64,000 bases of DNA, taken from NCBI GenBank assembly GCA_005502925.1, contig SCPD01000006.1, positions 124,001 to 188,000 of the forward strand, given 5' to 3'. Numbering within the stretch: the first letter of the stretch is position 1; every line of letters starts with the position of its first letter. The DNA is from Rhizobiales bacterium Y(2018). Lineage in GTDB: Bacteria; Pseudomonadota; Alphaproteobacteria; Rhizobiales; Aestuariivirgaceae. The notes beneath the pieces were generated by a model. That model made no database searches and was not told where the DNA came from. It saw only the letters and a list, made by a program, of their open reading frames with translations. Below are positions 1 to 64,000 of the stretch, in pieces. A program made the position numbers and the translations under genes.

Positions 1-1666
1 CCTCGTCGAAGCCGCGGGCGCCGCCCTTGCCCTCGTCGCGCCGGCCATTGGGTGGCGGCATCTGGCCGTTGCCGTTCTCTTCCTCCAGCGCACGCTTGAG
101 CCTTCGGATGATCACGGCGCGCGCCTTTTCGTCGGCCGCCTTGCCCACCAGGTCGTTGATGCCGAGCATGAGCTCGGTCAGGTCATTGTGCCAGTCACGG
201 CGCGCCAGCTTGTCGGGGCTGATGCGCGGTCTGACTTCGGCGGCGCTGAGCACCGGCTCTGCGCCGGTCAGGTCATAGACGTCATCGAGGCTCGGCCGGG
301 CGATCCGGTCGGCGGGCATGATGTTGTTCTGCGCCACCTCGCCTTCCATGGCGATCTGGGCGCTCTCTTCACCATGGGTGAGGAAGAGCATCTTGGCGAC
401 GGGCAGACGCTCGCGCAGCCATTGCAGGAGCTCCGGACCGTCGGCATGACCTGAGTAATCCTCGAAGCGGCGGATGGTGGCGCGGACCTTGACTTCCTCG
501 CCATGGATCTTGACCGCTTGCGCGCCGTCCTCGAGGAGGCGGCCGAGCGTGCCCGCCGCCTGGAAGCCGACCAGCAGCACCGTGGCATTGGGCTTGAACA
601 GATTGTTCTTGAGATGATGACGGATGCGGCCCGCCTCGCACATGCCGCTCGCCGCGACGATGATATGGAAGCCCGAGAAGCGATTGATCGCCTTCGACTC
701 CTCGACGCTTTCGGTCGTCTTCACATAAGGCGATTCAAGCGCATGGAGGAGAGCGTCGCCATTGCGCAGCGATTTGGCGTGCTGCGAAAAGATATTGGTC
801 GCCTTGAGCGCCAGCGGCGAGTCGATGAAGACCGGCGCATTGGGAATGACGCCCTTGTCCATCAGCGCGATGACATCGACCAGCACTTCCTGGGTGCGCT
901 CGACGGCGAAGGAGGGGATGAGCACGGCGCCCTGGCGGCTCGCCGCGGCGCGCAGTTCCGTGCCCAGCAGCTCGCGGCGCTTTTCTTCCGAGCGCTCGAA
1001 ACGGTCCTTGCCGCCATAGGTCGATTCGCACACGACATAGTCGAAATCGGTCGGCGCCTCGGGATCGGGCTCGAACAGCTTGGCGTCGGGGCCGATGTCG
1101 CCCGAAAACAGGATGCGCAAGGGTTTCTGGCCGGCACGCTCCACTTCCACCTCGATCGAGGCGGAACCGAGCAGATGGCCGGCATTCCAGTAGCGCGCAC
1201 GGATGCCCGGCACCGGCGTGATCCACATCTTGTAGGCCAGCCCCTCGAAGAATTCGAGCGCTCTATGGGCGTCTTCCAACGTGTAAATGGGCTCGACCTC
1301 GGCAAGCCCGCGCTTGCGGTTGCGCTCGTTGAGCAGCCGGACCTCGGTCTCCTGGATGAAGCCCGAATCGGGCAGCATCACCGCACAGAGATCGCAGGTC
1401 GCATGCGTCGCATAGATCTTCTTGGCGAAGCCCGCCTTGACCAGCTTGGGGATCAACCCGGCATGGTCGATATGCGCATGGGTGAGCAGCATGGCGTCGA
1501 GCTTGCGCGGGTCGAAGGGGAAGGCGCGATAGTTCAGCTCCTTCTCGGTCTTCGAGCCCTGGAACATGCCGCAATCGATGATGAGGCGCGCCTGCTCCGT
1601 CTCGACCACATAGCAGGAGCCGGTGACGACGCGGGTGGCGCCGTGGAAATGCAGCTTGACGGTCAT
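1..1666 (-). CDS. beta-CASP metallo-beta-lactamase RNase-like protein (3' end cut by window)
   Basis: The gene reads from ATG at 1666 and runs off the left edge, leaving about 555 codons with no stop. The N-terminal metallo-beta-lactamase fold carries the zinc motif THAHIDH (residues 62-68). It is followed by a beta-CASP-type segment (SFAVERTQEVL) and late histidine motifs (SGHAD, THGE). This is the domain order of the YSH1/COG1236 'RNA specificity domain' exonucleases, which cut RNA using two zinc ions. A lysine- and arginine-rich tail follows the fold. The start codon lies 3 nt after the stop of the LOG-family gene upstream, so the two are co-transcribed. Family assignment is firm. The RNA substrate cannot be read from the sequence. 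Confidence 0.88.
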   Translation of the reverse strand, partial: MTVKLHFHGATRVVTGSCYVVETEQARLIIDCGMFQGSKTEKELNYRAFPFDPRKLDAMLLTHAHIDHAGLIPKLVKAGFAKKIYATHATCDLCAVMLPDSGFIQETEVRLLNERNRKRGLAEVEPIYTLEDAHRALEFFEGLAYKMWITPVPGIRARYWNAGHLLGSASIEVEVERAGQKPLRILFSGDIGPDAKLFEPDPEAPTDFDYVVCESTYGGKDRFERSEEKRRELLGTELRAAASRQGAVLIPSFAVERTQEVLVDVIALMDKGVIPNAPVFIDSPLALKATNIFSQHAKSLRNGDALLHALESPYVKTTESVEESKAINRFSGFHIIVAASGMCEAGRIRHHLKNNLFKPNATVLLVGFQAAGTLGRLLEDGAQAVKIHGEEVKVRATIRRFEDYSGHADGPELLQWLRERLPVAKMLFLTHGEESAQIAMEGEVAQNNIMPADRIARPSLDDVYDLTGAEPVLSAAEVRPRISPDKLARRDWHNDLTELMLGINDLVGKAADEKARAVIIRRLKRALEEENGNGQMPPPNGRRDEGKGGARGFDE

Positions 1667-1669
1667 GCT

Positions 1670-2422
1670 TTATCCTTTGCGTTCGGGGATCTTGAGGCCG
1701 CGGGCGATGAGCTCGCCCCAGGTTTGTTCGGGCGTGTCGGCGAAAGCGAAGAGATCGAGATCCGCCGGGGCGCACAGGCCTTCCTCGACGAAGCGGTTGA
1801 AGTTGATGGTCTTGCGCCAGAAGATGCTGTCATAAAGCACGATCGGCAGCGCGTCGTCCATCTTGCCCGTCTGGCGAAGCGTCAGGATCTCGAACAATTC
1901 ATCGAGCGTGCCGAAGCCGCCGGGAAACACGACGAGGGCCGCGGCGCGCATGGCGAAATGCATCTTGCGCATCGCGAAATAATGGAAGCGGAAAGTGAGG
2001 TCGGGCGTCGAATAGGCATTGGGCTCCTGCTCATGCGGGAGCGTGATGTTATAGCCGATCGAGGGCGCGCCGGCATCGACGGCGCCGCGATTGGCGGCTT
2101 CCATGATGCCGGGGCCGCCGCCGGTGGCGATCACATTCTGACGCGGTCCGGCATGATCGTAGAGGGCGCCGCCGCGCTCCGAGACGATGCCGGCGAAGGC
2201 GCGCGCCGCCTCGTACCAGCCGCGCTTGTCGCCTTCCTTGACGCGGGCGGAGCCGAAGACCACGATGGTCGAGGCCACGCCCCATTTGCGCAAATATTCT
2301 TCCGCCTTCTGATATTCGAGGTGGAAGCGCACGCCGCGCATCGTGTCGCCGAGAACGAAATCCTGGTCGAGGGCGGCGATCCGGTAGGCCGGCGACGCCA
2401 TCTGAGCTTTATTGTCTGTCAT
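1670..2422 (-). CDS. LOG family protein (TIGR00730-type Rossmann fold)
   Basis: About 250 residues. It has both LOG signatures, GGGPGIME (residues 101-108) and PGGFGTLDE (167-175). These form the nucleotide-binding and catalytic site of the cytokinin riboside 5'-monophosphate phosphoribohydrolase and nucleotide 5'-monophosphate nucleosidase family. Two ATGs lie side by side (2425 and 2422). The second is better spaced from AGAAGG, and the frame open further upstream overlaps the promoter of the divergent kinase gene. It is the first gene of a two-gene operon with the beta-CASP nuclease. The larger LOG clade has been linked to purine nucleotide turnover as well as cytokinin release, so the substrate is open. 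Confidence 0.88.
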   Translation of the reverse strand: MTDNKAQMASPAYRIAALDQDFVLGDTMRGVRFHLEYQKAEEYLRKWGVASTIVVFGSARVKEGDKRGWYEAARAFAGIVSERGGALYDHAGPRQNVIATGGGPGIMEAANRGAVDAGAPSIGYNITLPHEQEPNAYSTPDLTFRFHYFAMRKMHFAMRAAALVVFPGGFGTLDELFEILTLRQTGKMDDALPIVLYDSIFWRKTINFNRFVEEGLCAPADLDLFAFADTPEQTWGELIARGLKIPERKG

Positions 2423-2516
2423 CATAAATCCTTCTGCTGTTAGGGAATAGAAGCCTGGGCCCTTGCAATCAAGCCCTGTTTGGCTCACGCTTATGCGAGC
2501 AAAAACAGGAGCTTGC

Positions 2517-3335
<819 letters not shown>

Positions 3336-3373
3336 CTCGTCATGACGAAGCTCGGAACTCGACCCTTATTTCC

Positions 3374-3425
3374 CCTTCTCCCGCTTGCGGGAGAAGGTGC
3401 CCGATAGGGCGGATGAGGGTGTTGG
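3374..3425. repeat. palindromic intergenic repeat, copy 1
   Basis: A perfect 11-bp hairpin (CCTTCTCCCGC, 2-nt loop) at 3374-3397, followed by a GC-rich linker and GGATGAGGGTGTT. Its mirror copy lies at 3497-3547. Such elements are common in Rhizobiales intergenic DNA. It sits between convergent genes and could help end transcription from both sides. Confidence 0.85.
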
Positions 3426-3496
3426 TTCAGATTGCCACGGACTTTCAAGAGAAGCTTCAACACTTCCCAAGCTCCGCGATTGAATAGAAGCTGAGA

Positions 3497-3547
3497 GAAC
3501 ACCCTCATCCGGCCTTTGGCCCACCTTCTCCCGCAGGCGGGAGAAGG
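3497..3547. repeat. palindromic intergenic repeat, copy 2 (inverted)
   Basis: The same element as 3374-3425 in opposite orientation: AACACCCTCATCCGG, then a hairpin with 11-bp arms CCTTCTCCCGC (3524-3534) and their complement (3537-3547). About 70 bp of unique DNA separates the two copies. Confidence 0.85.
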
Positions 3548-3563
3548 GAAGCACTGGAGCGAG

Positions 3564-6500
3564 TTACTCCGCTGGCGCCGGCGCCGCATGCGCGACGTCC
3601 TTCGGCGCAACCGTGACCTTGCGGCCGGCCAGGCTGTAGACGGCGGGCACGACGAAGAGCGTGAGCAACGTGCCGACGCTCATGCCGCCGACGATGACCC
3701 AGCCGATCTGCTGGCGCGCCTCGGCGCCGGCACCTTCGGCGAGCGCCAGCGGCACGGCGCCCAGCACCATCGCGGCCGTGGTCATCAGGATCGGGCGCAG
3801 GCGCAAGGTCGCCGCCTCGACGATCGCCTCGCCGCGGCTCTTGCCTTCCTCCTGCAAGCGGTTGGCGAAATCGACGATCAGGATGCCGTGTTTGGTGATG
3901 AGGCCGACCAGCGTCACGAGGCCGATCTGCGAATAGATGTTGAGGGTGCCGCTGGTGATCTTGAGGGCCAGAAGCGCACCCGCCATCGACAGGGGCACGG
4001 TGAGCATGATCATCAGAGGATCGCGGAAGCTTTCGAACTGGGCCGAGAGCACCAGATAGATGAAGGCCAGCGCCAGCACGAAGATGAACAGAATGTTGCT
4101 CGAGGCGTCGCGGAATTCGCGGCTCTGCCCTGACACATCGGTGAGCGCGGTCGATGGCAGGATCTGATCGGCGGTCGCCTGGACCGCCTGCAAGGCCTGG
4201 CCCAGCGTGTAACCGGGCGCCAGATTGGCCTGAATGGTGACGGCGCGCAGCTGATTGAAGCGGCGCAGGTCCTTGGGGGCCACCGTCTCGTGGATCGAGA
4301 CGATATTGGAAAGCTGGATCATCTCGCCGGCCGAGCTGCGAACGAACATGCGGGCGAGATTGTCGGGCGCCGAACGTTCGCTCGGATCGAGCTGGACGAT
4401 GACGTCATATTGCTCGCCACCGATCTCGAAACGCGTGACCTGGCGGCCGCCGAGCATCGTCTCGAGCGTGCGGCCGATGACCGACACGTCGAGGCCCAGA
4501 TCGGCGACGCGGTCGCGATCAATCTTCACTTCGAGCTGCGGCTTGTTGAGCTTGAGATTGCTGTCGAGATCGGTGAGGCCGGGATTCTCGGCGAGCTTGT
4601 CGAGCATTGCGTCGCTGTATTTCTGCAAGTCCTCATAGGTGCCCGAGGTCTGGATGACGAACTCGACGGGGCGGCCGCCGCCGCGCCGGCCGAAGCCGCC
4701 GGAGGATCGTGCCGAGACCTGGGCGCCCGCCACCTTGCGCAATTCGGGGCTCAAACGCTGAGCGATCTGCGATTGGGTCAGGTTGCGTTCGGAATAGTCC
4801 TTGAGGCGTCCGATCGAGAAGAACTCGTTCACTTCCGGCTGGCCGATGGTGACGAGATAGGCGCGGATATCGGGCGATCTGGCGAGGATGCCCTCGACCT
4901 GAGCGGCATAGCGGTCGGTGAAGGCGATCGTCGAGCCTTCCGGCGTCTGACCCGAGATCTGGAGCACGCCGCGATCCTCGCTCGGCGTCAGCTCGGAATT
5001 GAGCCCCATGAAGAGCACGCCGCCCATGCCGGCGACACCGAGCGCGATCAGGAACACGACATAACGCAGCTTGATCGCGAAAGTGAGCAGGGCGTGATAG
5101 GCCTGCTCGAGGCGGCCGAGAATGGTCTCGATGAAACGGGCGATGATATTCGGCCGGTCATTGTGCTTGAGCAGCTTCGAGCACATCATCGGCGTGAGTG
5201 TCAGCGCGATGAAACCGGAAATGACGACCGCGCCCGCCAGAGTCAGCGCGAATTCGAGGAACAGACGGCCGGTCGAGCCCGGCATGAACGCAATCGGCGC
5301 ATAGACGGCGGCCAGCGTCAGCGTCATCGCGACGACGGCGAAGCCGATCTCGCGCATGCCCTTCAGCGCCGCCTCGAAAGGTTTCATGCCTTCTTCGACA
5401 TGGCGGAAGATGTTCTCGAGCACGACGATGGCATCGTCGACCACAAGGCCGATCGCCAGAACCATCGCGAGCAGCGTCAGCATATTGATCGACAGGCCGG
5501 CCATCAGCATGATCGCGAAAGTGGCGACCAGCGAGATCGGGATGGTGATGATCGGGATGATCGCGGCCCTGAGCGAATGCAGGAAGAACATGATGATCAG
5601 GATCACCAGCGCGATCGCCTCGAGGATGGTCGTGAACACCGAGTTCACCGACTGCTCGATGAACTGCGTCGAATCGTAGCCGATCTCGGCATCCACCCCG
5701 TCGGGCAGCGAATCGATGATCGACGGCATGACCTCGCGCACCGCCTTGGAGACGTCGAGCGGATTGGCGACCGCCTGCTTGATGATGCCGACGGTGATCG
5801 AGGTCTGGCCCATATAGCGGCTGATGCGGCGCACATCGGTGGAGCTCAGTTCCACACGGGCGACGTCGCCGAGCTTCACCTGCAGGCCGCCGGCCGGCTT
5901 CAGCATGATGTTGCGGAATTCTTCCGGCGTCGCCAAAGCGGTCTTGGAGAGAACGGTGAATTCGCGGTCGGCGCTTTCGATGCGCCCGGCCGGGATTTCG
6001 GCGTTCTGCTTGCGCAGCGCGTCCTCGATATCCTGGGCGGTGAGGCCATAGCCGGCGAGCCGGTCGCGGTCGAGCCAGATGCGCATGGCATAGAGACGCT
6101 CGCCATAGATGGCGGCATCGGAAATGCCGGTCAGGTTCTTGAAGCGGTCGACGACATAACGGTCGACATAGTCGGTGAGCTCGATGGCGTTCAGCCGATC
6201 GGAGCGGAACGTGATATAGATGATGGCCTGGGCGTCGGCCTCCACCTTGGCGATGATCGGCTCGTCCACCTCGTCGGGAAGCCTCCCGCGTACGCGGCTC
6301 ACACGGTCGCGGACGTCGCTCGCCGCCGTGTCAACATCGATATCCGACTTGAAGCGGATGGTGATGCGGCTCGATTCGGAGCGGCTGGTCGATTCGATGA
6401 TGTCGATGCCTTCGATGCCGGCGAGAGAGCCCTCGAGCACCTGGGTGATCTGCGATTCGATGAGAACGGCGGAGGCGCCCTTATAGGTGGTGTTCACCGA

Positions 6501-6635
6501 GACGACCGGCTCGTCCACTTGCGGATATTCGCGCACCGTGAGCCGGCCATAGGCGACGATGCCGATCAGGAGGATGATCAGGCTCAGGACGGTGGCGAAG
6601 ACGGGACGGCGGATACAGAGTTCGGAGAGCGACAT
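3564..6635 (-). CDS. RND multidrug efflux transporter, inner-membrane permease
   Basis: About 1,023 residues, the normal length for HAE-1 RND pumps that export hydrophobic compounds using the proton gradient. TM1 begins at RRPVFATVLSLIILL. The TM4 proton-relay aspartates are present in GLVVDDAIVVLEN near residue 400. TM10 carries the lysine-containing ITKHGILIVDFAN. The start at 6635 (MSLSELCIRRP) follows GAGGGG and lies 4 nt after the stop of the adaptor gene. In-frame upstream codons overlap that gene and were dropped. No outer-membrane factor gene is adjacent, so the pump probably uses a TolC-like channel encoded elsewhere. The substrate is unknown. Confidence 0.95.
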   Translation of the reverse strand: MSLSELCIRRPVFATVLSLIILLIGIVAYGRLTVREYPQVDEPVVSVNTTYKGASAVLIESQITQVLEGSLAGIEGIDIIESTSRSESSRITIRFKSDIDVDTAASDVRDRVSRVRGRLPDEVDEPIIAKVEADAQAIIYITFRSDRLNAIELTDYVDRYVVDRFKNLTGISDAAIYGERLYAMRIWLDRDRLAGYGLTAQDIEDALRKQNAEIPAGRIESADREFTVLSKTALATPEEFRNIMLKPAGGLQVKLGDVARVELSSTDVRRISRYMGQTSITVGIIKQAVANPLDVSKAVREVMPSIIDSLPDGVDAEIGYDSTQFIEQSVNSVFTTILEAIALVILIIMFFLHSLRAAIIPIITIPISLVATFAIMLMAGLSINMLTLLAMVLAIGLVVDDAIVVLENIFRHVEEGMKPFEAALKGMREIGFAVVAMTLTLAAVYAPIAFMPGSTGRLFLEFALTLAGAVVISGFIALTLTPMMCSKLLKHNDRPNIIARFIETILGRLEQAYHALLTFAIKLRYVVFLIALGVAGMGGVLFMGLNSELTPSEDRGVLQISGQTPEGSTIAFTDRYAAQVEGILARSPDIRAYLVTIGQPEVNEFFSIGRLKDYSERNLTQSQIAQRLSPELRKVAGAQVSARSSGGFGRRGGGRPVEFVIQTSGTYEDLQKYSDAMLDKLAENPGLTDLDSNLKLNKPQLEVKIDRDRVADLGLDVSVIGRTLETMLGGRQVTRFEIGGEQYDVIVQLDPSERSAPDNLARMFVRSSAGEMIQLSNIVSIHETVAPKDLRRFNQLRAVTIQANLAPGYTLGQALQAVQATADQILPSTALTDVSGQSREFRDASSNILFIFVLALAFIYLVLSAQFESFRDPLMIMLTVPLSMAGALLALKITSGTLNIYSQIGLVTLVGLITKHGILIVDFANRLQEEGKSRGEAIVEAATLRLRPILMTTAAMVLGAVPLALAEGAGAEARQQIGWVIVGGMSVGTLLTLFVVPAVYSLAGRKVTVAPKDVAHAAPAPAE

Positions 6636-6639
6636 CCCC

Positions 6640-7764
6640 TCAGCCCTCGACGGCGGCGGTCGCCGGCGGGACGATCTCGACATCGGAGCCGTCACGCAGG
6701 CGCGACTGTCCGGCGATCACCACCTGCTGGCCGACCTCGACCCCGTCGAGAATCTCGACGAAGCCGTTCTCGCGCCGCCCGGCGAGCACCTTCGTCTCCT
6801 TCGCCTTGCCATTGTCGGTCCTGAAGACGAGGAAGTCCTCACCGCGTGACACGAGCGCGCTTTCGGGAATGGTGACCGCGGTGCGCGGCTGACCCTTCAC
6901 CGTGATGCGGGCGAGCAGTCCGGGGCGCAACTTGCCGTCCTGATTGGCGAGTGTCGCCTTGACCCGGACGGCGCGGCCATTGACGTCGATCGCCGGATCG
7001 ATGGCGTAGATCGTGCCTTCGAAGCGGACGCCGGGCAGGGCGTCGGCAGTAATGTCGATCTTCTGTCCGGCCGCGAGCTTGCTCAGATAGAATTCGGGCA
7101 CGCTGAAATTCACCTTGAGCTGGTCGATCTTCTCCAGATTGACGAGCGGCGTGCCGGCGGTGACATAGGCGCCGAGTGAAATGGAGCGGAAGCCGAGCTC
7201 ACCCGGGAACGGCGCCTTGATCGACAGCTTCTCCTGCTGGGTACTGATGAGGTCGTAGGCCGCCTGCTGGACCAGCAATTCCGAGTGCGCGGTGTCGAGC
7301 GTGGTCTGCGAGGCGGTGCCGGATTTGCGCAAGGTCGCGGCGCGGTCGTAGGTCGACTGGGCCAGCGTCAGACGCGCTTTGGCGTCCTCGAGCTGTGCGG
7401 CGATGAGCTTGTCGTCGAGCTTGATGAGCACGGCGCCGGCCGCGACGGACTGGCCTTCGGTGAACGCGATCTCGGCCACCCGGCCATTGGTTTCGGCGGC
7501 GATCTGTACCGATTCATCGGAGAGCAGCGAGCCCACCGCGGTGATGTCGTCGCTCAGTGTTTTGGCGGCGGCGGCGACCACCTCGACGGGTGAGGCATTG
7601 GCGGGCCGCGCCTGGCGTTTCTCCGCGGCCGGTTGCGGGGTGGCCTCCCTCAGCTTCCCGGTGGCGGCCGACAGAATAGGCTCCACCCAGCCGGCGCGCT
7701 GGGCGGTGTAGCCGGCGCCAGCCAGCAAAGCGAGAACAAACAGAGAAACCAGCGTTTTCTTCAT
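6640..7764 (-). CDS. RND efflux periplasmic adaptor subunit (membrane fusion protein)
   Basis: 374 residues. One N-terminal hydrophobic segment (about residues 4-20) anchors or exports it. A biotinyl-lipoyl-like half (AETNGRVAEIAFTEGQSV), an alpha-hairpin rich in Ala, Gln and Leu, the second lipoyl half and a beta-barrel domain follow in the usual order. It bridges the RND permease and an outer-membrane channel. It is the first gene of the pump operon, 4 nt ahead of the permease. No TetR or two-component regulator adjoins it. Confidence 0.93.
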   Translation of the reverse strand: MKKTLVSLFVLALLAGAGYTAQRAGWVEPILSAATGKLREATPQPAAEKRQARPANASPVEVVAAAAKTLSDDITAVGSLLSDESVQIAAETNGRVAEIAFTEGQSVAAGAVLIKLDDKLIAAQLEDAKARLTLAQSTYDRAATLRKSGTASQTTLDTAHSELLVQQAAYDLISTQQEKLSIKAPFPGELGFRSISLGAYVTAGTPLVNLEKIDQLKVNFSVPEFYLSKLAAGQKIDITADALPGVRFEGTIYAIDPAIDVNGRAVRVKATLANQDGKLRPGLLARITVKGQPRTAVTIPESALVSRGEDFLVFRTDNGKAKETKVLAGRRENGFVEILDGVEVGQQVVIAGQSRLRDGSDVEIVPPATAAVEG

Positions 7765-7857
7765 AGAACTCTAGAATAGCGGATATTGGGCCCACGGATA
7801 AGACGAGGGGAGACCTAAAACCCGTCGCTTTAATGGCGGCCTAACCGCTCCTCCGGC

Positions 7858-9891
7858 TCACACGCTCGTGATCGGTCCCGCCACCCGGCCCTGCTTCCCG
7901 GTCGAGAATAAGGTTTCCTCGCCCCGCCTTATTGTCAGGGTTTTGCCCTTGCGGGTCACCGTCACGGAGCCCAGCGGGCTCATAACCGGGCCGATCGCGA
8001 AATCCTTGCCCTCATTGCGCAGCTGCCAGCCCTGCCAGGGCAGAAAGCTCATCGTCCTGGCATGCTGCATGAAAGGCAAGAGCGCCGACCAGGAATAGAA
8101 AGGATCAGTGTCGGGTTGATCGAGGCCTTCGCCTGATACGGGATGGTAGTTCTCGGGCGACAGGCGGCTTTCATCCCAGCTCTTGGCGAACAGCTTCCAG
8201 CTCTTGTCGACGAGCCGGTCGGCCGCTTCATATTCGCCGGCGCGCTCGAGGCCGTTCCATACCAGCCAGTTGAGGATCGGCCAGATGCGGCCGCGCCAAT
8301 AGACATTGTCGTTCACCGCCGGATCGTCGCGCGACACCGAAGACAGGCCGAAAGCGCCGCCGAACTTCTTCGGGTCGTCCAGAGCTTTCAGCAGGTGTTT
8401 TGTCTGCTCCTGCGAGGCGGCCCCGCACAGCAGGGGATAGAAGCTCGTCGGCGCGACGCTTTTCACGAAGGCGCCGGACCACAGGCGGTTGGCGAAGATC
8501 TTGCGCTTGTCGTCCCAGAAATGTGTGCCGATCTTCTTGCGCATCGTCCCGGCATTGGCTTCGTGCCGCTTGGCTTCTTCAGTAAGGCCAAGCGCGCGCG
8601 CCATATGGGCCAGCATCTCGCAATCGAGACAGACGAGACAATTGAGGCCGACATCCTCACTGTCGAGTGTGCGGCTCTCCTCGTTCCAGCGCGCCTCGTC
8701 ATGGATCGGCGAGTTGTCCATGAAGGACTCGTCCTTGGCGGCGAGCTTGGTGCCCTTGTAAAGGCCCTGACCCACATCGGAGGATCCGAATTCGAGGAGC
8801 CCGTTGCCATTGCCGTCACGAGCTGAGCGGATCCATTCATTATTCCGCGCCAGCGTCCGATAGGCCATGTCGATGAACAGGCGATTGCCGGTGCGCAGAT
8901 AGATCTGCCAGACGATGAAGGAAATGAGCGGCGTCTGGGTGCGGTCGACCCAGGCGTCGTTGCCGGTCATGATGCAGGGCAGGTTGCCTTGTGGCGTCGC
9001 TGCGGACAGCAGCATCGCCAGATTCTCGCGCGCCTGGTCAGGATCGAACTGCGCGACGATGAAGGCATTGATCGCCGTGTCGTTGAGCCAGAAGCCGAAG
9101 CCGCCGAACTTCTTCAAGTCCCAATTGCGCGAACAGGTGATGTACGGACGATGATTGACGCTGTCCCAGATCGTGTTCCAGCCCATGATATCGGCCATGG
9201 CGTCGAGCGCCGGGCCGCGTGAGAGTGCGGTGGTGGTCGGCAGCGACTCGGCGAGGCGGGCAAAGGCCTTGTCCTTGCGGTCGGCAATGGTCACCGCGAA
9301 ATCATTCTCAGGCGCTTCCTCGAGATTGAAGCGAAGCGCCAGGACCTTGGCGCTTTCACCGCGCGAGGCGAGATACCAATAGCCGTTGGTCTCATATTCG
9401 GCGCGCAAGCCATCGAGCGTCTCATGCGCCGTCACCAGCAACGGCGCATGTTTCGCCTTGATCGCCACGGTGCGCGGCCCGATGGTGCAATAAGCTGTGC
9501 GGGCCGTTTCATCATAATGCCAGAGCGCGCCATCGTTCTGGCTCAAGGTCAGCACGACCCAATAGCGCAGGCCCCATTCGCCGAATTTCGCCGTCTTCCA
9601 CGCGCCGGTGATCTCGAAGGGCGACGGTTTGGTGTAAGTCCAGTCGAGATGCGTGCCGCCATGGGCGAAGGACGCTTCGATGAGGCTGCCATCCGGCTCG
9701 TGCCGGCCGAGCCTGATCTCCGAGCCCGGCCCCATCAGCGTCGTCTTGCCGATGCTCGCGGCATAAAAGACCGGGGTGATCTTCACGCCGAGCGGCAGAT
9801 GCGACATTTCGAGATAGCGGTCGGCGGCCCAGCTGTTCCAGGCGCGGTGTGTCGGGATATTGGGCGTGCGCAGATAATTCGGAACCGTCAT
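7858..9891 (-). CDS. GH63/MGH1-like (alpha/alpha)6-barrel glycoside hydrolase
   Basis: 677 residues with no signal peptide, so presumably cytoplasmic. The C-terminal half has motifs of GH63, GH37 and mannosylglycerate-hydrolase-like enzymes: DNSPIHDEARW (from residue 392), with an acidic candidate catalytic residue, and YWRGRIWPILNWLVW (531-545). The N-terminal 230 residues look like a beta-rich accessory domain. It is the last gene of the ABC transporter operon and its ATG overlaps the cysteine hydrolase stop by 4 nt. That coupling suggests it processes an imported glycoside. GH63-type alpha-glucosidase, glucosylglycerate or mannosylglycerate hydrolase, and trehalase-like activity are all possible. 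Confidence 0.78.
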   Translation of the reverse strand: MTVPNYLRTPNIPTHRAWNSWAADRYLEMSHLPLGVKITPVFYAASIGKTTLMGPGSEIRLGRHEPDGSLIEASFAHGGTHLDWTYTKPSPFEITGAWKTAKFGEWGLRYWVVLTLSQNDGALWHYDETARTAYCTIGPRTVAIKAKHAPLLVTAHETLDGLRAEYETNGYWYLASRGESAKVLALRFNLEEAPENDFAVTIADRKDKAFARLAESLPTTTALSRGPALDAMADIMGWNTIWDSVNHRPYITCSRNWDLKKFGGFGFWLNDTAINAFIVAQFDPDQARENLAMLLSAATPQGNLPCIMTGNDAWVDRTQTPLISFIVWQIYLRTGNRLFIDMAYRTLARNNEWIRSARDGNGNGLLEFGSSDVGQGLYKGTKLAAKDESFMDNSPIHDEARWNEESRTLDSEDVGLNCLVCLDCEMLAHMARALGLTEEAKRHEANAGTMRKKIGTHFWDDKRKIFANRLWSGAFVKSVAPTSFYPLLCGAASQEQTKHLLKALDDPKKFGGAFGLSSVSRDDPAVNDNVYWRGRIWPILNWLVWNGLERAGEYEAADRLVDKSWKLFAKSWDESRLSPENYHPVSGEGLDQPDTDPFYSWSALLPFMQHARTMSFLPWQGWQLRNEGKDFAIGPVMSPLGSVTVTRKGKTLTIRRGEETLFSTGKQGRVAGPITSV

Positions 9892-10523
9892 GGCGACCAG
9901 GCTTTCAGCAAAGTGTCGGTGTCGATGAGCTCGACCTGCTGGTCGAAGCGGGGATAGATGCCGTCGAGCGCGGCTCTGTGGCTCGCTTTGTTGGAGCTGG
10001 CGATGGCGTCGGAGACGAGGATGGTGCGATAGCCGCGATCGACCGCGGTCAAAGCGGTGGCGAGCACGCAGACATCGGTTTCGACGCCGGTGAAGATGAT
10101 CGTGTCGGCGCTCAGTTCATCGAGCGCGTCCTGGAAGGCCTGAGCCTCGAAGGCCGAATGCACATATTTGTCGATGACACGCGCCGGCGGCACGAAAGGC
10201 CGCAAAGGCGGCAGGAGATCGAGCAGGTCGTGCTCGATATTGCTGGCCAGCACACTTTTCCAGTGGCGGTAATAGATCTGCCACTGGCCTTTGGCGTCCT
10301 CGACATGCTCGGGCGTCAGGAACCGCGTGAAAAGAGTGAGATGCGGCGCATGGGCGACGATGCGGCGCACAACAGGCTCGATCGCATGGACGACGGGGGC
10401 CGCCCATTCGGTCTCTTCGGCGAACAGCCGCTGCATGTCGATGCAGGCATGGACGGCGCGCTTGCCGATGGCGCCGAAACGAAGTCCCGCAATGGCGTTG
10501 CGCGTTTCGAGACTATCGCTCAT
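9888..10523 (-). CDS. isochorismatase-family cysteine hydrolase
   Basis: 211 residues. The catalytic triad of the family is readable: Asp29 in CIDMQRLF, Lys119 in VIDKYVHSAF and Cys152 in GVETDVCVLA. Family members hydrolyse isochorismate, nicotinamide, N-carbamoyl compounds and other amides. Its stop overlaps the glycosidase start and its ATG overlaps the ATPase stop, each by 4 nt. This places it inside a translationally coupled transporter operon, where an amidase acting on the imported compound is a reasonable inference. The exact reaction is not assignable. Confidence 0.85.
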   Translation of the reverse strand: MSDSLETRNAIAGLRFGAIGKRAVHACIDMQRLFAEETEWAAPVVHAIEPVVRRIVAHAPHLTLFTRFLTPEHVEDAKGQWQIYYRHWKSVLASNIEHDLLDLLPPLRPFVPPARVIDKYVHSAFEAQAFQDALDELSADTIIFTGVETDVCVLATALTAVDRGYRTILVSDAIASSNKASHRAALDGIYPRFDQQVELIDTDTLLKAWSP

Positions 10524-11566
10524 GCGTCCACCGGAATGGTCTGCTCTGGGTCCCAGCTCGCCGTGACAGGGGCACCGGTCTCGAGCACCTCGCCGGTCTG
10601 GTTCTGGATGAAAGCGAGAAGCGGCGTATCACCCAGTACCTTGGTGCGGATGCGATACGTTACGCTGGCGCCGGAATAGATCGCCTGGATGATCTCGCCT
10701 TCTAGGCTGTTGCCCGTTGTCCTCTTGTGCCCACCTTCGACGCGCAGTTTTTCCGGCCGCACGATGGCCGCACCCGTCGAGGGTTTGAGCGTCGCGATGA
10801 CCGTGCCGTCGGCAAGCTTGAGGCCTTCGGCGACAGGCGCGCCGCGGAACACATTGGCGTCGCCCAGGAAGTTCGCGGCGAAGACCGTTGCGGGCCGCTC
10901 ATAGACGGTCTGCGGCGCATCGACCTGGATCAGCCGGCCCTGGTCGATGATGGCGATGCGGTCGGACAGCGTCAGGGCCTCTTCCTGATCATGGGTGACG
11001 AAGATGGCGGTGATGCCCGTCTCGCGCTGGATGTCCTTGAGCTCGACCTGCATTTCCTGGCGCAGCCTGCGGTCGAGCGCGCCAAGCGGCTCGTCGAGCA
11101 GCAATACCTTGGGCCGCGTGATCAAAGCGCGGGCGAGCGCCACGCGCTGCTGCTGGCCGCCCGACAATTGCCGCGGATAGCGGCCTTCGAGACCCGAAAG
11201 ACGGACCATGGCCAGACTCTCGGTGACACGCTTATGGATGTCCTCGCGCGCCACGCCCCGCACATCGAGGCCGAAGCCGATATTCTCGGCAATGGTGAGA
11301 TGCGGGAACAGCGCATAGGACTGGAACACCATGCCGATCGCGCGCCGATGCACCGGCACGGATTCCACCTGCTCGCCGTCGAAGGAGATCGTGCCTTCAT
11401 CGGGTATGATGAAACCCGCGATCGAGCGCAGCAAGGTGGTCTTGCCCGAGCCCGAGGGGCCGAGCAGGCCGAAGAACTCGCCATCATTGAAGGTGATCGA
11501 GACATCATCGAGCGCGGCGAAGGTGCCGTAGCGCTTGGTCACATGCTGGATGTCGACGCGGCTCAT
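10520..11566 (-). CDS. polyamine-type ABC transporter ATP-binding protein (PotA-like)
   Basis: 348 residues. Walker A GPSGSGKT (36-43), signature LSGGQQQ (134-140), Walker B LLLDEP (155-160) and the switch-region THDQEEA are intact. A C-terminal TOBE-like domain follows from about residue 250, as in PotA, PotG and FbpC importers. The start at 11566 (MSRVDIQHV) overlaps the stop of the upstream permease in a TGATG junction. An open frame extending further 5' runs antisense to membrane helices and is not used. It powers the importer encoded by the two permeases and the binding protein upstream. Confidence 0.95.
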   Translation of the reverse strand: MSRVDIQHVTKRYGTFAALDDVSITFNDGEFFGLLGPSGSGKTTLLRSIAGFIIPDEGTISFDGEQVESVPVHRRAIGMVFQSYALFPHLTIAENIGFGLDVRGVAREDIHKRVTESLAMVRLSGLEGRYPRQLSGGQQQRVALARALITRPKVLLLDEPLGALDRRLRQEMQVELKDIQRETGITAIFVTHDQEEALTLSDRIAIIDQGRLIQVDAPQTVYERPATVFAANFLGDANVFRGAPVAEGLKLADGTVIATLKPSTGAAIVRPEKLRVEGGHKRTTGNSLEGEIIQAIYSGASVTYRIRTKVLGDTPLLAFIQNQTGEVLETGAPVTASWDPEQTIPVDA

Positions 11567-12336
11567 CAATTGTCTCCGCCGAATCTGTAATTGCGCGCCA
11601 CGATCAGCATGAGTCCCATGGAGAAGAGAATGATGATCGAGGAGATGGCGTTGATCTCGGGCGTGAAGCCTTTGCGGATCGACGTATAGATCTCGACCGG
11701 CAAGGTCGAGGTGCCGGGCGGCGCCAGGAAATAGGAGATCACGAACTGATCGAAAGACACGGCGAAGGCGAAGAGGCCCGCGGCAATGATGCCTGGCAGC
11801 AATACCGGGACCGTGATGCGCCAGAAGGTCTGCCATGGCGTGGCGCCGAGGCTCGCGGCGGCTTCTTCGAGCTGCGGTCCGAAATTGGCGAAACGGGCAC
11901 TGACCACCACGATGACATAAGGCAAAGACAGCGCCACATGGCCGAGCAGGATGGCGTGCAGCCCGCGGCCGATTCCGGTCCAGAAAAAGAAGATCAGCAT
12001 CGAGGTGCCGATGATGAGCCACGGGATGGTGATCGGCGGGAAGAGCAGGATCTGCAGCAGCCGCTTGGCGCGGAAATCGTAGCGGGCGAAGGCGTAAGCC
12101 GCGAGTGTGCCGAGCGTGGTCGCGATCGCCGCATTGACGCAAGCGATCCACACGCTGTTCCAGCTCGCCTGCAAGAGCCGGTCGTTCTGCGCCAACGCCT
12201 TGAACCAGACGAGATCGAAGGTGAAAGGCAGCTCGTAAAGCGCCGAGCGATTGAAGGCCATGGCGATCATCACCACGATCGGCAGATAGAGAAAGACGAG
12301 CACCGCGCCCAGATAGAGTTTGGCGGTCCGTTCCAT
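11566..12336 (-). CDS. ABC transporter permease (PotC-like)
   Basis: 256 residues with about six membrane helices. It carries the EAA loop that docks to the ATPase, EEAAASLGATPWQTFWRITV. Closest in type to PotC/PotI spermidine-putrescine permeases. It starts at 12336 (MERTAKLYLG) in a TGATG overlap with the other permease and ends in a TGATG overlap with the ATPase, so the three subunits are translationally coupled. Confidence 0.93.
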   Translation of the reverse strand: MERTAKLYLGAVLVFLYLPIVVMIAMAFNRSALYELPFTFDLVWFKALAQNDRLLQASWNSVWIACVNAAIATTLGTLAAYAFARYDFRAKRLLQILLFPPITIPWLIIGTSMLIFFFWTGIGRGLHAILLGHVALSLPYVIVVVSARFANFGPQLEEAAASLGATPWQTFWRITVPVLLPGIIAAGLFAFAVSFDQFVISYFLAPPGTSTLPVEIYTSIRKGFTPEINAISSIIILFSMGLMLIVARNYRFGGDN

Positions 12337-13148
12337 CAGCCCACCGCCATCTGCTTCTTGAGGAAGGGGGCGGCGATCAAAAGGATGATCAGCACCATGC
12401 CGAGCATGGTGAAGGAAAGGGCGGCACCCAGGGGCCAGTTGAAGGCGGTGATGAACTGCCCCTCGATGATCGGGCCCAGCATGATCGCATCCTTGCCGCC
12501 CAAGATACGCGGTTCCATGAAGGAGCCGATCACCGGCACGAAGATGAGGAACACCGCCGCCAGGATGCCGGGCATGCTCAACGGCAAAGTGATGCGGCGG
12601 AAGGCCTGGGCCGGTGTCGCGCCGAGGCTGCGGCCCGCCTCGATGAGCGAGTCGTCGATCGCCTGCAGCGAGATATAGCAGGTGAGAATCGCATAGGGCA
12701 GATAAGCGTGGACGAGGCCGACGACGATTGCCGGATAGGAGAAGAGAATGTTGAAGGGCTCGCGCAGCACCATGGTCCAGGAGAAGGTGCGCACCAGCGC
12801 ATTGGACCAGAAGGGCAGGATGATGAGCAGGAAGATCGCCTCGCGCCAGCGGCCTTTGATGTATTTGGCGAGGCCGAGGGCGGCGGGATAACCGATGACG
12901 AGGCAGAGCGCCGTCACATAGAGGCCGAGCTCGATCGAGCGCCAGGCATTGTACCAGTAGATCTGCTTGGTGAAGAAATCCGTATAGTGCTTCAGCGTGA
13001 AGCCGACTTCCTTGCCGCCGAGCGGCGAGGCGGTGAGGAAGCTGAAGTAGAACATCGTCGCCAGCGGCAGCAGCACCGTCACCGCGAGCCATAGATAAGC
13101 CGGCGCCGTCAGCGCGAAAACGGTGCGGGTCTGGCGGGAGACGGCCAT
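12336..13148 (-). CDS. ABC transporter permease (PotB-like)
   Basis: 270 residues, six predicted helices, EAA loop EAGRSLGATPAQAFRRITL. The ATG at 13148 (MAVSRQTRTV) is preferred over an in-frame GTG at 13163 because GGGAGAAGG lies just upstream. That purine-rich stretch is one arm of the palindromic repeat at 13153-13181, so a repeat arm seems to serve as the ribosome-binding site. It pairs with the PotC-like subunit. Confidence 0.92.
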   Translation of the reverse strand: MAVSRQTRTVFALTAPAYLWLAVTVLLPLATMFYFSFLTASPLGGKEVGFTLKHYTDFFTKQIYWYNAWRSIELGLYVTALCLVIGYPAALGLAKYIKGRWREAIFLLIILPFWSNALVRTFSWTMVLREPFNILFSYPAIVVGLVHAYLPYAILTCYISLQAIDDSLIEAGRSLGATPAQAFRRITLPLSMPGILAAVFLIFVPVIGSFMEPRILGGKDAIMLGPIIEGQFITAFNWPLGAALSFTMLGMVLIILLIAAPFLKKQMAVG

Positions 13149-13152
13149 CAGA

Positions 13153-13181
13153 CCTTCTCCCACGCGATGCGCGGGAGAAGG
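13153..13181. repeat. palindromic repeat between binding-protein and permease genes
   Basis: Arms CCTTCTCCC and GGGAGAAGG around an 11-nt centre, related to the hairpins at 3374 and 3524. It lies between the binding-protein stop and the permease start. A hairpin here could stabilise the upstream mRNA and hide the permease ribosome-binding site. Confidence 0.75.
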
Positions 13182-13199
13182 ATGAAAAGGCGGGAAGCG

Positions 13200-14279
13200 C
13201 TAAAGGGCAAAGCTCGTCTTCACCTCGTCCCAGAGTTCCTGGTTCTTCTGCTTCTGCTCGTCGGTGATCGGCGCCATCCACTGGACGCGCTTTACGACTT
13301 CAGGATCACCCAGCACCACGCGGTTGAGCGCGTCCTCGGGCAACTGCGCATTGGCCTTGGCATTGGAGGAGGCGGGTGCGCCGATGTCATTGTCCCATTT
13401 CACGTAGAATTCGGGATCGACCATGAAGTTGATGAAGGCCGCCGCGCCTTCGGCATTAGGCGCATTGGTGGCGATGGTGAGGCCGTCGAACCAGCCGATG
13501 GCGCCTTCCTTCGGCACCACGAACTCCACGGGGAGCTTCATCGCCTTTTTGGAGCGCGCCGCGGAGCCCGACCAGTAGACGGCGATGTCGTAATCGCCCG
13601 CCGCCATATATTTGTTCCACTCGTCCTCTGACGACCAGAAGGTCTTGATCTGGCTCTTGAGCTCTTTGAGCTTCTCCTTGATCTTCTCGATGTCGGCGGG
13701 TGCGTTCATGTCCTGCCCGGTGGCGAGTGCGGCGATCTGGATCGATTCGAGCGCGTCGTCGCGCCAGCCCACCTTGCCGGCATGGGTCGGGTCCCACAGC
13801 GCGGTCATGCTGTCGGGCTTGGTCGTGATCTTCTGGGTGTTGAAGGCGAAGGAGGTCAGGCCCCAGACCCAGGCGATGGCGAAGTGTTTGCCGCCCATCA
13901 CGAAGCGGTCGCTGTCGCGCAAGGCGGGTGTCAGATCGTTGAAGTTGGAGAATTTCGCCGGGTCGAGCGCCTGGATCAGGCCCTCATGGGCGGCTTCCAT
14001 GACATAGATGTTGTTCATCAGAACCACATCATAGACGCCGGGGCTGGTGCGCAATTTCGTCAGCATCTCCTGCTCGGAGTTGAAATAGTCATGGACGACC
14101 TTGATGCCGGTCTTCTTCTCGAACATCTCGAGCGCCCATTTCTCGTCGGTGCCGTAACCCTGCCAGTTGAGGACCTTGATCTCGCCAGCGGCGTGAGCGA
14201 GGCGGCTCGTGGCGCCAAAGGCAGCAGCACCGCCCATCAGGGCCAGAGCGGAACGGCGGGACAGCGCAAAGCGTGACAT
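13200..14279 (-). CDS. ABC transporter substrate-binding protein (PotD-like, Tat-type signal)
   Basis: 359 residues. The N-terminus SRRSALALMGG followed by a hydrophobic stretch and AHA resembles a twin-arginine signal cleaved near residue 30. The mature part opens with IKVLNWQGYGTDE, typical of spermidine/putrescine-binding proteins (SBP_bac_8/PotD type). Two ATGs adjoin at 14282 and 14279; the second is better spaced from GAGGGAG. The gene leads the transporter genes and is followed by a hairpin, consistent with a need for more binding protein than permease. The ligand is not certain: polyamine-type proteins also bind other compounds, and the downstream glycosidase and amidase hint at a conjugate. 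Confidence 0.9.
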   Translation of the reverse strand: MSRFALSRRSALALMGGAAAFGATSRLAHAAGEIKVLNWQGYGTDEKWALEMFEKKTGIKVVHDYFNSEQEMLTKLRTSPGVYDVVLMNNIYVMEAAHEGLIQALDPAKFSNFNDLTPALRDSDRFVMGGKHFAIAWVWGLTSFAFNTQKITTKPDSMTALWDPTHAGKVGWRDDALESIQIAALATGQDMNAPADIEKIKEKLKELKSQIKTFWSSEDEWNKYMAAGDYDIAVYWSGSAARSKKAMKLPVEFVVPKEGAIGWFDGLTIATNAPNAEGAAAFINFMVDPEFYVKWDNDIGAPASSNAKANAQLPEDALNRVVLGDPEVVKRVQWMAPITDEQKQKNQELWDEVKTSFAL

Positions 14280-14367
14280 CATAATCTCCCTCGGTCGCAA
14301 AGTTTTCTCTTGGCGGCGGACTTTAACGGAAGGGCAGTGACCCCGCAATGCAACGGTGCTGCGAGGG

Positions 14368-15288
14368 TTATTGTGTGGCGAGGAACGCGTCGATCTCGGC
14401 GCGTGTCGGGGCGGCGGCGGAAGCGCCCTTCTTGGTCGTCGACAACGCGCCCGCGGCGGCGGCGAAGCGCACCGCTTCGGCGAGCGACTTGCCTTCATCG
14501 AGGGCGACCGCAAGGCCGCCATTGAAGCTGTCGCCGGCCGCCACTGTGTCGATGGCGGTCACCTTGAAAGGCGGCACGAAACCTTCCTCCGTGGGGCCTG
14601 AGAAGGCGACGCCCTTGGCGCCGAGCTTGACGAGCGCGGTGCGGAAGCCTTTCGCCTTGAGTTCGCGCGCGGCGCGCAGAGCATCGTCGGGCGTCGCGGG
14701 CTGCCAGCCGAGGAGACCGGCCGTCTCGCTCTCATTGGGGGTGACGACGTCTACCGCAGCGACAATCTCAGCCGAGAAGGGCTCCTTGGGCGCCGGCGCC
14801 GGATCGAGAATCACCGTGCCACCCTTGCCGCGGACGATCTTGGCGGCGGCGAGGGCGCCGGCGAGCGGCACTTCGAGCTGCAGCAGCAGGACACGCGCCT
14901 GTTCGAGGTCGGCCTTGGCGGCCTCGGCATCGCTCTGATCGACCGCGCCATTGGCGCCGGCGATCACCGTGATCATGTTCTGGCCACCCTCGCCGACCTT
15001 GATGATGGCGATGCCGGTGGCCGAGCCCTCGTCACGGCGGATATGGGTGAGGTCGACATCATATGAAGTGAGCTCGGCGCGCGCCGCATCGCCGAAAGAA
15101 TCGGCGCCGGTGCGGCCGATGAAACGCACCTCGGAGCCGAGCTTGCGGGCCGCCGCCGCCTGATTGGCGCCCTTGCCGCCCAAACCCATCTTGTAACCGG
15201 AGCCGTGCAAGGTCTCGCCGGGCTTCGGCAGGCGATCGAGATAGGCGATCACGTCCATATTGATGGAACCGAAGATGGCGACGGTCAT
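14368..15288 (-). CDS. rbsK: ribokinase
   Basis: 306 residues, the usual ribokinase size. PfkB signature 1 is GGKGANQA (37-44). Signature 2 is DTVAAGDSFNGG (247-258) with the catalytic Asp253; the common Gly before AGD is Ala here, a substitution known in this family. The NPxE-like motif TPNESE is present. It phosphorylates ribose or a related sugar at O5. The start at 15288 follows GGGAGGAATAG. It is 85 nt upstream of the binding-protein gene on the same strand and may head that operon or be separate. Confidence 0.88.
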   Translation of the reverse strand: MTVAIFGSINMDVIAYLDRLPKPGETLHGSGYKMGLGGKGANQAAAARKLGSEVRFIGRTGADSFGDAARAELTSYDVDLTHIRRDEGSATGIAIIKVGEGGQNMITVIAGANGAVDQSDAEAAKADLEQARVLLLQLEVPLAGALAAAKIVRGKGGTVILDPAPAPKEPFSAEIVAAVDVVTPNESETAGLLGWQPATPDDALRAARELKAKGFRTALVKLGAKGVAFSGPTEEGFVPPFKVTAIDTVAAGDSFNGGLAVALDEGKSLAEAVRFAAAAGALSTTKKGASAAAPTRAEIDAFLATQ

Positions 15289-15630
15289 TCTATTCCTCCC
15301 GGCAAAGTCGGCCGGAGCATATGCCGGAAGAGACCGGCGCCGACAACAGGCCCTCCGAAAAAGCGCATGTTGCGGTGCATGAATTTGGGAGAAAACGAGG
15401 CAGAAAAGCCCGTCTAAAAGGCTTAAGTCTATGAATTTGATCGTGATTATATGAGTCACGAAAGAGACATAGTGAATTCAAATAGTTAGAGGGGATGATT
15501 GTTAAGGTTTTGTGAAGCCGAGTAGCGAGTCAGCTATGTAAATTTTGCATTGCACAAAATGGTGCGGCGCACCATATATCAACTCGTCAAAAGCAACCAA
15601 CCCAACCCGTCAATCCATAGGGGAAAGACC
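15289..15630. other. intergenic region with divergent promoters
   Basis: 342 bp between the ribokinase start and the DUF1127 start. It is clearly richer in A and T than its surroundings, especially 15410-15560. It must hold the ribokinase promoter (leftward) and the DUF1127 promoter (rightward). I see no coding frame, tRNA or clear operator in it. Confidence 0.6.
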
Positions 15631-15783
15631 ATGTTCAACTTCTTCACTGATGGTTTCAAGCGCTGGAACCGGTACAACACCACCAAGCGTGAGCTCGACC
15701 TGCTCACCGACCGTGAGCTTGCCGATCTCGGCATCATGCGCTCCGACATTCCGCGCATCGCGCGGGATAGCGTGAGCCGCTAA
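15631..15783 (+). CDS. DUF1127 small protein
   Basis: 50 residues. The conserved DUF1127 core ELDLLTDRELADLGIMRSD sits in the second half, after an aromatic amphipathic N-terminus (FNFFTDGFKRW). Members of this alphaproteobacterial family are small, abundant proteins; some bind RNA or influence phosphate and carbon metabolism. The start follows ATAGGGG at good spacing. It is monocistronic, with an AT-rich upstream region and a strong terminator 23 nt after the stop, as expected for a highly expressed small gene. Confidence 0.9.
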   Translation: MFNFFTDGFKRWNRYNTTKRELDLLTDRELADLGIMRSDIPRIARDSVSR

Positions 15784-15806
15784 ACGACTCACAAGACGAG
15801 TTTCGC

Positions 15807-15844
15807 AAGAGCCCGCCGGTCCTCCGGCGGGCTCTTCGCATTTT
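15807..15844 (+). terminator. rho-independent terminator after DUF1127 gene
   Basis: A perfect 13-bp stem (AAGAGCCCGCCGG, 15807-15819, with 15824-15836) and a TCCT loop, followed by CGCATTTT. It separates the DUF1127 gene from the ATP synthase operon. Confidence 0.85.
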
Positions 15845-16056
15845 ACGCGCAAGAGAAAGCCGCGCGCCCTTTCCGCTTGCGGCAATCCGCCGTGCCTTCC
15901 TTGTTGCGAGTCCAATTCCCATGTGATAACCCACGCCCGCGGCTTAAGGCGGAACCCATGCCGCGCGTGCTTTCTCAAGTACGATTATCCAATAAATTCA
16001 AGCTTTCCGGACCGCTGCCAAGGGTTCGGAGAACGCGGGTTCGGCGGGGAGTTGTC

Positions 16057-16617
16057 GTGGCTCAAAGTGATCAGACGGTATCAGGCGTCCCGGGACGTTA
16101 TGCGACCGCCCTTTTTGAACTGGCGCGGGAAGACCAGACGGTCGACCAGGTCGGCGCCGATCTGGCGAATTTCCAGGCGCTGCTGGACGAATCCGAGGAT
16201 CTCGGACGGCTCGTCCGCTCGCCGGTCTTCTCCGCCGAGGACCAGATTTCCGCCCTTCAGGCGATCTGCGAAAAGGCCGGCATCAAGAGCCTCGCCCTCA
16301 ATTTCATCAAGCTCGCCGCGCAGAACCGCCGGCTCTTCGTCCTCTCCGACATGATCAAGGCCTACCGCACGCTGGTGGCCCAGTCGAAGGGCGAGATCAG
16401 CGCCGAGGTCATCTCGGCCGACACGCTCTCACCGAAACATCTCGACGACCTCAAGGCCGCCATCAAGGCGAGCGTGGGTCGCGACGTGCAACTCTCCACC
16501 CGGGTTGATTCGTCCATTCTCGGCGGCCTTATCGTCAAGGTCGGCTCGCGCATGGTGGACAACTCGCTCAAGACCAAACTTCAAAACCTCAAGATCGCGA
16601 TGAAGGGGACCGGCTGA
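16057..16617 (+). CDS. atpH: F0F1 ATP synthase subunit delta
   Basis: 186 residues. The delta (OSCP) subunit joins the F1 head to the F0 peripheral stalk. The conserved N-terminal [11 protein letters not shown] and C-terminal [16 protein letters not shown] are present. A GTG at 16057, 6 nt after GGGGAG, gives the length normal for alphaproteobacteria; the frame stays open upstream to 15877, but that extension has no family similarity. It is the first gene of the F1 operon. The alpha subunit starts 1 nt after its stop. Confidence 0.95.
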
Positions 16618-16618
16618 T

Positions 16619-18148
<1,530 letters not shown>

Positions 18149-18184
18149 TCATCCTGAACGAGGCAACCAGCTGAAGGCAGGACG

Positions 18185-19063
18185 ATGCCAAGTCTAAAAG
18201 ACCTCAGAAATCGCATCACGTCGGTAAAATCGACGCGGAAGATCACCAAGGCGATGCAGATGGTGGCGGCGGCGAAGTTGCGCCGCGCCCAGGAATCGGC
18301 CCTCGCCGCGCGCCCCTATTCGGAGCGCATGGCGACGGTGCTGGCCAATCTCTCGTCCTCGATGGAAGGCCGCGATGACGCGCCGCAGCTCCTCGCCGGC
18401 AACGGCAAGGACCAGACGCATCTGCTCGTCGTGTGCACGGCCGAGCGCGGCCTGTGCGGCGGTTTCAACTCCTCGATCGCCAGGCTGGCGCGCGAGCATG
18501 CCGACCGCCTGATGGCGCAAGGCAAGACGGTGAAGATCATCACCGTCGGCAAGAAGGGCAATGACATCCTGAAGCGGCTCTATGGCCGCTTCATCATCGA
18601 CACGGTGGACCTGCGCGCCGCGCGCACCCTGGCCTTCAGCCATGCCCAAGCCATCGCGCAGAAGGTGCTGAAGCTGTTCGAAGACGGCCAGTTCGACGTC
18701 TGCACGCTGTTCTTCGCCGAGTTCAAGTCGGTGATCTCGCAGAAGCCGACGGCGCTGCAGCTCATCCCGGCCAGCGTCAAAGGCGGCAAAACCCCCGATC
18801 TCGGCGGCGCCATCTATGACAGCGAGCCGGATGAAGGTGAAATCCTGGCCGATCTCCTGCCGCGCAATATCGCTGTGCAGATCTTCCGGGCGTTGCTCGA
18901 AAACGCGGCTTCCGAACAGGGCGCCCGCATGAGCGCCATGGACAGCGCCACGCGCAACGCCGGCGACATGATCAACAAATTGTCGATCCGCTACAACCGG
19001 CAGCGCCAGGCGCAGATCACCAAGGAACTTATCGAAATCATTTCGGGCGCGGAAGCGCTCTAG
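18185..19063 (+). CDS. atpG: F0F1 ATP synthase subunit gamma
   Basis: 292 residues. Central rotor shaft of F1. The long N-terminal coiled coil ([20 protein letters not shown]) and the C-terminal helix ([16 protein letters not shown]) that pair inside the alpha3beta3 ring are intact, as is the GLCGGFN loop. Third gene of the operon, 36 nt after atpA. Confidence 0.97.
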
Positions 19064-20533
<1,470 letters not shown>

Positions 20534-20538
20534 TCACC

Positions 20539-20931
20539 ATGGCCCTTCACTTCGAACTCGTCTCTCCCGAACGCTTGCTGTTCTCGGGCGATGTCGCGGA
20601 AGTCGACATTCCGGGCACCGAGGGCGATATGGGCATCCTGCCGGGCCACGCGCCGGTGCTGTCCACGCTGCGTCCGGGTGTCGTCACCATCACCAAGGAA
20701 GGTGGCGCGAAGGAGCGCATCTTCGTGCGTGGTGGCTTCGCCGAAGTGAATCCGCAAGGGCTCACGGTTCTGGCGGAAGTCGCGGTGCCGGTCGCCGAGC
20801 TCAATGCCGAGCGCCTGGCGCAGGAAGTCAAGGATGCGCAGGAAGACGTGTCGGACGCGCAGGACGATGAAACGCGCCGCCGCGCCCAAGAGAATCTCGA
20901 TCATCTGCAGGCGCTGCAAAGCGCGCTGTGA
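20539..20931 (+). CDS. atpC: F0F1 ATP synthase subunit epsilon
   Basis: 130 residues. N-terminal beta-sandwich with SPERLLFSGDV and GDMGILPGHAP, then the two-helix C-terminal domain that can inhibit ATP hydrolysis. Last gene of the F1 operon; a terminator follows. F0 genes are not in this window, as usual for alphaproteobacteria, which keep F0 at a separate locus. Confidence 0.96.
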   Translation: MALHFELVSPERLLFSGDVAEVDIPGTEGDMGILPGHAPVLSTLRPGVVTITKEGGAKERIFVRGGFAEVNPQGLTVLAEVAVPVAELNAERLAQEVKDAQEDVSDAQDDETRRRAQENLDHLQALQSAL

Positions 20932-20954
20932 TGACGGTCACAAATTGAAGGGAC

Positions 20955-20982
20955 AGGCCCGCCTCGCGCGGGCCTTTCTTTT
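20955..20982 (+). terminator. rho-independent terminator after atpC
   Basis: 8-bp stem AGGCCCGC/GCGGGCCT (20955-20962 with 20968-20975), 5-nt loop and TTCTTTT tail. It ends the ATP synthase operon 12 nt before the next start codon. Confidence 0.85.
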
Positions 20983-20993
20983 GGGGGGATGAC

Positions 20994-21905
20994 ATGGAAG
21001 ACCCTGCACCGCGCGGCAAGCTCTCGATCTGGCTGCTCGGCCTCATCCTGGGGCCTGTCGTTCTCATGCTGTGGCTCGGCCGCGGCCGGTTGGCGCTGAT
21101 CTATCTGCTGGCCCAGTTCCTGCTGGGCGCGGCTGTCATTATCGCCGTCGCAAGCGGCCTGGTCACACCGCCGGCGTTCCGCGACCTCGATCTGGCGGCC
21201 ATCCTATTTTATCTGCCGTTCAACATCGTCGGCCTCGTCCATGGCCTGAAGATCCGCGAAACGGCGCTCACCCGTCCGTGGTTTTCGCGCTGGTATGTGG
21301 CGATCATTCTGCCGATCGCCGCCTCATGGCTCATCGCCTCCGGCGTGCGCGAATATCTGTACCAGCCGTTCAGCGCGCCATCAGCCGGCATGGTGCCTGG
21401 CCTCATGATCGGCGATTATTTCTTTGCATCGAGGATCGCCTATGGCGAGCCCCGACGCGGCGACATCGTGGTTTTCAAGCTGCCGCGGGACAATCGCACC
21501 GACTATGTCAAGCGGCTGATCGGCCTGCCCGGCGATCGCATCCAGCTGAAGGACGGGATCGTCCATCTCAATGGCGCGGCGCTGCCCCTGACCCCAGTTG
21601 AAGGTATCCCTTGCCTCGAGGGGGAGGGGTGCAATTACTTCCGCGAAGCGCTGCCGGACGGTCGATCCTATGTCATCAACGACCGGGCACCCAATGGCTC
21701 CGCTGACAATACGGACGAATATGTCGTGCCCGAAGGTCATTATTTTATGCTGGGCGACAATCGCGACAATTCACTCGACAGCCGCTATCTTGATCAAGTG
21801 GGCTATATTCCCCGTACGAACCTGACCGGCCCCGCGGTGCTGATCTTCTGGAACTGGATGGGTATGCGGATCGACGACCGGCTTGCGGGTTACCCCAGCC
21901 GATAG
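20994..21905 (+). CDS. signal peptidase I-like (S26) membrane protein lacking the usual nucleophile
   Basis: 303 residues. The C-terminal half is S26-like. YVKRLIGLPGDRI carries the general-base Lys173 and GDNRDNSLDSR (254-264) is the conserved box E. In box B, where signal peptidases read SGSMxPTL, this protein reads PSAGMVPGL (129-137). The catalytic serine position is therefore Gly132; the nearest serine is Ser130, two residues earlier. The N-terminal 115 residues form about four membrane helices instead of the usual one or two. It lies between atpC and a toxin-antitoxin pair, away from the usual lepB-rnc context, so it is probably a paralogue. It may be inactive, may use Ser130, or may have another role. 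Confidence 0.78.
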   Translation: MEDPAPRGKLSIWLLGLILGPVVLMLWLGRGRLALIYLLAQFLLGAAVIIAVASGLVTPPAFRDLDLAAILFYLPFNIVGLVHGLKIRETALTRPWFSRWYVAIILPIAASWLIASGVREYLYQPFSAPSAGMVPGLMIGDYFFASRIAYGEPRRGDIVVFKLPRDNRTDYVKRLIGLPGDRIQLKDGIVHLNGAALPLTPVEGIPCLEGEGCNYFREALPDGRSYVINDRAPNGSADNTDEYVVPEGHYFMLGDNRDNSLDSRYLDQVGYIPRTNLTGPAVLIFWNWMGMRIDDRLAGYPSR

Positions 21906-21917
21906 TGCACGACTCAA

Positions 21918-22592
21918 CTACGCCGCCGAAAGCTTCCTGACCTCGATACGCTTTGCTTCGGCCGCGACCGCTATCTCGAAATGGTCGGCCTGGGTCACAT
22001 CCAGGATGGCGGTTGGGCGGAAGACGGCGGCATTGACGCCGCCGGTGAATCGCACGCTGTCATAGAGAAGTCCGGTCTCGCTTCTCTTGCGCAGATTTTC
22101 GCCGAAGGCTTGCGAGGCTTGATAGTCGTCCGGCGCATAGAGTTCCGGCATCGTGGATTGCCGGCCTCTGATATCGATATAGGTGCCATCGAGTCGCGCC
22201 GAATAAGCCCGATAGGTGCGTGACAAAGTGGGGATACGGCGTGCTACCGCCTCGCGGCGCAGATGATGGCCGACCTCCGCTGCCGCCGTCTTGATATCGG
22301 CCGAGGCATACCAGGCGCCGAGATCGCGGCTGTTAAAGCGCGCACCGGTTGGCGCGGCATGCAGGAAAGCCGCCATCACGATGCTCGAATTGGCGCGGCC
22401 GAAGATCCATTCGGCCTGTGGCAGGCGCGCCACGCGCTCGGCGACGAGGCGGTCATTGGTCCAGCCGGCGAGCTCCATCACCGCGTCGAGATCGGCGGCG
22501 GTGGCCACCGTGTCGAACAGGCCGATCGGCGGAAAACGCGAGGGAATCAGCCGATAGGATGGATGAAAGGCCGGCGCATGCGCGAGGCTCAC
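21918..22592 (-). CDS. RES-domain toxin (NAD+-degrading family)
   Basis: 224 residues from a GTG at 22592. RES-family features include the early arginine in YRLIPSRFPPIGLFD, RFNSRDLGAWYAS and a late YQASQAFGENLRKR followed by a YDSVR-type segment. RES toxins deplete NAD+ by phosphorolysis or hydrolysis. The GTG overlaps the antitoxin stop by 4 nt (GTGA), the standard antitoxin-first order of Xre-RES modules. It is convergent with the signal-peptidase-like gene, 12 nt apart. Confidence 0.85.
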   Translation of the reverse strand: MSLAHAPAFHPSYRLIPSRFPPIGLFDTVATAADLDAVMELAGWTNDRLVAERVARLPQAEWIFGRANSSIVMAAFLHAAPTGARFNSRDLGAWYASADIKTAAAEVGHHLRREAVARRIPTLSRTYRAYSARLDGTYIDIRGRQSTMPELYAPDDYQASQAFGENLRKRSETGLLYDSVRFTGGVNAAVFRPTAILDVTQADHFEIAVAAEAKRIEVRKLSAA

Positions 22593-23125
22593 GTCAGCAC
22601 GATGTCCGTTTGCGTATAGGGCGTGAAGTCCGCATCGATGCGGTTCGGCTCCATATACTGGCCGCCGCGCGCCGCATCGAGGAACCGGCGCACCAGCAGG
22701 ATACCGTCCTGCGAGCCGCTGGTGATCAGCGTGAGCGGCGGCTTGCCGCCAAAGACGATGCCGTCATGGGGGCTGCGCAGCCAGGCCACGGCGTCGTGCT
22801 CATGGGTGTAGAGAACGCCCAGCGCCTGATGGATGCCGAAGACGGCCGACAGGCGCATGAGCACATCGACATCGAGAGTGATGTCGTGGTGCTCACGCGC
22901 GAGCTTGGCCCAATGGTGATAGGTGGAGCGCGACGGATAACCGAGCACGAGCCGGCGCTCTTCCTCGCTGAGGCCCCAGAGATCGGCTATGGCGAGGAAG
23001 CTGCGCAAAGCCGGCGCGCTGAGGCGCCGGCGATTGGCTGGTGCGAAACGCTCGAGATCGGAAGCCAGAGAAGGCCGCGAAGTTTCTTCGAGACCTTTCT
23101 GGCGTCGACGTTGAAGTGAAGCCAT
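22589..23125 (-). CDS. Xre/MbcA/ParS-type antitoxin
   Basis: 178 residues from ATG 23125, which follows AAGGA. The N-terminal part is basic. The middle has an Xre-like helical region (SFLAIADLWGLSEEERRLVLG). The C-terminal half has the DUF2384 MbcA/ParS/Xre features FGIHQALGVLYTHEH and WLRSPHDGIVFGG, which occlude the RES active site. It is translationally coupled to the RES toxin and probably represses its own promoter through the repeats at 23150-23167. It is longer than typical RES-Xre antitoxins (about 120-160 residues) because of the basic N-terminus. Confidence 0.85.
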   Translation of the reverse strand: MASLQRRRQKGLEETSRPSLASDLERFAPANRRRLSAPALRSFLAIADLWGLSEEERRLVLGYPSRSTYHHWAKLAREHHDITLDVDVLMRLSAVFGIHQALGVLYTHEHDAVAWLRSPHDGIVFGGKPPLTLITSGSQDGILLVRRFLDAARGGQYMEPNRIDADFTPYTQTDIVLT

Positions 23126-23149
23126 GGTTTTCGTCCTTGTCCGTTTTTG

Positions 23150-23167
23150 AATATAGTCCAAATATAG
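23150..23167 (-). promoter_or_regulatory. direct-repeat operator candidate upstream of antitoxin gene
   Basis: Read on the coding strand, CTATATT occurs twice with an 11-bp period (plus-strand AATATAG at 23150-23156 and 23161-23167), one helical turn apart and 25 bp before the antitoxin start. Such spacing suits a dimeric HTH repressor. The AT-rich stretch may also hold the -10 element. Confidence 0.45.
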
Positions 23168-23207
23168 ACATCAGACAAGATATAAGAAAACCAGGCTTCC
23201 CAAAGAG

Positions 23208-24503
23208 TTAGCGGGACTGGCCGCCACCCCCACCGCCTTGACGCTGCTTGGGACGCCACTTGCCATTGCCTTGCGGGCGCTGGCCGGGCTTCTTGCGCCA
23301 GGACGGCTGGTTCTGCTGCGGCCGGTGATGGCCCTGCGGACCCCCCGAGCGCTCATTGCCCTCCGGTGTGGCGATGCTCAGCGCATGCTGGGTGACCGGC
23401 ACCTTCTGGCGGATGGTGCGCTCGATGTCGCGCAGCAACGGACGCTCTTCCGGATCACAGAAGGCCACCGCTTCGCCCGAGGCGCCGGCGCGCGCGGTGC
23501 GACCGATGCGGTGCACATAGGAATCCGGCACGAAAGGCAGGTCGTAATTCACCACATGCGACACGCCATCGACGTCGATACCGCGTGCGGCGATGTCGGT
23601 TGCCACCAGCACGCGCAGCTTGCTGCTCTTGAAGCCGGCAAGCGCGCGCTCGCGCTGGCTCTGCGACTTGTTGCCGTGGATCGCCGCCGCTTCGACGCGC
23701 TCCTTGACCAGCCCCTTCACCACCTTGTCGGCGCCATGCTTGGTGCGGGTAAAGACCAGCGTGCGCGGCATGGCGCTGTTCTTGAGCAGATCGAGCAGCA
23801 GGTTGAGCTTGTTGCGGGTCTCGACATGGATGATGCTCTGCGTGACGCGCTCGGCGGTGGTCGCCACCGGCGTGATCTCGACACGCACCGGATCTCTGAG
23901 GAGAGCTGCGGCAAGACCGGCGATTTCCTTCGGCATGGTCGCCGAGAAGAACAGATTCTGGCGCTTGGCCGGAAGCAGACCGGTGATCTTGCGGATCGCA
24001 TGGATGAAGCCCAGATCCAGCATCTGATCGACTTCATCGAGAACGAAGACCTCGATCTTGGAGAGGCTCAGCACACGACGATCGATGAGATCGACAAGCC
24101 GTCCGGGCGTGGCGATCAGGATATCGACGCCATTGCCGACGGTACGGATCTGGTTGTTGATCGAGACGCCGCCGAAAACGGTCGCCTGCGTCAGACGGAG
24201 AAACTTGCCATAAGTGCGGAAACTCTCGCCGATCTGGGCGGCGAGCTCGCGCGTCGGCGAGAGGATCAAGGCGCGGCAGGTGCCGCGGTCGGGACGGCCC
24301 TTCAGCTTCGACAGACGATCGAGGATCGGCAGCGCGAAAGCCGCGGTCTTGCCGGTGCCGGTCTGGGCGATGCCGAGCAGGTCGCTGCCCTTCAGGAGTT
24401 CGGGAATGGACGCCGACTGAATTGGGGTAGGGGTCTGATAGCCCTGCTGCTCCAGCGCTTTGAGGAGCGCAGCGTCAAGGCCAAGGTCTTTGAAATGAGT
24501 CAA
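23208..24503 (-). CDS. DEAD/DEAH-box RNA helicase, RhlE-like, with DEVD motif II
   Basis: About 431 residues. All core motifs are readable: Q-motif PTPIQ, AQTGTGKT, PTRELA, TPGRL, motif II, FFSATMP, ARGIDV and HRIGRTARAG. Motif II is DEVDQML rather than DEAD, explained by one C-to-T change in the third codon. The tail is rich in Q, R, K and G and resembles the RNA-binding tails of RhlE proteins. The start is taken as TTG at 24503 (MTHFKDLGLDAALL by family similarity). There is no ATG at that point, and an ATG at 24683 would add 60 unrelated residues. The role is probably RNA remodelling in ribosome assembly or cold adaptation. Confidence 0.88.
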   Translation of the reverse strand: MTHFKDLGLDAALLKALEQQGYQTPTPIQSASIPELLKGSDLLGIAQTGTGKTAAFALPILDRLSKLKGRPDRGTCRALILSPTRELAAQIGESFRTYGKFLRLTQATVFGGVSINNQIRTVGNGVDILIATPGRLVDLIDRRVLSLSKIEVFVLDEVDQMLDLGFIHAIRKITGLLPAKRQNLFFSATMPKEIAGLAAALLRDPVRVEITPVATTAERVTQSIIHVETRNKLNLLLDLLKNSAMPRTLVFTRTKHGADKVVKGLVKERVEAAAIHGNKSQSQRERALAGFKSSKLRVLVATDIAARGIDVDGVSHVVNYDLPFVPDSYVHRIGRTARAGASGEAVAFCDPEERPLLRDIERTIRQKVPVTQHALSIATPEGNERSGGPQGHHRPQQNQPSWRKKPGQRPQGNGKWRPKQRQGGGGGGQSR

Positions 24504-24719
24504 AATACTGCTTTCAAATCGGAACGGATGAGCAGCACCGACCTGTCCGATACGGGCATACGCGATAAGGCGCAGACCCTGGGCGCGGCGCTGAAACCTT
24601 CCGCGTGACAGGAATGTTTGGAGATGCTCGCAAAAGCCGGACGGGGCGCTCAGGCGCCACTTCACGCATCCGTTGTTGTGCAACGAGCAGCCTTCATATG
24701 GGACACGGGGGGCGGAAAG

Positions 24720-25385
24720 TCAAAGACTTAAAGCGGCAACTATTGCCGCAGGCAAATCGGCGTGATCGGAGATAACTTTCCTAGCCCCGAGGCGTAGAAG
24801 TGTCTCACCGAGGGCGCTGCCGTCATGGGCGAGCCCGGTAAAGCCGATGACGGCGCAGCCGGCAGCCACCGCCGAGGTCACGCCCGCTTTGCTGTCCTCG
24901 ATGACGAGACAGGCTCCGGGCGCCAGTCCGGCGCGCCGCGCCGCCTCGACATAGACGTCGGGCGCCGGCTTGCCCCGGGCGACATCCTCGAAGGTGGTGA
25001 TGCGGCCGCCGAAGAAGGGCGCGAGACCAGCGATGCGGAAGGCCGCCTCGACGCGGTGGCGCGGGCTGTTGGAGGCGACGCTGGTCGGCAGCGCCATCGC
25101 GCTCAGTATGTCGTGAATACCGGGCGCGGCTTTGAGCTTGCGCTCATAAAGCGCGAGCAGGCGGCGGTTCTTGTCTTCGGTCACATCGGCCGGCAGCGTG
25201 ATGCGGTAATCGCTTTCGATCTTCCTGACGAAGTCTTCGAAAGTGAGGCCGATGAATTGCGCGCCGACCTCTTTCGTCGTCATGGCGATGCCGTTCTCGG
25301 CCAGGATATCGCGATCGACTTCCATCGACAGCGGCTCGCTGTCGACCAATACACCGTCACAATCGAAAATTATGTGCTTGAACAT
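24720..25385 (-). CDS. HAD-superfamily hydrolase (beta-phosphoglucomutase/phosphatase type)
   Basis: 221 residues. HAD motifs: DCDGVLVDSE with Asp8 and Asp10, ASNSPRHR (motif II), GKPAPDVY with the motif III lysine, and IEDSKAGVTSA (motif IV). The helical cap after motif I matches the phosphoglycolate/beta-phosphoglucomutase subgroup. The reaction is a phosphoryl transfer on a small sugar phosphate or similar; no specific substrate can be named. It sits 13 nt downstream of rppH on the same strand. Confidence 0.88.
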   Translation of the reverse strand: MFKHIIFDCDGVLVDSEPLSMEVDRDILAENGIAMTTKEVGAQFIGLTFEDFVRKIESDYRITLPADVTEDKNRRLLALYERKLKAAPGIHDILSAMALPTSVASNSPRHRVEAAFRIAGLAPFFGGRITTFEDVARGKPAPDVYVEAARRAGLAPGACLVIEDSKAGVTSAVAAGCAVIGFTGLAHDGSALGETLLRLGARKVISDHADLPAAIVAALSL

Positions 25386-25398
25386 GATGGAGGCCCGC

Positions 25399-25896
25399 TC
25401 ACGCGCCGAGATGGCGGAAAGCGGCGATCACCTGGACATAGACCTCGCGTTTGAAGGGCACGATCTGGTCCTGAATATCGTCCATGCCGGCCCAGCGCCA
25501 TTTGTCGAATTCCTGCTTGTGGCCGGGCGGGTTGAGATCGATCTCGTCGTCCTTGCCGGTGAAGCGCAAGGCGAACCACTTCTGCGTCTGACCGCGATAT
25601 TTGCCGTTCCAGGACTTACCGATCAGATGCTCGGGCAAATCGTATTTGTACCATTCAGGCGACTCGGCGAGCACTTCCGCAGACCTGACCGAGGTTTCCT
25701 CCTGCAATTCGCGCAAGGCGGCCTCGCGCGGATCCTCGCCCTTGTCGATGCCGCCTTGCGGCATCTGCCACCACTGGCCGGAACCCTCGTCATTGGGTTT
25801 GTCGGCGCGCCGGCCGATCCAGACGAGGCCTTGACGGTTGATCAACATGACGCCCACGCAGGGACGGTAGGGCAGGTCGGATAATTGCTTGCTCAT
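25399..25896 (-). CDS. rppH: RNA pyrophosphohydrolase
   Basis: 165 residues. Nudix hydrolase that removes pyrophosphate from the 5' end of triphosphorylated mRNA to start decay. The Nudix box spans residues 48-70 with Glu54 and REL-EE spaced as expected; the final Gly of the consensus is Ser here. RppH-typical segments [20 protein letters not shown] and [10 protein letters not shown] are present. In Rhizobiales it normally follows the divergent polysaccharide deacetylase gene, as it does here after about 90 bp. Confidence 0.93.
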
Positions 25897-25985
25897 GAAG
25901 GCGGAATTCCTGTCGGTGCGAGCGGCCTTATATCAGGAACCTTGCGCCCGGCACATAGCACTGTCGCGCTAAGACTAGATTCCGC

Positions 25986-27173
25986 CTAGCTGGCGCGGCC
26001 GCGATAGGCGGCGCTGACGGGCACCAGCAATATGCCCTTTTCGGCAAGCGAGCGCGCCCATTGATCGACGGCATCGATGGTGACGTCGAGGCCGGTTCCG
26101 GTGCCGATCGCAAAGCCTTTTTCGCGGGCCTCGGTCTCGAGCTCGGTCAATGCCTGATCGATGCCCTGTTCGGTCGGATCGGCATCGATCACCTTCATGC
26201 CATTGCGCACCGGCAGACCGACGATCTGGCCGATCTGAGATGACATGCTGCGGCCCGCCGTCCCGTCATCGAGGAAGACCAGGCCGCGCTTTTTCATCTC
26301 GGCGAAGACCGGCCGGAGCGCCTGGACCTCGGTGAGGAAACGCGCGCCCATGTAATTGGTGATGCCGGAATAGCCGGCGAAACGACCCATATGCCAGGTG
26401 AGGGCGTCGAGATTGGCCTCGGCCTTTCCCCCGGCCATCAATGTCTTGGGGCCGGGGTTGGCGGCTGGATAGCCGAAGGGCTCGAGCGGCAGCTGCAGCA
26501 GGATCTCATGGCCTTGGGCGCGGGCCCTGTTCACTTGCGCCTGCAGGTCCTCGCCATAGGGCGCGAAGGCAAAGGTCACTTCGCCGGGCAGGGCCCTCAC
26601 AGCCTTCTGGGTCAATTCCGCATTGAGGCCCATGCCGCCGAGGACGATCGCCACTTTTGGCATGTCGGAATGGATGATGCTGGCGGACACCGGCCGCGCA
26701 TAGACATTCTGCGGCTTGCGGTTGCCGTTGCCGATGCGCGGCAAGGGGCCGTAGGGCCCGTCTTCGCTCACTTCGGCGAAGGGCGCGGGCTTCAGGCTGC
26801 GCCGGGGCGACACGATGATCGCCGCTTCGGTCTCCACCGTTTCCTGCGGCTGCGCTTCCAGGATCTCGACTTTCCGGCGATCGTCGTCTTCAGGAGGTGT
26901 TTCGGCCGGCTCCGCTTCGGCCGGCTCCACCGCTTCGGGTTTCGGCGCCTTGTCGGTCGAGGCTGTCGTCAGCTCCACGACAGGAGGAATTTTGACCATC
27001 ACCACCGGCTCGCCGGCATAAGGATGAGGGATGCGGGCGAGGCCAAGGGCGGCGGTGGTGAGGAGAAGGGCTGCCGAGACCGAGGCGGCCGACAGAGCGG
27101 ACGGGCGCTTGGCCCAGAGCTTTTCCCAAGCTCCGCGCCGGCGCAAAGGCTGCCGCAGTTCGTTTCGCCGCAT
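25986..27173 (-). CDS. divergent polysaccharide deacetylase family protein (DUF610/YibQ-like)
   Basis: 395 residues. One N-terminal membrane helix (about residues 27-46) is followed by a Pro-, Glu- and Ala-rich periplasmic linker to about residue 150. The YibQ/DUF610 domain then opens with VAIVLGGMGLNAELT and includes LQLPLEPFGYPAANPGP, NYMGARF and VFLDDGT. This family has a polysaccharide-deacetylase fold. It is linked by gene neighbourhood to envC and ctpA, suggesting work on the cell wall during division. Here it is separated from ctpA by four small exported-protein genes. Confidence 0.88.
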   Translation of the reverse strand: MRRNELRQPLRRRGAWEKLWAKRPSALSAASVSAALLLTTAALGLARIPHPYAGEPVVMVKIPPVVELTTASTDKAPKPEAVEPAEAEPAETPPEDDDRRKVEILEAQPQETVETEAAIIVSPRRSLKPAPFAEVSEDGPYGPLPRIGNGNRKPQNVYARPVSASIIHSDMPKVAIVLGGMGLNAELTQKAVRALPGEVTFAFAPYGEDLQAQVNRARAQGHEILLQLPLEPFGYPAANPGPKTLMAGGKAEANLDALTWHMGRFAGYSGITNYMGARFLTEVQALRPVFAEMKKRGLVFLDDGTAGRSMSSQIGQIVGLPVRNGMKVIDADPTEQGIDQALTELETEAREKGFAIGTGTGLDVTIDAVDQWARSLAEKGILLVPVSAAYRGRAS

Positions 27174-27278
27174 AGCCGAATCGTCTCCCTCCCGGCCATG
27201 CTGCGCCCGGAAGGGTTAATTTCGGGTTTACCTGTTGAATTACAACGGGAATTTCAGGTGCCTCAGCTTCGGGAGTGC

Positions 27279-27725
27279 TCACTCCCAGACGCTGACGAAA
27301 CCGGCATCCTTCTTGTCGTCAGCCGCCGCCTTGCAGAAGCTTTCCTTCTTGGCATTGCCCTCGGCCAGGAACAGACCATAGGTCGTCCCCAGCGTGAGAA
27401 GAATATTGGTGTGGCGGGCGAGCTTCTGCTGGGCGTCGAGCTTGTCGGCATTCGACAGGATGATCTCGTTCACACCCTTGGCATATTTGTCGAGATTGAG
27501 CTTGAAGCCGTCGCAGACGCGCGCCACCGCCGCCTGATGGGCGAGCAGAGTGAGCTGAGCCTGCTGCTGCGGCGTCACCACGCCTTCGAAATCCTCGAGC
27601 GCATCGCGCCAGGCTTCATCGAGCCGATTGTCGTCAGGCTGTTGGGACAGCGCGGCCGTCGCCGTCAGGATGCTGAAGGCCGACGCGGCGAGCAGTCCGG
27701 CGAGCATGTTGGTCTTGCGGATCAT
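27279..27725 (-). CDS. small exported protein of unknown function
   Basis: 148 residues from ATG 27725, preceded by GAGGAG at 8 nt. The signal peptide is clear (MLAGLLAASAFSILTATAALSQ, cleavage near residue 27). The mature part is mainly helical and soluble, with two cysteines (one in VARVCDGF, one in SFCKAA) that could form a disulphide. No family was recognised. It lies 11 nt after the preceding small exported gene, so the two are probably co-transcribed. Confidence 0.72.
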   Translation of the reverse strand: MIRKTNMLAGLLAASAFSILTATAALSQQPDDNRLDEAWRDALEDFEGVVTPQQQAQLTLLAHQAAVARVCDGFKLNLDKYAKGVNEIILSNADKLDAQQKLARHTNILLTLGTTYGLFLAEGNAKKESFCKAAADDKKDAGFVSVWE

Positions 27726-27736
27726 GTGCCGTCTCC

Positions 27737-28078
27737 TCAATAGCCGAAGGTGCGGGCGGTCCAGCCACCGGCGAAATCACCGTCGAGGTGATAGCAGGCA
27801 CGCTGTGCCGGATAGCAGACGATGCCCGGATTGGGCGAGAAGGATTGATTGAAATAGGGATTGTAGCCGCCGGCGGGATAGGGCGGCGCGTAGCTCGGAT
27901 AGTAGATCGTCTTGTCGTGGTGATGGTGACTCGACAGCGCCGCGCCGGCCGCCAGGCCGACGATGCCGCCGGCGATGGCTGCGCCTACGTCGTCATGGGC
28001 AATGGCGGGGGTGGTCAGGGACAAACAGGCCGGAAGCAGCGTCACGGCCAAGGCAAGACGAATATCGGAGAGTTTCAT
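27737..28078 (-). CDS. small exported protein with glycine-zipper segment and histidine cluster
   Basis: 113 residues from ATG 28078, preceded by GGAG. A signal peptide (cleavage near TTPAIA) is followed by a glycine-zipper-like stretch AAIAGGIVGLAAGAAL, then SSHHHHDK and a Tyr- and Pro-rich region. The C-terminus holds two cysteines in VCYPAQRACYHLDG. The zipper suggests membrane association or oligomerisation and the histidines possible metal binding; both are inferences. No function is known. Confidence 0.7.
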   Translation of the reverse strand: MKLSDIRLALAVTLLPACLSLTTPAIAHDDVGAAIAGGIVGLAAGAALSSHHHHDKTIYYPSYAPPYPAGGYNPYFNQSFSPNPGIVCYPAQRACYHLDGDFAGGWTARTFGY

Positions 28079-28235
28079 GGATCGCTCCGCGCTGGGGATA
28101 TAGTCCGCCAATGCTGGAAAGATCGCAGCGACAAGTCAAGGACATCCATCTCGAAGCCGGCTGGTCGCTCTTTTAATGATTAACCGGTGGCGGCCCGAAT
28201 CTTGGGCCTGTGCGCAGCGTAAGCACGCGCTGGAA

Positions 28236-28531
28236 CTAACGATTATATTCGATCTTCTTGCGCTTCTTCGGAACGTATTTGTAACCGCGGCTGGCCATGC
28301 AATCCTTCATGTGCCTCTCGCGGGCAAATGCGAAGCCGACTATCTCGCCGGTGGTCCATAAAGGACTACTTCTTTGGAACCGCTCGCCTGCGACGAGCAT
28401 TCCGAGTGAGCGATATCGACTGGTGTGCGTTTGTCGGAGACAGCTTTCGTGGTGCCGGCTTGCCCAACCTGCGTTCCGACCGCCAGCAGAATGACGAGGC
28501 TTGCAAATATGCGCCAGAAGTGGCCGGACAT
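28236..28531 (-). pseudogene. frameshifted paralogue of the small exported protein at 28535-28906
   Basis: The 5' frame gives a 63-residue product with a signal peptide and SDKRTPVDIAHSECSSQASG, matching PDKRSAAQIAEDECSTQAQG of the upstream gene. It stops at 28340-28342. In the next frame the similarity continues as IVGFAFARERHMKDCMASRG and a lysine-rich tail to a stop at 28236-28238, matching the neighbour's IKDCMKARG region. If the frames are joined by one inserted base near 28343, the spacing between matched blocks equals the neighbour's. A single-base deletion therefore explains the broken frame. A short secreted product may still be made. Confidence 0.75.
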
Positions 28532-28534
28532 CCG

Positions 28535-28906
28535 TTAGTTCCGCTTGCCGTCGCGCTTGGTCTTTTTGTTGCCGTCGAAGAAGTTGTTGCGCGTATCCGC
28601 CTTGGCCGACTTCTTGGTCTTATCCACCTTCTTGCGCGCCACCCGTTCGAAGCCCCGGGCCTTCATGCAGTCCTTGATATAGCTGTCGCGGGCAACCATC
28701 ATGCCGATGACACCGGCGATGATCGTTCCGGCAATTACTTTGCCCGACCCTTGGGCCTGGGTGGAGCATTCGTCCTCGGCGATCTGGGCCGCCGAACGCT
28801 TGTCAGGACCGACCTTCTTGTAGTCGGCAAAGGCGCTCTGGGGTTGCAGCAAAAGAACCGTGGCGAGGCCCGCAACTGCGAGCCGACCGGAAAGCCGTCC
28901 AAACAT
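28535..28906 (-). CDS. small exported protein with basic tail
   Basis: 123 residues. Signal peptide to about residue 27 (LLQPQSAFA), a conserved-looking DKRSAAQIAEDECSTQAQG, a hydrophobic and glycine-containing segment (VIAGTIIAGVIGMMVA), IKDCMKARGF and a strongly basic lysine- and arginine-rich C-terminus. Two cysteines flank the hydrophobic segment. No known family was recognised. Its stop lies 4 nt before the start of a frameshifted paralogue, indicating tandem duplication. Confidence 0.75.
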   Translation of the reverse strand: MFGRLSGRLAVAGLATVLLLQPQSAFADYKKVGPDKRSAAQIAEDECSTQAQGSGKVIAGTIIAGVIGMMVARDSYIKDCMKARGFERVARKKVDKTKKSAKADTRNNFFDGNKKTKRDGKRN

Positions 28907-28974
28907 AAGAGATTATTCCCCCGGGTTAGTGTTCGTGCCGCACCATAGCGAAGTTGCGCCGGCGCTACAATGGC

Positions 28975-29005
28975 CAACAAAAAACGCGGCCGTTTCCGGC
29001 CGCGT
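28975..29005 (-). terminator. rho-independent terminator after ctpA
   Basis: 9-bp stem ACGCGGCCG/CGGCCGCGT (28984-28992 with 28997-29005), TTTC loop, with an A run at 28979-28984 that gives a T tail on the minus strand. It ends the obgE-to-ctpA unit before the small exported genes. Confidence 0.85.
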
Positions 29006-29031
29006 CTTGAATTCCTGGCTTAAGCCTGAGC

Positions 29032-30390
29032 TCAGTTGGCGTTGGTCTCGTCGTCCGTGCCGCCCGTCTTCTGATTGGGCTTCGCGGCTTCCTTAGGCTT
29101 GGCGTTGCTCGCCACCTTCACGCCATGCAGCACGTCTATCGCCGCCTTGAGCTGCAGGTCCTTGGTCTTGTCTTCCGGCACATAGGCCGAAGATCCGCCG
29201 CCCTCGTCGCCGCCGCCTTCATTGGTGAGGTGGCCCTTGAGGCTCGCCTCGCCCTTGGTGGAGGTGTCCTTGCCGAGGAGCTCCGGCGGCAGGTCCTGCT
29301 CGATCACGGTATCGGGATCGATGCCCTTGGCCTGGATGGAGCGGCCGGCCGGGGTGTAATAGCGCGCCGTCGTCAGGCGGAGCGCGCCCTGGCTGCCGAG
29401 CGGGATGATGGTCTGCACCGAACCCTTGCCGAAGGAGCGCGTGCCGATGACGGTGGCGCGCTTGTGATCCTGCAGCGCGCCGGCGACGATTTCGGAGGCC
29501 GAGGCGGAGCCGCCATTGATCAGCACGACTACCGGCTTGCCGTCGGAGCCGTCACCCTTCTGGGCGTTGAAGCGCTGGGTCTCATCGGCATTGCGGCCGC
29601 GCGTCGAGACGATCTCGCCGCGATCGAGGAACGTGTCCGATACCGAGATCGCCTGGTCGAGCAGGCCGCCCGGATTGTTGCGCATATCGATGATGTAGCC
29701 CTTGAGCTTGTCGCCGGCGTCCTTGCGGAGCTGGGTGATCGCCAGATCGAGGCCTTCCTGCGTCTGCTCGGTAAATGAGGAGATGCGGATATAGCCGACG
29801 TCCTTCTGCGGACCCTCGACCTCGAACTTCACCGACTTCACGCGGATGATGTCGCGCACCAGCTTGAATTCGAGCGGCTCCTTGGCGCCCTGGCGGGCCA
29901 CCGTCAGGGTGATCGGCGTATTCACCTTGCCGCGCATCTTGTCGACCGCCTCATTCAGGGAGAGACCCTGCACTTCGGCGCCGTCGAGCTTGATGATGAG
30001 GTCGTTGGCCATGATGCCGGCCTTGGCCGCCGGCGTGTCGTCGATCGGCGCCACCACCTTGACCAGGCCGTTCTCCATCGTGACCTCGATGCCGAGGCCG
30101 CCGAACTCGCCCTTGGTCTGAACCTGCATTTCCTGGAAACGCTTGGCGTTCATGTAGCTCGAATGCGGGTCGAGGGAAGTGAGCATGCCGTCGATGGCAG
30201 CTTCGATCATCTTCTCCTCATCCGGCGGCTCGACATAGTCGGAGCGCACGCGGTCGAACACGTCACCAAACAGATTGAGCTGCTTGTAGGTGTCGGAGTT
30301 GGACGCCGCGATGGCGCCGCTGAATGCCTGCCACAGTACCGTCGCCGAGACAGCGCCTGCCAGAACCAAACCAACTGATTTCATCTTCAT
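29032..30390 (-). CDS. ctpA: S41-family C-terminal processing protease
   Basis: 452 residues. N-terminal signal or anchor, a PDZ domain (about 95-180), then the serine-lysine protease domain with DMRNNPGG, the nucleophile segment NGGSASASEI (292-301) and the catalytic Lys322 in SFGKGSVQ. The tail after residue 395 is rich in Gly, Glu and Lys. CtpA-type proteases trim periplasmic proteins, including cell-wall enzymes and their activators. ATG 30390, 7 nt after TGAGG, is chosen. An ATG at 30402 overlaps the envC-like stop but has no room for a ribosome-binding site. Confidence 0.93.
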   Translation of the reverse strand: MKMKSVGLVLAGAVSATVLWQAFSGAIAASNSDTYKQLNLFGDVFDRVRSDYVEPPDEEKMIEAAIDGMLTSLDPHSSYMNAKRFQEMQVQTKGEFGGLGIEVTMENGLVKVVAPIDDTPAAKAGIMANDLIIKLDGAEVQGLSLNEAVDKMRGKVNTPITLTVARQGAKEPLEFKLVRDIIRVKSVKFEVEGPQKDVGYIRISSFTEQTQEGLDLAITQLRKDAGDKLKGYIIDMRNNPGGLLDQAISVSDTFLDRGEIVSTRGRNADETQRFNAQKGDGSDGKPVVVLINGGSASASEIVAGALQDHKRATVIGTRSFGKGSVQTIIPLGSQGALRLTTARYYTPAGRSIQAKGIDPDTVIEQDLPPELLGKDTSTKGEASLKGHLTNEGGGDEGGGSSAYVPEDKTKDLQLKAAIDVLHGVKVASNAKPKEAAKPNQKTGGTDDETNAN

Positions 30391-30398
30391 TTCAGGCC

Positions 30399-31685
30399 TC
30401 ATCCTCGGGCTTGCGCGAAGCCGCCGATCCACCAGGGTGATGAATCGATCGCCTCGCCGTTCTTCCGGAACTCAATATATAGTACGGGCCGGCCGTCTTG
30501 CAGCTGGTCACCCGTCAGCGTCCCCGGTGCGGCGCTTTTTCCCATTATTCCTACAGGCTCTCCGGCTCGCAGAAACTGTCCCTGCTCGGCCGTAATCTCA
30601 CCCAAGCCTGCGAGCAGAACATGATAGCCGCCGCCGGTGTTCAAGATCAAGAGTTGGCCATAAGAGCGGAAGGGACCGGCAAATTCCACATGGCCGTCGG
30701 TCGGGGTGATGACCTGAGCATCGGCCCTGGTCGCGACGAATATGCCTCGCGTGGTTCCACCGAAGCCGTCATTCGCGCCATAGACTTTGAGGATCTGGCC
30801 CTGGGCCGGATATTGCAGGCTCGCCTTGATGTCGGCGAAGGCCATGCGCGGCTGGAGCTTCTTGGCGGCGTCGATGCGGGCCTGGGCCTCTGCCTTGGCC
30901 TTGAGCTCGGCCGCCGTCTTGGCCTCGGCCTCGGCCCTGGCCTTTTCGGCCGCCTCGGCCTTGAGCCTCTCCTCCTCCAGGGTGGCGAGGAGCTGCTTCA
31001 TGTCCTTGGCCTTCGCGGCGAGTTCGCGGGCGCGCTGCTTTTCGGCCTTGAGCCGTTCATTGGTGTCGGCGAGCAGTGATTTCTTGCGGGCCTGAAGGTC
31101 GGTCATCTCCCGGCGCGACGACAGGAGCCGGGTGACATGGTCCTTGAGGCTCTCGCGCTCGCTCAGGGTCTGGGCCTGCAAGGTTTCGAGCCGCGCCAGC
31201 TGGGCGGAAAGGGCGGCCGCCTCCTGGCGCAGTTCCGGAACGATCGTCCCGAACATCATGGCGCTGCGCAAGGCGGAAAGGACGTCGGTCGGCTCGACAA
31301 CCAGAGGCGGCGGCGGATTGCGCTCGATGCGCTGGAGGCCGGCGAGCAGCCGGGAGATCTCCTCGCGCCGGGCGGCGAGGCCGGTATGGATCTTCAATTG
31401 TTCGGCATCGAGCTCCTGCAGGCGCTCCTCGGCGGCGAGGATGGCGGCCTCGCGCGACTGGATCTTCTCGGCGAGCGCGATCAGCTTCTGCGACAGCGCC
31501 GCCTGTTCCTGGACGATCGCCTCTCTTTCGGCGGCGATCTGCTGCTGGAGGCTCTTGGAGGCGTCGAGCTGCTGCTCGAGCGTGTTGAGATCATCCGCCG
31601 TCTGGGCCCAGGCGGTCGGCATCAAGGCGGCAAAAGCCGCCATGGCCGCCAGCATCGGGCGCAGTTTCAAGAGCGATGACGTCAT
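30399..31685 (-). CDS. EnvC-like murein hydrolase activator (degenerate M23/LytM domain)
   Basis: 428 residues. Signal peptide (MLAAMAAFAALMPTAWA), then about 240 residues of coiled coil rich in Glu, Ala, Gln and Leu, then a LytM-like domain. The zinc ligands of active M23 peptidases are missing: the first histidine motif reads GIFVATRAD and the last reads YIEFRKNG instead of HxH. This is the EnvC pattern, where the domain activates amidases during cell separation and is not itself a peptidase. It overlaps the ctpA region and follows rlmH, the usual Rhizobiales order. Confidence 0.9.
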   Translation of the reverse strand: MTSSLLKLRPMLAAMAAFAALMPTAWAQTADDLNTLEQQLDASKSLQQQIAAEREAIVQEQAALSQKLIALAEKIQSREAAILAAEERLQELDAEQLKIHTGLAARREEISRLLAGLQRIERNPPPPLVVEPTDVLSALRSAMMFGTIVPELRQEAAALSAQLARLETLQAQTLSERESLKDHVTRLLSSRREMTDLQARKKSLLADTNERLKAEKQRARELAAKAKDMKQLLATLEEERLKAEAAEKARAEAEAKTAAELKAKAEAQARIDAAKKLQPRMAFADIKASLQYPAQGQILKVYGANDGFGGTTRGIFVATRADAQVITPTDGHVEFAGPFRSYGQLLILNTGGGYHVLLAGLGEITAEQGQFLRAGEPVGIMGKSAAPGTLTGDQLQDGRPVLYIEFRKNGEAIDSSPWWIGGFAQARG

Positions 31686-31763
31686 AGGGCGGGCAAGCTA
31701 TCCAGGTGAAATGTCCAAAGTAGGGCTTCCGTAAGGCAATGCTTATCCGCCCGCATCCGGACT

Positions 31764-32246
31764 TCAAATACGGTGATAGGGATGTTTCACTAAAATGGTG
31801 ACCGCCCGGTAAATCTGCTCGGCCAGCATGACCCGGGCGAGCCGGTGCGGCCATGTCATGGTTCCAAGCGACAGGAGAAGACCAGCTTTCTTGCGCAAGT
31901 CCGGCCCATGCCCATCCGGTCCGCCGATGAGAAAAGCCAGTGAAGACGTGCCCTGATCGAGATGGCGCTGGAACAATTTGGCGAATTCGTCGCTGGTGAT
32001 CGATCTGCCACGCTCGTCGAGGACGACGGTGAAAGCAGAGTCAGGGACGGCGTCGGTGAGGAGGGCGGCTTCGGCCGCCATGCGGCCCGGCGCATCGGCG
32101 AGCTTCGATTCGGCGAAGTCGCGGACGGCGATATCTGTTATCCCGCAGGAGCGGCCGAGGCCGCGGGCCCGCTTGGCATAGTCGTCGAACAATTCCAGCT
32201 CAGGGCCGGCCTTGAGCCGGCCTATCGCAAGAATGGCGAGCTTCAC
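31764..32246 (-). CDS. rlmH: 23S rRNA (pseudouridine1915-N3)-methyltransferase
   Basis: 160 residues, a SPOUT methyltransferase of the expected size. The SAM-binding knot includes FLIGGPDGHG (106-115), LAEQIYRA (141-148) and the C-terminal KHPYHR. It methylates a pseudouridine in helix 69 of 23S rRNA. The start codon is GTG at 32246, 49 nt after rsfS. Confidence 0.95.
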   Translation of the reverse strand: MKLAILAIGRLKAGPELELFDDYAKRARGLGRSCGITDIAVRDFAESKLADAPGRMAAEAALLTDAVPDSAFTVVLDERGRSITSDEFAKLFQRHLDQGTSSLAFLIGGPDGHGPDLRKKAGLLLSLGTMTWPHRLARVMLAEQIYRAVTILVKHPYHRI

Positions 32247-32295
32247 TCTAAGATGCCTGGCGAACGAGCGAGCTCACAACGGGTCCGATGTGGTC

Positions 32296-32730
32296 TCAGA
32301 CCGCGACGCGTTCGTCGGGCGCGTGATCCGACCAGAGCTTCTCGAGATTGTAGAAGCTTCTGACTTCCGGCCGGAAAATATGCACGACTATGTCGCCGGC
32401 ATCGACCAGGACCCAATCGGCATGCGGCAGGCCCTCGACGCGGAGGTCCTTGTGGCCCTCGCCCTTGAGCTTCTCGACCAGCTGGTCGGCGATGGCGCCG
32501 ACATGGCGGTTCGAGCGCCCGGAGGCGACGATCATACCGTCGGCGATGACGGCCTTGCCATTGAGATCGATGGTGACGATGTCCTCGGCCTTGGCATCTT
32601 CGAGATGGCTGAGGATGGAGGTGAGGAGCGGGTTCTTCGTCTTGCGCTTCGGCGCAGACTTCACCGCTACGGCGCGCTTAGGCGCGCCGGTTTTCTGTCT
32701 TGGCGCTGTCAGTTGGGATGTCCTCTTCAA
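32296..32730 (-). CDS. rsfS: ribosome silencing factor
   Basis: About 144 residues. RsfS/DUF143 core: DIVTIDL, DGMIVASGRSNRHVGAIAD, WVLVDAGDIVVHIF and FYNLEKLW. It binds ribosomal protein L14 and blocks subunit joining. The N-terminal 33 residues are basic and atypical. The TTG at 32730 is the earliest possible start, since a stop lies four codons upstream, but it has no obvious ribosome-binding site. A GTG at 32664 would remove most of the basic extension, so the start is uncertain. It follows nadD, as usual. Confidence 0.9.
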   Translation of the reverse strand: MKRTSQLTAPRQKTGAPKRAVAVKSAPKRKTKNPLLTSILSHLEDAKAEDIVTIDLNGKAVIADGMIVASGRSNRHVGAIADQLVEKLKGEGHKDLRVEGLPHADWVLVDAGDIVVHIFRPEVRSFYNLEKLWSDHAPDERVAV

Positions 32731-32825
32731 TAAGGCAGTGCTTCATAAGAGACTGCGTCAGTATCCTTCAGGGATCACGACACCCTAAGAATAGGTGTAG
32801 GAACGATTCTATTCAAGCGCCTCGC

Positions 32826-33449
32826 TCATGACGCGGTCATGACGATTTGTTTCCGTTTCCTGGCGCGTTCACGGATCGCCGTGGAACTTTCCGACCGCAG
32901 CGGCATAGGAATAAAACACCAAGCCGGGGGCGGCGCGCCGGGAAGCTCGCGGGCTTCTTCGGTGGCGATCCGCCGGCTCTCATAGCGCAGCGCCGCCGGG
33001 CTCTCCAGCGCCCGCATGGCAAAGCCGGGACGTGCCAGAATGGCAAGTGGAATGGCCTCCGGAATATCGGTCCAGTCGTTCCAATGGTGCAGATTGGCGA
33101 AGCTGTCGGCGCCCATGATCCAGACGAAGCGGCCGCGCTTCAGCACCGGCGCCAGAGCGGTGAGCGTCGCCGCGGTGGTGCGGGTGCGGAGCTGCTCCTC
33201 GAGATCGGTGACGACGAAACGCGGATGGCGGGCCACCAGCCGGGTGATCTTGAGACGTTCGTCATAGTCGCGATAGTCGCCCGCATCCTTCAGCGGATTT
33301 TGCGGCGAGACCAGCCACCAGACCCAGTCGAGCGCCAGGCGCTTCAGCGCATAAAGCGCCACGGCGCGATGGCCGCTATGGGCCGGGTTGAAAGACCCGC
33401 CGAAAAGCCCGATGCGCTGGCCGGCGCCGAAGGGAGGGGGAACGATCAC
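32826..33449 (-). CDS. nadD: nicotinate-nucleotide adenylyltransferase
   Basis: 207 residues. Nucleotidyl-transferase motifs GGSFNPAHSGH (17-27), WIMGADSFANLHHW and SSTAIRER near the C-terminus. It makes deamido-NAD+ in NAD biosynthesis. It starts with GTG at 33449, 7 nt after the proA stop. Confidence 0.95.
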   Translation of the reverse strand: MIVPPPFGAGQRIGLFGGSFNPAHSGHRAVALYALKRLALDWVWWLVSPQNPLKDAGDYRDYDERLKITRLVARHPRFVVTDLEEQLRTRTTAATLTALAPVLKRGRFVWIMGADSFANLHHWNDWTDIPEAIPLAILARPGFAMRALESPAALRYESRRIATEEARELPGAPPPAWCFIPMPLRSESSTAIRERARKRKQIVMTAS

Positions 33450-33456
33450 GCAGCGC

Positions 33457-34733
33457 TCACGGGCGGATCTGCCCCGTGCCCGACACCTGATATTTGAAGG
33501 TGGTCAGCTGCTCGAGGCCGACCGGGCCTCTGGCATGCAATCTCCCGGTGGCAATGCCGATCTCGGCGCCGAAGCCGAATTCGCCGCCATCGGCGAATTG
33601 CGTCGAGGCATTGTGCAAGGTGATGGCGCTGTCGACCTCGGTGAGGAAGCGGCGCGCCGCTGCCTCGTCGGCGGTGATGATCGCATCGGTATGCTGCGAG
33701 CCATAGCGGGCGATATGATCCATCGCCGCGTCGAGACCGGCGACCACCTTCATCGAGACGATGGCGTCGAGATATTCGGTCGACCAGTCCTCCTCGCTCG
33801 CCTTTGTGACGCGTGGATCGGCGGCCTGTGTCTCGGCGCAACCTCTCACCTCGCAACCGGCATCGGCGAGCGTGGCGATGAGCGGCTTCAGATGCGTCGC
33901 CGCCACGGCGCGGTCGACGAGAATAGTCTCGGCGGCGCCGCAAATGCCGGTGCGCCGCATCTTGGCGTTGCGGACGATCTGCTTTGCCATGTCGAGCTCG
34001 GCGGCCTTGTCGACATAGACATGGCAGATGCCTTCGAGATGACTGAAGACCGGTACGCGGGCTTCCTGCTGCACCCGCGCCACAAGGTTCTTGCCGCCGC
34101 GCGGCACGATGAGATCGACGGTGCCGTCGAGGCCCGACAGCAACAGGCCGACGGCGTCGCGGTCCATGGTCGGCACCATCTGGATCGCCTCTTTCGGCAG
34201 GCCAGCCTCGGCGAGTCCACGCTGCAATGCCGTCACGATGGCGGCAGAGGAGCGATAGCTGTCCGAGCCGCCGCGCAGAATGGCGGCATTGCCCGATTTC
34301 ATGGCAAGCGCGCCGGCATCGGCGGTCACATTGGGCCGGCTTTCATAGATGATGCCGATGACGCCGATCGGCACGCGCACCCGGGCGATCCTCAGGCCGT
34401 TGGGCCTGGTCCAGCTCTCAGTGACATGACCCACCGGATCGGGCAGCGCGGCGATTTCATCGAGACCCCTGGCCATGGCCTCGATGCGTTCGGGCGTCAG
34501 CGTCAGGCGGTCGACGGAGGAAGATTTGAGATCCTTGGTTCTAGCCGCCTCGAGATCGGCGGCGTTTTCGCGCGCGATGAGTGCGGCATCGGCGCGGATC
34601 GCTTGCGCCATGTGGCCCAGCGCCTTGTTCTTGGTCTCCGACGAAGCGAGCGCCAGCTGGCGGGCGGCGCGGCCGGCGGCCTTGCCCATGGCGAGCAGGG
34701 CTGCCTTGGTGTCGGAGGCAGATTCGATCTTGT

Positions 34734-34737
<4 letters not shown>
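33457..34737 (-). CDS. proA: glutamate-5-semialdehyde dehydrogenase (gamma-glutamyl phosphate reductase)
   Basis: 426 residues. Aldehyde-dehydrogenase-fold enzyme for the second step of proline synthesis. The catalytic cysteine lies in [12 protein letters not shown]; the family segments [20 protein letters not shown] and [11 protein letters not shown] are present. Its ATG overlaps the proB stop by 4 nt, coupling the two proline enzymes. Confidence 0.97.
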
Positions 34738-36913
<2,176 letters not shown>

Positions 36914-37086
36914 CTAACTCTGTAAGTCCCAATTGTGGCAAATGTCCTTACGTAATTTGCCCGCAAATGGCACAGAAAGCTCCTCATTCTCGACACATCC
37001 GGCAGGCTCTTAGCACCCTTCATTGCTGAGTGTGACAGGGACAGTACACCAGCAAGGGGACATCTAAAAAGACGAGGGATTCCTGA

Positions 37087-37797
37087 ATGAAGTCTGTTTT
37101 TGCGTTGATTCCGGCTGCTTTCCTGGCCGGTACCGTCCTTGCCGCGCCCGCTTACGCCAATAAAAGCGGAGATCCGGGCGCCCATGCCGAGCGCGTCAGC
37201 GCTCAAAAGAAGCATTTCAAGTCGCTGACGGGGAAGAAGCCCGGCAAGTTCCGCAAGGCGGCAACGCTCAAGACCCGCAAGAAGGTGGCCGCCAAGACGG
37301 CGCGCAAGGCCGCCGCGGCCAAGACCCCCAAATTCTCGCAGACCAGCCTGACCAAGAAGATCAAGCCGAAGCGCCAGGTGACGGCGATGAAGATGTCGGG
37401 CACGAAGATGAACATGTCCGACCAGGCGCTCAACATCAGCGGCGCCAGCGACATGCGCGTCGCCCAGATCATCCGCGACATGGCGCCGTCCTATGGCGTG
37501 CCGACCTGGTTCGCCTTGCGCATCGCCAATGTCGAATCCGGTTACAACCCTTACGCCCGCGGCCGCGCCGGCGAGATCGGTGTCTATCAGCTCAAATGCC
37601 AGACGGCTAAGGGCATGGGTTTCGCGGGCAGCTGCTCGCAGCTCACCGACGCGCGCACCAATGTGCGCTGGGGCCTGCAGCATCTCTCGCTCGCCATCCA
37701 GTCGTCGGGCGGCAATCTGAGGCTCGCCGCGTCGAAGCATAATGGCGGTCTCGGCCGCAAGTCCCTGGTGCACAGCTACGTCGCCAAGGTGTTTTGA
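37087..37797 (+). CDS. exported lytic transglycosylase (SLT domain)
   Basis: 236 residues. Signal peptide to about residue 24 (PAYA). A long lysine-rich basic linker (about 40-100) could bind the wall or DNA. A C-terminal SLT domain has the catalytic Glu150 in ANVESGYNPYARG, then GVYQLKCQTAKGMGF and HNGGLG. The usual GLMQ after the catalytic motif reads GVYQL. It cleaves the glycan strands of peptidoglycan. It is transcribed divergently from obgE, with its own terminator. Confidence 0.88.
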   Translation: MKSVFALIPAAFLAGTVLAAPAYANKSGDPGAHAERVSAQKKHFKSLTGKKPGKFRKAATLKTRKKVAAKTARKAAAAKTPKFSQTSLTKKIKPKRQVTAMKMSGTKMNMSDQALNISGASDMRVAQIIRDMAPSYGVPTWFALRIANVESGYNPYARGRAGEIGVYQLKCQTAKGMGFAGSCSQLTDARTNVRWGLQHLSLAIQSSGGNLRLAASKHNGGLGRKSLVHSYVAKVF

Positions 37798-37800
37798 TCT

Positions 37801-37844
37801 GCTAGAACGCCGGACGCTGTCCGGCACTCTAGCCTTTTGTTTTT
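37801..37844 (+). terminator. rho-independent terminator after transglycosylase gene
   Basis: Stem GCTAGA-AC-GCCGGA / TCCGGC-AC-TCTAGC with a 2x2 internal mismatch and a 5-nt loop, followed by CTTTTGTTTTT. Confidence 0.8.
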
Positions 37845-37901
37845 GCGCATCGGCTTCTCCGAAAACCGCATACGCTTTTCGGGCCGATGCTTCAGAACGC
37901 C

Positions 37902-38447
37902 TCATCGCGCCAGACTTTCCCAGCGCTCGCGCGTGAGCACGAAACGATGGCCCGGCACTTTTGCTTTGAGCACCAGCGAGTCGATCTCATGCTGACCGCT
38001 GTGCTCGAAGCCGGCCTTCTCCAGAACCCGGCGCGAGGCCAGATTCTGCAAGCGGCAGCCTGAAAGCAGGCGCTCATGCCGCGCCACCGTGAAGGCATGT
38101 GCGATCACCGCCTTCACCGCCTCGCTCATATAACCTTTGCCCCAATAGGGCTCGCCCAGCCAATAGCCGAGCTCCGGGTGCTCGCCGTCGCGGCGCTCAT
38201 AGCTGCACACGCCGATGAAGGTCTGGGCTTCGTCTCTGAGACAGAGAACGAAGATCGTGTGGCCTTCGGGCTGCTCTTTGACCCAATCGATGAACTGATG
38301 CGCATGCTCGATGCTGTAGGGATAGGGCAGGCGCGCCAGCATCACGGCAACCTTGTAGTTGTCGGCGAGCGTCGCGATGGCTTCCGCGTCGCTCGCCGCG
38401 ACAGGCCGTAAGATGAGACGCTCGGTGGTAATCAGAAAATCGGTCAT
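37902..38447 (-). CDS. GNAT family acetyltransferase (RimJ/RimL type)
   Basis: 181 residues from ATG 38447, preceded by GGACG. It has the N-terminal TTERLILRPV motif, the acetyl-CoA loop region ELGYWLGEPYWGKGYMSEAV, and C-terminal SRRVLEKAGFEHSG. Family members acetylate N-termini of ribosomal proteins or small molecules. A GNAT gene between rpmA and obgE is common in Rhizobiales. The substrate is unknown. Confidence 0.88.
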   Translation of the reverse strand: MTDFLITTERLILRPVAASDAEAIATLADNYKVAVMLARLPYPYSIEHAHQFIDWVKEQPEGHTIFVLCLRDEAQTFIGVCSYERRDGEHPELGYWLGEPYWGKGYMSEAVKAVIAHAFTVARHERLLSGCRLQNLASRRVLEKAGFEHSGQHEIDSLVLKAKVPGHRFVLTRERWESLAR

Positions 38448-38460
38448 GGGTTTCGTCCAA

Positions 38461-38492
38461 ACAAAAAGGGGAGATGGTCTGCCCATCTCCCC
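38461..38492 (-). terminator. rho-independent terminator after rpmA
   Basis: 10-bp perfect stem GGGGAGATGG/CCATCTCCCC (38468-38477 with 38483-38492) and a 5-nt loop. The A run at 38463-38467 gives a T tail on the minus strand, so it ends the rplU-rpmA transcript just before the GNAT gene start. Confidence 0.85.
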
Positions 38493-38562
38493 GTTTGTCG
38501 AATGTCGAAACACTTTCATTCGCACCGGTTCGATGAGCCCGGTGGAACGATATGATCCACCG

Positions 38563-38829
38563 TTATTCTGCGGCCTTCGGCGGGATCACGGACACGAGCT
38601 GCTTGTTGTCCTTGCTGGCGCGGAAGTTCACCGTGCCGGCTACGACGGCGTAGATCGTGTGGTCGCGGCCGATGCCGACGCCCGTGCCCGGATGCCACTT
38701 CGTTCCGCGTTGGCGGATGATGATGTTGCCCGGGATGACGGCTTCGCCACCGAAATGCTTGACGCCGAGACGACGGCCGGCCGTATCGCGCCCGTTGCGG
38801 GATGAACCGCCTGCTTTTTTGTGAGCCAT
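38563..38829 (-). CDS. rpmA: 50S ribosomal protein L27
   Basis: 88 residues, normal size. The glycine- and lysine-rich N-terminus [15 protein letters not shown] that reaches the peptidyl-transferase centre is present, as are [10 protein letters not shown] and [12 protein letters not shown]. It follows rplU after 18 nt. Confidence 0.97.
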
Positions 38830-38847
38830 GGGGTGGTGCTCCTTACC

Positions 38848-39522
38848 TTATTCTTTGCTCTTGGTCGCCTTGGCCTTCTCGGCCTTGGCTTCCTTGTCGA
38901 CCTTGGCGCGCGGCGGCTTGCCGGCGGCGAGTTCCTTGGCCTGCTCGATCCATTCCTCGCGGGCGATGCGGCCCGTCGACTTGATCTCGGTCTCGATCTT
39001 CTCGATCTCGTCGCCGGTCAGGTTGGCGATCTGGGCATAGGTCGTGTAGCCCAGGTCGGTCAGGGATTTGAGGATCTTGGGGCCGACGCCGCCGATGAGG
39101 GAGAGATCGTCAGCCGCCTTCTTATCGCCCACGGGGGCGGCGAGGGGAGCGGCTTCAACCTTCTTCTCGGCCTTGGCGGGCTTCGCGGCCTGCTTCGCCG
39201 GCTTGGCGCCGCCGGTCAGGATCTCGGTGATCTTCACCGAGGTCAGGTCCTGGCGGTGGCCGTTCTTGCGGCGGAAATGCTTGCGGCGATGCTTTTTGAA
39301 GATGATGACCTTGGGGCCACGCACCTGGCCGATGATCTCGGCGGCGACGGTGGCGCCGGCCACGAAGGGCGCGCCCACATCGACAGTGCCGTCGGAGCCG
39401 ATCATCAGCACATCGGTGAATTCGATGATGTCGCCGGCTTCACCGGGAAGCTTTTCGATCTGGAGCTTGTCGTCGGCTGCAACGCGATACTGCTTGCCGC
39501 CGGTCTTGATGACTGCGTACAT
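38848..39522 (-). CDS. rplU: 50S ribosomal protein L21 with C-terminal helix-hairpin-helix extension
   Basis: 224 residues from ATG 39522. Residues 1-103 are a standard L21 (MYAVIKTGGKQYRV ... FKKHRRKHFRRKNGHRQ). After a lysine- and alanine-rich linker comes a helix-hairpin-helix domain (LSLIGGVGPKILKSLTDLGY, TYAQIANLT) and a basic tail. Such extended L21 proteins occur in Rhizobiales. First gene of rplU-rpmA. Confidence 0.95.
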   Translation of the reverse strand: MYAVIKTGGKQYRVAADDKLQIEKLPGEAGDIIEFTDVLMIGSDGTVDVGAPFVAGATVAAEIIGQVRGPKVIIFKKHRRKHFRRKNGHRQDLTSVKITEILTGGAKPAKQAAKPAKAEKKVEAAPLAAPVGDKKAADDLSLIGGVGPKILKSLTDLGYTTYAQIANLTGDEIEKIETEIKSTGRIAREEWIEQAKELAAGKPPRAKVDKEAKAEKAKATKSKE

Positions 39523-39604
39523 TTCTGTTCCTTTTCCCGCGCCCATCGGCGCCGCCAGATGGCGGACTTCGGTCGAATTTGGCCTGAGGCAGCGTTTTAG
39601 ATGC

Positions 39605-39620
39605 GGGGACAGAGGTCCCC
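39605..39620 (-). promoter_or_regulatory. hairpin in the rplU leader region
   Basis: GGGGAC-4 nt-GTCCCC lies about 85 nt upstream of the rplU start. It may be part of the 5' leader, where ribosomal protein operons are sometimes autoregulated. There is no direct evidence of function. Confidence 0.3.
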
Positions 39621-39745
39621 ACAGGTCGGCGCGGTTCTAGCCAGGGGGAAATATAATGTCAAGGAAATCGCAGTCCGGGGTTGCCCGGCGGGAATTCATT
39701 CGCTATCTAGCCCCCGCCGCTTAAAAAAGCGCCTCGTTTCTTTGC

Positions 39746-39835
39746 GGAGAGGTGGCTGAGCGGTTGAAAGCACCGCACTCGAAATGCGGCATACGGGCAA
39801 CTGTATCGGGGGTTCGAATCCCTCCCTCTCCGCCA
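39746..39835 (+). tRNA. tRNA-Ser (anticodon CGA)
   Basis: 90 nt with encoded CCA. The acceptor GGAGAGG pairs with CCTCTCC. The D arm is TGGCTGAGCGG, the anticodon loop CTCGAAA gives CGA, a long class II variable arm follows (about GCATACGGGCAACTGTAT), and the T arm contains GGTTCGAATCC. It decodes UCG. Confidence 0.96.
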
Positions 39836-39856
39836 TAAATCTTTGATTTAGTTGTA

Positions 39857-41551
39857 TTATTCTGGTGCGCTGCAGCACTGTGCGGACACCTGCGGGCTCG
39901 CCCGGCACAGGCATGACGAGCGGATCGGTATATCGGCCTTGGCGAAGGCGGCGGCAAGCGCGGCCTGCAGCACGGGAAGCTCGGCGGTATCGCCGCGCAG
40001 TTTCAGGCATTCGACCAGGCCATGCAGCGCCCAGACATTATCGGGATGCTGGGTGCAGCGCTGGACCTTGCCGGAGAGGCCCAGATCGTCGCGATAGACC
40101 GCCTCGGCCTCCTCGCAATGGCCCTGGTCGAGAAGCAATGCCGCCAGAGCGTGGCGCGGCGGGTGCATCCAGGCCCAGGGCTCGGTGTAGGAGAGGTTGT
40201 CGTCGAACTCCACCGCCTGGCGCAAATGACCATAGGCTTCCGCGTGCCGGCCCCGATGAAAAGCTAGCTCGCCGTCGAGCAGGGCGGCGCCCACCGCGAG
40301 CGAGGCGCGCGTCGGGTTGCTCAGAAAACGCCGTTCGGCGGGAATGAGCGCGAGACGCCGGTGAAAGCTTTCGCGTTCCCGTTCCGCCTCGGCAAACTCT
40401 CTCAGCGTCGCATGGGCGACACCTTTCGCATAATGCTGCAGGATCGAGGTCAGCATATAAAGCTCGGGCTCCTCGATCATCGGTTCGGCGATGATGTCGT
40501 GCCAGCGGCCGAAGCGGACCAGCACATGCGATTTCATCGCGTGATAGCCTTCCACCGTCTGGGTGAATTTCGGCCGGTCGGCCAGGCTCACGACATCGCG
40601 CGTCACCAGGCTCTGCACCTTATTCGCAGCCCATAGCGCCGGCTTGTACTGGCCAAGGAACATGCAGGTGAACATCATCAGATGCAGGTCATGGCAGCAG
40701 CCCAGCAGATAGTAGGTGGGCTCACTTGCATAGCTGAGATATTTGTCATTGGCGCTGACCGCCTTTTCGCTGGCGAGCTTCGCTTTCTCATATTCGCCGC
40801 ACAGGACATAGATATGTCCCGGCATGTGATTCATGTGGCCGGCATCAGGGCACATTTCTCCCAGCCGGTCGGCCGAGCGTAGCGCGCGTTCCGGCATGGT
40901 CGACATTTCCAGCAAGTGAATATGCAGATGGAGAATCGCCGGATGCGGCGCATTGCCGGCCGCGTCGGCGAGGCTGATGGACCGTTCGCAGACTTCGAGG
41001 GCTTCGATCGCATCGGAGTTCGGGGCCGGCGCGCCGGTCTTGAGGTCCCACAGTTTCCGCACGTTACGCATCATCAACGCCTCGACGAACAGCGCCATGA
41101 CGTCGTGGTCGTCGGGAAAGTCGTGATAAACCCGCCGCATCTCGGCGGCGTAGGCATCATCCCACTGCTTGAATTCCAGCATCGTCACCCGGCGCGGCGC
41201 CTGGAAACGACACTCCAGCGCCTCGATCAATCGTCTTTCGACGGCGCTGGCGGAGTCCGCTTTGGCGCGCGCGAGCTGGACATGTTCGAAGCATCGCCTC
41301 GCGGTCCTCTCCGCCTCAGCCTCGCCGAGTTCTTTCCAGGTCAGGTTGTAGAAAGGCCCGGCCGCATAGGCTATGCCCCAATGGACAAAGGCGCAGTCCG
41401 GATCCGTCTCGAGCGCCTTCTCGAAACATTTGATGCCTTCGTCGTGATTGAAGCCGTAGCACCAGTTGAGGCCGATATCGAACCAGCGCTGTGTCTCCGG
41501 CGAACCCGTGGAGATGCGACGCCCATAAGTGCCAAGATTGAAGCGGTCCAT
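39857..41551 (-). CDS. tetratricopeptide repeat protein
   Basis: 564 residues from ATG 41551 (MDRFNLGTYG); longer upstream readings add unrelated sequence. It has helical TPR-type repeats without a signal peptide or membrane helix. Conserved-looking blocks include WFDIGLNWCYGFNHDEG near the N-terminus and AGHMNHMPGHIYVLCGEYEKA in the middle. These are seen in a widespread but uncharacterised TPR family. TPR proteins mediate protein-protein contacts; the partner is unknown. It converges with tRNA-Ser at a distance of 21 nt. Confidence 0.8.
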   Translation of the reverse strand: MDRFNLGTYGRRISTGSPETQRWFDIGLNWCYGFNHDEGIKCFEKALETDPDCAFVHWGIAYAAGPFYNLTWKELGEAEAERTARRCFEHVQLARAKADSASAVERRLIEALECRFQAPRRVTMLEFKQWDDAYAAEMRRVYHDFPDDHDVMALFVEALMMRNVRKLWDLKTGAPAPNSDAIEALEVCERSISLADAAGNAPHPAILHLHIHLLEMSTMPERALRSADRLGEMCPDAGHMNHMPGHIYVLCGEYEKAKLASEKAVSANDKYLSYASEPTYYLLGCCHDLHLMMFTCMFLGQYKPALWAANKVQSLVTRDVVSLADRPKFTQTVEGYHAMKSHVLVRFGRWHDIIAEPMIEEPELYMLTSILQHYAKGVAHATLREFAEAERERESFHRRLALIPAERRFLSNPTRASLAVGAALLDGELAFHRGRHAEAYGHLRQAVEFDDNLSYTEPWAWMHPPRHALAALLLDQGHCEEAEAVYRDDLGLSGKVQRCTQHPDNVWALHGLVECLKLRGDTAELPVLQAALAAAFAKADIPIRSSCLCRASPQVSAQCCSAPE

Positions 41552-41696
41552 GTCTTCATCCGCGATTGCCCATAGCCGGCGAGTTTTACCTCGCAAGCAC
41601 CTTATCATCCTTGATCGCGGTGTGCAGGATGCCGTTGACCCCAGAACGCTGGATGCTCTTGAAGCATTCACGGGGCGGGTCCATTCCCGAGGGAGC

Positions 41697-41722
41697 ACCC
41701 GCCGTGCGATGGCACGGCGGGT
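41697..41722. terminator. terminator-like hairpin after DUF1254 gene
   Basis: A perfect 11-bp stem ACCCGCCGTGC/GCACGGCGGGT with a GATG loop, 11 bp past the DUF1254 stop. No good T tail follows on the minus strand, so termination is likely but unproven. Confidence 0.5.
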
Positions 41723-41733
41723 TTGACGCGTAT

Positions 41734-43251
41734 TTACTTGACCAATTCGAACTCACCCGGCTTCCAGCTCTTGTCGAACCACGGCTCAAGCGGGCCGTAG
41801 AGGCGCAGGAGGACATTCCATCCCTTGCCGGGAACGGTCTGCACCCAGTTCGCCTCATGACCTTTCGGCGCTGTCGGGCCGAACCAGACATCCACCGAGG
41901 AGTCCGCATTGACGACAAGGTCCTTCTTGTCGCTGCCGATGCTCGGATATCGCTGATCGGTCTGCAGCATCGACCGGGTCTGGTTGTCATAGACGACGAA
42001 GGACCAGAATTCCTTCGCCGGGATGTTCGGCGGCAGGTGGATCTTATACGTCTTGCCGCCATCCAGCGGCTTCTTCTCGCTGTCGGTCGTTGCTACCGCA
42101 TATTGCGAGCCGATGCCGACACGCTTTATCGCCATCGCCGGCGTGATCCCGGTGGCATAATAGTGAAAGAGCGTACGGGAATCGAGGTTGCGGACCCCGG
42201 GCTGCAGAAGGAATTCGTAGCTGCCGCCGATAAACCCGGTGAACCAGGCGCTGTCGGGATAGAAATAGGCGTCCTTCATCCGCGTATCGAAGGTAACCGC
42301 GCGCGCGGTCGCGTTCCCGACCGCCACGGCTTCGGTGAGGATCTTCTTCATCCGCGCGTCAGGTGCGAAGGGCTTGCCTTTCTCGATGCCGATGGCGGCG
42401 AGCTGTCCCAGCACTTCCGGGTGGTAGGCCTCGTTCGGCTCATATTGAACGATGTTGTTCACTTCCTCGTAGAAGTGAAAATTGTTGGCATGGATGGTGT
42501 TGAATTCCTTGCCGCTGACATTGATGAACTTCATCGGCGGTGGATTGCCGGCCTCCGACAGCGGATAGACCTTCGCAAATTTCCTGGTGTTCTCGACCGC
42601 GGTCTTGGTGCTGCCGTCTTTCAGAAAACCTCGCCAGAAAAACAGATTGCCGTAGGTCGAGCTCCGCAACACGAAATAGCCGCCCGGTATCTCGCCTTGG
42701 TAGCCCGGAGGCAGGAGCAGGTACTTGCCGCCCTGGCCCCGGTCCGGACCGGCATTTCCGACGTCGCCGACATATTCGAACCAGTGGGTGTCGATCATAC
42801 CCAGGATATTGGGGGGCGTTTCGATCACCAGCGGTCCCGCTTTGGTGTCGAGCCACATTAAATTGTAGATGCTCTCGGTATTGCCGGTGAGGAACAACGA
42901 GCGCGAGTCCATCAGGTCTTCGAAGATGAGGATGGTCTGGTTGTTGTCCGCACCCTGGCTGGCAAAGCCAATCCGCAGCGCTTCGGCCGACGCTCCCGGC
43001 ATGGCGTTGAGAAAAGCATCGACACCGCGCATGAAGTCGAGATTTTCGTAAAGCTTCTCGGCGGTGGCCTTGTCCGGAAAACCATCGACGAAATTCAGCG
43101 TTCCAAGCCGTGTTTCAACCTTCTCCGGAGTGATGATGGAATCGGGTATCGGCGTCGTCATTTCCATCTTCGGCGCAGTCTGCGCCTGCGCGACCCCGGC
43201 AAGAAGGATCAGTGCCGATGTCGTACGAATCAGGCCTTTCGATAAATTCAT
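41734..43251 (-). CDS. exported DUF1254/DUF1214 domain protein
   Basis: 505 residues. The signal peptide is cleaved near AQA (residue 24). The DUF1254 region covers about 60-190 and the DUF1214 region lies at the C-terminus (YKIHLPPNIPAKEFWSFVVYDNQTRSML, then GWNVLLRLYGPLEPWFDKSWKPGE). The function of this widespread envelope family is not established. ATG 43251 was chosen over an adjacent GTG (43254) because of spacing from GAGGAG. It follows the first DUF2092 cassette by 46 nt on the same strand and probably belongs to its operon. Confidence 0.88.
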   Translation of the reverse strand: MNLSKGLIRTTSALILLAGVAQAQTAPKMEMTTPIPDSIITPEKVETRLGTLNFVDGFPDKATAEKLYENLDFMRGVDAFLNAMPGASAEALRIGFASQGADNNQTILIFEDLMDSRSLFLTGNTESIYNLMWLDTKAGPLVIETPPNILGMIDTHWFEYVGDVGNAGPDRGQGGKYLLLPPGYQGEIPGGYFVLRSSTYGNLFFWRGFLKDGSTKTAVENTRKFAKVYPLSEAGNPPPMKFINVSGKEFNTIHANNFHFYEEVNNIVQYEPNEAYHPEVLGQLAAIGIEKGKPFAPDARMKKILTEAVAVGNATARAVTFDTRMKDAYFYPDSAWFTGFIGGSYEFLLQPGVRNLDSRTLFHYYATGITPAMAIKRVGIGSQYAVATTDSEKKPLDGGKTYKIHLPPNIPAKEFWSFVVYDNQTRSMLQTDQRYPSIGSDKKDLVVNADSSVDVWFGPTAPKGHEANWVQTVPGKGWNVLLRLYGPLEPWFDKSWKPGEFELVK

Positions 43252-43297
43252 CACGTGTGACTCCTCTATTAGATTGCTGACTTGCGCAGCTTTGGCC

Positions 43298-43624
43298 TCA
43301 ATTTATGTAGACGACGACGTAGCGCCCGCCATAGGGCTGGTAATAGACGCCGCCGCAGCTCCAGAGCACGGCGCCGTTGACGCTGGTCTTGATGCAGCTG
43401 GCGGGCAGCGCGGCGACATAGATCGAGGAGCGGCGGATCACGCGGCGCGTGGTGCGGCGTGCGACGCCGGCGATGCTGCCCGGGGTCGCGGGCCGCCCTA
43501 CAATCGCCTGCGCTTCTGACACGAATGAGCCGAAGGGCATCGCTATGAGGAGATCGGCTGCGAGCATGGCAAGGCCGATGGCTCCGGCCCAGAGGAATTT
43601 GCCGTGGGGCTTGCGCATCTTCAT
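43298..43624 (-). CDS. small exported di-cysteine protein with ARRTTRR motif (cassette 1)
   Basis: 108 residues. Signal peptide to about residue 40 (SEAQA), then GRPATPGSIAGVARRTTRR, then a region with two cysteines and a tryptophan (SCIK ... LWSCGG) and a Tyr- and Gly-rich tail. Its paralogue at 48096-48380 shares the GRPxTPxSxAGVARRTTRR block and the C-x(12-13)-C with WxC. The ATG overlaps the DUF2092 stop by 4 nt. It is a likely periplasmic protein with one disulphide; no known function. Confidence 0.75.
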   Translation of the reverse strand: MKMRKPHGKFLWAGAIGLAMLAADLLIAMPFGSFVSEAQAIVGRPATPGSIAGVARRTTRRVIRRSSIYVAALPASCIKTSVNGAVLWSCGGVYYQPYGGRYVVVYIN

Positions 43625-44421
43625 TCTCCCGCCTCCAGCGTTATGTCGCCGATGACATCGGCATGAACATAGTCGAGTTTCTTGGCGCCCGCCGGCGGCA
43701 CGAAATTGAACTGGGCGACATCGACTTTGTCCGATTTCCAGTTGCTCAGCCGCAGCGAATATTCCGGCGCGCCGGTTACCCATTTGGTCGTGATGACATA
43801 TTTGAGCGGCAGCGGATTGCTGCCCTTGCTGATCCAGATCTGCCAATCGACAGCATCGGTTCTGAAGGCGAGGTGATCGCTTTCGACCCCGCCGACGAAA
43901 GCCGATCCGACGACGGTTCCGCTGGTCACGCCCTCGGTAAGAACGGCAAAGGGGTCGCTTGCCAGCAGGTCGGCTCCGGGAACATCGAGGCCGGTGGACG
44001 CGCGCAGCTCCTCGGTCGCGTCATCGACACTGGCGCCCGGACTTTCCAGCTGCGCATAGACGTTCAGCCCCTTGCCATGGAGCGATATCGTCTTGCCGTC
44101 GAATATCACCTCGGCATCGGCAAAGGGGCCCTTGCGCGTGATCCGGAACCCCTTGCTCCGATCGAGCGCAACGGTGCCTGATGCGCTGTACTGGATTTTT
44201 TGCCCCTTGAGATCGACGATTTCCTGATCCGCGTCATAGCTGGCGCTCAGGGCGGGCATCGACTTGATGTTGTTGCTCATCGCGGCGAGAAGCCGGGCGG
44301 CATCCGCTTCTATCGCGTCCTGGGCCGTTGCGGAGCCTGCCGCCGCGCAGACCGCCGCCGCGATCACCAGAGTGTAGGGGCGCCACGCCGCCCCGGGCCA
44401 TTTCAGCTTCAATCTGCTCAT
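43621..44421 (-). CDS. DUF2092 periplasmic protein (cassette 1)
   Basis: 266 residues from ATG 44421, preceded by AAGGTGAG. The signal peptide ends at about residue 34 (GSATA). The mature domain shows DUF2092 features: DxD near the start, FRITRKGPFADAEVIFDGKT, LDVPGADLL, GGVESDHLAFR, DWQIWISKG and KYVITTK. The family is predicted periplasmic and resembles LolA/LolB-type lipid-binding folds (inference). It overlaps the small di-cysteine gene by 4 nt. A paralogue lies at 48377-49189. Confidence 0.85.
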   Translation of the reverse strand: MSRLKLKWPGAAWRPYTLVIAAAVCAAAGSATAQDAIEADAARLLAAMSNNIKSMPALSASYDADQEIVDLKGQKIQYSASGTVALDRSKGFRITRKGPFADAEVIFDGKTISLHGKGLNVYAQLESPGASVDDATEELRASTGLDVPGADLLASDPFAVLTEGVTSGTVVGSAFVGGVESDHLAFRTDAVDWQIWISKGSNPLPLKYVITTKWVTGAPEYSLRLSNWKSDKVDVAQFNFVPPAGAKKLDYVHADVIGDITLEAGE

Positions 44422-44633
44422 CCACTCACCTTTAGAGTTAGGGCTTCCGGTCGGCTCACCGACCGCTGATTGCGCTGCCTCTCTCATCGCGCAACTTCTT
44501 CGCGATGGCCTTCGCAATCCATCGCATATTGTTACGCTTGCGCATGTCCCGTCTTGTCTTTTCGTGTCAAATTTCGCGTCTATCCCGCGCACCCGGCACA
44601 GGCCGAAAGCCGCCGCCCGCCACTTCCATCGAT

Positions 44634-45665
44634 TTAAGTCACGGGGGTAAGAATGATTCCCGAAGTCTGCGACCGGCTCGTGTCGCGATATTGCCGTGGA
44701 GCGACACCGGACAGCCGGCGAAACGCGCGTGTAAAACTTGCCGGCTCCGAATATCCCAGGGACAGCGCGACATCGATGATCTTGGCATCGGTGTCGCGCA
44801 GCAGCTTCTTCGCGTTTTCAAATCGAACCCCATCTACGAGATCCGAATATGTCAGGGCCACGCTCGCGAGTTTCCGCTGAAAGCTTCTGACGCTGATATT
44901 CGCCATCTCGGCGATTTCGGAGATCGAGGGGATTGTCTCATCCAGATAGGAGGGCAACATCATTTGAAGCATGCCTATGAGGTCGCTGACGGGCGGTCCC
45001 TCCTCCTCCGCCGAGGGACCCGGCGGCGGTTCATGTCCGAGGGGAGGAAGGCTCAGATACGCGACAGGGACATCGATCCATGACGCGTCCTGCGCCGATA
45101 GAAAGCGGGTGTTGGACCAGAAGGCCTGAGGCTCATGACCTGGCACATAGCGCGCCTCGAAACCCATCGTTGCAGGCGCCCACCCAGGCCCGACGAACTG
45201 CCGGACGATTTGGATCATGAAAAGATTCTGAAGCCACTGGGAATGTTCGAGATGTTGCAGCCCCGCCGTTCCCAGGAGTTTGGTGCAGACACGCAAATGC
45301 CCATCGTGGAATTCCAGCCACATGTTCAAATTGGTGTCTTCGGACTGCCCATGCCGGCATGTCTGCTGCAGCGCCACAAGCAAGGTCGGAGAAGAGTGGA
45401 TTATTCTACGCAGTCTTTCGCTGAGATGGCAAAACTGCAGCCGCTGAGAGGCGAGAAACCCCATATCGCTGATGCCTTGCGATCTTTGCGCGGCCTCGGC
45501 GAACTGGATGGCTCGCAATATTGGAATATAGTGATCCAGCTTCTCTTCCAGGGCCACGGGAAGGCGGAATTTTTGCAGGAGCGCTTCGGTGGGCCCGCCG
45601 ATCTCACTGTGAATATCGGCAAAGGGCATGAGGAATTGACAGCGGGTCAAAGGAATCCCCCTCAT
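44634..45665 (-). CDS. AraC family transcriptional regulator
   Basis: 343 residues from ATG 45665, preceded by AAGGTGAG. The N-terminal about 230 residues resemble the ligand-binding domain of the OruR/ArgR-like AraC group. The C-terminal double HTH includes MANISVRSFQRKLASVALTY and IIDVALSLGYSEPASFTRAF. It lies between the two DUF2092 operons on the same strand and is their best candidate regulator. Its DNA-binding part resembles the orphan HTH protein at 49776-50474. Confidence 0.88.
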   Translation of the reverse strand: MRGIPLTRCQFLMPFADIHSEIGGPTEALLQKFRLPVALEEKLDHYIPILRAIQFAEAAQRSQGISDMGFLASQRLQFCHLSERLRRIIHSSPTLLVALQQTCRHGQSEDTNLNMWLEFHDGHLRVCTKLLGTAGLQHLEHSQWLQNLFMIQIVRQFVGPGWAPATMGFEARYVPGHEPQAFWSNTRFLSAQDASWIDVPVAYLSLPPLGHEPPPGPSAEEEGPPVSDLIGMLQMMLPSYLDETIPSISEIAEMANISVRSFQRKLASVALTYSDLVDGVRFENAKKLLRDTDAKIIDVALSLGYSEPASFTRAFRRLSGVAPRQYRDTSRSQTSGIILTPVT

Positions 45666-45935
45666 GCTCACCTTCGATGCTCCTCTCCGAGGCAGGGGCC
45701 TTTCTGCGACGCACCGGCGAACAACCGCAGGCTGCGGCAGCTCGCTCAGAATGCTGCAACTGGCCGTGTGAGCCAAATTCCGAGCTTGTCTGGTAGCTTA
45801 TGGTAAGATTCCGGTCAACTGGCGCGCGGGTCCGGCCCGCCCGAAATCGGCATTTCCATCCCGGATATCCGGTTAACCAAGATTGGGGGTTCGCCGTTGC
45901 AGCAATCGATCGTGCACCCTCCGGCCGCAGGTCCT

Positions 45936-47165
45936 TCAATCCCATCCGGGCGGCGACTTCTCCCATCTCACGCCGGCGCGGCCGAGAGAATAGCCCAGCT
46001 TGAACAGCACGTTCATATAGGCCTTGTCGAATGCGGATTTGCTCTGCAGGGCGAAATCGCCAGGTATAAAAGCGAGATTGTAATCGACGCGGTCGCGCTT
46101 GGCGGTCAGATAGATCTGGTAGAGATCCCCGACCCCCTGGGTCTTGATCAGCGTGGAGATCGAGCGCGCGGCGATCGGAAAGAGCTTCGCCTTGGTCGCC
46201 GCAAATTCCGGAGCCACCTTGCTGTTGCGGATGATATAGGCGCGGCGCACCGGTTTCCAACCCAAGGCTTTGTCGACTATTTCCGGCTCGAAGCCCGGCG
46301 GGTAGAGGAACACCTGGCGCGTGACGCCGCCATCGACATGCATTTCATCATAGGACTTGCCGTCGGCCGCGACCTTGATCTTGACCGGCGGCAAAGCCCC
46401 CGGAATGGAGGCGGAAGCAAGTATGATCTTCCGCATGAGCTGCAAGGCATCCGGCCTGCCGCTATTGGCGAGTGCGCCGATATCCCAGATCACCGGACGC
46501 TGGGCATCGAGATTGGTGGTGCCGATCAGCAGGAAGCGGCCCTTGCGGTATTCGGCGGCAATGTCCTCGAGCATTTTCTGGTTCGTGTAACGCGCGACCA
46601 TATTGGCCAGCGGCTTGGAATCGGCCAGGCCGTCGGTCGATCCCAGAAGCGCGGACAGAACCTGCGTCTTCACCAGTTGCTCCGAGGAGGCTGTCGTGTA
46701 GGCCTCCTTGAGCAGTGCATCGTAGCGGGGTCCGAGAAACGCCAAAGGCGCGATCATGGCCCCGGTGCTGATTCCAGTCACGACCTCGAATTCCGGCCGC
46801 GTCCCGCTTTCGCTCCAGCCGACCAGGAGTCCGGCGCCGAAGGCGCCGTCCCCGCCGCCACCGGACAGGGACAGGGACTCGATGTCCATTCTCTTTCCCT
46901 TGAGCCCCGAGGCGCCGTACTTCTTTTGCAGCTGCGTGATGCGCTCCTCGGCAATGGAACGGTATGTGCCCGGGGGCGCATCCCCCCAGTAGCGGATCCC
47001 CTCGAGATTATCGACAAGGGCGCGATTGACGAGGCCCTCGGGAACGGGATCCCTGAGGAGATCGCTCGAGGCGCAGGCGCTCATCATCAGTGCGAGCGCT
47101 AAACCGGCACAGGCGCGATAGGCCCAGGCAGCCCTTCCGATCCGCAAAAAAGTGACCTTCGACAT
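45936..47165 (-). CDS. patatin-like phospholipase, putative lipoprotein
   Basis: 409 residues from ATG 47165; an ATG at 47180 adds five residues and neither has a strong ribosome-binding site. The hydrophobic N-terminus ends in MSAC, with Cys31 as a plausible lipobox. The patatin fold shows the oxyanion loop SGGGGDGAFGAG, nucleophile motif GISTG and catalytic aspartate motif DGGV. It probably hydrolyses acyl esters of lipids in the envelope. It follows the beta-barrel gene by about 50 nt and likely shares its operon. Confidence 0.85.
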   Translation of the reverse strand: MSKVTFLRIGRAAWAYRACAGLALALMMSACASSDLLRDPVPEGLVNRALVDNLEGIRYWGDAPPGTYRSIAEERITQLQKKYGASGLKGKRMDIESLSLSGGGGDGAFGAGLLVGWSESGTRPEFEVVTGISTGAMIAPLAFLGPRYDALLKEAYTTASSEQLVKTQVLSALLGSTDGLADSKPLANMVARYTNQKMLEDIAAEYRKGRFLLIGTTNLDAQRPVIWDIGALANSGRPDALQLMRKIILASASIPGALPPVKIKVAADGKSYDEMHVDGGVTRQVFLYPPGFEPEIVDKALGWKPVRRAYIIRNSKVAPEFAATKAKLFPIAARSISTLIKTQGVGDLYQIYLTAKRDRVDYNLAFIPGDFALQSKSAFDKAYMNVLFKLGYSLGRAGVRWEKSPPGWD

Positions 47166-47214
47166 CTGCGAAATGAACATTGACTCGAGGCGCTGACAGG
47201 TGCAGCGCCGCCTC

Positions 47215-47988
47215 TTAGAAATTGAAGACAAAACCGAGAAGCGGTCCGTGCTGGACCACATCATAGACGAAGCCATCGTCGCTGTAGTCGACACCGACGC
47301 CGCGATATCCGGCAATGATGGAGAAGCTGTCGCTGGGTGCGTAGCCCAGGCCGCCCATGACGTCCCACATGAATTTCGAGGAGACGTCAAAGCCGCCTAC
47401 AAAGCCCCAGCCCGTCATGTAGAAATCAGGCGTAATATTCGCCCGCCCCTTCACACCGACGACCGGATCGACCCAGGTCTCACTGTCACCCGCTGTCCGG
47501 CCGTCGAGGTCGCCCCCCTCGAGATTGAGCTCAGTATCGACAGACCAAAGCCTTCCGCCGGCCACGATGTCGAGGCTTGCCGTCTCGTCAAGGAAGAGAC
47601 TGTAGGATCCGACCGCGGTGAACATCAAAGTTTCGACATCGGCTTCCACATTGTCGGCAAGCCGTCCCAGCGGCGTGTTCTGTTCGGCTCTGAGCTTCAC
47701 CCAGAGCAGATCGGTGGCGACGCCGAAGCGGCCATAACGCGCCTCGCCCACGCCCATGAGGCCGATATCGAAATTCTTCAGCACGTCGCCGAAGCTCGCA
47801 TCGATCTCCACTTCCGGCAAACCGAACTGCGCCACCTTGCCGTCCATGCCGGCCGCCCAGACATAGGGCGCGAATGTGAAGCTCCATCCGCTGTCGGGCT
47901 CCGCCGGCGGACCTGCAATATCCGCCGCATTGGCCATCGGCATGGCGGCCGCGAGTGCGATGGCGGCCGGAATCAGTTTCTTGAGCAT
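47215..47988 (-). CDS. outer-membrane beta-barrel protein
   Basis: 257 residues from ATG 47988, preceded by GGGAGAA. Signal peptide to about residue 23 (PMANAA). The rest alternates amphipathic strands with aromatic girdle residues and ends in GFVFNF, a terminal phenylalanine as in outer-membrane barrels. Opening motif SGWSFTFAPYVWAAGMDG. Specific family unknown. It lies between the second DUF2092 cassette and the patatin gene. Confidence 0.78.
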   Translation of the reverse strand: MLKKLIPAAIALAAAMPMANAADIAGPPAEPDSGWSFTFAPYVWAAGMDGKVAQFGLPEVEIDASFGDVLKNFDIGLMGVGEARYGRFGVATDLLWVKLRAEQNTPLGRLADNVEADVETLMFTAVGSYSLFLDETASLDIVAGGRLWSVDTELNLEGGDLDGRTAGDSETWVDPVVGVKGRANITPDFYMTGWGFVGGFDVSSKFMWDVMGGLGYAPSDSFSIIAGYRGVGVDYSDDGFVYDVVQHGPLLGFVFNF

Positions 47989-48095
47989 TTCAGTTCTCCC
48001 TCGACAGTCAAAACCTGTCGGCCGGCGAGGATGCTCAAGCGAGCCTCCTCGACCGGCCAGTTCATCCATAGCTTTCTGGTATCGGAGCGCAAGGC

Positions 48096-48380
48096 CTACG
48101 GGCAGCGCCAGTATATCCGGCCATAGACGTCCACAGCCTGCACGCATCCGGGCCGGTAGGCGGTTGCCGCGACCGCTCCCACGGCCACCGCGCGCCTTGT
48201 CGTACGCCGCGCCACGCCGGCATAGCTCAAGGGCGTAAACGGACGCCCGATGATGGCATGGGCCTGCGAGATCAGCGAGCCGGGCTTGTCCAATGACAGA
48301 TTGTCACTGAGCAGCAGGCATCCGATGCCGGCAGCGGCAGCCAGCGTCATGCGCAAAGATGTTCTGATCGCGCGCCTCAT
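48096..48380 (-). CDS. small exported di-cysteine protein with ARRTTRR motif (cassette 2)
   Basis: 94 residues. Signal or anchor region to about residue 42 (SQAHA), then GRPFTPLSYAGVARRTTRR, then GCVQAVDVYGRIYWRC near the C-terminus. It shares the motif block and the paired cysteines with the protein at 43298-43624 but lacks that protein's Tyr-rich tail. Its ATG overlaps the DUF2092 stop by 4 nt, exactly as in cassette 1. Confidence 0.75.
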   Translation of the reverse strand: MRRAIRTSLRMTLAAAAGIGCLLLSDNLSLDKPGSLISQAHAIIGRPFTPLSYAGVARRTTRRAVAVGAVAATAYRPGCVQAVDVYGRIYWRCP

Positions 48381-49189
48381 TTCGTGTCTCCGTTCACAAT
48401 ACCCAAGGGCACTTCGTCGATGTCGGACAAGGCCTCGATTTCAACCTTCTTGGCATCGGCCGGCGGCTTGAACGCGAAGGCATCGTCGCCGATCTGCGCA
48501 TCGGATTTCCATTCCGTGATGCGCAACGTGTATTGCGGCGCGCCGGCCACCGCTTTGCTGGTGATGACATATTTACGCGGAATGGGACGCTCGCCCCGCT
48601 CGATCCAGATCTGCCAATCCGTGTCCTGGTTGCGAAAAGCGAGATGATCGCTCTCGACTCCATCGACGACCCCGTGACCAATATATTTGGCGTCGATGAT
48701 GTCCTCGCTCAGGACGAGATATGCATTCGACAGCAGCAGGTCGGCGCCGGGCATATCGACCGCATATCGCTCCCGCAGCAGATCCACGAGCTGGTCGATC
48801 GTGCCCGGAGCGTCTGCCTGCGCATAGGCATTTGCATGCTTGCCGAGGACGGAGACTGTTTTCCCGTCGAAGACGAGTTCGACATCGGCGTAACCGCCCT
48901 TCCTGGTAACCTTGATCCTGCCCGGGCGGTCGACCAGCACCTCGCCGGAGCTGGCGAACTGGATCTTCTGGATCGCCGGGGTGATCACCTCGATGTCGGT
49001 ATCGTATTTGGCCGAGAATGATTTCTGGCTGATCACATAGTCCGACATCGCCTTCAGGAGCTTCGTGGCCTCGTTCTCCTGCGCCCACGCTGTTGAGGCA
49101 AAGACCACCGTCGACAGTGTCAACGCCACGGTCGCAATCCATCTGCCGACGGCCGGCATCTGTGGCCTCGATATCGCATTTTGGTTCAT
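48377..49189 (-). CDS. DUF2092 periplasmic protein (cassette 2)
   Basis: 270 residues from ATG 49189. Signal peptide ending near STAWA. DUF2092 features parallel those of cassette 1: IKVTRKGGYADVELVFDGKT, VDMPGADLL, DGVESDHLAFR, DWQIWIERG, KYVITSK, GAPQYTLRITEWKSD. It heads a run with the small di-cysteine gene, the beta-barrel and the patatin gene. The two DUF2092 copies have diverged clearly, so the duplication is not recent. Confidence 0.86.
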   Translation of the reverse strand: MNQNAISRPQMPAVGRWIATVALTLSTVVFASTAWAQENEATKLLKAMSDYVISQKSFSAKYDTDIEVITPAIQKIQFASSGEVLVDRPGRIKVTRKGGYADVELVFDGKTVSVLGKHANAYAQADAPGTIDQLVDLLRERYAVDMPGADLLLSNAYLVLSEDIIDAKYIGHGVVDGVESDHLAFRNQDTDWQIWIERGERPIPRKYVITSKAVAGAPQYTLRITEWKSDAQIGDDAFAFKPPADAKKVEIEALSDIDEVPLGIVNGDTK

Positions 49190-49317
49190 CGACCTATCCC
49201 TGACTCGCTTCCTGATCCTGGAAAGTATCAACCGGTCTTCCGTGGCGTCTTGTCAGTTGGTGCCATTCCTTTCGCTGTCCTACTGCGTGTTCGGCGCGAA
49301 ATGCCGGTTGAACACCA

Positions 49318-49749
49318 TCACAGGTGGTCATAGTCCGTGAGTGCAATCCGGATCTCGATGGCAAACACGACCAGCGCCGTGCCGAGCAGAATGAGAGAGA
49401 TCATGAAAAGGATCGCGGCGCCCCAGATATGCTGGATGCCCGCATAGGCGCTTGCGAATGCGAGAACGATAAGCAGCGTCGCGACGATGCCGCTGCACAC
49501 GGATAGGAATATCGCGCGGTTCATCAGACTGGCGCGCCGCGCCAGGCGAGGAATGTCGACCTTCAGGAGAGAACGGGCATGCCCCTCGTCGGGAATGGCA
49601 TTGAGGCTGCGCAGGCGATCGAGGATATGGGTCATCCGCGTAAACAGGATGGAAACGAAGCTGGCCACCGCACCGAGAAGAAATGATGGTGCGATGACAT
49701 GCGAGAGAATCTGCGCGAGGTGGTCAGCCGTTGCGGGTTCGATAGGCAT
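49318..49749 (-). CDS. DUF2721 membrane protein
   Basis: 143 residues with three predicted membrane helices (about 20-38, 77-102, 108-134) and a basic cytoplasmic loop (RMTHILDRLRSL). This is the architecture of DUF2721, a family of unknown function. It lies about 130 bp upstream of the second DUF2092 gene on the same strand. Confidence 0.82.
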   Translation of the reverse strand: MPIEPATADHLAQILSHVIAPSFLLGAVASFVSILFTRMTHILDRLRSLNAIPDEGHARSLLKVDIPRLARRASLMNRAIFLSVCSGIVATLLIVLAFASAYAGIQHIWGAAILFMISLILLGTALVVFAIEIRIALTDYDHL

Positions 49750-49775
49750 GGCGGGGTCAGACCCTCGCTCGGAGA

Positions 49776-50474
49776 GTGCGCTTCCTAGTCATGCCGGCCA
49801 CTTCATTCCTCGATAACAGGGCTGTCGATCCTCGGCGTCGAGCGAGACTATCAGCGGAATGGAATTGCCACTTGTCATCGCGCGCCAACTTGAGCGGCAT
49901 CGGATGGATATTTGACGGCGTTGCGCATTTGTGGCGCCGAACGTCAAGACCGGGAAGCCCGAGTGCCCTAGCCATGGGACCGGCGAGGGAGCGCGGAATA
50001 TCCCGAAGCCAGAAACCGGATGTGGCCCATGCGATGAGCAGAAAATCGAGAGTGCCAGCGGCGGCAGGCCCGCCAGGAGAGATCGACGCTGATCCTGTAA
50101 ACGTAATGAAGACAGTCATTCAGCGTCTTATTCCCAGGGGCGGGTCCGGGATTGGAAGTGCCGCGATGACCGTCGGCATGAGCGTGCGCACATTGCAGCG
50201 CCGTCTTGCCGATATGGGTGTGAGTTACTCGGACCTCGTCGATGAAGTACGGCTGGCGAGCGCACTCACCCTGATCGATGATCGCTCGATCAAGCTGTCT
50301 GAAATCGCGCGCCGGCTTGGCTATGCCGATGCCGCGAATTTCGATCGCGCTTTCAAAAGATGGACGGGTCTTTCTCCCTCGCAGGCCAGGGCATTCGACC
50401 GCAAATCGCGCATTGACCTGGCTAAGATGAGGACATCTGGTTCTGTCCCGCCGCGGCGATCTGATCGGATGTGA
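49776..50474 (+). CDS. AraC-type HTH protein lacking the sensory domain (possible remnant)
   Basis: 232 codons at most. Similarity to AraC DNA-binding domains begins around residue 110: MTVGMSVRTLQRRLADMGVS, YSDLVDEVR and IARRLGYADAANFDRAF, ending after the second HTH. The first 100 residues are compositionally odd, resemble no AraC ligand domain, and the neighbouring gene leaves no space for one upstream. Translation could begin at ATG 50106. It is either a truncated regulator that binds DNA without sensing, or a decaying gene. It is followed by the MetA-type outer-membrane gene. Confidence 0.55.
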   Translation: MRFLVMPATSFLDNRAVDPRRRARLSAEWNCHLSSRANLSGIGWIFDGVAHLWRRTSRPGSPSALAMGPARERGISRSQKPDVAHAMSRKSRVPAAAGPPGEIDADPVNVMKTVIQRLIPRGGSGIGSAAMTVGMSVRTLQRRLADMGVSYSDLVDEVRLASALTLIDDRSIKLSEIARRLGYADAANFDRAFKRWTGLSPSQARAFDRKSRIDLAKMRTSGSVPPRRSDRM

Positions 50475-50520
50475 CCGTGGAGATCACAGCCCAACATCGA
50501 TCACCCTCTGGAGTGCCAAC

Positions 50521-51312
50521 ATGTTGAAGTGGTGCCTTTTCGTTCTGTCGATATCGCCCTTGATCGCGTCTGTCGCGTCTGCGCAAGACGCAGATGAGTT
50601 GTCGAAGCAACTTGCCAATCCGATCGCCAGCCTGATCAGCGTGCCGCTGCAGAATAATTTCGACATGGGTGCCGGGCCGGAAGATGACGGCTTCGCCTAT
50701 ACGTTGAACATTCAGCCGGTCATTCCGGTTTCGTTGAACGGCGAATGGAACGTGATTTCGCGGACCATCCTCCCGGTCGGCTATCGCGACTACACACCCG
50801 GCGGCGACGTGTCCGGACTGGGGGACGTAACGCAGAGCCTTTTCTTCTCGCCCAAAGCTCCGACTGCCGGTGGACTGATCTGGGGAATAGGTCCGGTGCT
50901 CCTCGTGCCCACGGCGACGGACGATTTCCTGGGCTCCGGCAAATGGGGCGCGGGCCCGACCGGCGTCGCCCTCGTTCAAAAGGGCGAATGGACCGTCGGA
51001 GCGCTGGCGAACCACGTCTGGTCCTATGCGGGTGAAGACGACCGGTCCGAGGTCAATTCGACCTATGTCCAGCCGTTTGTTTCCTACAGTCTCGGGCATG
51101 GCCGTTCCGTGTCGGTAAACACTGAGACGACGTATGACTGGGTGAGCGAGAAATGGACGGTTCCGGTCAATCTTGGCTTTTCGCAAGTCATGAAGATCGG
51201 CGAACAGCCCGTCAGCTTTCAGATCGGCGGAAAATACTATGCCGAAGCTCCCGAGGGCGGTCCGGCATGGGGCCTGCGCACGACGATCACGCTGCTTTTC
51301 CCGAAGAAGTAG
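50521..51312 (+). CDS. MetA-pathway/'neuromedin U'-type outer-membrane protein
   Basis: 263 residues. Signal peptide ending at VASAQ (residue 22). The mature part opens with ELSKQLANPIASLISVPLQNNFD, typical of the Phenol_MetA_deg-like outer-membrane family often mislabelled 'neuromedin U'. Alternating beta strands follow. A family member is thought to aid uptake of hydrophobic compounds. It begins at the far end of the envelope island and is read towards the thiolase gene. Confidence 0.82.
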   Translation: MLKWCLFVLSISPLIASVASAQDADELSKQLANPIASLISVPLQNNFDMGAGPEDDGFAYTLNIQPVIPVSLNGEWNVISRTILPVGYRDYTPGGDVSGLGDVTQSLFFSPKAPTAGGLIWGIGPVLLVPTATDDFLGSGKWGAGPTGVALVQKGEWTVGALANHVWSYAGEDDRSEVNSTYVQPFVSYSLGHGRSVSVNTETTYDWVSEKWTVPVNLGFSQVMKIGEQPVSFQIGGKYYAEAPEGGPAWGLRTTITLLFPKK

Positions 51313-51396
51313 CTGCCGATTGCCGGCCCAACGTTCCCTTCTATGAGCCGGCCCATGCGGTGGTATAGATGCCGGGCTGAATAAGGGAACATCCGA

Positions 51397-52602
51397 ATGC
51401 GTAACGCCGTCCTTCTCGATTTCATCCGCACGCCGGTCGGCCGCTTCGGCGGCGCCTTGGCGCCGGTCCGCCCGGATGATCTCGCCGCTCATGTTCTCAA
51501 GGCGCTGATGGCGCGCCATCCGGCGCTCGATCCGGCGCTGGTCGAGGAGGTGGTGCTCGGCTGCGCCAACCAGGCGGGCGAGGACAATCGCAATGTCGCC
51601 CGCATGGCGCTGCTGCTCGCAGGGCTCCCTGTCTCGGTGCCGGGCAATACGATCAACCGGCTCTGCGCGTCGGGGCTCGATGCGGTCGGCAATGCCGCCC
51701 GGGCGATCGCGGCGGGTGAAATCTCGCTCGCCATTGCCGGCGGCGTCGAATCCATGTCGCGCGCGCCCTTCGTGCTGCCGAAAGCGGAGACGCCCTATCA
51801 GCGCCAGACCTCGATCGAGGACACCACCATCGGCTGGCGTCTCGTCAATCCACTGATGAAGAAACAATATGGCATCGACTCGATGCCCGAGACGGCGGAG
51901 AATGTCGCCGCTGAGCATCAGGTGGCGCGCGCCGACCAGGATGGCTTCGCGCTCAGAAGCCAGGAACGTCATGCACGCGCCCAAGCGGCCCGCTGGTTCG
52001 ACGGCGAGATCGCGCCGGTCGAAATTCAGGGGCGCAAAGGCGTCGCCCAGGTGACGGCGGATGAACATGCGCGGCCCGATACGACGCTGGACGGTCTCGC
52101 CAAGCTCAAGCCGATCGTGCGCGACGGCGGCACGGTGACGGCCGGCAATGCCTCGGGCGTCAATGATGGTGCGGCGGCGCTGCTGATCGCGTCGCAAGCC
52201 ATGGCGGAGAAGCTCGGCGTGAAGCCGCTGGCGCGCATTATCGGCATGGCCTCGGCCGGCGTCGCGCCACGGGTGATGGGCATCGGCCCGGTGCCGGCAG
52301 TGGCCAAACTCTGTGAGCGCCTCGGCCGCAAGATTTCCGATTTCGACATCATCGAGCTCAACGAGGCCTTCGCCGCCCAGGCGCTTGCCTGCACGCGCCA
52401 GTTCGGCCTCGCCGATGATGCCGATCATGTGAATCCGCATGGCGGCGCCATCGCGCTCGGCCATCCGCTCGGCATGTCGGGCGCCCGGATCGCCGGGACG
52501 GCAGCCCGCGCCCTCGCCGCGCGCGGCGGACGTTATGCGCTCGTGACCATGTGCGTCGGCGTCGGCCAGGGTGTCGCCATGGCGCTGGAGAAGGTGGACT
52601 GA
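51397..52602 (+). CDS. acetyl-CoA acyltransferase, PcaF-like (3-oxoadipyl-CoA thiolase type)
   Basis: 401 residues. Thiolase triad: Cys90 in [10 protein letters not shown], the histidine in [10 protein letters not shown] and the late cysteine in TMCVGVGQG. The segment [20 protein letters not shown] with [10 protein letters not shown] is typical of 3-oxoadipyl-CoA thiolases (PcaF), which release succinyl-CoA and acetyl-CoA from aromatic degradation. No other beta-ketoadipate genes adjoin it, so a general thiolase role is possible. Start after AAGGGAAC. Confidence 0.88.
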
Positions 52603-52621
52603 CGTTTCGGGAGGACCGCAT

Positions 52622-53287
52622 ATGCCGACCAGGATCTTCGCTGCCAAGATCGAGTTGCTGCAAGCGGAGGACAGCGCCGCCTGGGCCGCCATTCCCGTCA
52701 CCATCGCTTCCGATGTGACGGCGGGGCGCGTCATCGCGGATCGGCGCATCCGGCCCTTGCGGCCTTTCGCGCCGGGCAGACGCCTGGTCGGGCGGGCGAT
52801 CACGGCCTGGTGCGAGCGCGGTGATTTTGGCGCCATGCTGCATGCGATGGATCATGCCGGCGCCGGCGATGTCGTCGTCGTCGATGCCGGCGGCTCTCTC
52901 GAGACGGCCTATGCCGGAGAGATCCTGGGCGGCTTCGCGCGCAATAAGGGGATTGCCGGCCTGATCGTCGACGGCGCGGTGCGCGACATCGATACGCTCG
53001 CCGGCTGGGACGATTTTTCGGTGTTCGCGCGCGGGCATACGCCGAAGGGGCCGTTGTCGAAGGAACGCGGCGCGGTGAACGGGCCGATCGTGCTGGGCGG
53101 TGTCGCCGTGGCGCCGGGCGATATCGTTCTCGGCGACAATGACGGGCTCGCAATGATCCCGGCGGGCGATGCGGCATCGTTGCTGGCCGCCGCGCAGCAG
53201 CGCCTTGGCCTCGAGGAGCAATGGGTGGCGCAACTCAAGGCGGGAGGAACGCTCGTCGCTACCTTCGCCGTGCCGGAAGCGATCTGA
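52622..53287 (+). CDS. RraA-like / 4-hydroxy-4-methyl-2-oxoglutarate aldolase family protein
   Basis: 221 residues from ATG 52622, preceded by GGGAGGA. RraA-fold motifs: GEILGGFARNKGIAGLIVDG, AVRDID and GDNDGLAMIP, the metal and substrate region of HMG/CHA aldolases. The fold is shared by an RNase E inhibitor and by aldolases of aromatic degradation. With the PcaF-like thiolase 19 nt upstream, an aldolase or decarboxylase role in aromatic or keto-acid catabolism is the better guess. Confidence 0.85.
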   Translation: MPTRIFAAKIELLQAEDSAAWAAIPVTIASDVTAGRVIADRRIRPLRPFAPGRRLVGRAITAWCERGDFGAMLHAMDHAGAGDVVVVDAGGSLETAYAGEILGGFARNKGIAGLIVDGAVRDIDTLAGWDDFSVFARGHTPKGPLSKERGAVNGPIVLGGVAVAPGDIVLGDNDGLAMIPAGDAASLLAAAQQRLGLEEQWVAQLKAGGTLVATFAVPEAI

Positions 53288-53422
53288 TCCCAGTCCGATA
53301 TCTTTATTGACGTAACGGAATAGCGGAGACTAATGTTATCCCGCTTCTCCTGCGAAGGCGGGGCTTTCGAGGGCAGATGATCTCATACCAAGCTACGCCG
53401 GTTGTCCGGTTGTGCGGGAGCA

Positions 53423-56101
53423 ATGCTCGTGACCAAGATCATATGTCGTCCGAAGGTGCTGACGCTCGCTCAGCACGAGAATTTTCTGCGCCGCAGCGTC
53501 GAGATCAATCCGGCAAATGAGGAGGAGCGACGCACGGTCGAGCGGACCCCCACCGGGCGGCGCGGCGGGCCACGGCGCCTTACCCTTATCGTCGGGCGTA
53601 AATGGCCGAAGTCCGGCGTCCGGCTCAGCGTCCAGTTCCTCGACACGCCGCCGCGCGATCTGCGCGAGCGCATTCTGTTGCATATGAATGCCTGGGCGAA
53701 GACCGCCAATATCCGCTTCGACGAGACCAACGGTGTCGGACAGGTCCGCATCTCGCGGCTCGATTCGCCGGAGGACATGGCGGGTTATTGGTCGTATGTC
53801 GGCACCGAAATTCTGGGAATCGAGGAGGACCAGCCGACCTTCAATCTCGACGGCTTCACGATGCGTACGTCGGAATCGGAGTTCAAGCGCGTGGTGCGCC
53901 ATGAGGCGGGCCATACGCTCGGTTTCGATCACGAACATATGCGGGCGGAGCTGATCAAGAAGATCAATCGCAAGAAGGCCTTCGCTTTCTTCGATCAGGA
54001 TCAGGGCTGGGATGAAAAGGAGACGACCGAGCAGGTTCTGACGCCTCTGTCCAAGTCCTCGATCATGGGAACGCGGGAGGCCGACCCGCTGTCGATCATG
54101 TGCTACGAGATTCCCGGCGCCATCACCAAGGACGGCAAACCCATCGTGGGCGGTCGCGACATCAATCCGCGCGACTTCGAGTTTGCCGCCAGGATCTATC
54201 CAAAGCCGGCCCGCCGCGACATGCCGGATCCCGAACCTGAACCCGCGCCAGAAGTGCCGGCCGTCGCGCCGCCGCGCGCGGTGCGCTCTCCTGTTGCGGG
54301 CGACACGTTCCATATCGTCGTCTTCGATCGCTTCACGCATGATGCGCCGGCGACCGGTACTGAAACGGGGCCAGTGAAATATGTCCGCGTCTATGCGAGC
54401 TATGCCGGCGCCAGGGTCACCGTCCCGATGCGGGTGCGCGCCGACAAGGGCGAGGAGCCCACCGCATTCGGAACGATCATCCGCGTGCATGAGCGCATTC
54501 AGAGCTACACCAACCGGGAAAGCGGAACCCTGCCCGACGATAAGGAGATGATCGAGTTCGGCACCAGTCTCTTCGAGACGATCTTTCAGGGCGATGTGCG
54601 CCGGCTCTATGACGAGGCGCGCTCGCGCCAGCATGGCAACAGGCTGGATTTCGTCTTCACCTCCATGGTGCCGTGGATCGCCGAGAAGCCGTGGGAATTC
54701 GCCTATGATGCGTCACGGCGCAGCTTCCTCGCGACCGAGGACGTGCATTTCATCCGCAATGTGCTGACCGCCGTTCCGGCCGATGACATTCCGCCCAGCA
54801 CCGGCCCGCTGCGCATCCTCGTCGCGTCGGCGCAACCGGTCGGTTTCGGGCAGCTGTCGATCCAGCAGGAGGAAGAAGTCATCCGGCGCGGCTTCGATCC
54901 GTTGATCAAGGCCGGTCTCGTCGAGGTCGTGCCGCTGGCGCGCGCGACGCCGCGGAGCATTCACGCCGCTCTGTCGACCGGAGAATTCGCCATCGTGCAT
55001 TTCATCGGCCATGGCGCGTTTGACGAGGAGACACAGGAAGGCTCACTCGTGTTCGAAAACGATCGCGGCGGCGAGGCCCGTCTCGGTGAACGCTCGGTGC
55101 GCGAGATCTTCTGCCAGCGCGGCATCAAGCTGGTCTTCCTGAACGCCTGCCAGACCGGTTCGGGGGGACGGGCGGATTTCAACAAGGGACTGGCGCAGTC
55201 GCTGGTGGCGCATGGCCTGCCGGCGCTTGTCGCCAACCAGTACAGTGTGCTCGATGTCTCGGCCACCGAGTTCGCCCGGCATTTCTACTGGGCAGTGGCC
55301 AATGGCTTCAGCGTCGGCGAGGCGGCGCGCGAAGCCCGCATCGCGGTCAATTATTCGCTGCAAGGCGAGATCATCGATTGGGCCGTGCCTGTCGTCTATG
55401 CCCGCGATCCCGACATGACATTGCGTCTGAAAACGGACAGTGCCGCCGCGGCCTCGGTCACAGCGGCGCGGGCGCTGAGGCGCGGCGCCACGGATGGCCG
55501 GCCGGTCAAGGTCGCGGTCTGGGACATCGACAGCATTTTCCCGTCGCTTAGCGCGACGCTCGATCGCATGAATGCCGGGCAGACCCATATCGGCTTCGAG
55601 CTCGTCGATCTCTCGGCGCCGGTCGATGCCTGGGACCTGAAGAAGCGGGCCAGGGACGGCACGCCCTATCTGTGGGCCGAGCCCTTCGCGAAGCGCCTCG
55701 CCGGCTTTCCTCTCGAGCTGCATGTCAATGTGCTGGCCTGTGTTACCCGGCATTGGCTGCGCTCCAACAAGGATTTCGACATCTATTCCTGGTGGTCCGG
55801 TGAAAATGGACCGCCGGTCTTGATCTTTTCCTGCGCCGGCTTCGAAGGCATGTCGGCGGAAGGACCGGCGACCGACCGCGCCGTCGCCAATGCGCTGGTG
55901 CAGGCTCTGGCGGGTTTCCTGGGCCAGATCGATACGCATAAGAGAGGCTCCAAGGATTGTCCGATGGCCAATAATGCCGAGCGGAATATTGCCCATATCG
56001 CCGGCATGCAGGCCTTCGATGCGGACTGCCGGCGCAAGCTCGAGAAGAAGATTACAGACGAGCTTCCGGCTCTCGAGGCGCTGCTGAAGGTCTTTCGCTG
56101 A
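53423..56101 (+). CDS. metzincin zinc-protease / CHAT caspase-like protease fusion protein
   Basis: About 892 residues, no signal peptide or membrane helix. Residues ~55-260 form an astacin/matrixin-like metzincin domain with the full zinc motif HEAGHTLGFDH (160-170) and a Met-turn SIMCYE (224-229). A Pro-rich linker (~265-290) leads to a CHAT domain. Its WEFAYDASRRSFLA segment (~424-437) precedes the catalytic histidine in VHFIGHG (His530) and cysteine in FLNACQTGSGG (Cys576). The last ~200 residues fit no family I know. The start is ATG 53423 (alternatives TTG 53402, GTG 53429 with better GGGAG spacing). It is coupled by TGATG to a serine hydrolase gene. Two protease active sites in one chain suggest a proteolytic switch or effector; this is inference. 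Confidence 0.85.
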   Translation: MLVTKIICRPKVLTLAQHENFLRRSVEINPANEEERRTVERTPTGRRGGPRRLTLIVGRKWPKSGVRLSVQFLDTPPRDLRERILLHMNAWAKTANIRFDETNGVGQVRISRLDSPEDMAGYWSYVGTEILGIEEDQPTFNLDGFTMRTSESEFKRVVRHEAGHTLGFDHEHMRAELIKKINRKKAFAFFDQDQGWDEKETTEQVLTPLSKSSIMGTREADPLSIMCYEIPGAITKDGKPIVGGRDINPRDFEFAARIYPKPARRDMPDPEPEPAPEVPAVAPPRAVRSPVAGDTFHIVVFDRFTHDAPATGTETGPVKYVRVYASYAGARVTVPMRVRADKGEEPTAFGTIIRVHERIQSYTNRESGTLPDDKEMIEFGTSLFETIFQGDVRRLYDEARSRQHGNRLDFVFTSMVPWIAEKPWEFAYDASRRSFLATEDVHFIRNVLTAVPADDIPPSTGPLRILVASAQPVGFGQLSIQQEEEVIRRGFDPLIKAGLVEVVPLARATPRSIHAALSTGEFAIVHFIGHGAFDEETQEGSLVFENDRGGEARLGERSVREIFCQRGIKLVFLNACQTGSGGRADFNKGLAQSLVAHGLPALVANQYSVLDVSATEFARHFYWAVANGFSVGEAAREARIAVNYSLQGEIIDWAVPVVYARDPDMTLRLKTDSAAAASVTAARALRRGATDGRPVKVAVWDIDSIFPSLSATLDRMNAGQTHIGFELVDLSAPVDAWDLKKRARDGTPYLWAEPFAKRLAGFPLELHVNVLACVTRHWLRSNKDFDIYSWWSGENGPPVLIFSCAGFEGMSAEGPATDRAVANALVQALAGFLGQIDTHKRGSKDCPMANNAERNIAHIAGMQAFDADCRRKLEKKITDELPALEALLKVFR

Positions 56102-57246
56102 TGCGCCATGGGCTGGCCGCGCTGATCGGCGCGGCGTTCGTTGCGCTTTGGCCGCTCTCGTCTTCAGCGCAGGACCGACTATGCGGCGTTCCGGTTTCTG
56201 GCATCGATGACTGGCGGAGCGCGACACAAGCGGAAGCCGGATTCGATCCACAAAAGTTGTGCGCCTTGATCGACGAACTCGACCGCCTCGACTCCAATAT
56301 ACATGGGGTCGTCGTGGTCCGTCACGGTTCACTGATCTTCGAGCACTATCGCACCGGCCAGGATGAAAGATGGGGCACGGATCAGGGCCAGATCGAGCAT
56401 GGGCCCGATGTGAAACATGACCTGCGCTCGGTCAGTAAAAGCGTAACGTCGCTTCTCGTCGGCATCGCGCTCGACCGCAAGACCATCAGTGATGTCGACC
56501 AACCCGTCTTCAGCTTCTTTCCCGACATGGCGGCTTTGCGCACGCCAGAGAAGGACCACATCACGCTGCGCCATCTTCTCACCATGGCGTCCGGCCTCAC
56601 CTGGGATGAGACGCGCCCCTATGACCGGGAGGCGAATGACGAGCGCCGGATGCTCTATTCGACCGATCCCTATCGCTTCACGCTCGGCAAGCCGGTCGCT
56701 GCGAAGGCCGGCGCCAAATGGAACTACAGCGGCGGCGACACGCAGCTCCTGGCCGGCGTGCTGCAGCGATCGAGTGGCACATTCATTGCCGACTTCGCAA
56801 GAGAAGCCTTGTTCGCGCCGCTCGGCATCCGTGATTTCGAATGGCTGAAGATGCCGGGCAATGGCGAGCCCGCAGCGGATTCCGGCGTGAGATTGCGGCC
56901 GCGCGATATGGCCAAGCTCGGCGAGCTCGTGCTGCGGCGCGGACTTTGGAACAAGCGGCAGGTCGTTTCGCAAGCCTGGATCGATGAGTCGACGCACACC
57001 CATATGGCGCATTTCGACAGTTATCCATCGATCGGCTACGGATATCAATGGTGGACGGACTACGAGGACAAGGGCGGCCGGCGCTCGTCGTGGATTTCCG
57101 CGCAAGGGTTGGGCGGCCAGCGCATCTATATTCATCCCGGGCTCGATCTCGTCGTGGTGATCACGGCGGGGTTCTATGCCGATGACCGCCAGGACACGCT
57201 GCCCTATGAGATCTTCAGCACATATGTGATCGCCGCGATCCGCTAG
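56101..57246 (+). CDS. exported serine hydrolase, class C beta-lactamase family
   Basis: 381 residues. Signal peptide ending near SSSAQ (residue 24). Serine hydrolase motifs: SVSK (110-113) as SxxK, YSG (209-211) as the tyrosine motif, and GGQRIYIHP near the C-terminus in the HxG/KTG position. The family includes esterases, DD-peptidases and beta-lactamases. The ATG overlaps the stop of the metzincin-CHAT gene by one base (TGATG), so the two proteins are made together although one is cytoplasmic and the other exported. The role in the pair is unknown. Confidence 0.87.
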   Translation: MRHGLAALIGAAFVALWPLSSSAQDRLCGVPVSGIDDWRSATQAEAGFDPQKLCALIDELDRLDSNIHGVVVVRHGSLIFEHYRTGQDERWGTDQGQIEHGPDVKHDLRSVSKSVTSLLVGIALDRKTISDVDQPVFSFFPDMAALRTPEKDHITLRHLLTMASGLTWDETRPYDREANDERRMLYSTDPYRFTLGKPVAAKAGAKWNYSGGDTQLLAGVLQRSSGTFIADFAREALFAPLGIRDFEWLKMPGNGEPAADSGVRLRPRDMAKLGELVLRRGLWNKRQVVSQAWIDESTHTHMAHFDSYPSIGYGYQWWTDYEDKGGRRSSWISAQGLGGQRIYIHPGLDLVVVITAGFYADDRQDTLPYEIFSTYVIAAIR

Positions 57247-57357
57247 ATCACGATGAATTTGGATCGAATCGATCCAAATTCATCGTGATCGATTCTTATA
57301 TGTTAGCGCGGGATTCTCGCGAAAAACCGGCATCCACTTTTTCGCATCCCGCGCTAA
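57246..57357. repeat. composite palindromic repeat, copy 1
   Basis: Two hairpins in tandem. Hairpin A (57246-57290) has perfect 20-bp arms around GAATC. Hairpin B (57303-57357) has outer arms TTAGCGCGGGAT/ATCCCGCGCTAA and inner arms GCGAAAAA/TTTTTCGC. The order A-B is reversed in the copy at 59878-59989. It begins inside the serine hydrolase stop codon and ends just before the SorC gene end, so it may terminate both. Confidence 0.85.
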
Positions 57358-57360
57358 TGA

Positions 57361-58332
57361 TCAGTCTCCCGTTGTCAAAGTCTTGGCGAGATCGCCGTCG
57401 ACGATGAGCCGGTTGATCAGGCCGGAGCGCAGCAAGGCTCGCGCCGCTTCCGCCTTGGCGAGGCTGGCGGCGAGCAGGACGATCTCATGCTTCGCCAGGT
57501 CGTCCATTGAAACACTGGGGGTGCGGTAGTTCAGCTTGCTCGGAACGAGCTCGCCCTTCCGGTTGAAGAATTTGCCGAACATGTCGGCCACCGCGCCCGA
57601 GGCGAGAACGTCCTCGATCTCGCCCGAGCTCAACAGGCCATGTTGGTGGATGAAGGAGTTCATCGAGCAGTCGCCGAAGCTCGCTATATAGAAGTCGGCC
57701 TTGCGCGCCAGAGCGAGGGTCTCACGCACCAGGCTCTGCGCCATGATGATCTGATAATCTTCCTCGCTGTCGGTGATGAAGGGCGCGGGGAGGATATAGG
57801 CCTCGCCGCCGCAGGTCTCGGCGAGCTTCTGGACGACTTCAAAGGGATTGGTGCGGGCGGTGCGGCTCAGCGATCCCATCAGCGACACGAAACGCGCGTC
57901 GGGCCGGTTGAGCTTCGGCATCTCATCGACCATCGCCGCGATGGTGCGGCCCCAGGCCAGGCCGACCACCGGCGGGGTGGCGCCTTGCAGCCGGCGCGCC
58001 AGAAAGGCAGCGGCACAGATGCCGACGGCGCGCCTGGCGCGCATGTCATCGGCATTCGGGTCGGAGGTGGCGCCGAGCGGCGGGGTCACGATGCATTCGA
58101 CGAGGCCGAAGCGGCGGGTCAGCGCATCAGCGAGCTGATGCGTCTCGATCGAATGATGGTCGATCGAAATCTTCACGATCTTGGCTTCGCGGGCCCTGGA
58201 CAGGAGCCGCAAGATCTTGAAGCGCGACAGTCCGGTCTGCTCGGAAATTTCCTCCTGGCTGTGGCCGCCTACGTAATAGAGCCAGGCCAGGCGGACGAGG
58301 AGTTGCTGTTCCTGATCGGTGTTGTGATCCAT
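57361..58332 (-). CDS. SorC/DeoR-type sugar-binding transcriptional regulator
   Basis: 323 residues. The N-terminal HTH (about 20-50: SQEEISEQTGLSRFKILRLL) is followed by the SorC sugar-phosphate-binding domain (VVGLAWGRTIAAMVD, AHEI-type region near 285, INRLIVDGDLA at the end). It is divergent from the ABC transporter and catabolic genes and almost surely controls them through palindromes at 58346-58421. The effector is probably a phosphorylated intermediate made by the downstream PfkB kinase (inference). Confidence 0.92.
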   Translation of the reverse strand: MDHNTDQEQQLLVRLAWLYYVGGHSQEEISEQTGLSRFKILRLLSRAREAKIVKISIDHHSIETHQLADALTRRFGLVECIVTPPLGATSDPNADDMRARRAVGICAAAFLARRLQGATPPVVGLAWGRTIAAMVDEMPKLNRPDARFVSLMGSLSRTARTNPFEVVQKLAETCGGEAYILPAPFITDSEEDYQIIMAQSLVRETLALARKADFYIASFGDCSMNSFIHQHGLLSSGEIEDVLASGAVADMFGKFFNRKGELVPSKLNYRTPSVSMDDLAKHEIVLLAASLAKAEAARALLRSGLINRLIVDGDLAKTLTTGD

Positions 58333-58345
58333 GGCTTCACTTTAC

Positions 58346-58358
58346 TGCACTTTGTGCA
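58346..58358. promoter_or_regulatory. SorC operator candidate, site 1
   Basis: Perfect 13-bp palindrome TGCACTTTGTGCA, 14 bp upstream of the regulator start. An overlapping half-site TGCACTTTTGTG (58355-58366) is the exact reverse complement of part of site 2. Confidence 0.65.
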
Positions 58359-58407
58359 CTTTTGTGTTGACGGTCAATCTGAGCATGATACGTTTATGTG
58401 CATGGAT

Positions 58408-58421
58408 TGCACAAAAGTGCA
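58408..58421. promoter_or_regulatory. SorC operator candidate, site 2
   Basis: Perfect palindrome TGCACAAAAGTGCA, sharing arms TGCAC/GTGCA with site 1 and lying about six helical turns from it. Located 53 bp before the binding-protein start, where a repressor could also block the transporter promoter. Confidence 0.65.
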
Positions 58422-58473
58422 ATTCCTTTGCGTCATATCGAGCGAGCCGGCAAACGGCCTGGAGGAAACAGAC

Positions 58474-59865
58474 ATGTTCGAGTTGAAGCGTGGAGCCCTG
58501 ATCAAAGGTTCGGTGCGCGGGATGGCTTTCGCCCTTATGTGCTCCCTGGCGGCTGTCGCCATGGCGCCGGCGAGCGCCCGGGCCGAGGTCAATTGGAAGC
58601 AGGCCGAGGGCGCGACCCTCAATCTCCTGCTGATTTCGCATCCTTTCGTCGATGCGCTGAAGCCGATGCTGGCGGAATTCACGGCCAAGACCGGAATCAA
58701 GGTCACCTTCGAGGAGCTCGCCGAGCAGCCGGGCTTCGAAAAGTTGCTGGCCGATCTCTCCTCCAAGACCGGCGCCTATGATGTCTTCATGACGTCGCCT
58801 TTGAACAACTGGCAATATGCCTCGGCGGGCTGGCTAGAGCCGCTCGACGACTATATCGCCAATGACAAGCTCACTGACGCCGCCGAATATGACGTCAAGG
58901 ACTTCATCCCCGGTATTCTCGCTTCCGGCCGCTGGACCCTCGAGCCGATGAAGGGCCTCGGCGAAGGCAAGCTCTGGGCGCTGCCGATCAATGCCGAGAG
59001 CTATCAGATCGCCTATCGGCCGAGCCTCATGAAGAAGCTCGGTCTCGAAGTGCCGAAGACCTATGCCGATCTCCTTGCCTTGGCGCCGAAGCTCAAGACC
59101 GAAGGTCCCGACGGCCCGATCCACGGGCTGATCACGCGTTTCGACAAATATTGGGATCTGCCCTATCTCACTTTCGGCACCATGCTGCAGTCCTATGGCG
59201 TCGAGATGGTCGATGCGTCGGGCAAGCTGCAGATCTGTTCCGATGCGAGCGTCAAGGCGACGGAAGATTTCGTCAAGCTGATCCGCACCGCCTCGCCCGA
59301 AGGGGCTGGCGCCTTCACCTGGGACCAGGCCATGCAGGGCTTCGCTTCGGGTCAGTATGTGATGTCGCTCAACGAGGCCAATCTCTTCGCCTCAGTCTAT
59401 GAGGATCCCAAGCAGTCGAAGATCGCCGATGATGTCGGCTATGCGCTGACGCCGCTCGGGCCTAACGGCAAGCGTGCCGCCGCCGCCTGGGTGTGGTCGA
59501 TGTCGCTGAACTCGGCCTCGAAGCAGAAGGATGCCGCCTGGCTGTTCCTCGAATGGGTCACGTCGAAGGACGTGATGGTCAAGATGCATCTCGCCGGCAA
59601 CATGAACCCGGTCCGTCATTCGGCCTGGGCCAATCAGGAGCTCGCCGCGAAAGTCGAGACCTGGGGTGAGGTGCCGGGCCAGTATCGCAAAGTCACCGAG
59701 GAGGAGAGCGAGGTCGCCGCGGTGCGCTTCCCGCCGCATCCGGAGCTGACGCGCATGCTCGACCGTTGGGCGGAAGCCGTCCAACAGTCCTATTTCGACA
59801 ATGGCAATGTGAAGGAAAATCTCTGCGCGGCGCAGGAGGCCGTCCAGCAGATGCTGGACGAGTAG
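58474..59865 (+). CDS. ABC transporter sugar-binding protein (family 1 SBP)
   Basis: 463 residues from ATG 58474, preceded by GGAGG. Long signal peptide ending at ASARA (about residue 37). The mature protein matches extracellular solute-binding proteins of carbohydrate ABC importers (NLLLISHPFVDALKPMLAEF, YDVFMTSPLNNWQYASAGWL, LWALPINAESYQIAYR). A composite repeat follows the gene and separates it from the permeases, as often seen where extra binding protein is needed. The ligand is unknown. Confidence 0.92.
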   Translation: MFELKRGALIKGSVRGMAFALMCSLAAVAMAPASARAEVNWKQAEGATLNLLLISHPFVDALKPMLAEFTAKTGIKVTFEELAEQPGFEKLLADLSSKTGAYDVFMTSPLNNWQYASAGWLEPLDDYIANDKLTDAAEYDVKDFIPGILASGRWTLEPMKGLGEGKLWALPINAESYQIAYRPSLMKKLGLEVPKTYADLLALAPKLKTEGPDGPIHGLITRFDKYWDLPYLTFGTMLQSYGVEMVDASGKLQICSDASVKATEDFVKLIRTASPEGAGAFTWDQAMQGFASGQYVMSLNEANLFASVYEDPKQSKIADDVGYALTPLGPNGKRAAAAWVWSMSLNSASKQKDAAWLFLEWVTSKDVMVKMHLAGNMNPVRHSAWANQELAAKVETWGEVPGQYRKVTEEESEVAAVRFPPHPELTRMLDRWAEAVQQSYFDNGNVKENLCAAQEAVQQMLDE

Positions 59866-59877
59866 GGCGCCTGGGAT

Positions 59878-59989
59878 AGCGCGGGATGCGAAAAAGTGGA
59901 TGCCGGTTTTTCGCAAGAATCCCGCGCTCATATTAGGAATCGATCACGTTTATGAGTTTGGGTTGATTCAACCCAAACTCATCGTGATC
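59878..59989. repeat. composite palindromic repeat, copy 2 (inverted)
   Basis: The B-A order and sequence mirror copy 1. B is at 59878-59929 (AGCGCGGGATGCGAAAAAG ... TTTTTCGC ... ATCCCGCGCT). A is at 59942-59989 (GATCACG ... GAGTTTGGGTT, loop, AACCCAAACTC ... CGTGATC). It lies between the binding-protein and permease genes and can form strong hairpins in the transcript. Confidence 0.85.
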
Positions 59990-60007
59990 TAGAGATCGGA
60001 TCGACAG

Positions 60008-60913
60008 ATGGCCAGCGCGGCAAGCGGAAAAGGAGCCCTCGCGGGCGGGCGGGCGATTTACATCGCCATGCTCGCCCCGGCGCTGTGCCTTCTGTTTCTG
60101 ACGATCGTACCGTTTCTCGACGGCGTCTATACGAGCCTCACCAATGAGAAGCTCTATGCCGGCGTCACGCGCTTCGTCGGTTTCGCCAATTACCTGAAGT
60201 TGGCGCAGAACCCGACCTTCTGGATCGCCCTCGGCAATACACTGCTTTATGCGGGACTTGCGACGCTGATCCAGATCCCGCTCGGCCTCGCGGTCGCGCT
60301 GCTGCTCGACGTGCCGAGCAAGGTGCAGTGGTTCTTCCGCAGCACCATCGCACTGCCGCTCCTCATCCCGCCGGTAGTCGCCGGCTTGATGTGGAAGACG
60401 ATGATGCAGCCGCAGAGCGGTGTCTTGAACTGGCTCCTGGCGCAGGTCGGTTTGCCACCCTTCGCCTGGCTGAGCGATCCTTCGACGGCGCTGGTCTCGA
60501 TCGTGCTCATCGACACCTGGCTGTTCATGCCACTCGCCGCCATTATCCTGCTCGCCGGCTTGCAATCAATCTCGGGCGAGGTGCTGGAAGCGGCGCGTAT
60601 CGACGGGGCGAATGCCTGGCAGACGATCCGCCATATCAAATTGCAGGCGCTCAAGCCCTATATCGTGCTGGTCGCCATGTTCCGCATTCCGGACGCACTC
60701 AAGTCGCTCGAGATCATTTATGCGACGACGCGGGGCGGCCCGCTCAATGCGACGCGGACCTTGCATGTGATGGCCTATGAAGAGGCCTATCGCTGGTCGA
60801 GCCTCGGTCGGGCGATGGCCATCGTCTTCATCCTCTGGGTGCTCTCCTACATCTTCAGCACCATCCTGCTGTCGCTTTGGCGCAAGGAGGAGATGAGGTT
60901 CCATGGCCGCTAG
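60008..60913 (+). CDS. sugar ABC transporter permease (MalF/UgpA-like)
   Basis: 301 residues, six predicted helices. EAA loop EAARIDGANAWQTIRHIKL. First permease of the carbohydrate importer. The ribosome-binding site is weak and sits at the edge of the composite repeat. It overlaps the next permease by 11 nt. No ATPase gene lies in the window between here and the right edge, so an MsmK-like shared ATPase or a downstream gene must supply energy. Confidence 0.93.
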   Translation: MASAASGKGALAGGRAIYIAMLAPALCLLFLTIVPFLDGVYTSLTNEKLYAGVTRFVGFANYLKLAQNPTFWIALGNTLLYAGLATLIQIPLGLAVALLLDVPSKVQWFFRSTIALPLLIPPVVAGLMWKTMMQPQSGVLNWLLAQVGLPPFAWLSDPSTALVSIVLIDTWLFMPLAAIILLAGLQSISGEVLEAARIDGANAWQTIRHIKLQALKPYIVLVAMFRIPDALKSLEIIYATTRGGPLNATRTLHVMAYEEAYRWSSLGRAMAIVFILWVLSYIFSTILLSLWRKEEMRFHGR

Positions 60914-61769
60914 TCTCACACCGCGCAAGGCGCTCAACACGGCGCTGCTCACCTTGGGCTATGCGCTCCTCGGCGCCTTCGTGCTGTTTCCGATCTATTG
61001 GATCTTCACGATGTCGCTCAAGGAGTTCGGCGACATCATCGCCTACCCGCCGCGCTTCAGCTTCGTTCCGACCTTCGAAAATTACCGCGAAGTCCTGTTC
61101 GGCAACGAAGCGGACCAGGCGGGCGGTGTGATGCCGGATCTCCTGCGCTTCCTGCGCAACTCGGTGATCATCTCCTCGGGCGCTGTGCTGCTGTCTGTCA
61201 TTCTCGGCCTGCCGGCGGCCTATGCGCTGGCGCGCGGTGAGGCTAAACGGGCCAATCGCGCGCGCTTCACCATTCTCTCTTTCCGCTTCGCGCCGGAGCT
61301 GGCGATCATCCTGCCGCTCTACGCTTTCTATACCAGGACCGGCCTCTATGACAGCTATGTCGGCATGATCCTGGTGCATCAGCTGATCACGCTGCCGCTG
61401 ATGATCCTGATTCTCATGAGCTTCATCCGCGACATCCCGATCGAGATCGAGGAAGCGGCGCGCATCGACGGCGCCGGGCCGCTCACCATTCTCTTGCAGA
61501 TCATCGTGCCGATCGCCAAGCCGGGCCTCGCCAGTGCGATGATCATCGCCTTCATCTTCAGCTGGAACAATCTGATCTTCGGTCTCGTGCTGGCGGGCGG
61601 CGAGACGCGGCCGATCACCATGGGCATCCTGCAGGCCATGACCTTCGACCAGATCAAATGGGGATTGATGGCCGCCGCGGCGATGGTTTCCGCCGTGCCG
61701 GGCATGATCGCCTCGATCCTGTTCCAGCGCCAGATCACACGCGGCCTCACGCTGGGAGCGGTCAAATGA
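60903..61769 (+). CDS. sugar ABC transporter permease (MalG/UgpE-like)
   Basis: 288 residues, six helices, EAA loop EEAARIDGAGPLTILLQIIV. The start is preceded by AAGGAGGAG, spaced for ATG 60903. It pairs with the MalF-like permease. The stop overlaps the kinase start (ATGA). Confidence 0.93.
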   Translation: MAASLTPRKALNTALLTLGYALLGAFVLFPIYWIFTMSLKEFGDIIAYPPRFSFVPTFENYREVLFGNEADQAGGVMPDLLRFLRNSVIISSGAVLLSVILGLPAAYALARGEAKRANRARFTILSFRFAPELAIILPLYAFYTRTGLYDSYVGMILVHQLITLPLMILILMSFIRDIPIEIEEAARIDGAGPLTILLQIIVPIAKPGLASAMIIAFIFSWNNLIFGLVLAGGETRPITMGILQAMTFDQIKWGLMAAAAMVSAVPGMIASILFQRQITRGLTLGAVK

Positions 61770-62710
61770 GCGGGCTCGAACTCTTCTCCATCGGCTCATG
61801 GTCGATCTTCGATCATCTGCTGCGCATGCAGCGCCTTCCAGGCGAAGGCGAGACGGTACCGCTCGACATGCCGATCAGTGAAATGGAACGAATCCATTTC
61901 GGCGATTGCAGCGCGAATATTGCAGCTGTGGCGGCGCGCCTCGGGACGCGTACCGGGCTCGGCATGGTGGTGGGCGACGACTTCGAGACTTCGGGTTATG
62001 CCGCGCATCTGCGGGACCTGGGCGTCGATCTCTCCGGCGTGGAAATCCGCGCGAACGAGAAATCCGGCCACAGCTTCAACTTTTTCGACGCGGAAAACCG
62101 CAGCTTCTGCGTGTCGCATCTGGGTGTCGCCGCGCAGCAGGACGATTGGCGCATTCCGGAAGCGGCCATCACGAGCGCCAAGGCGCTGGTGGTGAGCGAG
62201 ATGTTCAGTCCCTACACGCTCGCCGCCATCGAGGCGGCGAAGCGCGCCGGCCGACTCACGGCGATCAACGGCATGGTGGCGACAGCCGGCGAGCTTGCTT
62301 CGCGCTTTCTCGCCGCCGCCGATGTGCTGATCTTGAGCCGGGGCGAAGCCGCCGACCTCGTCAGTCGACTTGCGCTGGGCTCGGCCGACAGGCTTCTCGA
62401 CTTAGGACCGCGTCTTGTCGTGGTGACGGAAGGCAGCAAGGGCAGCCGCTGGTATCAGGCGCAAGGCGAAATCCACCTGCCGGCGGTGAAAACCGACCAT
62501 TTCGTCGATTCGACCGGTGCCGGCGACAGTTACGCCGCGTCGGTCATGTGCGGCCTCGTGCGCGGCTGGCCGGTGGAGCAGACCGGCAAATTCGCGGCGA
62601 CCGTCGCGAGCTTCGTGGTCGAGGCCTGGGGCTGCCAGACCAATCTGCCCGACATGGACCAGGTGGCCGAGCGCTACCGCAATTTCTTCAAGGAGGCACT
62701 GATCCGATGA
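61766..62710 (+). CDS. PfkB family carbohydrate kinase
   Basis: 314 residues from ATG 61766, which overlaps the permease stop. PfkB signature 2 DSTGAGDSYAAS carries the catalytic aspartate. The N-terminus IGSWSIFDHLLRMQRLPGEGET is typical of PfkB sugar kinases. It probably phosphorylates the imported sugar or a derivative. The kinase stop overlaps the amidohydrolase start (ATGA). Confidence 0.9.
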   Translation: MSGLELFSIGSWSIFDHLLRMQRLPGEGETVPLDMPISEMERIHFGDCSANIAAVAARLGTRTGLGMVVGDDFETSGYAAHLRDLGVDLSGVEIRANEKSGHSFNFFDAENRSFCVSHLGVAAQQDDWRIPEAAITSAKALVVSEMFSPYTLAAIEAAKRAGRLTAINGMVATAGELASRFLAAADVLILSRGEAADLVSRLALGSADRLLDLGPRLVVVTEGSKGSRWYQAQGEIHLPAVKTDHFVDSTGAGDSYAASVMCGLVRGWPVEQTGKFAATVASFVVEAWGCQTNLPDMDQVAERYRNFFKEALIR

Positions 62711-63507
62711 AGGTCATCGACTCTCATATGCATTACGGCACCGACGCCAATGTGGCGGCGCATACTTGCGTGCCCTATCTGGTGAACGGCCAGCCCGACA
62801 GCGTCATCAGGCTGCTCGACGAACAGAATGCCTCGCATGGAGTGCTCTTCCCGCATGACCGGCGCATGAGCCCGCCCTGGGACTGCGATTACGACAAGGC
62901 GAACGCGCTGGTCGGCGAGGCGGCCCGCAAATATCCCGACCGCATCGTCGGCGTGGCGCGCATCGATCCGACTTTCGGCGCCCAGCATACGCAGGCGCTG
63001 ATCGACCGTTATGTCGGAGAATGGAACTGCCGCGGCCTCAAGCTCGTCGCCGGCTACGACTTCTACCGGCCGAACGACATGAAAGTGATGGGGCCGATGC
63101 TCGACAAGGCCGAGCAATATGGCCTCACCGTGTTGTTCCACTCGGGCGACGCGCCCCGCGATCTGCCCTATCTGCAGGCGCAGGCGGCCAAGGCATATCC
63201 CAAAGTGCAGTTCGTGCTCGCCCATATCGGCATGCACGCCTTCCTGTGGGAATGCATCCTCGCCTGCCAGGAATATCCCAATATCAGCGTCGACATGTCC
63301 CAGGCCTTCGCCTTCGACATCATGACCTTCATCAAGAATGTCTCGGCCGACCGGCTGCAATATGGCTCCGACGTTCCCTATCAGTCGACGAAGATCGAGC
63401 AATTGAAGCTCCGTGAGATCGGCCTCAGCGATGCCGATCTCGAAAAGGTCTTCTGGCGCAACGCCGCCCGCGTCTGGGGCATCGACCGGACCGACAATCA
63501 ATCATGA
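62707..63507 (+). CDS. amidohydrolase family protein (COG2159-like TIM barrel)
   Basis: 266 residues from ATG 62707. Amidohydrolase features: the HxH of DSHMHYG (His7, His9), RGLKLVAGY, VLFHSGDAP, VLAHIGMH and the final aspartate in YGSDVPY. Members hydrolyse or decarboxylate small molecules using a metal. An out-of-frame stretch upstream overlaps the kinase and is not part of the gene. The role in the sugar cluster is unknown; a lactonase- or deacetylase-like step is possible. Confidence 0.88.
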   Translation: MKVIDSHMHYGTDANVAAHTCVPYLVNGQPDSVIRLLDEQNASHGVLFPHDRRMSPPWDCDYDKANALVGEAARKYPDRIVGVARIDPTFGAQHTQALIDRYVGEWNCRGLKLVAGYDFYRPNDMKVMGPMLDKAEQYGLTVLFHSGDAPRDLPYLQAQAAKAYPKVQFVLAHIGMHAFLWECILACQEYPNISVDMSQAFAFDIMTFIKNVSADRLQYGSDVPYQSTKIEQLKLREIGLSDADLEKVFWRNAARVWGIDRTDNQS

Positions 63508-63530
63508 ACCCGCAGATCAGGACGACAACC

Positions 63531-64000
63531 ATGCTCGATCAACCGCCCGCCAGCTCCAATCCCTTGCGCCAGCTCTTTTCGGTGAACAAACCGATCATCG
63601 GCATGGTCCATGTGAAGCCACTGCCCGGCTCGCCGCGTGCCAAGGCGGTCGATCTCGAGGCCGTCTATGAGGCTGCGGTGGAAGAAGCGTTGAGGCTCGT
63701 CAAAGGCGGCGTCGACGGTCTCCTGCTCGAGAATGCCGGCGACATTCCGTTCCTCAAGCCCGAGGACATCGGCTACGAGACGGTGGGCGCCATGTCGGTC
63801 GTCGGCGATCGCATCCGCAAGGAGACGCGCGTTCCCTTAGGGTTCAATATCGTCGCCAATGCGGCGCGCGCCTCGCTCGCCTGCGCCCGCAGCTCAAATG
63901 CCGATTTCGTGCGCGTCAATCAGTGGGCCAATGCCTATGTGGCCAATGAAGGCATCATCGAGGGTGCCGCGCCGCGCGCTCTGCGCTACCGCAGCGCCAT
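63531..64000 (+). CDS. BtpA/SgcQ family protein (3' end cut by window)
   Basis: The first 156 residues are visible. It opens with KPIIGMVHVKPLPGSPRA, then EEALRLVKGGVDGLLLENAGD and FNIVANAARASLACA, matching the BtpA/SgcQ TIM-barrel family. SgcQ occurs in sugar operons of enteric bacteria and BtpA was linked to photosystem I assembly in cyanobacteria; the reaction is unknown. ATG 63531 follows AGGA at good spacing; an upstream in-frame ATG (63504) overlaps the amidohydrolase stop and cannot be excluded. Confidence 0.85.
   Translation, partial: MLDQPPASSNPLRQLFSVNKPIIGMVHVKPLPGSPRAKAVDLEAVYEAAVEEALRLVKGGVDGLLLENAGDIPFLKPEDIGYETVGAMSVVGDRIRKETRVPLGFNIVANAARASLACARSSNADFVRVNQWANAYVANEGIIEGAAPRALRYRSA

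Follow-up and report, generated by a model that had tools for sequence, protein, structure and literature searches.

An astacin-type metzincin fused to a CHAT protease in Aestuariivirga: a candidate self-contained protease switch

Introduction

Myroilysin, an M12A metzincin (PDB 5gwd, 5czw, 5zjk) from a family described as extracellular, is the nearest described relative of the zinc protease reported here. In a review (PMC9848320), a propeptide cysteine is given as the latency device of myroilysin; astacin propeptides are described as lying in the opposite direction to substrate, which precludes intramolecular cleavage, and the maturation bond as occluded, such that unfolding or preliminary cuts are needed. 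Among CHAT proteins, SAVED-CHAT of type III-B CRISPR and CBASS (PDB 8tl0) is described as conferring immunity via a proteolytic cascade (PMC11229360), and TPR-CHAT/Csx29 of Craspase as a CHAT protease controlled by another module. In the caspase-containing conflict systems that Kaur et al. described in 2020 (with a 2021 follow-up; VMAP, EACC1, EACC2), a constant caspase domain is combined with exchangeable partner domains, and autopeptidase activation by the constant caspase domain has been put forward for certain conflict systems of bacteria (PMC8195603). Here we describe a gene in which a metzincin and a CHAT protease share one chain.

Two protease domains in one chain

The window—the whole 64,000-nucleotide stretch of DNA that was analyzed, with a G+C content of 62%—contains an open reading frame that begins with ATG at 53423, ends with a stop codon at 56099–56101, and encodes 892 residues.

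53423..56101, + strand: fusion protein gene, 892 aa, comprising propeptide, astacin-type zinc protease, linker, CHAT, and C-terminal domain
53594..54217, + strand: astacin-type (M12A) metzincin catalytic domain, aa 58–265, from Pfam Astacin and myroilysin matches
53900..53932, + strand: zinc-binding HEXXHXXGXXH, aa 160–170, followed by astacin-type Glu171; unchanged in all 27 aligned rows
54092..54106, + strand: Met-turn SIMCY, aa 224–228, with Met226 and Tyr228 invariant in 27 of 27 rows
54218..54313, + strand: proline/acid-rich linker, aa 266–297, of low pLDDT and dN/dS 0.34
54314..55414, + strand: CHAT region with its N-terminal lobe, aa 298–664, from Pfam CHAT, Foldseek (8tl0), and a PDB profile match (8tl0)
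55010..55012, + strand: predicted CHAT catalytic His530, invariant in five of five aligned CHAT proteins
55148..55150, + strand: predicted CHAT catalytic Cys576, invariant in the same five
55460..56098, + strand: C-terminal domain, aa 680–892, a possible sensor or partner-binding part; no Pfam match, conserved in both other fusion proteins (L007 and L008)

Sequence and predicted fold identify the zinc protease as astacin-type (M12A), with myroilysin nearest. Its zinc motif reads HEAGHTLGFDH, a HEXXHXXGXXH pattern expected 6e-5 times by chance in a protein of the same composition. The astacin zinc site HEXXHXXGXXHE is complete (H160, E161, H164, G167, H170, E171), as are the Met-turn and tyrosine of S-x-M-x-Y (S224, M226, Y228), and all nine residues are invariant across an alignment of 27 rows, 3 fused and 24 unfused. 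This alignment omits L019, whose frame leaves the family near the Met-turn (cysteine and zinc motif are present), L020 (the same gene as L007), L068 (the same protein stretch as L067), the host-genome copies L001, L037, and L063, and distant homologues of 25–35% identity (L002–L004, L021–L030, L033, L035). The Pfam Astacin match lies barely above its threshold (4.9e-5; 23.5 bits against a cut-off of 22.5), and the closest PDB sequence match is myroilysin (4.6e-22). A metzincin fold of the HEXXH region, named beforehand in the first-pass annotation as one test of its reading, was borne out by the predicted model: mean pLDDT for aa 61–260 was at least 85 in 15 of 20 ten-residue blocks (range 62–98), and Foldseek matched the model to myroilysin 5zjk_A (E 2.0e-16, TM 0.88 on the target, rmsd 1.9; 28–29% identity across the myroilysin alignments) and to BMP1 3edg (E 2.1e-6). 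The zinc-domain family also occurs independently, unfused to CHAT; it is wide and Cys-bearing, apparently free of signal peptides, and spans several phyla and phage structural regions.

The CHAT region carries the motifs HFIGHG (526–531, containing His530) and NACQ (574–577, containing Cys576), which align by sequence with HFIGHG and LNAC of 8tl0, consistent with a His-Cys dyad. Pfam CHAT (PF12770) matched at 9.2e-32, with 111 bits against a cut-off of 24, at 387–664 in an 899-aa numbering. A profile of five CHAT proteins matched 8tl0 in the PDB at 1.4e-13, and Foldseek of the CHAT part returned SAVED-CHAT and, weakly, caspases. NCBIfam matches to beta-glucuronidase AbsR1 (2.2e-8), HetF (3.8e-4), and serralysin (5.2e-3) all fell far under their cut-offs and were set aside.

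The single chain originally proposed, with HEXXHXXGXXH, Met-turn, and CHAT His and Cys, was recovered at the same residue numbers. Sequence and predicted fold both support a single chain that holds a metzincin as well as a CHAT protease, and the catalytic residues of each are present. Between two Aestuariivirga species, dN/dS was 0.06 to 0.17 for the domains, with both protease domains under purifying selection (0.08 and 0.06), compared with 0.34 for the linker, the highest of the parts and a value based on five synonymous changes.

The C-terminal domain gave no Pfam match up to E 10, and its model (mean pLDDT 40.8) was unusable. A guess from its CPM...FDADC pattern, that it might be a degenerate archaemetzincin, found no support: Pfam returned no match, PF07998 had none in the host genome, and a shallow three-row profile of the domain did not match metzincin or CHAT alignments (probability 0.2 and 0.7 per cent).

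Distribution

Two Aestuariivirga genomes and one Candidatus Binatia contig were found to carry the fusion; its product is 97% identical in Aestuariivirga sp. YIM B02566 (L007), and the Binatia protein (L008) is 61–63% identical. The full protein as query found 2 of 69 family genomes, host counted. The CHAT plus C-terminal part matched in 25 of 398 genomes of the phylum, extending past the CHAT region in the host alone, and the zinc domain at E 1e-30 recovered only the host among 398 genomes of the phylum. Profile searches gave 2 of 337 for the CHAT module (the host and one weak match) and 1 of 337 Alphaproteobacteria, this protein alone, for the C-terminal domain. Because the genome sets sample larger groups, rarity here is a sampled statement. 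Scans of viral contigs with the CHAT part, the C-terminal part, and a CHAT alignment detected no relative, and plasmid and phage records gave no full-length match to the fusion; the C-terminal part alone had one insignificant plasmid match (E 0.9). By BLAST, a CHAT gene lay near an unfused zinc protease at 1 of 14 loci (L009–L019, L058–L060); this case, a CHAT protein with TPR on the opposite strand in a member of the Gemmatimonadetes (L013), was treated as chance.

A candidate cysteine switch and the proposed mechanism

Turning to the N-terminus, three features bear on how the zinc protease may be controlled.

53423..53593, + strand: propeptide-like segment, aa 1–57, no signal peptide seen (alignment; crude hydrophobicity scan; residue 1 of 5zjk aligns near aa 60)
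53444..53446, + strand: Cys8, candidate cysteine switch within C-R-P-K-x-L, invariant in 27 of 27 rows
53555..53569, + strand: GRRGG, aa 45–49, candidate activation site, present in 3 of 3 fused and 0 of 24 unfused rows

In a crude scan, the N-terminus of the fusion protein showed no stretch of strong hydrophobicity (highest 12-residue mean 1.07); by this measure the astacin hallmark of a signal peptide and export probably does not apply, and the protein is apparently cytoplasmic. Cys8 is invariant in three overlapping alignment sets (27/27, 25/25, and 16/16 rows) and, in the 27 rows, is the sole invariant position ahead of Trp61 in an otherwise variable propeptide; it is kept even in L071, where the propeptide is cut down to 25 residues. 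This conservation makes Cys8 a candidate cysteine switch like that of myroilysin. The N-terminus is of low confidence in the model (mean pLDDT 36 for residues 1–10; residues 1–15 all below 50), which therefore does not position Cys8 at the zinc, and the profile alignment begins past the propeptide, so that Cys8 and the cysteine of zymogen myroilysin are not aligned. The Arg-rich stretch GRRGGPRR sits right ahead of the expected mature start, and within the 20 residues that precede Trp61 the fused rows have six Arg, compared with zero to four in the 24 unfused rows. As the fused forms make up one clade (support 100/99), GRRGG need not have arisen more than once or twice in evolution, and lineage or composition bias could also account for its restriction to them.

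Our favored reading, adopted tentatively, is that the single chain forms a two-stage protease switch in the cytoplasm, in which the protein's own CHAT domain would unlock a latent zinc protease; we infer its latency, cutting order, trigger, and outcome as follows. The astacin-type domain would be synthesized in latent zymogen form, with the propeptide lying along the active-site cleft and Cys8 on the zinc, as conservation and the myroilysin precedent suggest. Such a propeptide would be hard for its own enzyme to cut, and a second protease would therefore be needed; this would be the fused CHAT domain, activated probably via something sensed by the C-terminal domain. Once activated, CHAT would cut GRRGGPRR just ahead of the mature start, perhaps along with the linker, in the same or a neighboring molecule, freeing active zinc protease intracellularly. 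Proteolysis, either unspecific or targeted, would follow, in the manner of suicide or defence systems of the caspase type. The early suggestion of activation of one protease by the other is plausible, and both the conservation of Cys8 and the restriction of GRRGG to the fused forms strengthen it, although the activation itself is what we infer. That the polypeptide holds a complete cytoplasmic protease cascade, in which the caspase-like domain is dedicated to activating an astacin zymogen with a cysteine switch and the C-terminal domain is the sensor, we regard as doubtful.

The low-confidence region around the linker (pLDDT below 50 for aa 267–346) and the linker's position as the fastest-evolving part would also suit a different use of CHAT: cutting aa 266–297 so that the zinc domain, as freight, diffuses to its substrate, with any host protease or autocatalysis removing the propeptide, as would have to occur in the unfused relatives. 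Proteolytic effector release is proposed for several caspase-containing conflict systems (PMC7159879). The unfused relatives also have Cys8 but lack an attached CHAT; a switch at this residue could accordingly be released by other proteases. We nevertheless consider linker cleavage as the main event unlikely, as the linker differs by eye between the window protein and the Binatia protein and therefore shows no fixed cutting site.

CHAT domains serve in signaling too, since active SAVED-CHAT is a filament (title of 8tl0) and one CHAT protein is a transmembrane anti-sigma factor (titles of 8rot and 8rw5); about 70% of effector-position caspase domains in vWA systems are reported inactive (PMC7159879). 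The CHAT domain could by analogy be mainly an assembly or signaling scaffold that gathers zinc domains, with marginal peptidase activity, but the conservation of His530, Cys576, and their surroundings in all five aligned CHAT proteins makes this quite improbable. Decidedly improbable, too, is a reversed order in which the zinc protease, as sensor or first protease, activates or trims CHAT as the real effector: the Craspase CHAT protein is described as the protease of the complex, and the zinc-domain family occurs on its own, but Cys8 points to the zinc protease as the silenced partner. The equal constraint on both protease domains does not decide for or against this order.

The gene immediately downstream lies, in our assessment, probably outside the switch.

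56101..57246, + strand: exported-looking PF00144 serine hydrolase, probably outside the system, from Pfam, overlapping start, and synteny

Both the one-base overlap and the SxxK serine hydrolase of the first-pass annotation were confirmed, with the hydrolase ATG at 56101 falling within the fusion stop codon (TGATG), a PF00144 match at 1.6e-31, SVSK at 110–113, and YSG at 209; by eye, the N-terminus resembles a Sec signal. The coupling of the two genes that it also claimed was not supported: although they overlap in the window and adjoin in both Aestuariivirga genomes that carry the fusion, joint action of their products on either side of the envelope, such as in the metabolism of cell wall or extracellular peptides, is highly improbable, because the sister species G057 has the hydrolase at the equivalent locus beside the same SorC gene with the fusion absent, hydrolase homologues occur in 15 of 100 relatives compared with the 2 of 69 family genomes for the fusion (host counted in both), no hydrolase is seen within 3 kb of the Binatia fusion, and the two products seem to occupy different compartments. 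The pairing is probably incidental.

Comparison with known systems

The evidence suggests that the fusion is a rare self-contained protease switch with what looks like a built-in safety catch at its zinc-protease front end. If so, a single molecule would join two protease classes that normally act at separate cascade steps, and single mutations (Cys8, GRRGG, Cys576, Glu161) could test which event comes first. No earlier case is known in which a caspase-type enzyme unlocks a metzincin. Such a switch would also place the fusion in an intracellular astacin-like zymogen family also occurring in phages, drawing attention to a widespread family of Cys-bearing, apparently signal-less astacin-like proteases in several phyla and phage structural regions.

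In keeping with the initial view that such an arrangement was not known to be described, the searches made here found no characterised family with the fusion. The available text of Kaur et al. 2020 and of the 2021 follow-up makes no mention of a metzincin–CHAT chain; rare metallopeptidase effectors are described there on the vWA component, whereas no MoxR, vWA, or similar Pfam match was found among 11 window neighbors and one Binatia neighbor of the fusion. Myroilysin shares the catalytic domain, HEXXHXXGXXHE, Met-turn, and propeptide cysteine, but its solved chains have no CHAT. With SAVED-CHAT the CHAT domain is common: the PADLOC SAVED_CHAT model matched at 1.8e-10, covering only residues 454–670 (model positions 101–270 of 498). 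However, scans against Pfam and NCBIfam with an E limit of 1 recognised no SAVED domain, the partner protease of the fusion is a metalloprotease in the same chain, and its 10 neighboring proteins gave no defence-family match. The fusion also differs from the Craspase protein in having no TPR match in Pfam. DdvA (PDB 8rot, 8rw5; profile match 5.6e-4, Foldseek 6.6e-6 and 2.2e-5) has a CHAT domain in common, but is by structure title a CHAT-containing transmembrane anti-sigma factor in which no metzincin is seen.

In WP_051420469 of Ruegeria pomeroyi DSS-3, the same CHAT module, N-terminal lobe included (about 42% identical), sits behind a DUF7379 front domain, which we take to be of the alpha/beta-hydrolase type, instead of a metzincin; the CHAT domain stops 23 residues from the end, leaving no third domain. 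A SIR2_2-AAA gene follows. The same CHAT module behind DUF7379 indicates that the front enzyme seems exchangeable, and the metzincin would thus be another exchangeable front enzyme for CHAT proteins.

An intact astacin-type protease–CHAT fusion

Genes at the fusion locus
53423-56101, + strand: fusion gene, an open frame of 892 residues
56101-57246, + strand: serine hydrolase gene (PF00144), 381 residues, its start overlapping the fusion-gene stop by one base

The fusion protein is genuine and intact, and it is under selection. The first-pass annotation placed the motifs correctly (HEAGHTLGFDH 160-170, SIMCY 224-228, His530 and Cys576), and the one-base overlap that it reported, stop against start at 56101, was found. 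Relative to the fusion locus (L007) of Aestuariivirga sp. YIM B02566, which belongs to the same genus as the window genome, dN/dS was 0.069 for residues 1-57, 0.077 for the zinc domain, 0.063 for CHAT and 0.128 for the hydrolase; values were 0.341 for the linker, from 5 synonymous changes, and 0.171 for the C-terminal domain, from 11. With an alternative in-frame TTG start at 53402, the protein would be seven residues longer (899-residue numbering). The ATG start agrees with the relatives: by eye, their cysteine lies 4 to about 20 residues past the start codon in most of them; longer leaders precede it in L015 and L058-L060.

Pfam detected CHAT at 9.2e-32 and Astacin at 4.9e-5, the latter exceeding its cut-off by one bit, and phmmer against the PDB returned myroilysin (4.6e-22) and SAVED-CHAT (0.0048). 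A profile of five CHAT proteins matched SAVED-CHAT 8tl0 (1.4e-13) and DdvA (5.6e-4) in the PDB. The C-terminal domain had no Pfam match, and the confidence of its predicted structure was too low for use; it is 51% identical between the window and Candidatus Binatia proteins, with conserved Cys and His residues.

Structure prediction used 25 rows, only three of which extend beyond the zinc domain. Mean pLDDT over ten-residue blocks was 62-98 for the zinc domain (residues 61-260; at least 85 in 15/20 blocks), 55-88 for residues 461-640, 28-61 for the CHAT N-terminal lobe (301-450), 23-61 for residues 681-892 and 36 for the first ten residues. With an overall mean of 57.3 and pTM of 0.36, the model does not give relative domain placement. 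Foldseek against the PDB retrieved myroilysin 5zjk_A (E 2.0e-16, TM 0.88 on the target), 8tl0 (2.6e-7), BMP1 3edg (2.1e-6) and the anti-sigma factor DdvA, a CHAT protein by its PDB name (6.6e-6). Metacaspase 9 (2e-3) and caspases (about 5e-3) also matched, and these caspase matches are weak by themselves because the unexpected PorX ranks higher (3e-4 to 1e-3). The fusion is by sequence a CHAT protein with its predicted dyad in place, the assignment being mainly sequence-based.

Distribution of the zinc protease family

The genome_contigs set, in which 84,980 species are each represented by a single genome, was scanned non-exhaustively by pattern with six short peptides from the query. Of the 13 relatives obtained, 11 match the zinc domain only (46-60%) and come from Acidobacteriota, Betaproteobacteria, Nitrospira, Hymenobacter, Gemmatimonadetes, Methylocystis and Myxococcales; the other two are the protein of Aestuariivirga sp. 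YIM B02566 (97%) and a full-length one from Candidatus Binatia (61% in its best segment). Further relatives came from plasmid records (Fischerella and two Paraburkholderia) and from viral contigs (12 more). The residues of the zinc site and Met-turn do not vary across the 27 aligned rows.

The fusion's astacin-type domain apparently lacks the export typical of astacins. A crude hydrophobicity scan (12-residue means over the first 45 residues per row) revealed no clear signal peptide in the 27 rows, the highest means being 0.27 to 1.88; six rows (L015, L058-L060, L066 and L075) were trimmed, their very first residues falling outside the scan. In the two highest, the viral-contig rows L070 and L074, the hydrophobic stretches lie past the cysteine by eye. 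Unlike these rows, three tandem paralogues elsewhere in the source genome start with Sec-type signals (by eye) and lack a cysteine in the stretch that separates the signal from the catalytic domain. They adjoin a CHASE2-type-sensor-like gene and a FecR-like gene, both identified by eye.

Tandem paralogues in the source genome
L091 (contig C35) 9580-12891: three astacin-like paralogues, 25-32% identity, exported-looking

Cysteine-bearing astacin-like proteases are also present in the phage-type contigs L064, L065, L067 and L074, beside a portal (L067, L065), a terminase (L074) or an HNH nuclease (L064); a head-maturation match in L067 was weak, and the scanned genes of L070, L072 and L073 gave no match. 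Possibly, these proteases form a virion-associated or lysis-released family. Single-linkage BLAST grouped a recurring neighbour across nine loci, including linked ORFs in L064, L065, L066, L068, L073 and L075; of these loci, L067 and L068 represent one stretch. The two scanned had no Pfam match, and all three proteins inspected carry a CxxCH haem-type motif.

Phage-type contig regions (examples) and recurring neighbour
L067 2-925 and 5809-6717; L065 10234-11949; L074 8939-11035: phage-type contig regions
L067 7043-8629; L070 7755-9533; L071 3206-4588: recurring neighbour

A candidate latency mechanism

Cys8, within the consensus C-T-P-K-x-L-P, is the sole invariant position ahead of Trp61 in the 27-row alignment, and is a candidate cysteine switch; the two lie 53 residues apart in the window protein and 25 to 71 apart across rows. 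The 5zjk chain was taken, from its length, as mature myroilysin. Because its residue 6 aligns with residue 58 (65 in 899-residue numbering) and its residue 2 with family-profile position 54, the mature protease would begin at about residues 53-60, directly past GRRGG (45-49). This motif occurs in 3/3 fused and 0/24 unfused rows, and the last 20 residues ahead of Trp61 hold six Arg in fused rows versus 0 to 4 in unfused ones. As independent counts these tallies are weak because the fused rows form one clade (support 100/99). Orthocaspases are reported to cleave after positively charged residues (PMC6426788). The most economical mechanism would be CHAT-driven unlocking of a latent zinc protease, which we advance tentatively, as slightly short of probable.

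Genomic context and locus history

The neighbourhood lends no support to a defence island: PADLOC matched none of ten neighbouring proteins, Pfam scans of the hydrolase plus 11 neighbours identified a thiolase, an RraA-like protein, SorC- and AraC-type regulators, genes of sugar-transport type and uncharacterised proteins, and Rfam over the whole window found one tRNA and nothing else. The fusion protein may nonetheless have a conflict role.

The proposed coupling of fusion to hydrolase was not supported. By nucleotide comparison, the hydrolase in a sister species (G057) adjoins the SorC regulator and transporter genes that it also neighbours in the window, with no DNA resembling the fusion gene 5' of it; the Binatia fusion has no hydrolase homologue within 3.2 kb 5' or 3.0 kb 3', where the contig ends. 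Hydrolase homologues (E 1e-60 or better) occur in 15/100 relatives, the source genome included. From these three observations, we think that the fusion gene inserted 5' of an already resident hydrolase gene. The 5' boundary differs too: DNA similarity between the two genomes that carry the fusion begins only at about 53306.

Comparison with known systems

The open-access literature searched gave no description of CHAT fused to a metalloprotease, zincin or astacin. Among CHAT proteins without the fusion, the nearest relative found is from Ruegeria pomeroyi DSS-3 (41.8% over residues 323-667), in which DUF7379, which we take to be an alpha/beta-hydrolase type domain, stands where the fusion has its metzincin.

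Ruegeria CHAT locus
L057 6183-13044, megaplasmid: DUF7379-CHAT, SIR2_2-AAA and a probable HNH nuclease (by eye)

This cluster is a candidate defence cluster; its arrangement of SIR2_2-AAA and HNH-like genes may resemble Septu-type defence. It adjoins an IS5-like transposase. In a Gemmatimonadetes contig (L013 912-7179), a TPR-CHAT protein lies near an unfused astacin-like gene on the opposite strand. VMAP systems are described that pair a caspase with an alpha/beta-hydrolase, and metallopeptidase effectors on vWA components are described as rare (PMC7159879). In such conflict systems, the constant caspase domain is proposed to act by proteolytic release or autopeptidase activation (PMC7159879, PMC8195603).
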